Assembly: GCA_018970045.1 (NCBI GenBank)
Contig: JAGWXC010000004.1
Coordinates: 1 to 35,994 of the forward strand
Direction: 5' to 3'
Length of the DNA: 35,994 bases
Origin: Planctomycetota bacterium
GTDB lineage: Bacteria; Planctomycetota; Phycisphaerae; Phycisphaerales; SM1A02
Part shown: one piece after another, positions 1 to 35,994 of the stretch
How positions within the stretch are numbered: the stretch's first letter is position 1
How the letters are laid out: the number at the start of each line of letters is the position of its first letter
Made by a program: the position numbers and the translations under genes
The notes under the pieces: generated by a model
Told to the model about the DNA's origin: nothing
What the model saw: only the letters and a program-made list of their open reading frames with translations
The model's database searches: none

Positions 1-126
1 GAGCGCGATCGCCCCGACGAGGAGCAACAGCGATCCCACGGTGCCCACCACGCCAAGCACGAAGAAGAGCCCGAGCCACCAGGTCGAGCGACGCGCACGT
101 TCCTGGTGATCGAAGAAGTCCTTCAT
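1..126 (-). CDS. M48-family metalloprotease, N-terminal fragment (cut by window edge)
   Basis: Reverse translation from ATG at 126: MKDFFDHQERARRSTWWLGLFFVLGVVGTVGSLLLLVGAIAL, typical of the N-terminus of M48 proteins next to LemA. Start overlaps the lemA stop (ATGA). Confidence 0.65.
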   Translation of the reverse strand, partial: MKDFFDHQERARRSTWWLGLFFVLGVVGTVGSLLLLVGAIAL

Positions 127-779
127 GATGCATCACCCAGACTCACCCGCACGGCGGCACGTTCCTGGTCGGCAGCCTCGAACATGGGCATGGGCCGGAA
201 GGCGAACAACCCAGCCACCAGGTTGATGGGGAACATGGCGATCTGCGCGTTCAGCGACTGCACGCTGTCGTTGTAGCCCTGCCGCGCGAAGGCGATGCGA
301 TTCTCGGTGTGCACCAATTCCTCCTGCAACTGCAGGGCATTCTGGTTGGCCTTCAGGTCCGGGTAGCGCTCCATGACGCCGAAGAGCCGGCCAAGCGCCG
401 CATCGAGCTGACCGCTCGCGGCCGCAAGGGCACCCATCCCGATCGCCCCGCCGTGCATCGCGCCCGAGGCTCCTCGCAACCCGTCGATGGCAGCGGCGCG
501 TGCACTGATGACCGCTTCGAGCGTCTGGCGCTCGTGTGCCATGGATCCCTTGACCGCTTCGACCAGGTTGGGAACCAAGTCGAATCGCCGCTTGAGCTGC
601 ACATCGATCTGGCTGTAGGCGTTCTCACAGCGCACCCGCAGGCGAGCGAGCCGGTTGTAGGCCATGACCAGCCAGATCACCGGGGCAAGCAGCAGGATGG
701 CGATCAACGGCAGCACCAGCACCGCCGCAGACACAGCCAGGAGCCATTGCATGTCGAAGCCGGAAGCAAACAGGATCAT
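123..779 (-). CDS. lemA: LemA family protein
   Basis: NRLARLRVRCENAYSQIDVQLKRRFDLVPNLVEAVKGSMAHERQTLEAV...YNDSVQSLNAQIAMFPINLVAGLF is the canonical LemA pattern. Confidence 0.95.
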   Translation of the reverse strand: MILFASGFDMQWLLAVSAAVLVLPLIAILLLAPVIWLVMAYNRLARLRVRCENAYSQIDVQLKRRFDLVPNLVEAVKGSMAHERQTLEAVISARAAAIDGLRGASGAMHGGAIGMGALAAASGQLDAALGRLFGVMERYPDLKANQNALQLQEELVHTENRIAFARQGYNDSVQSLNAQIAMFPINLVAGLFAFRPMPMFEAADQERAAVRVSLGDAS

Positions 780-819
780 CGTGCCGCGGCACTGTACTGC
801 GCCCGGCTACGCTCACGCC

Positions 820-2322
820 GTGCGCTTTGACGAAACCACCCTGTCGCCGATCCTGGTCCGTGCCCTCCATGCCCAAGGCTTCCATGAAGCCACGCCGGTC
901 CAGGCGCAGTCGATCGAGGCTGCCGCAGCGCGCAAGGGCGTGCTCGCGCTGGCTCCCACCGGCAGCGGCAAGACCTACGCGTATGCGCTTCCGGTGCTCG
1001 ACGCCCTGATCACCACGCCACCGCGCCGGCGCCGTGGTCAAGGGATCGATCCACGCGAGCGTCTGCGCGCGCTGGTGCTGGTGCCCACGCGTGAACTCGC
1101 CCAACAGGTCGCCAAGGACCTCCAACTGCTCGTGCGTGGCACGGTGCTTCGGGTGGCGTGCGTCTACGGCAAGAGCGCGATCGGTCCACAGAAGGAAGCC
1201 GTCGCGCAGGGCATCGATGTCCTCATCGGTACGCCCGGCCGCGTGCGCGAACTGCTTGACCTCGATGCCGTGACGCTGGCTTACCTCACGCACGCGATCA
1301 TCGACGAAGGCGATCGCATGAGCGACATGGGCTTCCTGCCGCAGGTCACGCAGATCCTCGAGCGTGCACCCGGCGACCGCATCACCATGGCCTTCAGCGC
1401 CACGATGCCACGCACGCTGCGCGACACCGTGCTCGGCCTGCTCGGCACCGATCCGGTCGAGGTCGGTGTCGGTCGCCAGAACGCCCCGGCAACCGAGGTC
1501 GGCCACGATGCCTACCTCATCCAGGATGAGCACAAGGTGGCGATGCTGCTCTGGTGGCTCAAGCACGAGCGCCGCAACGGCGTCGCGGTCTTCTGCCGCA
1601 CGCGCCGCCGTGTGGGCTGGGTCGAGGGTGCGCTGCGCCGCCACGGCGTTGCGGTGGCGATGCTGCACGGCGATCTTTCGCAGACGCGCCGCAACCAGGC
1701 GCTCGAGGCGTTCGCCTCGGGCTCGGCCAAGGTGCTCGTGGCGACCGACGTCGCTGCGCGTGGCTTGCACGTTCCGGCCATCAAGGCGGTCGTGAACTAC
1801 GACGTGCCGATCATGCTCGAGGATTTCGTGCATCGCGTGGGCCGTGCTGGTCACGGTGGCGGCAAGGCGCAGAGCGTGACCTTCGTCGCGGGGCTCGACG
1901 CGGATCGATGGAAGCGCATCGGCGACTTCGCTGGCGTGGACATCCCGGCTCGCGCCGCCCCAGACCTCTCGGAGTTCGGTGTCGTGAACAAGGGGCGTCG
2001 AGCGACACCGGCGCCCACGGCACCGGCGCGAGCGGGCGGGTCGTCCAAGCCAACGCGCGAGGCACGTCGTCCGGCGGCAGCGCAGCGCACGAAGGATGCA
2101 CCTGAACGGCCAGCCACCGAACCACGGGCTTCTGGCGAGCGCGTGGATCGACCCACCTGGGGCGGCAAGGGCCCGCGCGGTCCACAGAAGCCACGTCGCG
2201 CCGGCAAGGCTGATCGCCTGTCGCGCTTGGCCAGCAGCAAGAAGCTGCGCGGCCTGATGCGCAAGCAGCCCCTGACGCCTGACCAGAAGCCGGGTGGCGG
2301 CGTCCGTAAGCCCAAGGCGTGA
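820..2322 (+). CDS. DEAD/DEAH-box ATP-dependent RNA helicase
   Basis: APTGSGKTYAYALPVLDAL, PTRELAQQV, DEGDRMSDMGF, FSATMP, ATDVAARGLHVP, HRVGRAGHGG; basic C-terminal tail. Likely GTG start at 820 (VRFDETTLSPIL), not the ORF-track start at 664, which overlaps lemA. Confidence 0.93.
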   Translation: MRFDETTLSPILVRALHAQGFHEATPVQAQSIEAAAARKGVLALAPTGSGKTYAYALPVLDALITTPPRRRRGQGIDPRERLRALVLVPTRELAQQVAKDLQLLVRGTVLRVACVYGKSAIGPQKEAVAQGIDVLIGTPGRVRELLDLDAVTLAYLTHAIIDEGDRMSDMGFLPQVTQILERAPGDRITMAFSATMPRTLRDTVLGLLGTDPVEVGVGRQNAPATEVGHDAYLIQDEHKVAMLLWWLKHERRNGVAVFCRTRRRVGWVEGALRRHGVAVAMLHGDLSQTRRNQALEAFASGSAKVLVATDVAARGLHVPAIKAVVNYDVPIMLEDFVHRVGRAGHGGGKAQSVTFVAGLDADRWKRIGDFAGVDIPARAAPDLSEFGVVNKGRRATPAPTAPARAGGSSKPTREARRPAAAQRTKDAPERPATEPRASGERVDRPTWGGKGPRGPQKPRRAGKADRLSRLASSKKLRGLMRKQPLTPDQKPGGGVRKPKA

Positions 2323-2329
2323 GCACCCC

Positions 2330-2899
2330 ATGGCGATGACCCGTCGGGCCAAGCTCATCGTGATCGCACTCATCGCGGCTGCCGGCGTCGCTGCGCAACC
2401 AACCATCCTTGGTTCACAGGTCGATCAGTGCAGGCCGACCTTCACCGATGCCATGGCTGCGCAAGGTCTCCTGTGGGTGGCCAATGGTGCGTCAAGTCCC
2501 GGTGTCGACTGGATCACCTTGGAAGCCGAGGACGCCGCGCCTGGTCAGGGCATCGACCCTGCTCTGCCGGCGTGGCTTGCGCTGCCCACGTTCCCGGAGT
2601 CCGCGCTCGAGCGCCGGGTCGGGACGATCGCCCTTGGCTGGCCGGTGCGCTGGTCGTTCTGCCAATGGGTCGCCACCGACACCGAGCACTTCTTCCCGCC
2701 GATGGCGGAGAACGAAGAACCATGCGCATCGCTTCGGCGCGCCATGCGTGAGTGGGGCAGCTCGGCTGATGGCGCGGCGGTCCAGTCGTGGACCAGCATC
2801 CTTGGCGTGCTCGTGTGCTGGCTCACCATCGCCGCGCCCATGGCGCTGGTGGTGCTGGCTCGGCGTCAATCCGACGGCAAGAGCGGCAACGCGGCGTAG
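2330..2899 (+). CDS. Hypothetical membrane protein
   Basis: MAMTRRAKLIVIALIAAAGVAAQPTI N-terminal hydrophobic segment and C-terminal TM (ILGVLVCWLTIAAPMALVVLARR); begins 8 nt after the helicase stop. Confidence 0.6.
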   Translation: MAMTRRAKLIVIALIAAAGVAAQPTILGSQVDQCRPTFTDAMAAQGLLWVANGASSPGVDWITLEAEDAAPGQGIDPALPAWLALPTFPESALERRVGTIALGWPVRWSFCQWVATDTEHFFPPMAENEEPCASLRRAMREWGSSADGAAVQSWTSILGVLVCWLTIAAPMALVVLARRQSDGKSGNAA

Positions 2900-3111
2900 A
2901 CCACCACGAACACCAGCGCGGCCAAGAGTGCCATCACGCCCAGGATGTTGGCGGTGAGCCTGAGCACGCCAGGCAGGAAACGGTCCATCGATGGCGCCTT
3001 GACTGCGCGGTAGACGATCGCGATGCCGAAGCACAGGGGCACAATGAGCAGCCACCACAGCCGGCCGAGGTGCACCGGCTCGAGGAACGGGATCCAAGCC
3101 AGGCCCGTCAT
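2866..3111 (-). CDS. Small membrane protein (two TM segments)
   Basis: MTGLAWIPFLEPVHLGRLWWLLIVPLCFGIAIVYRAVKAPSMDRFLPGVLRLTANILGVMALLAALVFVVVYAALPLLPSD; ATG overlaps the stop of the upstream gene (ATGA). Overlaps the 3' end of 2330-2899 convergently. Confidence 0.7.
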   Translation of the reverse strand: MTGLAWIPFLEPVHLGRLWWLLIVPLCFGIAIVYRAVKAPSMDRFLPGVLRLTANILGVMALLAALVFVVVYAALPLLPSD

Positions 3112-3575
3112 GATCCAGCCTCCTCGGTCCGCCGGCGTTGGAGCGTGTCCAGGACCAGCGATACGTTCAGGAGTCCGGCCAACGCGCTGAACAGGGTGCC
3201 GATTTCGTTGGAATAGGTGATGGACTTGAGCGTGCTGACCCGCGGTTGCGCACCACGGTCGATGAGCCGCGAGGGTGGGGTCTCGACCAGGCGACCGTAG
3301 TGGCCCGTCTTGATGAGCCTCGTGTTGCCCCAGTCGGCTGCGAAGGCGACCGGCCCGGCGCCGGCCTGCATGACGAACCAGAGTCCATCCTCGCGCCGAT
3401 CGACCGAGTCGAGCCCGCCGATCATGAGACCCGAGACGAACAGTCCAAGGACCGCCGCCATGGCCCATGCTCCGCGGCGCCGGTGCCCAAGCCGAATGAG
3501 CCCATAGCCCGGAAGCAGCCAGCCCAAGGCTGCCTCGAACCAGTTCAGTCCATCCTCGTCAGGCAGGGTGCTCAT
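3108..3575 (-). CDS. DUF6677-like membrane protein
   Basis: MSTLPDEDGLNWFEAALGWLLPGYGLIRLGHRRRGAWAMAAVLGLFVSGLMIGG...; start chosen at ATG 3575. Confidence 0.65.
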   Translation of the reverse strand: MSTLPDEDGLNWFEAALGWLLPGYGLIRLGHRRRGAWAMAAVLGLFVSGLMIGGLDSVDRREDGLWFVMQAGAGPVAFAADWGNTRLIKTGHYGRLVETPPSRLIDRGAQPRVSTLKSITYSNEIGTLFSALAGLLNVSLVLDTLQRRRTEEAGS

Positions 3576-3638
3576 GGGAGTGGCGCACTGTAGAGTGTAG
3601 GGAAGCGCACGGATCCTTCCGGCGCGGAGGACCACACC

Positions 3639-4031
3639 ATGAGCGACTCGTACGACCCAGCCAAGCCCGAGCCCAGCTACGGCATGCAGGAGCGGCGCAG
3701 TGGCGAGGACCGCCGCGACGTCACGCCGGCATCACCGACCAACCTCGAGCGTCGCCGTGGTCCAGGCCGCCGACTCACCGACTTCATCCGCAGCGCCGAG
3801 GAAGGCGAGATGAGCCGCGAGCAGTACCTGTGGCTCATGGCCATCGATGCCTTCAAGCGGGTCAACGGCAAGCCCTTCCCGAGCTGGACCGACGTCCTCG
3901 AGGTGGCCCGCAAGCTCGGCTACCGCAAGACCATGCCGAGCGAGCTCAACCTCGGCGGTCGCTGCGAGGACTGGACCGAGCGCCCCGATGCCTCGAGCGG
4001 CGTGAACAAGGAAGCTCCCGCCGAGGAGTGA
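3639..4031 (+). CDS. Hypothetical protein with N-terminal ERR/DRR/GRR arginine motifs
   Basis: MSDSYDPAKPEPSYGMQERRSGEDRRDVTPASPTNLERRRGPGRRLTDFIRSAEEGEMSREQYLWLMAIDAFKRVNGKPFPSWTDVLEVARKLGYRK; codon usage consistent with a real gene. Confidence 0.7.
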   Translation: MSDSYDPAKPEPSYGMQERRSGEDRRDVTPASPTNLERRRGPGRRLTDFIRSAEEGEMSREQYLWLMAIDAFKRVNGKPFPSWTDVLEVARKLGYRKTMPSELNLGGRCEDWTERPDASSGVNKEAPAEE

Positions 4032-4198
4032 TCGGCCAGGGCTCGGATGGACTGGAGATCGCAGGGAATCCGTGGACAAGGGCCGATGGCGGCCCGCCAG
4101 CCGGCACCACTGGATCGCAGGATCGTGACCGCCCGGATGGCGTCGGGCTGATCGGATCACGAGGCCCAGATCGCTTCAACCAGAACGCTTCGGCCAGA

Positions 4199-4459
4199 TC
4201 ACTTGGCGTAGTGATCGGCGTTGATCTGGATGTACTTCTTCCACTCTTCAGGCAGGTCATCCTGCGGGAAGATCGCCCGCACCGGGCACTCGTCCACGCA
4301 CAACCCGCAGTCGATGCAGGTGCCCGGATCGATGTAGAGCTGCGTGGCTTGCGCGAACGAGCCCTCGGCCTTGGTGGGGTGAATGCAGTCGACGGGGCAG
4401 ACCTCGACGCAGCTGGCGTCCTTGGTCGCGATGCACGGTTCGGCGATGACGTGTGGCAT
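4199..4459 (-). CDS. Bacterial-type ferredoxin (two Fe-S cluster binding motifs)
   Basis: MPHVIAEPCIATKDASCVEVCPVDCIHPTKAEGSFAQATQLYIDPGTCIDCGLCVDECPVRAIFPQDDLPEEW; CxxCxxxCP-type motif. Confidence 0.95.
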   Translation of the reverse strand: MPHVIAEPCIATKDASCVEVCPVDCIHPTKAEGSFAQATQLYIDPGTCIDCGLCVDECPVRAIFPQDDLPEEWKKYIQINADHYAK

Positions 4460-4507
4460 GGGCGTTGGCGTGGGGTGGGACGGACGGGCCGAAGTGTAGT
4501 GCGCCGC

Positions 4508-4546
4508 AAAAACACCGAGAGCCGGCTCGAGGCCGGCCCTTGGTGT
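4508..4546 (-). terminator. Intrinsic terminator-like hairpin downstream of the Lys/Ala-rich mini-gene
   Basis: Minus strand ACACCAAGGGCCGGC-CTCGA-GCCGGCTCTCGGTGT followed by TTTT: 15-position stem with one mismatch and one G.U pair, then a U-tract. Confidence 0.75.
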
Positions 4547-4567
4547 ATTGCTTGACCAACCGCCGAA

Positions 4568-4639
4568 TTACTTCGACTTCTTGGCGGTCTTCTTCGCGGC
4601 CTTCTTAGCGGCCTTCTTAGCAGCCTTCTTCTTTGCCAT
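4568..4639 (-). CDS. Lys/Ala-rich histone-H1-tail-like micropeptide (23 aa; 28 aa if started at the in-frame ATG at 4654)
   Basis: ATG GCA AAG AAG AAG GCT GCT AAG ... AAG TCG AAG TAA = MAKKKAAKKAAKKAAKKTAKKSK; GGAG 8 nt upstream of the ATG; T-tailed hairpin downstream. Absent from the supplied ORF track (below its size cutoff). Confidence 0.65.
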   Translation of the reverse strand: MAKKKAAKKAAKKAAKKTAKKSK

Positions 4640-4753
4640 GGTGATGGGCTCCATGTTGGCTACGCTTCGGGTCGGAGAGTCAGTCGAGGCGCGTAGCGTT
4701 ACCTCGGTGACCGCACGTGTTGTACCGTTATCGACGGGAGTTGGAAAGGGGCT

Positions 4754-4780
4754 TGATCCAAAATTGCCGATTTTGGATCA
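4754..4780. promoter_or_regulatory. Perfect 11-bp inverted repeat in the divergent mini-gene/dapB intergenic region
   Basis: TGATCCAAAAT-TGCCG-ATTTTGGATCA; AT-rich palindrome in a GC-rich background, between divergent starts at 4639/4654 (-) and 4821 (+). Confidence 0.5.
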
Positions 4781-4820
4781 CCACGGGCCTTGACACGACT
4801 CACCCACGACGACGTCCACG

Positions 4821-5540
4821 ATGCACACCACCACCACCATCGCCGTCGTCGGAGCATCGGGCCGCATGGGTCGCGCGGTGCTCGATGCAGCAAGGGATCC
4901 ATCGTCGCCGTGCCGCGCGGTGCTCGAGGTCGATGCAAAAACCACTGATTCGCAAGCAGTTGCAGCGATCGACTGCGTGATCGACTTCAGCAGCTCGCGT
5001 GGCGCGATCCGCGCGGCGCACCTCGCGACGGATCATGGAGCGGCGTTGCTCTCGTGCACGACCGGGCTCGACGATGAGGCTCGCGGAGCAGTCCAGGAGG
5101 CAGCAAAAAAAATCTGCGTGATGGTCGCTCCAAACACCTCCTTGGGCGTTGCGGTGGCCCGTCGGCTCTGCCGCGACGCCGCTCGCTTGCTCGGCTCCGA
5201 GTACGCGGTCGACCTCATCGAGCACCATCACCACCGCAAGATCGATGCACCCTCCGGCACCGCACTGGCTCTCGCCGATGCGGTCCGTGACGGCTCCGGG
5301 ATCCCACTGCCACCCTCGCGCATCCACAGCATCCGGTCAGGCGACACCATCGGTGCGCACTCCGTGCAGTTCGCCGGCCCCTTCGAGACGATCCGCATCG
5401 AGCATGATGCGGTGAGCCGCCAACTCTTCGCCGTCGGTGCGTTGCGCCTGGCACGTTGGCTCCATGGCCGTCCCGCGGGCCTCGTGACCGTGGATGACTG
5501 GCTCGACGACCGGCTTCGCCACCAGACAGGAACACCATGA
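4821..5540 (+). CDS. dapB: 4-hydroxy-tetrahydrodipicolinate reductase
   Basis: IAVVGASGRMGRAV, CVIDFSS, SCTTGLDDEA, VAPNTSLGVAV, LIEHHHHRKIDAPSGTALALADAV. Confidence 0.95.
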   Translation: MHTTTTIAVVGASGRMGRAVLDAARDPSSPCRAVLEVDAKTTDSQAVAAIDCVIDFSSSRGAIRAAHLATDHGAALLSCTTGLDDEARGAVQEAAKKICVMVAPNTSLGVAVARRLCRDAARLLGSEYAVDLIEHHHHRKIDAPSGTALALADAVRDGSGIPLPPSRIHSIRSGDTIGAHSVQFAGPFETIRIEHDAVSRQLFAVGALRLARWLHGRPAGLVTVDDWLDDRLRHQTGTP

Positions 5541-6790
5541 CGACCACGACGGCAACGTTCCGATCGACCCAACTGGCATGCGGTGCCTGGCTGCTCTCCG
5601 AGCGCATGCCATCGATGTCCAGCGTGAGCGTGGCCTGGCTCTCGCCGGTCGGCACGGCGGGCGATCCCGCCGGTGCAGCGGGCGAAGGTGAAAGCGCGAT
5701 GTGCGCCGAACTCCTGCTGCGCGGCACCGAACACAGCACCAGCGAGGATCTGGCCCGGCGGCTGGATGTGCTTGGCGTGCAACGCAACGCCTCGGCCGCG
5801 GTGCACCATGTGAACCTGTCAGCCGTCACCACAGGCCCCAACGTGAGCGGCATGCTGGCGTGCCTGGCCGAAATGATCCGTTCGCCGCGGATGGATCCCG
5901 AGGGCGTCGAACAAGCGAAAGCCCTTGGCTTGCAGGCGATCGCCGCGGTCAGGGATGAACCGCAGCAGCTGTGCATGCAGCATCTGCAGCGGATCAGCAT
6001 GCCGGAACCCTTCAACCGATCCGGCCTCGGCACGCCTGAGGGCATCCAGGCGCTCACGGCCGACGGACTGCGCGCGGCCTGGCATCGTCGATGCACCCCA
6101 AGCGGCACCTTGATCGGGATCGCCGGCGATGTGGACCACGATGCCGCCTGCGCCGTGCTCGATCAGGCGCTGGCTGGCTGGACCGGATCCTCGACCACGA
6201 TGGTCCCGGGTGCGTCGCCGCGCTCGATGCGCCACCTTGAGGTCATGCCCACCGCGCAAACCCACATGGCGCTCTCGCTCGATGCCCCCAACGCCAGCGA
6301 CGAGGATCGTCACGCCATGCGTCTCGCGGCGCGCGTGCTCGGCGGCGGGTCGAGCAGCCGTCTCTTCGATGAAGTGCGTGAGCGGCGAGCGCTGTGCTAC
6401 AGCGTCGGCGGTTCGTATTCCGCGGGGCGGGACCTGGGCCGGGTCACGATCTATGCGGGGTCCCGGCCGGAGCGGGCCCAGGAAACGCTCGACTGCATCC
6501 TGCGCGAACTCGAGCGCCTCGAGCGCGGCATCGATGCCGACGAGCTCGAACGCGCGCGCATCGGCATCCTGAGCCGCCTGGTCATGAGCGAAGAGAGCAC
6601 CTCGGCCCGCGCCATGGCGCTGGCGAGCGACTGGTTCACCTATGGGCGGCTGCGCACGCTCGATGAATTGACCGCGGACTTGCGTGGCGTCACCCTCGAT
6701 CAGGTCAATGCCCTGCTGGTTCGTCGCTGCGGTACGTCGTGGCGCGAAGGGCTCTGCCGGGCGATTGTCGCGCCGACGGACCTGGCGTGA
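5537..6790 (+). CDS. M16-family (insulinase-like) protein lacking the HxxEH zinc motif
   Basis: M16 fold signatures (LARRLDVLGVQRNASAAVHHVNLSAV; RLAARVLGGGSSSRLFDEVRERRALCYSVGGSYSAG) but ESAMCAELLLRGTEH in place of AHFLEHMLFKGT; ATGA overlap with dapB. Confidence 0.85.
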   Translation: MTTTTATFRSTQLACGAWLLSERMPSMSSVSVAWLSPVGTAGDPAGAAGEGESAMCAELLLRGTEHSTSEDLARRLDVLGVQRNASAAVHHVNLSAVTTGPNVSGMLACLAEMIRSPRMDPEGVEQAKALGLQAIAAVRDEPQQLCMQHLQRISMPEPFNRSGLGTPEGIQALTADGLRAAWHRRCTPSGTLIGIAGDVDHDAACAVLDQALAGWTGSSTTMVPGASPRSMRHLEVMPTAQTHMALSLDAPNASDEDRHAMRLAARVLGGGSSSRLFDEVRERRALCYSVGGSYSAGRDLGRVTIYAGSRPERAQETLDCILRELERLERGIDADELERARIGILSRLVMSEESTSARAMALASDWFTYGRLRTLDELTADLRGVTLDQVNALLVRRCGTSWREGLCRAIVAPTDLA

Positions 6791-6813
6791 GGCACGGCTA
6801 TACTCCCCCGACC

Positions 6814-7062
6814 ATGTTCGAAGGACTTGCGCTCCAGCCCGGCACGCGCGTGCGCGTGATGCAGCAGATGCCCCAGGTCGCCCAGGTGTGGACCACCGCG
6901 GTCGAGGGTGTCGTGGTCCGCTGGCGCCAGGCCAAGACGGGCTCGTGGTTCGCGCATGCGCACCAGGATCGCCTCTGGCTCGATCGCCTCGAAGTGCGCA
7001 AGGATGACGGTGAACTCGTCACCCTGAACCTCGACCGCTACTCGGTCATCGACGCGGCCTGA
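6814..7062 (+). CDS. Small conserved hypothetical protein
   Basis: MFEGLALQPGTRVRVMQQMPQVAQVWTTAVEGVVVRWRQAKTGSWFAHAHQDRLWLDRLEVRKDDGELVTLNLDRYSVIDAA; start at 6814. Confidence 0.75.
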   Translation: MFEGLALQPGTRVRVMQQMPQVAQVWTTAVEGVVVRWRQAKTGSWFAHAHQDRLWLDRLEVRKDDGELVTLNLDRYSVIDAA

Positions 7063-7164
7063 GCCTGCTGCGTCCCGCGTTCTGGCGACCGTCCCGGCCG
7101 CCGTCGCAGCCACCGTCCCAGCCGCTGGGCTGGACCCACCCACCGACGTCCATCGACCCGCCCA

Positions 7165-8469
7165 TCAGGGCTTCGGGGCCTCGTACTTGCGTCGGTACTT
7201 CTCGAGCATCCTCGTCTGGTGGTTCGACAGGTCGAGCTGCCGACCATCGATCCAGGCCGCCTCGACCGGCGTGCGCACGTCGAGCGGATCGCCACTGCAC
7301 AGGATCATGCTTGCGCGCATGCCGGGCACGATCGAGCCGAGCTGGTCGCCGACGCCGGCGATCATGGCAGCGTCGCGGGTGATGGCCGCCACGGCTCGGT
7401 CATGCGGCAAGCCATGGGCGACCGCTGTCGCGGCATGGTGCGGCAGGTTGCGATCATTGCTCGGTTCATCACCGGTCGCGATTGAGAACCGGATGCCTGC
7501 CTCGGCCAGGCGTGCCGGCAGCGTGAACGGCGCGTCCCAGGCTTCGTGCGCCCACTGCGGCAGGCGATGCACGCCGACGATGATCACAGGCACGTCGTGG
7601 GCGCGAAGGAGATCCGCCTGGTCGAGCGCACCCGAGCCGCCCACGATGACGGGCTTGAAGCCCTCGGCCACGGCCCAGGTGACGGCGCTGGCGACCTGGC
7701 CTGCGCTGCTGGCCTCGAGATAGATCGGTGCTGCCCCAGCGAGCGCGGGCCGGAGCCGCTCGAACCGCAGGTCCTCGACCTGGGTCGAGCCTGCATCACG
7801 TGCCGCGACATAGGCCTTGGCGCGCGTGAAGAACTCACGCACCTCGCGCAGGTCACGACTGATGCGCTTCTCCTGGTCGTCAGGCGTCGACCGCGTCCAC
7901 CACTGCACCGTGGGCTCGGTCGCGGGCCAGCGCACGATGACCCCGCTGTCCTTGCGCAGCACCAGGTCGTGGGTGTCCCAGCCATTGAGCCTGATCATGC
8001 TGGCCGTGCCGCTCACGCGGCCGCCTTGTGGGAAGACGAGCGCGCCGAGGATCCCGTTGGCACGGGCCACGGCCAAGAGGTCGCTGTCGGGATTCACGGC
8101 GACCCACGCCTCGACCTCGGGGTGGAACTGGCCGACTTCCGTGCGGTCATCGGTTGCACGGACCTGCTGCACCTCGATCAGGCCCATCGTGGTGGCGCTC
8201 GAGATGAAGCCGGGCCAAAGGTGACGACCCTGTCCATCGAAGGTCTGCACGTCGTCCAAAGGCGCCTGGGCGGCCGGAACGATGCGTTCGATGCGGCCAT
8301 CCAATCCGATCACGACGGCAGCATCAGGCATGACCGTGAAGGCTGGATCCATCGTGTGGACGGTGACGTTGCGGATGCAGGTGAGCTGCGTGGGTGCGGG
8401 GCTGGGTGCCGTTGAATTCTGGGCCACCGCCGTCGAGCAGAGCGCTGCGGTTAGGATGAACGACTTCAC
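7165..8469 (-). CDS. Secreted amidohydrolase-family protein lacking HxH (degenerate)
   Basis: Signal peptide MKSFILTAALCSTAVAQ; amidohydrolase/imidazolonepropionase-like layout ending AAMIAGVGDQLGSIVPGMRASMILCSGDPLDVRTPVEAAWIDGRQ; GFISSATTMGL where HxH is expected. Confidence 0.8.
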   Translation of the reverse strand: MKSFILTAALCSTAVAQNSTAPSPAPTQLTCIRNVTVHTMDPAFTVMPDAAVVIGLDGRIERIVPAAQAPLDDVQTFDGQGRHLWPGFISSATTMGLIEVQQVRATDDRTEVGQFHPEVEAWVAVNPDSDLLAVARANGILGALVFPQGGRVSGTASMIRLNGWDTHDLVLRKDSGVIVRWPATEPTVQWWTRSTPDDQEKRISRDLREVREFFTRAKAYVAARDAGSTQVEDLRFERLRPALAGAAPIYLEASSAGQVASAVTWAVAEGFKPVIVGGSGALDQADLLRAHDVPVIIVGVHRLPQWAHEAWDAPFTLPARLAEAGIRFSIATGDEPSNDRNLPHHAATAVAHGLPHDRAVAAITRDAAMIAGVGDQLGSIVPGMRASMILCSGDPLDVRTPVEAAWIDGRQLDLSNHQTRMLEKYRRKYEAPKP

Positions 8470-11400
8470 TGGTCACCTCCACCGAAGATGGTCATGGCTG
8501 CACCGCAGCCGCATTCGCCCGAACGCACCGCGGCCGGATCCTGGCCGCGTCGGTACATCTCCCAGAACGCATCCTCGCGGGTGTCGAGCATGCGGGCGAG
8601 CAGCGTGGGCCCGCGTCGTCGGCCGCCTGCATCACCGTCGGGTTTCGTGGGTGGTCGGTCCATGCCACCCCGTTCGAACGCCGCCTCGAGCAACTGCGCT
8701 CGAAGCGCAGCGTCGTCGGCGCGGCGCTCACGATCGGCCACGCGGTCGAAGCGCTTCACACCCTCGATCCACGTCTGGTCACAGAGTGCGTAGCTCGACA
8801 GGGGATCGGTGGTCCAGACGACCAGGTCCGCATCCTTGCCGACCTCGAGGCTGCCGGTGCGGTGCCCGATGCCCAGCTGGATCGCTGGATTGATCGTCAC
8901 GAACTTGAGGGCTTCGGCAGGTTCGAGCCCGCCGTACCGACAGGCCTTCGCGGCTTCCGTGTTCATCCGTCGCGCGAGCTCATCGCTGTCGGAGTTGAAG
9001 CTCGTGAGCACGCCCTGGCCCGCCATGACCGCACCGTTGTGCGGGACGGCGTCCATGACTTCCATCTTGTAGGCCCACCAGTCGCTGAAGCTGCTCGCCC
9101 CCGCGCCATGGCGCGCGATGCGATCGGCAACCTTGTAGCCCTCGAGGATGTGCTGCAGCGTGGCGACCTTGAAGCCGAGTTCATCCGCGAGGTCCAGCAG
9201 CATCACGATCTCGTCCTGCCGGTAGGAGTGGCAGTGCACCACACGCTCGCCTGCCAGGATCTCGCCGAGCACCGTGAGTTCGTCATCCACGTGCGGCGGC
9301 ACGGTGCGCGCACGGGTGGACGCCGGCAGGGCGTTCCAGCGGGCCAAGGCCGCACGCTGCTCGGCCGCGGCGCGGAAGCGGTCGCGCATGTAGGCCTCCA
9401 CACCCATGCGAGTGTCGGGATAGCGATCGCGTGGTCGCACCACGTTCTCGCCCAGCGCGAACTTGATGCCCGGCTTCGCGTCCGGGATCGGGAAGGCCGA
9501 GGCCGGCTCGCCCCACTTGAGCTTGACCACGCTGTTGCGGCCGCCGATCGGGTTGGCGCTGCCGTGGAGCTGGTTCGCAGCGGTCAGCCCGCCAGCGAGC
9601 TGTCGATGCCAGTTGATGTCGGTGGGATCGATGACATCGCCGATGCCCACTTCAGCCGTGCACGCCTGGGTCCACTCGTTGACTTCGCCCAGCACGCCGG
9701 TGTGGCTGTGGCAGTCGATCAGGCCAGGCGTGATGTGGCGCCCGGCACCGTCGATCTCCTTCGTGCCCGCAGGCACGCTGAGCGCGCGCCCGATGGCTGC
9801 AATCTTGCCGCCATCGATGAGCACGTCGCAGCCTTCGATGATGCCCGCGGAAGCGCTCGTCCAGACCGTGGCGTTGCGGAGGACCGTTCGCTCGATCGCA
9901 CCAGGAACACGGTCGCCCTTGGCGGTTCGCTCAAAGCGCACACCCGCATCACCGAACGGCGCCGTCTTGAGCAGCGCCATCGCGGCAGGGAGCCGCGGAT
10001 CCTTCTCGGCGTCCGCGTCGTCCTTTGTTGCTGCTGCGGTCTGCGCGGCCGGGTCGCCACCGGGCTCCTTGGCCGGAGTAGCCGGGCCATCACCGTCAGC
10101 GGCGGGAACCGTTGCATCGGCAACCATCGTCCACACCGTGCGTGCGCCCTGCGGCGTCACGCTTTCGATGCGGATGGCTCGGCCGTCGGCTTCACCGACC
10201 ACGCGCACGCGCACCGCGGCATCGATCGTGCCGGCCGGTGCCACGAAGGCGATGGTGCGCTGGCCAAGGTCGACCTTGTCAGCCTTGGCGAAACTGAGCT
10301 TCGTGCCCGCCTCGGCTTCCTCGGCCGGTGGCTTCATCAGGCTGATCGTGCCCTTCGTGAGGTCGATCGAGCCACGCACTGATCGATCGCCCGAGGTCAT
10401 CACGAAACCACCATCGATCGGCAGCATGGGTTGCGGCTTGACGATCGATTGGCGACCGGCGACCCAAACCCTTCGCACCTGTGCACCCTTCGCGGCCAGC
10501 GTGCCTTCCATGAGCACGACGTTGGCCATCGAGCCAGGCGCGATGCGACCATGCGTCGAGCCGAGTCCAAGCAGCGAGGCCGGCGTGGTCGTGAGCGCAG
10601 CGAGCGCGGCATCGGGCGAGAGCCCGTGCTCGACGGCCGTGCGCAGGCGTGCGTGCAGGTCGCCGCGATCCTTGAGTCGGTGCGTGGTCAGGGCCATCGT
10701 CACGCCACGTTCGGCCAGCAGCGCCGGATTCATGGGCGAGCACGCCCAGGTGCCCAGCTCGCGCAGCGAGATCTGGTCGGCACGACGTGGATTGGCAAGA
10801 TCAGGAGCCTTCGCGAAGTCGAGCGGCACCACGAGCGGCAGCCGGGTGGCCACGACCGCATCCAGCTCGCGGAACTCAAGTCCGCTGGCGACGCACCACC
10901 CGATCCAACCCGCTTCATCCAGGAGACGCTTGGTGTGGAGCACGGCGTGCTCATCGCTGCACTCGACGACGAAGGGCAGTGCGCGGGCACCGGACTTGGG
11001 CAGGCACGGAGCCAGCGCCGTGAGCGCGGCGCTCGCGCGTGGCGGTTCCTGACCTGTTGGTTGCGCAGACCACGCGAGGGACGCCTGTCTGGACCACGCA
11101 GCATCGCGCATGACCTGGCGCACGAGCGCGATCGCACCCATGCGTGAGGCGGGATAGGCCACGGCGCGCGGACTGTCGAAGGGTGGTTCCTGGCCCTCGG
11201 GCGGCGTGAAGCGGTCGAAGGCGGCCACTTGGCCAAGGTCCTCACCGAGCCAGATCACATTCGTGTCTTCGGCAGCCAGCGTCAGCGCGGCACCACTGCC
11301 ACGCAAGGCACCGGACGATGGCCACGCTGCAGCCACGCAGAAGCCAGCATCGCGAAGGCCATCGCGCGTCGATGCTGCGGGTAGCTGCGCATCGCGCACC

Positions 11401-11780
11401 CGGACCTGTGGCGTCACCCGTGGATTCCAGTGGGCATCGGCCTGTGATCCTGCGGCGCGCGCCTGCGCGGTCGTGTCGACCGGCAGATAAGGCTCGATGA
11501 AGCCCGCGTACGCCGTCAAGCCCGTGCAGTCATGCGACGTTGCACCAGCGGGGATCGGCGTCGAGGCAGCGGGACCGACCGCCACGATCCAGCCATCCTT
11601 CATGACGATCGTGGCGTCGTCGATCACCGTTCCGGGCTGCGTGACGACGGTGCAGTGCACGAGCGCGTCGTGGCGCACATCGCTCGGGCGCATGCCGTTG
11701 GGCGGCGCCACTTGCGCCATGGCGGTTGACGCGATCAGCCCAAGGACGCCGCAGGTCACGGAGATCATGGACCGCAGCAT
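8466..11780 (-). CDS. Secreted tandem-domain amidohydrolase (degenerate N-terminal module plus intact C-terminal module)
   Basis: N half: GLTAYAGFIEPYLPVD (no HxH) ... SLLGLGSTHGRIAPGSMANVVLMEG; C half: GLIDCHSHTG, VHCHSYRQDEI, QHILEGYK, NPAIQLGIGHRTGSLEVGKDADLVVW. ATGA overlap with the downstream paralogue. Confidence 0.88.
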   Translation of the reverse strand: MLRSMISVTCGVLGLIASTAMAQVAPPNGMRPSDVRHDALVHCTVVTQPGTVIDDATIVMKDGWIVAVGPAASTPIPAGATSHDCTGLTAYAGFIEPYLPVDTTAQARAAGSQADAHWNPRVTPQVRVRDAQLPAASTRDGLRDAGFCVAAAWPSSGALRGSGAALTLAAEDTNVIWLGEDLGQVAAFDRFTPPEGQEPPFDSPRAVAYPASRMGAIALVRQVMRDAAWSRQASLAWSAQPTGQEPPRASAALTALAPCLPKSGARALPFVVECSDEHAVLHTKRLLDEAGWIGWCVASGLEFRELDAVVATRLPLVVPLDFAKAPDLANPRRADQISLRELGTWACSPMNPALLAERGVTMALTTHRLKDRGDLHARLRTAVEHGLSPDAALAALTTTPASLLGLGSTHGRIAPGSMANVVLMEGTLAAKGAQVRRVWVAGRQSIVKPQPMLPIDGGFVMTSGDRSVRGSIDLTKGTISLMKPPAEEAEAGTKLSFAKADKVDLGQRTIAFVAPAGTIDAAVRVRVVGEADGRAIRIESVTPQGARTVWTMVADATVPAADGDGPATPAKEPGGDPAAQTAAATKDDADAEKDPRLPAAMALLKTAPFGDAGVRFERTAKGDRVPGAIERTVLRNATVWTSASAGIIEGCDVLIDGGKIAAIGRALSVPAGTKEIDGAGRHITPGLIDCHSHTGVLGEVNEWTQACTAEVGIGDVIDPTDINWHRQLAGGLTAANQLHGSANPIGGRNSVVKLKWGEPASAFPIPDAKPGIKFALGENVVRPRDRYPDTRMGVEAYMRDRFRAAAEQRAALARWNALPASTRARTVPPHVDDELTVLGEILAGERVVHCHSYRQDEIVMLLDLADELGFKVATLQHILEGYKVADRIARHGAGASSFSDWWAYKMEVMDAVPHNGAVMAGQGVLTSFNSDSDELARRMNTEAAKACRYGGLEPAEALKFVTINPAIQLGIGHRTGSLEVGKDADLVVWTTDPLSSYALCDQTWIEGVKRFDRVADRERRADDAALRAQLLEAAFERGGMDRPPTKPDGDAGGRRRGPTLLARMLDTREDAFWEMYRRGQDPAAVRSGECGCGAAMTIFGGGDQ

Positions 11781-11788
11781 AGATCGAT

Positions 11789-11819
11789 GAACAGCGCCCG
11801 CTCACGGGCGGCACTGTTC
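11789..11819. promoter_or_regulatory. Hairpin immediately upstream of the tandem amidohydrolase gene
   Basis: GAACAG-CGCCCG-CTCA-CGGGCG-GCA-CTGTTC: two 6-bp stem segments with one 3-nt bulge, ending 8 nt before the ATG at 11780. Confidence 0.45.
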
Positions 11820-11874
11820 GGCTGACCATCGTTCCGTGACGGTCAGTGGCTTGTGGAGGCCGCGTTGGCGGCGA

Positions 11875-12195
11875 TCAGTCCATCTCGTCGAGCATGCGCT
11901 CGATGGCCTTGTTCAGGACCACATCAGGGTCATACGAGCCCTGCTGGAGCTGTTCCTTGATCTTGGCGATCTTGGCCTGCCGCACATCGGGCATGGCACG
12001 GAGCTGATCGAGTCGGCGATCGTGCTCGGATGCAGCCTTCGGGTCCTGGTCAGCAGGAGAAGGCTCGCTGCAACATTCAGTGGCCAGACGCAGTCCGTGA
12101 GCCGCTCCAGTCGAGCCGCAGCAGGAGGACCGATCGGTGAAAGCAGGGGCCGCGCTCAGGGCCGAGGTGCCGTCGTTTCGCAAGTCAATCGACAT
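11875..12195 (-). CDS. FlgM-like anti-sigma factor family protein
   Basis: C-terminus RAMPDVRQAKIAKIKEQLQQGSYDPDVVLNKAIERMLDEMD matches the FlgM pattern (VRxxKVxxIKxxIxxGxYxxD). Start at ATG 12195 (MSIDLRNDG). Confidence 0.65.
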   Translation of the reverse strand: MSIDLRNDGTSALSAAPAFTDRSSCCGSTGAAHGLRLATECCSEPSPADQDPKAASEHDRRLDQLRAMPDVRQAKIAKIKEQLQQGSYDPDVVLNKAIERMLDEMD

Positions 12196-12450
12196 GGCAA
12201 ACTCCAGGTAGACGGGCCTTGAGTCCTTCCTCGGCACCGCCCAAGGTTGTCGGGGACATCCATGGTGGCTGCGGCTGGATCACACACAACAGGATGTGTG
12301 AGCCGCAAAAGAGGGTATCGACACACGGCCGCTTCATTCTTGAGGGATTCAACGCCACCAACGACGAATATCGCGCGAAATCCCGACACAATCCGCTTAT
12401 GATCCTGCGCCGCGCGTGCATCGCCACCGCCGATCGACCAGCGGAGTGTT

Positions 12451-13548
12451 ATGGCCAATAAAACCCTATTTTCGCCCCTCTGGTTGACCTTGCTCCTTGG
12501 GGTCAGCCCGATCCCTGGCTGCGGCGGACCAGAGTCCACCGAATCCAAGCCGGCCACCGCGGCCGAGTCGGGCAGCCTGCAGTGGGATGACGAGTTGCCC
12601 GAACCGGCCGCGCCCAAGGCCAAGCAGGGCGCGAGTGCCACCACGCGCCTTCCGCCCAAGCGGTTCGCGCCACCGCCTGGGGCCGACGCGTCCACCGCAT
12701 CGACCGCCGACGGGCAAACCCAGACGGAGTCGCCCGTCCGACCCAACACCCGACCTGCACCGGCTGGCCAGCCCATCGACGAGGACCTGGCACCAACGCC
12801 GATGGTGCCCGACGCTCCACGGACTGCTCGTTCAAGCACGACGTCTGATCTTGACCCAGATGGTGACGGCGAGGCCTGGGGCATCGTGCTGCAGACCTTC
12901 TCGCAGGATGACCATGCAGCACGCGCGCAGTCGGCGCTGAAGTCGATCGGCTCACGATGGCCGCAGCTCGAGGGCGCCTACGTGCGCCAGGTGGGTGGTG
13001 GCAGCGCGGTGCTCATCGGCACCTTCTCTGGCCCGACCGATCCACGCGCCAAGCAGCAGCTCGACCAGGTCAAGCAGATCGTCGATGGCCGCGCGCGACC
13101 GTTTGCGCTCGCCATGCTCACGCGTTTTGAGACCGATCCCGGCGCCATGAGCCAGTTCGATCTCCGTCGGGCACGCGAGCGCTTCCCCAACCAGAATCCG
13201 CTCTACTCGGTGCAGGTCGCCGTGTGGAGCGATCTGGGCTCCGGCGAACTCTCGCTCGCCGAGGTCAAGCAGCGTGCCGAGAGCTATTGCAAGCAGCTGC
13301 GCACGCGCGGCATCGAGGCGTATGTCTTCCATGATGGTGGCACGAAGACCAGCAGCGTGTGCGTGGGCGTCTTCGGGAAGGATGCGTACGACCCACGGAG
13401 CACGCTCTACTCGGCCGAGGTCGAGGCCGTGCTTCGGCGCTTTCCCAAGCACCTGGTGAATGGCGAGCCCCTGATGCTGCCGTACGACAAGAGCGACCCG
13501 AGCAAGCTCCGCGCTCAGCCGCCCACGCTGGTCGAGGTTCCCAAGTGA
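12451..13548 (+). CDS. Lipoprotein with SPOR-like repeats
   Basis: Lipobox-like MANKTLFSPLWLTLLLGVSPIPGCGGPEST; Pro/Ala/Thr-rich linker; SPOR-like WGIVLQTFSQDDHAARAQSALKSIGSRWPQLEGAYVRQVGGGSAVLIGTFSG and LYSVQVAVWSDLGSGELSLAEVKQRAESYCKQLRTRGIEAYVFHDGGTKTSSVCVGVFG. Confidence 0.7.
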   Translation: MANKTLFSPLWLTLLLGVSPIPGCGGPESTESKPATAAESGSLQWDDELPEPAAPKAKQGASATTRLPPKRFAPPPGADASTASTADGQTQTESPVRPNTRPAPAGQPIDEDLAPTPMVPDAPRTARSSTTSDLDPDGDGEAWGIVLQTFSQDDHAARAQSALKSIGSRWPQLEGAYVRQVGGGSAVLIGTFSGPTDPRAKQQLDQVKQIVDGRARPFALAMLTRFETDPGAMSQFDLRRARERFPNQNPLYSVQVAVWSDLGSGELSLAEVKQRAESYCKQLRTRGIEAYVFHDGGTKTSSVCVGVFGKDAYDPRSTLYSAEVEAVLRRFPKHLVNGEPLMLPYDKSDPSKLRAQPPTLVEVPK

Positions 13549-14753
13549 GCAAGGCGCCGCGGCCAGGCAAGGCTGCACCCCGACGCCGCGCCGAGTCGAC
13601 GCCGGAGCCTCCGCCACCCGGCGGCGACGGCGTGCTGTCGGCGCTCGCGCGCGTGGCGATCGATGATGGCCTGCTCGGCCAGGAGATCGCGCAACGTCGG
13701 CTCGCGCAGGCGCTCGGTTCGGGCCGGCCGCACCATGCGTGGATCGTGTCTGGACCGATGGGCGTGGGCAAGTGCACGCTCGCGGTGCGTTTCGCGGCGC
13801 TCCTCGTCGATCCTGAGTCGACGCCCGAGTGCCTGCGCTCGTTCGCGCCGCTGCGTGAATCCCGCAGCGCCGAGCTGTTGCGTCAGGGCACGCACCCCGA
13901 TGTGCACCTGATCCGCAAGGAACTCGCCGCAACCAGTGCCGATCGCGAACTGCGCGACCGCAAGCAGCTCAACATCCCCATCGGCCTTCTGCGCGAGCAG
14001 ATGATCGGCGGATCGTCGGGCGACGGTCACGTGCACGAATCGCGCGTGTCCCACTCGTCGGTGCTCGGTGCAGGGAAGGTCTTCATCATCGATGAAGCCG
14101 AGCTGCTCGACACCGATGGCCAGAACGCGCTGCTCAAGACCCTCGAGGAACCGCCGCCGCACACGACCATCCTCCTCGTGGCGTCGCACGAGGACCGGCT
14201 GCTGCCCACGATCCGCAGCCGCTGCCAGCGCGTGCCGTGCGGTCCGCTCGATCCCGCATCCATGCAGGCCTGGGTCGACCGTCGGCTTGACCCTGCGACC
14301 CCCGCACTCGACTGGGTCATCGGCTTCGCCGGCGGCAGCCCCGGGCTGGCCTTGGAGGCGATCGACCACGGCCTGCACGCCTGGAACGAGCAGCTGCAGG
14401 CGATCGTCCACGATCTTGAGCGTGGCGCGGTCGGTCCCGCCATGGCCGAGGCGATGTCGGAACTTGTCTCGACCTTCGCTGAGCGTGTCGTGAAGGCCAA
14501 TCCCGACGCGAGCAAGGACGCAGCGAACCGCAAGGCCCTGGGGTTGCTCATGGCCGTGCTCGGGCGCATCGTGCAGGAGCGCTTGCTTGCGGCGTCGGGA
14601 GCCGGATCGACCGATCGCGTCGATGCCTTGGTGGCGTGCGTCGATGCACTCGTCGATGCCGAGCGATCGGTCTCGAGCAACGTCAACCAGAAGCTCGTGC
14701 TGGCCAACCTCATCGCACAGTGCGCGCCACTCCTGTCGCTGCGGGGCACATGA
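13545..14753 (+). CDS. holB: DNA polymerase III subunit delta'
   Basis: LLGQEIAQRRLAQALGSGRPHHAWIVSGPMGVGKCTLAVRFAALL, GKVFIIDEAELLDTDGQNALLKTLEEPPPHTTILLVASHEDRLLPTIRSRCQRV. GTG start at 13545 overlapping the previous stop. Confidence 0.88.
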   Translation: MSKAPRPGKAAPRRRAESTPEPPPPGGDGVLSALARVAIDDGLLGQEIAQRRLAQALGSGRPHHAWIVSGPMGVGKCTLAVRFAALLVDPESTPECLRSFAPLRESRSAELLRQGTHPDVHLIRKELAATSADRELRDRKQLNIPIGLLREQMIGGSSGDGHVHESRVSHSSVLGAGKVFIIDEAELLDTDGQNALLKTLEEPPPHTTILLVASHEDRLLPTIRSRCQRVPCGPLDPASMQAWVDRRLDPATPALDWVIGFAGGSPGLALEAIDHGLHAWNEQLQAIVHDLERGAVGPAMAEAMSELVSTFAERVVKANPDASKDAANRKALGLLMAVLGRIVQERLLAASGAGSTDRVDALVACVDALVDAERSVSSNVNQKLVLANLIAQCAPLLSLRGT

Positions 14754-14763
14754 GCGGCCGATC

Positions 14764-15315
14764 ATGAGCGGGCGCGCGAACGAGCACGATGGCGGGCGAC
14801 GCGCCGATCGCGACGCCGAACGCATCACGCCCCATCTGGAAATCGAGCGAGCATGGCTGTTGCGTGGTGAGCCCGAGCTGCCCGCTGCGCGGTCAACGAT
14901 CCGGATCGAGCAGGGCTACCTGCTCGGCCCGGATGGCATGCGCCACGGTGCGCGCTTGCGCCGCGCCATCGATCCCGGCGGCAACGTCCACTGCACCATG
15001 ACCCGCAAGTCGGGCACGGGCCTCGTGCGCCATGAAGAGGAGCACACGCTCGATGCATCGGCCTTCGAGGAACTCTGGCCACAGACGCTGGGGCGTCGTC
15101 TGAGCAAGGTCCGTCATGTCGTGGCGCATGGCTCGCTTTGCTGGGAAATCGATGGCTTCATCGGGTTTGACCTGTGGCTTGCCGAGGTGGAGCTGCCGAG
15201 CGTGGACACCCCGGTCGAGCCGCCGGCGTGGCTTGCGCCATGGATCCTGCGCGAGGTGACCGAGGATCCGCGGTTTCGAAACAGTGCGCTGGCCTTGCGC
15301 GGCGTGCCGCAGTAG
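14764..15315 (+). CDS. CYTH-domain (triphosphate tunnel metalloenzyme-like) protein
   Basis: LEIERAWLL, RLRRAIDPGG, CTMTRKSGTGLVRHEEEHTLD, WEIDGFIGFDLWLAEVELPS. Confidence 0.8.
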   Translation: MSGRANEHDGGRRADRDAERITPHLEIERAWLLRGEPELPAARSTIRIEQGYLLGPDGMRHGARLRRAIDPGGNVHCTMTRKSGTGLVRHEEEHTLDASAFEELWPQTLGRRLSKVRHVVAHGSLCWEIDGFIGFDLWLAEVELPSVDTPVEPPAWLAPWILREVTEDPRFRNSALALRGVPQ

Positions 15316-15407
15316 GCAGGGGAGCGGTTATCCGTGTCCCTGCTCCCGCAATCGGTGACGCACCCGACGCGGGTGAGCCACTACCATTCCCGACCCACGG
15401 AGCACCC

Positions 15408-15827
15408 ATGGCCACTTTCCGCTGCACCATCGTCACCCCATCCGACTCGCTGCTCGATGAGCAGGTCACCTACGCCACCTTCCAGGCCTGGGATGGCCAG
15501 AAGGGCGTGGCACCCGGGGCGAGCGCGTTCCTGGCCAAGCTCGGCACCGGTGCGGCGCGGCTCGATCTGGCGAGTGGCCAGTCGCGGTGGTTCGTCATCG
15601 ATGGCGGCTTCGCGCAGATGCAGGGCGATGCCCTGACGCTGCTCGTCGATGGCGCCGAAGATGCAGGCACGATCGACGCAGGCAAGGCGCAAGCCGACTT
15701 GGTCGACGCCAATGCGCGCGCCAACGCCACCAACCCAGCGCCACTCACCCTTGAACAGCGTGAGCAGATCGAGCGTGCGCAGCGCCGCGCGGCGGTCCGT
15801 GTCGCTCTGGCCGGTCGAGGATCGTGA
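15408..15827 (+). CDS. atpC: F1Fo ATP synthase epsilon subunit-like protein
   Basis: FRCTIVTPSDSLLDEQVTYATFQAWDGQKGVAPGASAFLAKLGTGAARLDLASGQSRWFVIDGGFAQMQGDALTLLVDGAEDAGTID; epsilon beta-sandwich layout and length. Confidence 0.82.
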   Translation: MATFRCTIVTPSDSLLDEQVTYATFQAWDGQKGVAPGASAFLAKLGTGAARLDLASGQSRWFVIDGGFAQMQGDALTLLVDGAEDAGTIDAGKAQADLVDANARANATNPAPLTLEQREQIERAQRRAAVRVALAGRGS

Positions 15828-16396
15828 GCGAGCACGACACCGAGTCCACGGCGGCACGCGAGGTGCCGTGTGCCGACCTCCCGCTCTCGCAGCGCGTCGA
15901 GGCCGTGCTCCTTGCAGCCGACCGACCGATGGCCGATGGCCGCATCGCGGACGTGCTCGGTCTGGAGCTTGGCGCACCGCAGGTGCGTGCAGCGATCGAT
16001 GAACTCAACGCAGGCTACGAGGCGACCGGTCGCACCTTCCGCATCGAACAGGTTGCCGGTGGCCGGCAGGTCATGACGATCTCGGCGCTCGGCCCCGTCG
16101 TGGCCCGGCTCCGGGGCGAACGGGCGCAGGCGCGCCTGACGCAGGCGGCCTTGGAAACGCTGGCGGTGGTGGCCTACCGGCAGCCCATCCTTCGTGCCGA
16201 CATCGAGGCGATCCGTGGCGTGGCCTGTGGTGAAGTGCTGCGCAGCCTGATGGAACGTCGCATGGTCCGCATTGTGGGTCGCAGCGAGGAAATCGGTCGA
16301 CCCATGCTCTACGGCACGACGGGCGAGTTCCTGCGCACCTTCGGCATCGCGTCGATCAGCGACCTGCCGCAGGCCAAGGACCTCAAGGCTCCCTGA
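15824..16396 (+). CDS. scpB: SMC-Scp complex subunit ScpB
   Basis: VEAVLLAADRPMADGRIADVLGL, LTQAALETLAVVAYRQPILRADIEAIRGVACGEVLRSLMERRMVRIVGRSEEIGRPMLYGTTGEFLRTFGI. GTG start overlaps the atpC stop. Confidence 0.95.
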   Translation: MSEHDTESTAAREVPCADLPLSQRVEAVLLAADRPMADGRIADVLGLELGAPQVRAAIDELNAGYEATGRTFRIEQVAGGRQVMTISALGPVVARLRGERAQARLTQAALETLAVVAYRQPILRADIEAIRGVACGEVLRSLMERRMVRIVGRSEEIGRPMLYGTTGEFLRTFGIASISDLPQAKDLKAP

Positions 16397-16580
16397 GCGA
16401 ATCCGTCCGGGCCTGCGAACAGCATGGATGGCGCCTTCGATGGATGCACGACCATCGCACAGCGTTGGTCCGCGAGCAGTCATCGAGCAGTCATCCCATC
16501 TTCGCGGAGCGAAGCTCGCATGCGGCGCAAAAACGAACCCGCGGCACTCGTGGGGAGCGCCGCGGGGTCGCGTGGGTAGA

Positions 16581-16605
16581 TGTCACCGCTCCCTCCGCGG
16601 TGACA
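16581..16605. terminator. Perfect hairpin between convergent genes
   Basis: TGTCACCGC-TCCCTCC-GCGGTGACA (9-bp stem, 7-nt loop) 16 nt past the stop of the minus-strand gene; no clear U-tract. Confidence 0.5.
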
Positions 16606-16620
16606 GGAAGAAAGAGTCTG

Positions 16621-17331
16621 TTAGCGGCGACGACGGCCGCCGAGGAGACCTGCTGCCCCGGCCAGCGCAACCGCGCCAGGCGCAGGCACCGAGACCGAGA
16701 AGGCTCCGCTGAAGCTGGATTCCATGCCCGCCGAGATCGAGAGGCGCAGGCGCATGCCGACACCACTCGTGACCGAGCCAGCCGAGCCGTTGAACGACTG
16801 CGGGGCGAAGCTCGCGAGCGAGAATGGATTGACGGTCTGGGTTGAAGTGATCACGCCACCGACCTGCGAACCGTTGACGAGGCCCGCCCAGACGGGCGCG
16901 CCCGAGACGGCACCGAGCGAACCCGGGCTGAACGAGAAGTTCACGCCCTGGCCACCGGCTGAGCCCGCATAGGTCGCGCCTGCACCCATCGAGCCGGCCA
17001 TCAGCACGCTGAGGTCGAGCACGAGCGGCGTCGTGGCGTTGTTGTTCTTGATCGTGAAGCCGCCGGAGACGTAGGCCGTCTCGACGCCGTTGACCACCGA
17101 GTAGCTGGTGATCAGGTTGCTCCACTGCACGAGCATGCCGTTGCTGGCCCAGAAGCCCGTGTGGGCGAAGCGGCCGTCACCGAGATCGGTCGTGTTGTTG
17201 CTGTTGAGAGTCTGCGCAGCACCATTGGCCGAAAGGTTGATGGTGGCGGCGTTGGCCGAGATCGCGGCCGAGGCTGCGGACGAGGCCAGCAGCGTGGCGG
17301 CGATGGCGGTGGTGATCGTGTTCTGTCCCAT
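16621..17331 (-). CDS. Secreted protein with PEP-CTERM-like sorting tail
   Basis: Signal peptide MGQNTITTAIAATLLASSAASAA; C-terminus VSVPAPGAVALAGAAGLLGGRRRR. Confidence 0.82.
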   Translation of the reverse strand: MGQNTITTAIAATLLASSAASAAISANAATINLSANGAAQTLNSNNTTDLGDGRFAHTGFWASNGMLVQWSNLITSYSVVNGVETAYVSGGFTIKNNNATTPLVLDLSVLMAGSMGAGATYAGSAGGQGVNFSFSPGSLGAVSGAPVWAGLVNGSQVGGVITSTQTVNPFSLASFAPQSFNGSAGSVTSGVGMRLRLSISAGMESSFSGAFSVSVPAPGAVALAGAAGLLGGRRRR

Positions 17332-17490
17332 GTCCTTCTTCCCTCCTGTTGTGCCCGGCCCACCGTGGTGCGCCGGTCTCCCTTGGATCCCCTGTCGGAA
17401 CGGTCCCGGGTGGCCTACCTCTTCCACCCTGCCTTCCCGGATGCGCCGCATCGGCAGCGAACCCAGGAAGGACTTCGTGATCAATGTGAT

Positions 17491-18201
17491 TCAGCGACGT
17501 CGACGTGAGCCGACGAGTCCCGCGGCACCCATGAGCGCGATCGTGCCAGGAGCCGGGACGACGTTGAACAGGCTCGAGAACGAGACGCTGTCACCGGCGC
17601 TGAGCGTGAAGCGGAACTGCAGGCCGATGGTCGTGTTGAGCGCCGGGCCCACGGTGGGGTCGAACGACTCAGGACCGACCTGCGACGATCCGAACGCCGC
17701 GCCGCTGTAGCTGTAGGCCGAACTGCCGAGCGAGCGGACGAGGTTGCCGTCGATGAAGGCTGAGTAGAAGCCGGCCGAGCCAGCCACACGGCCGATCGAA
17801 GCGGAACCGTTGCCGTCGGCATCGGTCAGCGTGCCAGCGAAGGCGCCGTTCATCAGGCTCTGCGCGAACTGCACCGTGCTGTCCAAGGTGAAGTTCACCG
17901 TGAACGTCTGGGTGGAGTTTGCCGTGTTGGTGATCGAGAACGTGCCGTTGATGAACGGATCGGGATCGATCAGGGCATCCCACTGGAGGTAGCCGGCGGA
18001 GACCGCCGCGAAGCCCCCGGTGTGATAGATGTTGTTGCCGAGGTAGGTCATCGAGCCCAGCGAGCTGGCTTGGCCGCTCATGGTCTCGTTGCCACCGGTG
18101 AACGTCACTTCGAACCCAGGTCCGAAGTTCAGGCTCGCGTGGGCAGCAGTGCTCAGGAGCACCGCGCCGACGGCGCCATACAGGCAAGTCTTGAACAGCA
18201 T
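17491..18201 (-). CDS. Secreted protein with PEP-CTERM-like sorting tail (same layout as the adjacent gene)
   Basis: Signal peptide MLFKTCLYGAVGAVLLSTAAHASLNF; C-terminus FNVVPAPGTIALMGAAGLVGSRRRR. Confidence 0.82.
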   Translation of the reverse strand: MLFKTCLYGAVGAVLLSTAAHASLNFGPGFEVTFTGGNETMSGQASSLGSMTYLGNNIYHTGGFAAVSAGYLQWDALIDPDPFINGTFSITNTANSTQTFTVNFTLDSTVQFAQSLMNGAFAGTLTDADGNGSASIGRVAGSAGFYSAFIDGNLVRSLGSSAYSYSGAAFGSSQVGPESFDPTVGPALNTTIGLQFRFTLSAGDSVSFSSLFNVVPAPGTIALMGAAGLVGSRRRR

Positions 18202-18429
18202 GACAACCCTCTCCCTCCGCGCCAAGTGGCGACGGACTCTCACAACCCAGACTGTTGGTCGTCGCGCAAGCGCGAGTCCCTCCGTGACGCATCCCTCCAG
18301 ATGCGGCCGGAACATCTCCGGCATTCCATCCATACGATTCGGCGGGATGGCTGGAAGCACGAAGACGGAAGTTTTTGTGCGGTCTCCCGGTCGTCCAATA
18401 TGAACGGCAGCTGGATCGCGCGGAACGGC

Positions 18430-19467
18430 TCAGCCGTCGACGGTCTCGCGACCCCGCAGCACGGCGGGAACGTGCTCCCGCTCCGGGGTCATCCAATCCC
18501 CGATGGCCGCCCTCATGGACTCGAACGTGGTGGCGGTCCGGACCGCCTCCTTCAGAGGCTTGATGTGGCCCATGGTCCGGCCGTACCAGGCGATGCCCTG
18601 GTTGAGCCGCTTGACCCCGTACCAGGGCTTGGCGAACCGTTCCATGAGGTCGATGTGGCGAAGGATCGCCCGGCACTTGTCATTGAAGGAGAGGTCTGTT
18701 CCCACGCAGCCCGTGGCCAGGAGCGCCGCCGCCCGCCGGAACATCCATGGGGTCCGCAGCGCAGCGCGGGCGATCATGACCCCCGCACATCCCGACCGAT
18801 CGATGAGCGCCTTGGCATGTTCCGGTTCGACCACGTCGCCGTTGCCAATGATGGGGATCGACGGAACCGCCTCGACCACCCGGCCGATCGCATCCCAGTC
18901 GGCCTGTCCGCTGAAGAACTGCACCGTGTACCGCCCGTGCACCGTGACGGCGGCGATGCCAGCATCCGCCAGGCGGCGAGCGAGGTCTGGCGCCACCATG
19001 TGCTCGGGATCCCAGCCCAGTCGCATCTTGGCGGTCACCGGCACGCGACCGCCGCTGGCGCGCTCGACCGCCTTCACGATGCGCTCGGCCAGAAGCGCCG
19101 TTGCCGGGCAGTCACGCAGCAGCAGGCTTCCACCATTCTTCTTCGCGACCTTGTCCACGGGACAGCCCATGTTGATGTCGATGACCTGGGCGCCGTGCTC
19201 GATGGCCCAGAGCGCCGCCTCGGGCAGCGGATCATCGCCATTGCCGTACAGCTGCATGCCGCAGGGCCGGTCGAGTTCGTTGGTGGCGGCGAGTTCGAGC
19301 GATCGTTCCGAGCCACGCAGCAGGGCATGCGCGTTCAGGAGATCCGTGTAGGCGATGCCCACGCCGCCGAGCTCGCGGCAGAGGATGCGAAACGGCAGGT
19401 CGGTATAGCCCGCGATCGGGGCGAGCAGGAGGTTGCTCTGGAGTTCGACGGGTCCGATGCGGAGCAC
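18430..19467 (-). CDS. dusB: tRNA dihydrouridine synthase
   Basis: LLLAPIAGYTDLPFRILCRELGG, DINMGCPVDKVAKKNGGSLLL, VPVTAKMRLGWD, VTVHGRYTVQFFSGQADWDAIGRV, IPIIGNGDV. Confidence 0.93.
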   Translation of the reverse strand: MLRIGPVELQSNLLLAPIAGYTDLPFRILCRELGGVGIAYTDLLNAHALLRGSERSLELAATNELDRPCGMQLYGNGDDPLPEAALWAIEHGAQVIDINMGCPVDKVAKKNGGSLLLRDCPATALLAERIVKAVERASGGRVPVTAKMRLGWDPEHMVAPDLARRLADAGIAAVTVHGRYTVQFFSGQADWDAIGRVVEAVPSIPIIGNGDVVEPEHAKALIDRSGCAGVMIARAALRTPWMFRRAAALLATGCVGTDLSFNDKCRAILRHIDLMERFAKPWYGVKRLNQGIAWYGRTMGHIKPLKEAVRTATTFESMRAAIGDWMTPEREHVPAVLRGRETVDG

Positions 19468-19553
19468 GAGGCCATGCTAGAGGGCGCAGGTCGGGGCCTT
19501 CGCCATGCGGTGGCCCGATCACCGTCGGTACCGCCCGTCGATATCGTGTCTGC

Positions 19554-20402
19554 ATGCGCAAGGCATGGATCGTGTGGGCGGTCGTCGCCGTGGCAGCCAT
19601 CGGTGGAGCGAGTGCGCAGGCGCCCGACCCGGTGCCTGTGCCCGGCGCGACCATGGGCAGCGTGAGTGTGCGCGTTGGCGAGCAGTCGCTCACCATGCCG
19701 TACCGGCTGATGGAACCGAGCGAGGCTGATCCGGGCGAGACGTTCCCGCTCGTGGTGTTCCTCCACGGTTCGGGCGAGCGTGGGACCGATGGCGATGCGG
19801 CGCTCAAGTACATCGGTCCGGCGCTCGCCACGCGCGAGATGCGCACGAAGCATCCGTGCTACGTGCTGGCCGTGCAGTGCCCGCGCGACCGGACGTGGGT
19901 CGAACCGGGGCCGCGCAGCATGAATCCCACGATGGCCGAACAGCCGAGCATGACCATCCGCGGCGTGATGGCAGCGATGGACCGGATCATCCAGGAGAAG
20001 GCCGTCGATCGGCATCGCATCTACCTGACCGGGCTCTCGCTCGGTGGGTACGGCGCGTGGGACCTTGCGATGCGAAGGCCCGACGTCTTTGCGGCGGTCG
20101 TACCCATTTGCGGAGGCGGTGATCCGGCGAAAGCGGCGCTGCTGAAGGACGTACCGATCCAGATGTGGCATGGCAGCCTCGACAGTTCGGTGCCGGTGGC
20201 GCGCAGCCGCGACATGGTCAAGGCGTTGAAGGACGCGGGGGCCAAAGTCGATTACCGCGAGATCAGGGATGGTGGCCACGAGGCGTGGGTGCCCGCCTAC
20301 CTGCCCGACGCGGCGATCGCCTTCATGTTCAAGCAGGTGCGCGACGTGCCGCCGCAGGGATCCGGTCCCGACAGTGGTGTGAAGCAGCCCGGCACTCCGT
20401 GA
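19554..20402 (+). CDS. Secreted alpha/beta hydrolase (esterase/peptidase-like)
   Basis: Signal peptide MRKAWIVWAVVAVAAIGGASAQ; FPLVVFLHGSGERGTDG; IYLTGLSLGGYGAWDLAMRRPDVFAAVVPICGGG; IQMWHGSLDSSVPV; DGGHEAW. Confidence 0.88.
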   Translation: MRKAWIVWAVVAVAAIGGASAQAPDPVPVPGATMGSVSVRVGEQSLTMPYRLMEPSEADPGETFPLVVFLHGSGERGTDGDAALKYIGPALATREMRTKHPCYVLAVQCPRDRTWVEPGPRSMNPTMAEQPSMTIRGVMAAMDRIIQEKAVDRHRIYLTGLSLGGYGAWDLAMRRPDVFAAVVPICGGGDPAKAALLKDVPIQMWHGSLDSSVPVARSRDMVKALKDAGAKVDYREIRDGGHEAWVPAYLPDAAIAFMFKQVRDVPPQGSGPDSGVKQPGTP

Positions 20403-20439
20403 GCGCCCGACACGTGCCCCGCATTGATGCCCGCGGGGC

Positions 20440-21006
20440 TCAACGCGACTGGAGCGTGACGCGGGTGCGCGACTGCTGATGGAGCACGTGCCAGAGGAAC
20501 GTGCGCCCCGATGTGGGGTGATCCTGCTGCAGAAGCGCGTGCATGGCCTTTACATCGCTGCCGGCCCGGTGGGCGCTGCCGGGATCGATGCCGAAGTGCG
20601 CCAGGAGTGACTGCAGGCGACGGTTGGGTGCACCGATCGAGCGCCAGTCGAAGCCCCAGCAGCTGCAGCGCCACGGCAGGTGCAGGGTCCAGGACCAGAG
20701 TCGACCCATCATGGCACGATCGAAGGTGATGTTGTGGGCGACGATTGCGGCGCAAGGCTCAAGGAGTGCGCGGCAGGCCGGCTCGTCGAGTGAATGACCA
20801 CGCACCGACTGCATGCTGATGCCGTGCACGGCCAGTGCGCCGGCGCTGATCGGCACGCGCGGTTCACGCAACCCCCGGTAGTGCCCATCGAGGCCCGTGA
20901 AGCGGCCGGACTCGGGATCGATGGTGATGACGGCGAACGCGAGTTCGATGACTTCATCGTGACGCGCGGCGCCGGTGGTTTCGGTATCCAGGAGAGCGAT
21001 CTTCAC
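20440..21006 (-). CDS. 3'-5' exonuclease, DEDDh family
   Basis: MKIALLDTETTGAARHDEVIELAF, IVAHNITFDRAMM, HRAGSDVKAMHALL; GTG start at 21006. Confidence 0.88.
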   Translation of the reverse strand: MKIALLDTETTGAARHDEVIELAFAVITIDPESGRFTGLDGHYRGLREPRVPISAGALAVHGISMQSVRGHSLDEPACRALLEPCAAIVAHNITFDRAMMGRLWSWTLHLPWRCSCWGFDWRSIGAPNRRLQSLLAHFGIDPGSAHRAGSDVKAMHALLQQDHPTSGRTFLWHVLHQQSRTRVTLQSR

Positions 21007-21099
21007 GGTGGACAGGGTCCGATGCTAGGCTTGGTGCCCCGCAGCGCTGGCGACGATCGCCAAGCAGCCACGCCGAGGAAAGGACACGAGGTACGGATC

Positions 21100-21516
21100 A
21101 TGAACAAGTGGTTCTATGCGAAGGATGGCCAGGCGATTGGGCCGCTCAGCACGCCGGAGATGCACGAGCTGATTGGCCAGGGTGTGTGCAGCCGAACCAC
21201 GTTGGTCTGGACGCGTGGCATGCGGGACTGGCTGCCGGCGTGCATGGCTGCATGGATGTGGGAGGAACGTGCCGAGCGCCGTGACGTGACGAATGCGGGC
21301 GATGGTGCATCCAACGGCGCCCCTGAAGGCGGCGGCGTGGCGACCATGGTTTCGACCGATGAAGCGCCAGCGGTGCCGAGCGAGCCGCATGCCGAGGCGC
21401 GTACCAACGCGGGCGCGTCGACGCGGACGGCTGTGGACGGCACCCAAGGATCGACCTCAGAGTCGCCTGACGCCGGCGTGGTCGGCATGGTGCGCAAGCT
21501 CTTCGGGCTCGGCTGA
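21100..21516 (+). CDS. GYF_2 (DUF4339-like) domain protein
   Basis: MNKWFYAKDGQAIGPLSTPEMHELIGQGVCSRTTLVWTRGMRDWLPA; low-complexity C-terminal region. Confidence 0.75.
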   Translation: MNKWFYAKDGQAIGPLSTPEMHELIGQGVCSRTTLVWTRGMRDWLPACMAAWMWEERAERRDVTNAGDGASNGAPEGGGVATMVSTDEAPAVPSEPHAEARTNAGASTRTAVDGTQGSTSESPDAGVVGMVRKLFGLG

Positions 21517-21605
21517 ACCGGTTCGTCGGGCGTGCGGTCGTTCGTGGGCGTGGGCGAGCGATCACGAGGTGCCCGGGCGTGGTCCAGCACACCTGGTGGA
21601 GCTGC

Positions 21606-22709
21606 TCATGCAGCCCCGGCCTGCGCGGCGACATCCAGCGATGCAGTGACCGGCCCAAGGGCGTTTGCGCTGGCATCGCAGCAGTAGATGCGCCCGCGTC
21701 GACGACCGGTGACTTCGCGCAGGATCCCCACGTTCATGCAGCGTTCGACGAGATCGTTGGCTGCCGCGAAGGTGATCCCCAAGGTTCGCTCGACCTGGCG
21801 GACCTCGGTGATCGGGGAACCCATCAGATGCTGGACCAGTTCCCGCGGATGTCGTGGTGCCCGCATGGCACCGGCACGCTCCAACAGATCCGTCCGTGCC
21901 TGGGCGAGGCAAGCGAGCTGGTGCATGGCGCGGTCGCATGCTCGCTCGACCGTTCGCCAGACGTGCGCACACCATGCCGGAACGGAGCCGTTCGCCGCGA
22001 GCTCGTGACGGCACTGCCGGTGGGACTCGGCATCGACCGAACCATGCAGGTCCAGCACGTTCGAGGTCATGCCCGCACTGCCGCAGAGCCAACCAGCGAC
22101 CGCGGACCACGCCAGTTCGCTGTTGCCGTCAGGGAGGGGCGCCGTGGATTCGATCGCCCAGAGGAACCATGCTGCACCAACCAGTGCCCGATCGAGCGAA
22201 CCCGGCATGTCCGACATCGTTCGATCAATCGAGGCGCCCAGCCTGAGCACGTCGCGCGGTGATGGGGCGAGGCACGGCGTGCCATCGACATCGCGAGGGA
22301 GTGCAGCGCTCGGGAGTTCCGTGGCGCGGGGCTTTCCGGCTTGCCGCTGCCCGGCCCAGAGTGATCGGTGCGCTTGGACGAGGCCACCCATGCTGGGGCG
22401 GCTCACACCGTGGATCGGTGCGGCAGGGTGCCAGATGGTCCACCGCACCGACAGTTCCTGCAGCGGGTCAGCGCTTGGAACGACCGGGCTGATCCCGAGC
22501 GACCAGACCGCCGCGTGCTCGAGGCGAACGACATCCACCGACGGTGCGCACCGGAGGGCGCGGCTGCACCGGCCGAGGGCGCATGCCGCATCGACCAGCT
22601 CACGGGCAGATGCCCCCCACTCCGGCGCGCACCACAGGGTGAGGTCTGGGTCAAAGCGGCAGGCAGGGACCGGATAGCGCCTTCGGTCAGTGATGCGGCC
22701 GTGCATCAC
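21606..22709 (-). CDS. Degenerate Fic-family protein with C-terminal winged helix (pseudo-Fic)
   Basis: APLPDGNSELAW in the HPFxDGNGRxGR position; SHRQCRHELAANGSVPAWCAHVWRTVERACDRA...ITEVRQVERTLGITFAAANDLVERCMNVGILREVTGRRRGRIYCCDASANAL resembles the C-terminal half of Fic proteins. Confidence 0.6.
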   Translation of the reverse strand: MMHGRITDRRRYPVPACRFDPDLTLWCAPEWGASARELVDAACALGRCSRALRCAPSVDVVRLEHAAVWSLGISPVVPSADPLQELSVRWTIWHPAAPIHGVSRPSMGGLVQAHRSLWAGQRQAGKPRATELPSAALPRDVDGTPCLAPSPRDVLRLGASIDRTMSDMPGSLDRALVGAAWFLWAIESTAPLPDGNSELAWSAVAGWLCGSAGMTSNVLDLHGSVDAESHRQCRHELAANGSVPAWCAHVWRTVERACDRAMHQLACLAQARTDLLERAGAMRAPRHPRELVQHLMGSPITEVRQVERTLGITFAAANDLVERCMNVGILREVTGRRRGRIYCCDASANALGPVTASLDVAAQAGAA

Positions 22710-22784
22710 CTGATGATAGATAAAGTCGATAACACGAACAGGGCGATGATCGGGCTGATTCCCCCGATGGATGCCGTGGGTCCG

Positions 22785-23660
22785 TTAGACGGGACACGAT
22801 CCCCACCGCGACAGGATGATCCCGAGGTCGGGCCCATCAACCACCCCCGACCCATCGAGGTCGGCCGAGGGATCGGGGAACTCCCACTTCACCAACAGGA
22901 TGCCGAGGTCCGCGTTGTCGACGATCTGGTCGCCGTTGAGGTCACCTTGGCAGGCTGAGCTGGTTGCATCGCACCCATTCACCGCGCCCGGGGTGTCATC
23001 CCCACCGACGATCGCATCGCTGCCGCGGACCCAACCGCCGCTGCGGCAGCGCATGATGTGCATGGCTTGGGCATCCTTCTCGGGACCCACGACCGTGGCG
23101 TAGCCGCACTCCGCACCGGCGGCCGGCGGGGTGGCACCCGTGCCGATCGTGACGGCATCGACGATGTCGATGAAGGCGCCTGGATCGAGCGTGCAGTCAT
23201 CGTCGGCATCGAGATCCGCACCATTGCTGGCGGTGAGCCCACGCAGCAGCATGTGGGTGACGTTGTCGCCATTCTCGAAGTTGAGGTTCGTGACGAGGTC
23301 GGGCGTGGCTGCGGTCATGCTGGACTCGCCGATCAGGAGGTAGCCATCGGACGGGATGGTCTTGCCAGCGAGGTTCACGAACACCTCGATGACGCCGCTG
23401 CCCTGCGCGGCCGTGCCATCGCCGATCACGACGAACCAGAGACCATCGAGCGGTGCGCCCGGCGGGCCCTTGAGTTCGACGTACTCATCGTTGTCGGCAC
23501 CTGGCTGATCAATGCGGATCTCATTGATGCAGATGGTGCCGTTGTCCTCGGCGGCGAGCGCGGTACGGATGCCCACGGCGGGAGTGAAAGCGAGAGCGCA
23601 CACGGCAGCGCGAGTGAGCAGGATGAACGACGAGGGCAGCGACGGAAGCGGGTTGGACAT
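22785..23660 (-). CDS. Secreted lamin-tail-like domain protein with C-terminal type I dockerin-like module
   Basis: Signal peptide MSNPLPSLPSSFILLTRAAVCALAFTPAVGIRTALA; ICINEIRIDQPGADNDEYVELKGPPGAPLDGLWFVVIGDG; C-terminal QGDLNGDQIVDNADLGILLVKWEFPDPSADLDGSGVVDGPDLGIILSRWG. Confidence 0.85.
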   Translation of the reverse strand: MSNPLPSLPSSFILLTRAAVCALAFTPAVGIRTALAAEDNGTICINEIRIDQPGADNDEYVELKGPPGAPLDGLWFVVIGDGTAAQGSGVIEVFVNLAGKTIPSDGYLLIGESSMTAATPDLVTNLNFENGDNVTHMLLRGLTASNGADLDADDDCTLDPGAFIDIVDAVTIGTGATPPAAGAECGYATVVGPEKDAQAMHIMRCRSGGWVRGSDAIVGGDDTPGAVNGCDATSSACQGDLNGDQIVDNADLGILLVKWEFPDPSADLDGSGVVDGPDLGIILSRWGSCPV

Positions 23661-23926
23661 GATGGATCCCCAGAGAGCGGTGTGCGAAGCATGCAGCGAC
23701 GGGAGCGGCACGATGCGCACCAACCTACGACCCGATTCCCTCAGTTCCCGAAAGGCCGCACGAAGTTCGGTGCATGAAGTGGAAGAAATCTGCTCCCTTC
23801 GGCACATGCACCACGGGCCCGCGCTGCGTCGTCCGTGATGCGGTGCACGCGCGTGGACCACCACATGATGGTGCTGTACGTCGGTCGATCACCATGAACC
23901 GAAGAAGTTCGGTGGATGGCACTGCG

Positions 23927-24658
23927 CTATCGAAGGAGTTCCGCATCCTCGATGCGGTAGAGGCCCAGCACCAGGCCACCGATCGCGAACGGTTCGAGCA
24001 CCAACCGACCGCGCAGCGTGCCGAAGCGGATCTGGTGCTGCAGCGAGAAGTCGATCGGCGTACGGGTCTTCACCAGTGCCGAGTCGTAGGGCGTAGGCGG
24101 CAGGCCGATGCAGCAACCATCCCAGCGGTTCAGCATGAGCACGAGTTCATCGGTCGATGGCGCAATGATCGCAGGTGCGTAATAGCCGCTCAGTTCGATC
24201 CATGTGCCGCCGAGCAGTTCGAGCGTTCGCGGCATGGCATCGAAGGTGCCATCGCCGCGCACATGACCACTGGCCTGGCCGAGCAGTTCCCAGGAGACGC
24301 GGAACGGTTGACGTTCGGTCCCGGCGCCGGGCGGCATGGTTGCCGCGGACGTCGCAACAGCGCTCACACCAGCCGTGGCGGGCACATCAGATGGCCTCGT
24401 CTCGGATCGTGCTGTGGGCGCAACCGCCGCGGTTCCTGCCGCGGAGCCTTGAACAGCCTGAAGCGGCGCAGAGTCGGTGGTTGCGCCATCAGGTCGATGG
24501 CCTGCTGGTTCGTTCGCACCCACGTCGTCCTTGCGCGCCTGGTCGAGCAGTTCCCACGGCGGAGCGTCGCACGATTCGGGCGCGGTCGTTCGCGGATCGC
24601 GTAGCGACCACACCGCTGCGACCAAGAGCAGCGCCAGCAGGGCCCACAGGACTCTCAT
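23927..24658 (-). CDS. DUF3299-like protein with N-terminal signal anchor
   Basis: MRVLWALLALLLVAAVWSL; WIELSGYYAPAIIAPSTDELVLMLNRWDGCCIGLPPTPYDSALV...GTLRGRLVLEPFAIGGLVLGLYRIEDAELL. ATGA overlap with the upstream gene. Confidence 0.75.
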   Translation of the reverse strand: MRVLWALLALLLVAAVWSLRDPRTTAPESCDAPPWELLDQARKDDVGANEPAGHRPDGATTDSAPLQAVQGSAAGTAAVAPTARSETRPSDVPATAGVSAVATSAATMPPGAGTERQPFRVSWELLGQASGHVRGDGTFDAMPRTLELLGGTWIELSGYYAPAIIAPSTDELVLMLNRWDGCCIGLPPTPYDSALVKTRTPIDFSLQHQIRFGTLRGRLVLEPFAIGGLVLGLYRIEDAELLR

Positions 24659-26028
24659 GGACCGAAGACCTGGCGCAGGATCGCGTCCTTCACGCAGCGC
24701 ATCGGGACCTGGGCATCCAATCGATCGTCATCGCAGAGCAGGATCGGTTCGAGACCGCGGGCCACGTTGCTGCGGCCATGCGATCCGCGCACGATCGACG
24801 GGTCGAGCGGAACCACATCGAGCAGGTTGCGCATGCCCAGCTTGCGCAGCGCAAGCTTGCCCGCCGTGCGCAGGCCCAACAGCGGTCGCGTGGGATCCAT
24901 GAAGAGCTCGCAGGGGTCGTAGCCCGGCTTGCGGTGGATGTCGACGGTGCGCGCGAAGTCAGGCGCGTGCGCATCATCGAGCCACCAGGGATAGGCGAAC
25001 CACGCATCCTGCTCGGCGATGCAGACGAGGTCGCCGCTGCGCGCATGACCGATCCCGAGTGCATCCTGGGCCGAACGATCGAGCACCGACTCCACGCCAT
25101 CGACTCGCTCAAGCAGGTGTGCAACACGGCTGACGTCCCGTGCATGCCGCACGTACACGTGCGCGATCTGGTGGTCACAGACCGCGAAGGCGTCGCTCTG
25201 GCCCGCATCGAGGAGTTCCGTGCCGCGCTCGTCCCGCAGCGACAGAAGATCGGCGCCACGCAGTTCGCGATTGAGGCAGATCGCCCGGCTGACCGGCGCG
25301 ATGCCGTATTCGCTGACCACCATGACGCGCACGCCACGTGCCGAGAAGAAACCATGCAGCACGTCGACGACACGGTCGATCTCACGGAGCTCCTGCTGCG
25401 CTTCGCGCGTGCCGGGACCATGCTTCTGCAGGACGTAGTCCAGATGCGGCAGATAGACCGTGTGCAGCGTCGGGGCGAAGCGTTCCTCGACCAACATCGC
25501 AGCGCGTGCGATCCAGTCGGTGCTCTGGATGCCGGCCTTGGGGCCCCAGAAGTTGAAGAGCGGAAAGCGGCCGAGCTCATGCTGCAGCGTGTCGCGCAGG
25601 CCGGCGGGATCGGTCCAGACATCGGGGATCTTCCGGCCATCGGCTGGGTACTGCGGCCGTGGCGTGACCGTGACGTCGGTCGAGCCGTGCATGGCGTACC
25701 ACCAGAACGAGTTCGCGCTGGTGAAGCCGGCGTCGCGCGCACGGGCCTCGTCCCACACCCGTGGTGCCTGAACGAGCGCGGCGGACTGCTTCCAGAAGTG
25801 GACTTCGTTCAGTGACCTGTCGAACCAGCCGTTGCCCACGATCCCGTGTGCGGAAGGATCGACGCCCGTGAGCATGGTGACCTGGGCCGCGCAGGTCACG
25901 GCCGGCAGCGGGGCGACCATCGTGCGCACGCCGCCCATGCTCCGGGCAAGGTCGCGCAGCTTGGGCGCACCCGAACCGAGCAGCCCGGGCGAGAGGCCGA
26001 CGACGTTGAGGACGGCCACGCGATGCAT
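24655..26028 (-). CDS. eboF: EboF-like alkaline phosphatase / type I phosphodiesterase family protein
   Basis: VLNVVGLSPGLLGSGAPKLRDLARSMGGVRTMVAPLPAVTCAAQVTMLTGVDPSAHGIVGNGWFDRSLNEVHFWKQSAALVQAPRVWDEA...PRPQYPADGRKIPDVWTDP...FPLFNFWGPKAGIQSTDWIA...TVYLPHLDYVLQKHGPG. Start at 26028, overlapping the upstream stop (TGATG). Confidence 0.72.
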   Translation of the reverse strand: MHRVAVLNVVGLSPGLLGSGAPKLRDLARSMGGVRTMVAPLPAVTCAAQVTMLTGVDPSAHGIVGNGWFDRSLNEVHFWKQSAALVQAPRVWDEARARDAGFTSANSFWWYAMHGSTDVTVTPRPQYPADGRKIPDVWTDPAGLRDTLQHELGRFPLFNFWGPKAGIQSTDWIARAAMLVEERFAPTLHTVYLPHLDYVLQKHGPGTREAQQELREIDRVVDVLHGFFSARGVRVMVVSEYGIAPVSRAICLNRELRGADLLSLRDERGTELLDAGQSDAFAVCDHQIAHVYVRHARDVSRVAHLLERVDGVESVLDRSAQDALGIGHARSGDLVCIAEQDAWFAYPWWLDDAHAPDFARTVDIHRKPGYDPCELFMDPTRPLLGLRTAGKLALRKLGMRNLLDVVPLDPSIVRGSHGRSNVARGLEPILLCDDDRLDAQVPMRCVKDAILRQVFGP

Positions 26029-28151
26029 CAGGAACCCGCAACGCGGCGCTGCGCGGTACGCGTGATCCACCAGCAGCCGAGCGCGACGACGGAAAGGCCC
26101 GGCGCACCGAGCACGCTGAGCGTGCTCGCATCGAGCAGGCAGAACGCGGCGATCCATGCGGCCACGCCGCCGGCGATGCGCGTGGGGTGACTTCGCATGG
26201 CGCGCTCGGCATGCAGGCTCTTGACGAGGAAGATCCCGCCGCAGAAGAGGGCCATCGGCAGAGCGACGATCGTCATGACCTGCAGCATCCCGCGTGCGCC
26301 ACCCGCCACGACAGGGCTGAACGCCCACGGCACGAGCACGGCAATCACGAGCAGCACGCGCACCCACACTCGCGGGGGTTGTGGTGCGGCCATGGCTGCA
26401 TCGTCGGTCGACACTGCTTCATCACGCGCCAGGAGCGACACGGCGACCGTCGACGCGAAGGCCATGAGCCCGGGGAAGAGCACGAGCCCCCAGGCGCTGA
26501 CCGACGAACCGTTGTACTGCATGCCCGACACGCTCATGACCGACAGCGTGGCGCACCAATAGGCCAGGGCACGGCAGAGACCCATCAGCACCACGCTGCC
26601 GCGCCACGACCGATGCGTGAGCGAGTACGCCACGATGGCGGCCACGAGCAGCAGGACGGCCTCGAAGCCCCAGGGCGTGCGCAGGTCCGCATGACGCCAG
26701 TGATCCAGCCAGTTCCAGAGGATCGCTCCCACGCCGACCACCGCCCAGGCTTCACCCAGCCACTGGATCGCATTGCGCTGGCCCTTCGAGAAGCTGCCGA
26801 AGGCAAGACCGACGGCAATCGCCGCAAGCCCCGGGATCGGGAACGATCCGCCACCGACGAGCCAGACGCCGGTCGAAACCAGCGTGGCGGCCAGCAGGAT
26901 CGCCGGGCGCAGGCCGACGCGACCGCTGGGAAGCGGGCGGGCCGGTCGCTCGTGCGCATCGACGTCACGATCGAGGAGATCGTTGAGCACCATGCCGAAG
27001 AGGTAGAGCAAGCAGATGCCTGCGATGACACCCACATGTCGCGGCATCCAATCGACGAAACGCTCGATGGTCGCCTGTCCGGCGAGCAGGTGTGCAACCC
27101 AGAGCCCGACCAACGCGTTGGTCGCCACGGTCAGCACGTTGGAGATGCGCGTGAGCTCGAGCCATGCCCAGATGCCATGGCGTGGCAGCGGCGTGGCATG
27201 CGGTGCGGGTTCCGTAGCGATGGTGCGCGCGGGTTGCTCCTGCACGACCGTCTGATCGGCTCCGGTCTCGAGGCGACGGCTTGGCATGCCATGCAGGGCG
27301 ATGACCGGCGCGCGGCCACTCGTATCACTGGGTTCGACGCGGCGGAAGGTCGGAGCTTCGGGGATCGAGGCGGGCTCAGGGACGACCGTGGATCCAGCAG
27401 CGTCCATGACCTCAACAAGGTCCGCATCTGGCGTCGACTCGGGGGTCGCCATCGGTTCCGCGGCCTTGATGGCATCGGCATGATCATCCTGCTCGCCAGG
27501 CTGCACCGATTCGGCGTCGACCTCGGTCACGGCATCCAGCGAGGCATCCACCACGGGCTCGATGGCAGATTCGTCGCCAAGGCCGGCGATGGGGGCCTCC
27601 ACGATGTCGGCTGCGCTGCTCGCTGGTGTCTCGATTCCATCGTCACGATCAGCACGCGCAGCCGCAGCCGGTGCTGCGACCTCGATCAGAGTTTCGCTTG
27701 CGTCGAGCAACGACGTACGGTCGTCGTGGCTCGCTGTGGGTTCGAGCCCCAAAAGAGCTGGCCCAGCGTCTTCGGCTGACCCGGCGTCTTCGGTTGGCCC
27801 GGCGTCTTCGGTTGGCCCAGCGTCTTCGGTTGGAGCAGCGTCTTCACCTGGCGCAGCATCTTCCGTCGTTGGCGTGACGTCGATCTGGCTGATCGCCTCC
27901 GGCTTGGGCTCGACTGACTCCCAGGCATCGATGGTCTCGACCGCGCGTGGCGCCGTCAGCGATGGATCCTCATCGCCCCATGCCGCGAGCGTGTGGCCGG
28001 GCTGCGGAGCTGCAGGTTCGTGCATCTGCACTTCGGGCACGCTGTCCATCGAGGGTGGATCGATGCCTTCGAGGTCGGCCGCCACGATGTGGTCGAAGAG
28101 GCCGGGCTGCTCATCATCCTGCTTGCGTCGAGTGCGATCTCCGTTCGCCAT
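26028..28151 (-). CDS. eboC: EboC-like UbiA-family prenyltransferase with long acidic N-terminal extension
   Basis: C-terminal ~380 aa: WLELTRISNVLTVATNALVGLW...LYLFGMVLNDLLDRDVDAHERPARPLPSGRVGLRPAILL (NDxxDxxxD) plus multiple TMs; N-terminal ~320 aa is low-complexity and Glu/Asp/Ala-rich. Confidence 0.75.
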   Translation of the reverse strand: MANGDRTRRKQDDEQPGLFDHIVAADLEGIDPPSMDSVPEVQMHEPAAPQPGHTLAAWGDEDPSLTAPRAVETIDAWESVEPKPEAISQIDVTPTTEDAAPGEDAAPTEDAGPTEDAGPTEDAGSAEDAGPALLGLEPTASHDDRTSLLDASETLIEVAAPAAAARADRDDGIETPASSAADIVEAPIAGLGDESAIEPVVDASLDAVTEVDAESVQPGEQDDHADAIKAAEPMATPESTPDADLVEVMDAAGSTVVPEPASIPEAPTFRRVEPSDTSGRAPVIALHGMPSRRLETGADQTVVQEQPARTIATEPAPHATPLPRHGIWAWLELTRISNVLTVATNALVGLWVAHLLAGQATIERFVDWMPRHVGVIAGICLLYLFGMVLNDLLDRDVDAHERPARPLPSGRVGLRPAILLAATLVSTGVWLVGGGSFPIPGLAAIAVGLAFGSFSKGQRNAIQWLGEAWAVVGVGAILWNWLDHWRHADLRTPWGFEAVLLLVAAIVAYSLTHRSWRGSVVLMGLCRALAYWCATLSVMSVSGMQYNGSSVSAWGLVLFPGLMAFASTVAVSLLARDEAVSTDDAAMAAPQPPRVWVRVLLVIAVLVPWAFSPVVAGGARGMLQVMTIVALPMALFCGGIFLVKSLHAERAMRSHPTRIAGGVAAWIAAFCLLDASTLSVLGAPGLSVVALGCWWITRTAQRRVAGS
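27766..27873. repeat. In-frame 18-bp tandem repeat (about 6 units, last units degenerate)
   Basis: GCGTCTTCGGCTGACCCG / GCGTCTTCGGTTGGCCCG / GCGTCTTCGGTTGGCCCA / GCGTCTTCGGTTGGAGCA / GCGTCTTCACCTGGCGCA / GCATCTTCCGTCGTTGGC; encodes (T/A/G)EDA(G/A)(P/S) hexapeptides. Confidence 0.9.
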
Positions 28152-28217
28152 GCCGGGAGCCTACCGCGCACGCAAGGCATCCCCGTGGTTCGTCCGGCAT
28201 GCAGGGCGAGCGGCACG

Positions 28218-29378
28218 TCAGGTCACGAGCCCGCATTCTGCCATGCGGCTGCGTGCCCAGCGGAGTTCCTGCGCGATCCCATCGGCCAGCGAGGCCATGC
28301 GGTGGTCCATCGGCAAGGCTCCCCAGGCGTAGGTCTCGGCCTCGAAGTCGGTGATGCCGTCTTCGGGGCGGATGGCGGCAAGGCACGAGATGACATCGGC
28401 CTGCGTCGTCCCAAGCACGCCACCCTGGCCGAGCCGATCGGCGAAGAGCGGCACATGGAAGTGCGTCCGCCACAGCCCGTCAGGAGCATGATCAAAGGCA
28501 CGATCGAGGTCGGTGAAGAGATGGCGCTCGCCGGTGCCATCCAGCACGCACGTCTGGTGCAGGTAGACCGGCTCGTCGAAGTGCCGAAGGGCGCGGAACG
28601 CCCGATCGCTGGAGGGACACTCGATCGCGCTCGAGAGCTGCACCTTGCCCACGCGGATGCCTGCATCCCGGTACGCCTGCAGCACGCTCGCCTGGTCCTC
28701 GAACATGACGGCGGCGTGGCAGGTGTCGTGGCAGACGCGGATGTAGCGGCGCAGGTCCGGCTCGCCGGCCCGCTGGCGCAGGACCTGGTCGAAGAAGCCC
28801 GTCACGTCGCGCGAGGTGTCGAGCATGCAGCCCGGCTCGGGCTCAAGATCGAGATGGATGCACCGCCCCGTGCGTTCCTCAAGCCGCGCTGCGTGGCGCG
28901 CGAACTGCTCGAGCTGGGCGCTCGCCAGGCCGACGCTGCTGCCGCAGCCCTCCAGCGAGAAGGAGAGTCGCCAGCCCAGCGGCAGCGTGCTGATGCCCGC
29001 TTCCCGGCGGTCATCGTGGAGGAGGTCCACCAGGAGATCCGCAAGATCGATCGAGAAGAGCAGCCGGCGCGCGTTGGCCCAGTTGGGTTCGTAGACCGAT
29101 TGCTTCACGCGCTTGGCGTGGAAGTCCCCGTAGGGAAAGCCGTTGATCGTGAAGACTCGCAGGCCACGCTCGTCCAGCCACGCACGAAGCCGTGCGGCTC
29201 CGTCATCCTGCTCCTTGAGTTCGAAGACCGCACGCGCGCTCAGCCAGAGCCCGATGTCGAGCCACGCGACGTCGAGCTCGCGCCGCACCGCCGTGGCGTG
29301 CCGATCGAGCTGCTCCTTGGCCTCGGTCAGCGTGGCTCCGGCGTGCACGTTCGTGCAGTAGCCCAGCGTGGCCTTCAT
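28218..29378 (-). CDS. eboE: Metabolite traffic protein EboE-like (xylose isomerase-like TIM barrel)
   Basis: MKATLGYCTNVHAGATLTEAKEQL...IGLWLSARAVFEL...RAWLDERGLRVFTINGFPYGDFHAKRVKQSVYEPNWANARRLLFSIDLADLLVDLL...ISTLPLGWR; recognisable EboE signature. Confidence 0.85.
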   Translation of the reverse strand: MKATLGYCTNVHAGATLTEAKEQLDRHATAVRRELDVAWLDIGLWLSARAVFELKEQDDGAARLRAWLDERGLRVFTINGFPYGDFHAKRVKQSVYEPNWANARRLLFSIDLADLLVDLLHDDRREAGISTLPLGWRLSFSLEGCGSSVGLASAQLEQFARHAARLEERTGRCIHLDLEPEPGCMLDTSRDVTGFFDQVLRQRAGEPDLRRYIRVCHDTCHAAVMFEDQASVLQAYRDAGIRVGKVQLSSAIECPSSDRAFRALRHFDEPVYLHQTCVLDGTGERHLFTDLDRAFDHAPDGLWRTHFHVPLFADRLGQGGVLGTTQADVISCLAAIRPEDGITDFEAETYAWGALPMDHRMASLADGIAQELRWARSRMAECGLVT

Positions 29379-30025
29379 CGGCTCGCCTCGACGAGCCGTT
29401 GCACGATGCCATCGCCCATCAGCCGATCCGGCGTGCGCTCGGGATGCCACTGCACGCCGATGGCGAAGGCCCGGCTCGGATCGCGGATCGCCTCGATCAC
29501 GCCATCGTCGCTTCGACCGATGAGTTCATACGGACCCGCATCACCAAGGGCCTGGTGATGCCAACTCGCGACCGGCCCGTTGCCGAGCTCGCTGGTGACC
29601 TCATGGATGCGGTCATGGCGGTGGCGCTCACCGTCGGCGATCTCGTCGTGCAGGTGCTGGATCAGGCGGCATCCACGATGCACGCCCATGAGTTGCATGC
29701 CCAGGCAGATGCCCAGGACCGGCACGTCGGGGTGCTCGTCGAGCCAGCGAAGCGTGGCGAATTCAGCCTCCTGGCGCTCAGGGAGCATGCACTCCGCCTT
29801 CGCGTGCAGGGGAATGCCCAGCGGCCGGGTGTCGATGTCGTCGCCACCGGTCATCATCACGCCATCGACGGCAGCGAGCATGCGCGCCCGTTCGCCAGCG
29901 ATGCAGGGCAGGATGAGCGGAGTGCCACCGGCACGCAGCACGGCCTGCACGTACGTGTCGTTGAGGCGGTGGCGAAGCCGACCGCCATCGTCGACGAGAT
30001 CAGCAGTGATTCCGATGACGGGCAT
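29375..30025 (-). CDS. Class I glutamine amidotransferase, gamma-glutamyl-gamma-aminobutyrate hydrolase-like (PuuD family)
   Basis: MPVIGITADLVDDGGRLRHRLNDTYVQAVLRAGGTPLILPC; GVMMTGGDDIDTRPLG; VPVLGICLGMQLMGV (nucleophile Cys); GVQWHPER. ATGA overlap with eboE. Confidence 0.88.
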   Translation of the reverse strand: MPVIGITADLVDDGGRLRHRLNDTYVQAVLRAGGTPLILPCIAGERARMLAAVDGVMMTGGDDIDTRPLGIPLHAKAECMLPERQEAEFATLRWLDEHPDVPVLGICLGMQLMGVHRGCRLIQHLHDEIADGERHRHDRIHEVTSELGNGPVASWHHQALGDAGPYELIGRSDDGVIEAIRDPSRAFAIGVQWHPERTPDRLMGDGIVQRLVEASR

Positions 30026-30060
30026 GGACGGATGGTAGGGGCGCGCGGTATCACGCCACC

Positions 30061-31074
30061 ATGCGCATCGCCTTCGCCACGTCGATCCTGCTGGCTCTTG
30101 GGGCTGCACGCATGCTCGAGCCCACGCCCGCCGAACTCTTGGCCCAGGAGGCGAAGGCCTTCCTCGAGGCGCTCGATCCAGCACAGCGCGCTCAGGCCTG
30201 CGTGGCGATCGATGCCCCGGCCCGCACGGCGTGGTCGTTCGTGCCGGGGGACCGGCCCGGCATCAGGCTCGATGCGTTGCAGCCGCAGCAGCGTGAGCGG
30301 GCGCTGTCGATGGCTCGACGTGCGTTGAGTGACCACGGCTGGAAGGTGGTGCGTGGCGTCTTCGCGCTCGAGGGCATGCTCGCTGCCGGGCAGCCCGATC
30401 GCTACAACCCGCTCTGGTACGACGTGCTCGTCTTCGGCGATCCGATGGTGCCGCCATGGGGGATGCGTCTGGAGGGTCATCACCTCTCGCTACAGGTCAT
30501 GAGCGATGGTGCGCAGGTCACGGCGACGCCGATGTTCATCGGGGTCGCACCGTTCACCGTCAAGGGCGGCGAGCTCGATGGCTTCTCGCCCTTGGGTCGC
30601 GAGCGCGACCTTGCGTTCGTGCTCTGGGGCATGCTGTCACCCGAGCAACGCACGAAGGCGCGCCTGGGGACCGAGGCCCCGGCGGACGTTTTCGGCGTGC
30701 CCGGTGGCGAGGCGCGCCTGAAGGAGCGCGCGGGCCTTGAGGCCATGCACATGACCCGCGAGCAGCGCGATGTGCTCTGGTCGCTCGTGCGTGCGTTCGC
30801 CGCCAGGCTCGCGACCCCGTTCGAGAAGGCCGAGGTCGCGCGGTGGCGCGCCGCAAGCGTCGATGCGATGGTGTTCGCGTGGATGGGCGGCGATGAGCCC
30901 GGTCAGCGGCATTACTTCAGGATCGTGGGCGACGGATTTGCGATCGAGGTCGACTGCACCAGCGGCGTGGACCATGTGCATGCGGTCTGGCATGATCTGG
31001 GTCGCAACTTCGGCGATCCATTCCTCAAGCATGCGAAAGAGCATGCAGCAGGAACGGCGCACACGCACCCGTGA
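30061..31074 (+). CDS. DUF3500-like protein
   Basis: N-terminal hydrophobic signal; WGMRLEGHHLSLQVMSDGAQVTATPMFIGVAP; RHYFRIVGDGFAIEVDCTSGVDHVHAVWHDLGRNFGDPFLKHAKEH. Confidence 0.78.
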   Translation: MRIAFATSILLALGAARMLEPTPAELLAQEAKAFLEALDPAQRAQACVAIDAPARTAWSFVPGDRPGIRLDALQPQQRERALSMARRALSDHGWKVVRGVFALEGMLAAGQPDRYNPLWYDVLVFGDPMVPPWGMRLEGHHLSLQVMSDGAQVTATPMFIGVAPFTVKGGELDGFSPLGRERDLAFVLWGMLSPEQRTKARLGTEAPADVFGVPGGEARLKERAGLEAMHMTREQRDVLWSLVRAFAARLATPFEKAEVARWRAASVDAMVFAWMGGDEPGQRHYFRIVGDGFAIEVDCTSGVDHVHAVWHDLGRNFGDPFLKHAKEHAAGTAHTHP

Positions 31075-31151
31075 TCACCTAGGTCGAGGCGGAGGTGTGC
31101 CGCAACGCTCGCGGTGGCGCGCTCGATCACGCCGCAGCCTCATCCGTGCGG

Positions 31152-31166
31152 GCGACGTCTCGTCGC
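31152..31166. terminator. Small hairpin between convergent genes
   Basis: GCGACG-TCT-CGTCGC between the stop at 31074 (+) and the stop at 31178 (-); no U-tract. Confidence 0.3.
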
Positions 31167-31177
31167 ACACGACGCGG

Positions 31178-33703
31178 TCACTGCCCCGGCTGTGCGCGCT
31201 GGCGGTTGGCCCATTCCGCACCGGCCTGTTCGACGTAGGCGATCAGGTCGATGATGTCATCCTTTGAGAAGGAATCGAGCAGATGCGCCGGCATCGGGCT
31301 GATGGCCGAAAGGGCCCGCGCACGGATCCGCGCCACCGGTACCTCCTGCCGCACCTTGCCGTAGGGGTCGACGGTCAGCGTGACGATGCCTTCACGCTCG
31401 CCGAGGATGCGCCCTGTGACGGTCGATCCATCATCGAGCGTGAGCGTGGTGAAGGCATACTGGTCGCTCACCACCTTGCTCGGCTCGAGGATCGCGGTGA
31501 TGAAGTCGGCGCGCGAGAAGCGGCTGCCGGCGGCCGTGATGTCTGGCCCGATCGACTCGCCCGAGTCGGCGAACCGATGGCACTGCAGGCACATGCCGGC
31601 TTCGAGCACCCGTCGCCCGTTGCCGAGGTTGCGAGGCGTGGTCGCTTCGGCCAAGTGCGCGTAGAGCGCCTCGAGCTTCCACTCGGTGAGCGGCTTGCCG
31701 CCGCCGGTGGCGGCCGGCGCGCGCTCCTCGCGCATCGCCGCCCGCATGCGCTCGTAGGCCTCGCGCTCGTCTGCTGGGGTTCGCTCGTTCACCTGGCGCT
31801 CGATCGCATCGACGAAGCCCTGCAGGCTGAAGCCACCACGGAAGGCTCGTGCATCCTCGATCCAGAGGATGAGCGACCGGCGCTGGTCAGGCGTGAGGTC
31901 GCTGCGCAGGCGCAGCGGCATCGCGAAGGCCATGGCATCGGTGCCCTCGGTCGACTCCAGGAGTTCCACCGTCGTGGCGATGGCCTCGGGCGAGCCAAGG
32001 CCCACGAGCAGTTCGGCAAGCGACCGGTCGAGCGCCACATCGCCGGAGGAATAGAGCTTGCCCAGGGCCGTGATGACCGAGTCTGCCGCATTGGGTGCAG
32101 GCTGTACGGTCGACCACTCGCTCGCGTGCTCGCTGCACCATGACGTCCCGCCCAGCCGCGCGGTCGCGATCGTCGCCATGCGCGCCAAGCCTTGCCGGCA
32201 TTCGACTTGGTTGCACAGTGGGAAGTCCGCCATGATCGCTGGCAGCATCGTCAGCAGGTGGCAGCGATCTTCGTTCGACCCCACGCGGGCGAGGGCGACC
32301 ATGAGCTCCAGGCGCGCACGGAAGGTGATCGTGGCATCGCTCACGCGCGCACGCCAAGCATCGACCGGCAGGGCTTCGATCGCCAAGCGCGTCGTGAAGC
32401 GCGTGAAGCGGTCAGGCGAGCCGAGCAGCGGCAGCAGCGTGACCAGTCGTTCGTTGGTGGCCGTTGCATCGGGTGCGGGCCCCGAGAGCATGGGCTTGAG
32501 CGCGAGTCGCTCGGTGACGTGCGGCGGCGTCGGCGCCAGTTCCTCTTGGCCTTGCCACGGATCCTTCGCGGCAATCCGGTAGAGGCCGCTCTGGGTCCCA
32601 CGGCCACCGGTTGCCACGTACATCGCGCCACCGGGACCGAACTCGATGTCGGTCACCGGCATCGGTCGACCCGTGGCAAAGGGCTCCCACCGTCCGCGCC
32701 AGGTCGTGCCATCACGAACCAGTTCGACGGCGAGGATGCGCCCGTAGGACCAGTCCGCGATGAAGAGCCGATCGCGCCAGGGCGCCGGGAACGAACTGTT
32801 GCGTGCAAAGGTCACGCCGACGGGGCTCGCAGGATCCGTGTCGACGACGGCAGGGAGCGTGTCGATCGCGGTCGGGTGCAGCTTGGCGCTGCCGGATCGC
32901 CAGCCGAAGTCGCCGCCCTCGACCAGGTGCAGCACGCGCGGGGCGCGGTACCACGGTGCACCGATGTCCCACTCCATGTCGCTGTCGTAGGTCATGGCCT
33001 CGCCATCGACGGTGAAGTCGATGTCGCAGGCGTTGCGCATGCCGCAGGCCACGATCTCGCAGCGCGAGCCATCGGTGGCGCATCGCACCAGCATGCCGCC
33101 GGGCGCCATGATGCCGTGCGCGTGGCCGCGAGGATCCCACTCGCGCTCCATGACGAGGTCCTCCGCCCAGTGGCGCACGGGCGAGTCCTTCGCCGCGCAC
33201 TCCGGCACCGGCACATGGTTGCCCAGGATCGCCCAGATGCGGCCATCGGGTCCCTTGCGGATGCCGTGCACGCCGTGCTCGCCACCGCCACCCCAGGCGT
33301 AGAGCCGCTCATGCCGGTCATAGGTGCCGTCGCCGTCGGTGTCGGTCAGCTTCCACAATCCGCCGCCATCCTTGGGTTCGCGCGTGCTGTTGGCCCAGAG
33401 CACATTTGCATCAACGCAGAGTCCGTGCACATCACGCACCGGGACATCCAGCGGCGTGATCGTGGGCGGCGTGATGGACAGGTCGATGCGGTGCAGGCCT
33501 TCGTACTGCGAGCCGACGATCGCGCGCCCCTGCTCGTCGAAGCACATGGAGATCCATGATCCATGCCCCTCACCTGCGCTGGCGAGCAGCTCGATCGTGA
33601 ACCCCTCGGGCACCGTGATCATGTCGGCCGGCGGAGCCTGGCCGCCACCGGCGATGGCAGGAGCGACCAGGAAGAGCGACGCCGTCAGGCCAATGGTGCG
33701 CAT
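31178..33703 (-). CDS. PVC-type heme-binding CxxCH protein (membrane-bound dehydrogenase-like beta-propeller, HEAT-like region, c-type cytochrome domain)
   Basis: Signal peptide; VPEGFTIELLASAGEGHGSWISMCFDEQGRAIVGSQYEGLHRI; LFIADWSYGRILAVEL; C-terminal MCLQCHRFADSGESIGPDITAAGSRFSRADFITAILEPSKVVSDQYAFTTLTLDDGSTVTGRIL. Confidence 0.9.
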   Translation of the reverse strand: MRTIGLTASLFLVAPAIAGGGQAPPADMITVPEGFTIELLASAGEGHGSWISMCFDEQGRAIVGSQYEGLHRIDLSITPPTITPLDVPVRDVHGLCVDANVLWANSTREPKDGGGLWKLTDTDGDGTYDRHERLYAWGGGGEHGVHGIRKGPDGRIWAILGNHVPVPECAAKDSPVRHWAEDLVMEREWDPRGHAHGIMAPGGMLVRCATDGSRCEIVACGMRNACDIDFTVDGEAMTYDSDMEWDIGAPWYRAPRVLHLVEGGDFGWRSGSAKLHPTAIDTLPAVVDTDPASPVGVTFARNSSFPAPWRDRLFIADWSYGRILAVELVRDGTTWRGRWEPFATGRPMPVTDIEFGPGGAMYVATGGRGTQSGLYRIAAKDPWQGQEELAPTPPHVTERLALKPMLSGPAPDATATNERLVTLLPLLGSPDRFTRFTTRLAIEALPVDAWRARVSDATITFRARLELMVALARVGSNEDRCHLLTMLPAIMADFPLCNQVECRQGLARMATIATARLGGTSWCSEHASEWSTVQPAPNAADSVITALGKLYSSGDVALDRSLAELLVGLGSPEAIATTVELLESTEGTDAMAFAMPLRLRSDLTPDQRRSLILWIEDARAFRGGFSLQGFVDAIERQVNERTPADEREAYERMRAAMREERAPAATGGGKPLTEWKLEALYAHLAEATTPRNLGNGRRVLEAGMCLQCHRFADSGESIGPDITAAGSRFSRADFITAILEPSKVVSDQYAFTTLTLDDGSTVTGRILGEREGIVTLTVDPYGKVRQEVPVARIRARALSAISPMPAHLLDSFSKDDIIDLIAYVEQAGAEWANRQRAQPGQ

Positions 33704-33765
33704 GCGGCCATGCTAGGCCGGAGGACGTCGTTCACGATGGGCGCGACCGTGACCAGCCGCCATCG

Positions 33766-35313
33766 TCAGGGCTTCGGGATCCTGTTCAGCGTGTACATCG
33801 TCAGGTCGTGCAGCAGTCGCTCGCCGTCGGCCGCACGCTTGAGGCCCGCAGCACGCAACTCATGCACGAAGGTGGGTCGCAGGCCCTCGATCGAGAGTTC
33901 GATCACGAGCCCGTCCTCACTCACGGCCTTCGGCGTGACGACCAGTTGCTTCGTCTCGATCTCGGGGCTGCCGTAGGGCTCGAAGTACCAGTAGGTGTAG
34001 CTCGACATCGACCAGGTCGTCGGGTCGAGCGCGCTCGCACGATCGACCGGCTGCGTGGTCGTGATGCGGAATCCTGATGGGGTCGCGCGCATCGACAGGA
34101 TCTCGAAGGGAACCTCGCCCTTCCACGAGAGTCGCTGCAGGCCTTCGCTGCGCGAGCCCGCACTGGCCCAGCCACGGTTCGTCTCGCCGCAGAGGATCGT
34201 GCCGGGCGACTCAAGCGCGATGCGGATGATGCCGCAGTCGAATCCGTGGCGGAACGGGAAGACCGCCCCCTGCCACTGGCCGTCGACCTTCTCGAGGTCG
34301 ATGCGGTTGATCGTGGCGGCGTACTGGTCGGGCACGAGGCACTGGCCTGCAAAGGGTCCGAACGAACCCTCGGGCAGCCACAGCGGATTGCCCGGGCTGC
34401 GACCGGCCTTGTCGAAGGGGAGCCAGACCGCGGGCAGTCGGTAGTTCGGCATGCGCTCTGCCGCCTGGCCCTGCGTGATGCGGTTGGGATGTTCGCCCTT
34501 GCTGCCGTCGGCGTTGGGAGCGGGCCACGTGACCAGAGACTCAGGCCGCGCGGTGTCATCGACGCCGAAGGGATGGCCGTGGTAGTCACCGCGCACGAGC
34601 TGGCTGAGCTTGCTCGTGGCGCACCACTCGCCCTGGTTGTCGGTGTAGAAGACATCGCCCCACGGCGCGACGCCGACGCCGCACGGGCTGCGCAGCCCGG
34701 CGCACTCGTAGCTGATCGATCCATCGGGCGCCACGCGCACGGCCCAGCCGCGCCAGCGCGGTCGGCCGAAGGGTTCCTCGCCGAAGCCGCGGTTCAGCGT
34801 GATCCACGCCGATCCATCGGGCGTGAAGGCAGGACCGAAGGCGTACTCGTGGTAGTTGCCGCTGATGTCCCAGCCATCCTGCACGGTCTCGAAGACATCG
34901 CCTCGACCATCGCCATCGGCGTCACGGAACCGCGTGAGCTCGCCGCGCTGCGTCATGTAGATCCACTGGTCATCGCCGGGCTTGCGGGCCAAACCCATCG
35001 GCTCAAGCAGGCCATCGGCGTAGAGCGTCCAGGCAGGCTTCGCGCCGGGCTGTTCGGTGACCAACCACAGTTCACCGCGACGCGTGCAGACGAGCGTTCG
35101 TCCGCCACCCATGGGCAGGATGCCGCTGACCTCGGGCACCACGGCTTGGGGCCACTCGATCGTGGAGATGGCGCTGTAGACCGCCTCGCGCTCGGCCTGC
35201 GAACGATTGATCGAGGTCTGGGTGGCGCGCGAGGCGTCGTCGCCCTGGGCATGCCCGGGCGCTGCAGCGACGAAGGCCATGGCCACGATCGCGAGTCGAG
35301 AGATCATCACCAT
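33766..35313 (-). CDS. Secreted glucose/sorbosone-dehydrogenase-like beta-propeller protein
   Basis: N-terminal signal; TLYADGLLEPMGLARKPGDDQWIYMTQRGELTRFRDADGDGRGDVFETVQDGWDISGNYHEYAFGPAFTPDGSAWITLNRGF; CGVGVAPWGDVFYTDNQGEW. Confidence 0.8.
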   Translation of the reverse strand: MVMISRLAIVAMAFVAAAPGHAQGDDASRATQTSINRSQAEREAVYSAISTIEWPQAVVPEVSGILPMGGGRTLVCTRRGELWLVTEQPGAKPAWTLYADGLLEPMGLARKPGDDQWIYMTQRGELTRFRDADGDGRGDVFETVQDGWDISGNYHEYAFGPAFTPDGSAWITLNRGFGEEPFGRPRWRGWAVRVAPDGSISYECAGLRSPCGVGVAPWGDVFYTDNQGEWCATSKLSQLVRGDYHGHPFGVDDTARPESLVTWPAPNADGSKGEHPNRITQGQAAERMPNYRLPAVWLPFDKAGRSPGNPLWLPEGSFGPFAGQCLVPDQYAATINRIDLEKVDGQWQGAVFPFRHGFDCGIIRIALESPGTILCGETNRGWASAGSRSEGLQRLSWKGEVPFEILSMRATPSGFRITTTQPVDRASALDPTTWSMSSYTYWYFEPYGSPEIETKQLVVTPKAVSEDGLVIELSIEGLRPTFVHELRAAGLKRAADGERLLHDLTMYTLNRIPKP

Positions 35314-35994
35314 GCGAGCTCCGTGCGCACGATGGCGCCGTAGGGGAATGAAGGATCATTTGAGGGCTGCAGCGGCACGCCCGCCACCAGTTCCGTTCGG
35401 CCATCGACGGTGCGCACGAAGGGCCGTGCACCGCTCACGAAGAGCACAGGGCCGCCGTCGATGCGCCAGCCTTCGCCATCGGCGACGATCGACGAACCTT
35501 CGGCGAGCCTGAGCGAGATCGCCTCGTCGGTCGTGCGGGCCTTGATGGTGAACGTGCGGTTGAGCCGTGCGCCACCAGTGAAGAGCACCGTGCCCACCGC
35601 TTCATCCACACGCAGGCCATCCCGGCCAATCGAGAAGGTCGGGTTGCCGCGAGCATCGCGCTGCATGCCGAGGAATCGCAGACCACTGAGCGACGTGCTC
35701 GGCCACGGTGCATCAGGAGAGGAGAGCACCGCGACCACCGGGCCGGTGGCCACGGTCACGACCGAGGATCCAGCGGGCATGCTCAACTGACCGGCTCGGC
35801 CTCGCCATGTGCCCTCTGCATTCATGAACTTGCCCTTCCACGCCTTGGCCAGGCGCAGCCCGCCGGCGTCGTACACGGCCGAGACACGCTCAGGGAAACC
35901 GATCGCGTGGCAGCGCGCACCGACGCCTTCCATGAAGGTGCCGAAGACGATCGTGCGTGCATCGGGCTCAAGGTCATACTCGCCTGGGGCAACC
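35307..35994 (-). CDS. Partial secreted hypothetical protein (DUF6797-like?), 5' end outside window
   Basis: Frame stays open to the window end: VAPGEYDLEPDARTIVFGTFMEGVGARCHAIGFPERVSAVYDAGGLRLAKAWKGKFMNAEGTWRGRAGQ...; overlaps the start of the next gene. Confidence 0.6.
   Translation of the reverse strand, partial: VAPGEYDLEPDARTIVFGTFMEGVGARCHAIGFPERVSAVYDAGGLRLAKAWKGKFMNAEGTWRGRAGQLSMPAGSSVVTVATGPVVAVLSSPDAPWPSTSLSGLRFLGMQRDARGNPTFSIGRDGLRVDEAVGTVLFTGGARLNRTFTIKARTTDEAISLRLAEGSSIVADGEGWRIDGGPVLFVSGARPFVRTVDGRTELVAGVPLQPSNDPSFPYGAIVRTELAW

What the first reader, a model, noticed from the sequence alone, without database searches (positions are those of the whole stretch)
23927..30025. Reduced/rearranged ebo-type metabolite-traffic operon with new partners
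Five minus-strand genes are packed head to tail: class I glutamine amidotransferase, EboE-like TIM barrel, EboC-like UbiA prenyltransferase, EboF-like phosphodiesterase, DUF3299-like protein. Junctions are ATGA at 29375-29378, a 66-nt gap, TGATG at 26026-26030, and ATGA at 24655-24658. The ebo operon (eboA-F) is known from cyanobacteria and other bacteria and is linked to export of precursors such as the scytonemin monomer; its substrate elsewhere is poorly defined. Here eboA, the TatD-like eboB and the dehydroquinate-synthase-like eboD are absent from the window. An amidotransferase with an intact Cys/His motif and a DUF3299 protein take flanking positions. This could be a variant pathway handling a prenylated or glutamylated metabolite. 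The function is inference.
Basis: partly seen in the sequence, partly recalled or inferred. Interest (0 to 1): 0.85.

Follow-up and report, generated by a model that had tools for sequence, protein, structure and literature searches.

The report
Distal half of an EboG-type ebo operon
The five genes are one half of a known bacterial metabolite-handling operon (ebo); its "missing" genes lie just past the end of this contig, so the operon is split and decorated with extra genes rather than reduced.

Summary
In detail: five head-to-tail minus-strand genes at 23927-30025, with the junctions as described. EboE is certain (394 bits, cut-off 250). The UbiA and PF01663 proteins group with EboC and EboF in trees. 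The interpretation "reduced ebo operon" is wrong. The window is a whole contig. eboD, a 98-aa gene and eboB lie on contig C127, whose first bases overlap the window's last ~42 nt; in a same-genus genome both halves are on one contig, 7.6 kb apart. The small gene is the published eboG, the alternative to eboA: it matches its Deinococcus counterpart at 93 bits, and eboA is absent. The order DGBECF is identical in Deinococcus and about 25 Planctomycetota loci. The amidotransferase joined the locus once, in one Phycisphaerales clade, but occurs as a single-copy gene elsewhere in relatives, including one without ebo. The DUF3299-like paralog is locus-linked in 9 of 20 family genomes. Side result: every EboF examined lacks four of seven metal ligands of its family. 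Function remains inferred. New member of a known kind; interest moderate to low.

The parts
29375..30025 (-). Class I glutamine amidotransferase-like protein, PF07722 (gamma-glutamyl hydrolase family), 216 aa; C107, H194 and E196 intact and invariant in 13 locus-linked homologues
   Evidence: position between eboB and eboE in 25 loci
28218..29378 (-). eboE, xylose-isomerase-like TIM barrel, 386 aa; invariant E181, D218, H221, H274, E348 across phyla
   Evidence: NF035939 394 bits, cut-off 250; conserved residues
26028..28151 (-). eboC, UbiA-type membrane prenyltransferase, 707 aa, with a genus-specific ~325-residue acidic N-terminal extension; Asp motif NDLLDRDVDxxERPxRPLPSG intact
   Evidence: PF01040 5.2e-12; tree; extension shows a coding pattern against the same-genus genome
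24655..26028 (-). eboF, alkaline-phosphatase-fold (PF01663) protein, 457 aa; T45, D197 and H417 kept, metal ligands replaced by V10, Q201, E240, Y241
   Evidence: PF01663 2.3e-54; tree 99/97 with EboF of other phyla
23927..24658 (-). DUF3299-like protein, 243 aa; hydrophobic N-terminus, conserved RWDGCCIGxPPT motif
30061..31074 (+). DUF3500 protein (PF12006), divergent from the amidotransferase with 35 nt between the starts; recurs on the opposite strand next to the amidotransferase/eboE in relatives
   Evidence: PF12006 5.3e-67
31178..35994 (-). Genus-specific insert separating the two halves of the operon: an 841-aa DUF7133/cytochrome-c-like gene (31178-33703), a 515-aa DUF7133 gene (33766-35313) and the 3' end of a ~917-aa cytochrome c/PA14 gene cut by the contig end; eboB, eboG and eboD lie beyond it on contig C127

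Best explanation
The five genes are the distal half of a complete EboG-type ebo operon, ancestral order D-G-B-E-C-F, in a freshwater Phycisphaerales-type planctomycete. In this genus a ~7.6-kb insertion separates D-G-B (on the next contig) from E-C-F. A PF07722 amidotransferase entered once upstream of eboE in an ancestor, and a DUF3299-like gene follows eboF. Proposed mechanism, inferred from residues and literature: EboD makes a cyclitol-type intermediate from a sugar phosphate; EboB and EboE, with intact metal-site residues, modify it; EboC prenylates a substrate at the membrane; EboF acts with a remodelled alkaline-phosphatase-fold site; and the lipid-linked product helps move a small molecule to the periplasm, as shown genetically for the scytonemin monomer in Nostoc. 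Shown here: gene content, order, orthology, the split, and the residues. Inferred: every reaction, the substrate and transport.
For: EboE over cut-off. EboD, EboG and EboB contiguous on G000:C127. Both contigs map contiguously on G269:C8, and the window's last ~42 nt overlap the start of C127 with mismatches. Same order DGBECF in Deinococcus and about 25 Planctomycetota loci. The small protein matches Deinococcus at 93 and 78 bits and shows no relation to EboA. EboA absent, with a positive control at 188.7 bits. EboC and EboF trees. Active-site residues kept in EboB, EboD and EboE across phyla. Literature: EboG variant and predicted activities (PMC5133447), periplasmic export (PMC6282210).
Against: The EboC protein scores 71 bits on the EboC model (cut-off 250) and 78.5 on SCO3242 (cut-off 260), so it is a divergent member; the tree split from paralogs is 89/69, and two sets of long-branch UbiA paralogs fall inside. 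The contig join rests on an inexact overlap and synteny with another genome. No function of any Planctomycetota ebo gene has been tested. The insertion leaves the two halves as separate transcription units by position.
Confidence: 0.88

Rival explanations
1. A genuinely reduced ebo operon that lost eboA, eboB and eboD and works with new partners.
For: The window holds no eboA, eboB or eboD; EboA is absent from the genome.
Against: EboD (542 bits), EboB (539 bits) and EboG (135 bits) are in the genome and contiguous, next to the window end.
Confidence: 0.03
2. The amidotransferase (and perhaps the DUF3299-like protein) is a functional extension of the ebo pathway in one Phycisphaerales clade, for example hydrolysing a gamma-glutamyl bond on an ebo intermediate.
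For: One entry into the locus and none lost in resolved loci; tight coupling to eboE (ATGA overlap); catalytic residues invariant; the ebo-linked DUF3299-like copies were not found off-locus.
Against: A full-length single-copy PF07722 gene is present in nearly all genomes tested, usually elsewhere, including G168, which lacks eboB, eboE and eboG. Inheritance in one clade may only reflect descent.
Confidence: 0.2
3. The UbiA and PF01663 proteins are unrelated paralogs that merely sit beside eboE.
For: The EboC profile score is below cut-off.
Against: Both trees place them with ebo-locus proteins of other genomes and phyla, and the order E-C-F is conserved.
Confidence: 0.04

Closest known systems
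EboG-type ebo operon of Deinococcus (e.g. Deinococcus sp. QL22 plasmid, NZ_CP097151.1)
   Same: Same genes in the same order D-G-B-E-C-F; EboG homologous (93 bits), EboB 59.5% identical to that of a family relative of the window genome
   Different: Here D-G-B and E-C-F are split by a 7.6-kb insert, a PF07722 gene precedes eboE, a DUF3299-like gene follows eboF, and EboC has a long acidic N-terminal extension
ebo cluster of Nostoc punctiforme (scytonemin monomer export; PMC6282210)
   Same: EboB, EboC, EboE and EboF families shared
   Different: EboA there, EboG here; different gene order; no scytonemin pathway was looked for here
Streptomyces ebo-like cluster with inositol-3-phosphate synthase and SCO3242 prenyltransferase (NZ_CP109028.1)
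   Same: EboB, EboE, EboF and a related UbiA protein
   Different: Inositol-phosphate synthase instead of EboD, EboA instead of EboG, extra epimerase

Membership tests
ebo operon | EboE present over the curated cut-off | tested here: met
   NF035939 394 bits, cut-off 250
ebo operon | EboB (TatD-like) present in the genome | tested here: met
   G000:C127:2795-3589, 539 bits with the ebo-locus profile
ebo operon | EboD (sugar-phosphate-cyclase-like) present and distinct from housekeeping AroB | tested here: met
   G000:C127:3934-5073, 542 bits; the other copy at C264 scores 177
ebo operon | UbiA-type protein in the EboC clade | tested here: met
   Tree split from MenA/CtaB/DPPR-type paralogs 89/69; the NF035940 cut-off itself is not reached (71 of 250 bits)
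ebo operon | PF01663 protein in the EboF clade | tested here: met
   99/97 clade with EboF of Deinococcus, Streptomyces, Azospirillum, Aureibacter
ebo operon, EboA type | EboA present | tested here: not met
   NF035938: none in G000; positive control G212 188.7 bits
ebo operon, EboG type | Short EboG in place of EboA, clustered with the ebo genes | tested here: met
   98-aa gene between eboD and eboB, homologous to the Deinococcus gene at the same place. The published EboG accession itself was not compared
ebo operon | All genes in one uninterrupted cluster | tested here: not met
   7.6-kb insert between eboB and the amidotransferase/eboE in the genus
ebo operon | Export of a metabolite precursor | not testable with these tools
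   Needs knockouts and metabolomics
PF01663 metal-dependent phosphodiesterase | Seven metal ligands of the nucleotide pyrophosphatase/phosphodiesterase type | tested here: not met
   D54->V10, H214->Q201, D257->E240, H258->Y241; T45, D197, H417 kept; the same pattern in all EboF examined
DUF3299 (PF11736) | Score over the gathering cut-off (22 bits) | tested here: not met
   No hit for the window protein at E<=0.1; best relative 20.1 bits

The most novel reading that the evidence does not exclude
EboF, in this locus and in every ebo operon examined, is not a metal-dependent phosphodiesterase: its alkaline-phosphatase-fold active site keeps the nucleophile threonine but has invariant Gln and Tyr (and Glu/Asp, Val/Ala) in place of four metal ligands. 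The ebo pathway would then contain a step of new chemistry, or a substrate-binding pseudo-enzyme.
Probability: 0.45. Interest if true: 0.55.

Novelty: new member of a known kind. Interest (0 to 1): 0.33.

Why it matters
The 2016 survey reported no clustering of ebo genes in its three Planctomycetes; here clustering is the rule across many Phycisphaerae, in the same order as Deinococcus, which extends the EboG variant. The case also shows how a contig edge produces an apparent gene loss. The EboF residue pattern gives a direct, testable reason to doubt the usual "phosphodiesterase" annotation of a protein required for scytonemin export.

Tried and rejected
Reduced operon: rejected, because eboB and eboD were found next door. 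Amidotransferase as an ebo-specific recruit: weakened, because it is single-copy and general in relatives. EboG as a divergent EboA: rejected (hhalign probability 0.1). EboG fold: no useful PDB match and no sequence match of note, so its function is not advanced. A first UbiA tree used wrong reading frames for some paralogs and was replaced. I first guessed that EboF KPGYDP matches the last metal histidine; the alignment puts GSHG (H417) there instead, so that ligand counts as kept; that alignment segment is weak on its own. EboE has no informative PDB relative by sequence.

Full report
OBSERVATION. The window (35,994 bases, 67% G+C) is exactly contig C96 of a 2.49-Mb, 332-contig assembly, 96.8% complete. 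The closest named relative found is a freshwater pond MAG (L146, Planctomycetota, matching the contig of same-genus genome G269).

IDENTITY. EboE passes its curated model with 394 bits (cut-off 250), the amidotransferase is PF07722, and the other two enzymes are PF01040 and PF01663. The UbiA protein does not pass the EboC model (71 of 250 bits), but EboC proteins at ebo loci of two relatives score low too (79 and 107 bits), while a relative with an EboA-type cluster scores 381. In a tree with MenA-, CtaB- and DPPR-synthase-type paralogs from related genomes, the window UbiA falls with the ebo-locus proteins (89/69). Two sets of long-branch UbiA paralogs also fall on that side, so this tree is moderate evidence. 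The PF01663 protein falls in a 99/97 clade with EboF of Deinococcus, Streptomyces, Azospirillum, Roseivivax and Aureibacter.

THE MISSING GENES. Profiles built from relatives find eboD (542 bits), a 98-aa gene (135 bits) and eboB (539 bits) side by side on contig C127 of the same genome. Against G269, the window end maps to position 11272 and the C127 start to 11313 of one continuous stretch (L107), so the contigs overlap by about 42 nt; the two ends are similar but not identical there, as strain variation would give. A cytochrome c/PA14 gene is cut by the join. So the two halves are separated by about 7.6 kb holding the cytochrome c/PA14 gene and two DUF7133-type genes, with a divergent DUF3500 gene next to the amidotransferase. 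The first three were seen only in this genus among the loci compared.

EBOG. The published survey (PMC5133447) describes a variant lacking eboA and carrying a short eboG, for example in Deinococcales, and says no clustering was seen in its three Planctomycetes. Two Deinococcus plasmids have DHQ-synthase-like, short hypothetical, TatD-like, EboE, UbiA and PF01663 genes in that order. Our small-protein profile matches those hypotheticals at 93 and 78 bits and a Gemmatirosa protein at 87 bits, and shows no relation to EboA. EboA is absent from the window genome and found in a positive control. I therefore call it EboG; the published accession itself was not compared. EboG folds as three helices with moderate confidence and no PDB match.

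GENE ORDER. Of about 140 loci scored with profiles, around 25 Planctomycetota loci show an uninterrupted DGBECF, as do both Deinococcus plasmids. In part of the window's family the PF07722 gene sits between B and E. On an EboD tree, 25 loci with it and 33 without need a single change (support 94); 32 further loci could not be scored because their contigs or flanks end or the halves are apart. Some relatives have dispersed the operon: G162 and G242 carry D, G-B and E-C in three places.

THE PARTNERS. The amidotransferase keeps C107, H194 and E196. A full-length homologue occurs once in 25 of 26 genomes searched, mostly away from ebo, and also in G168, which lacks eboB, eboE and eboG. It may be a general gamma-glutamyl hydrolase that joined the locus. 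The DUF3299-like protein has other paralogs across the family, and the highest-scoring copies all lie at ebo loci in 9 genomes; the profile was built from those copies, so this is partly circular.

RESIDUES. EboB, EboD and EboE keep metal-site-type residues across phyla. EboC keeps its first Asp motif. EboF does not keep the metal site of its family: in alignment with XaNPP (2gsn), D54, H214, D257 and H258 correspond to V10, Q201, E240 and Y241, while T90, D210 and H363 correspond to T45, D197 and H417 (ligand numbering from my knowledge of that enzyme). All 35 EboF sequences have LDYxxQ, none has SDH, and 34 have the Tyr (the other is truncated). The predicted EboF structure (pLDDT 88.5) matches phosphonoacetate hydrolase and NPP folds. 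The 2016 paper's text does not mention an EboF active site, and a library search for papers on this found none.

EBOC EXTENSION. The window's EboC and its same-genus counterpart carry an N-terminal extension of about 325 and 255 residues, rich in A, D, E and P. Third codon positions differ about twice as often as first and second, and the first ~85 residues and a stretch before the membrane domain are conserved, so it is translated protein rather than a wrong start.

FUNCTION. Only the Nostoc genetics (PMC6282210; [quoted passage not shown] EboC-type enzymes from marine bacteria farnesylate quinoline acids in vitro (PMC9235831). The scheme given as best explanation is inference from these and from the residues. 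Nothing here shows a substrate in Planctomycetota.

VERDICT. A complete, known-type ebo operon, split in this genus and seen through a contig edge; interest is moderate to low, with the EboF residues the point most worth testing.

Noticed in passing
window 35953-35994 and G000:C127:1-42 (L106): The window end and the start of C127 overlap by about 42 nt with several mismatches, suggesting that strain variation broke the assembly inside a cytochrome c/PA14 gene.
   Followed up: yes
window 26028-28151: Genus-specific ~325-residue acidic low-complexity N-terminal extension on EboC, conserved at both ends, variable in the middle.
   Followed up: partly
L042:1664-3832, L045:181-2328; also L133, L142, L162, L169: Tandem duplication of eboC; in L042 and L045 the second copy lacks the first Asp-rich motif.
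   Followed up: partly
L201 (Streptomyces sp. NBC_00663 plasmid) 808-2007 and 10970-12448: A ScyD/ScyE-family gene and a multicopper oxidase gene flank an ebo-like cluster in Streptomyces, a possible parallel to the periplasmic oxidation step of scytonemin.
   Followed up: no
window 30061-31074 (+): DUF3500 gene divergent from the amidotransferase (35 nt apart), recurring in opposite orientation near the amidotransferase/eboE in relatives.
   Followed up: partly
L135, L140: Contigs labelled Bacteroidia MAG12 and Limnohabitans MAG13 carry Phycisphaerales-like ebo genes, probably misbinned.
   Followed up: no
L106:5244-7641: An HtrA-like protease and a SpoU-type RNA methyltransferase gene lie upstream of eboD here and in many family loci.
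   Followed up: partly
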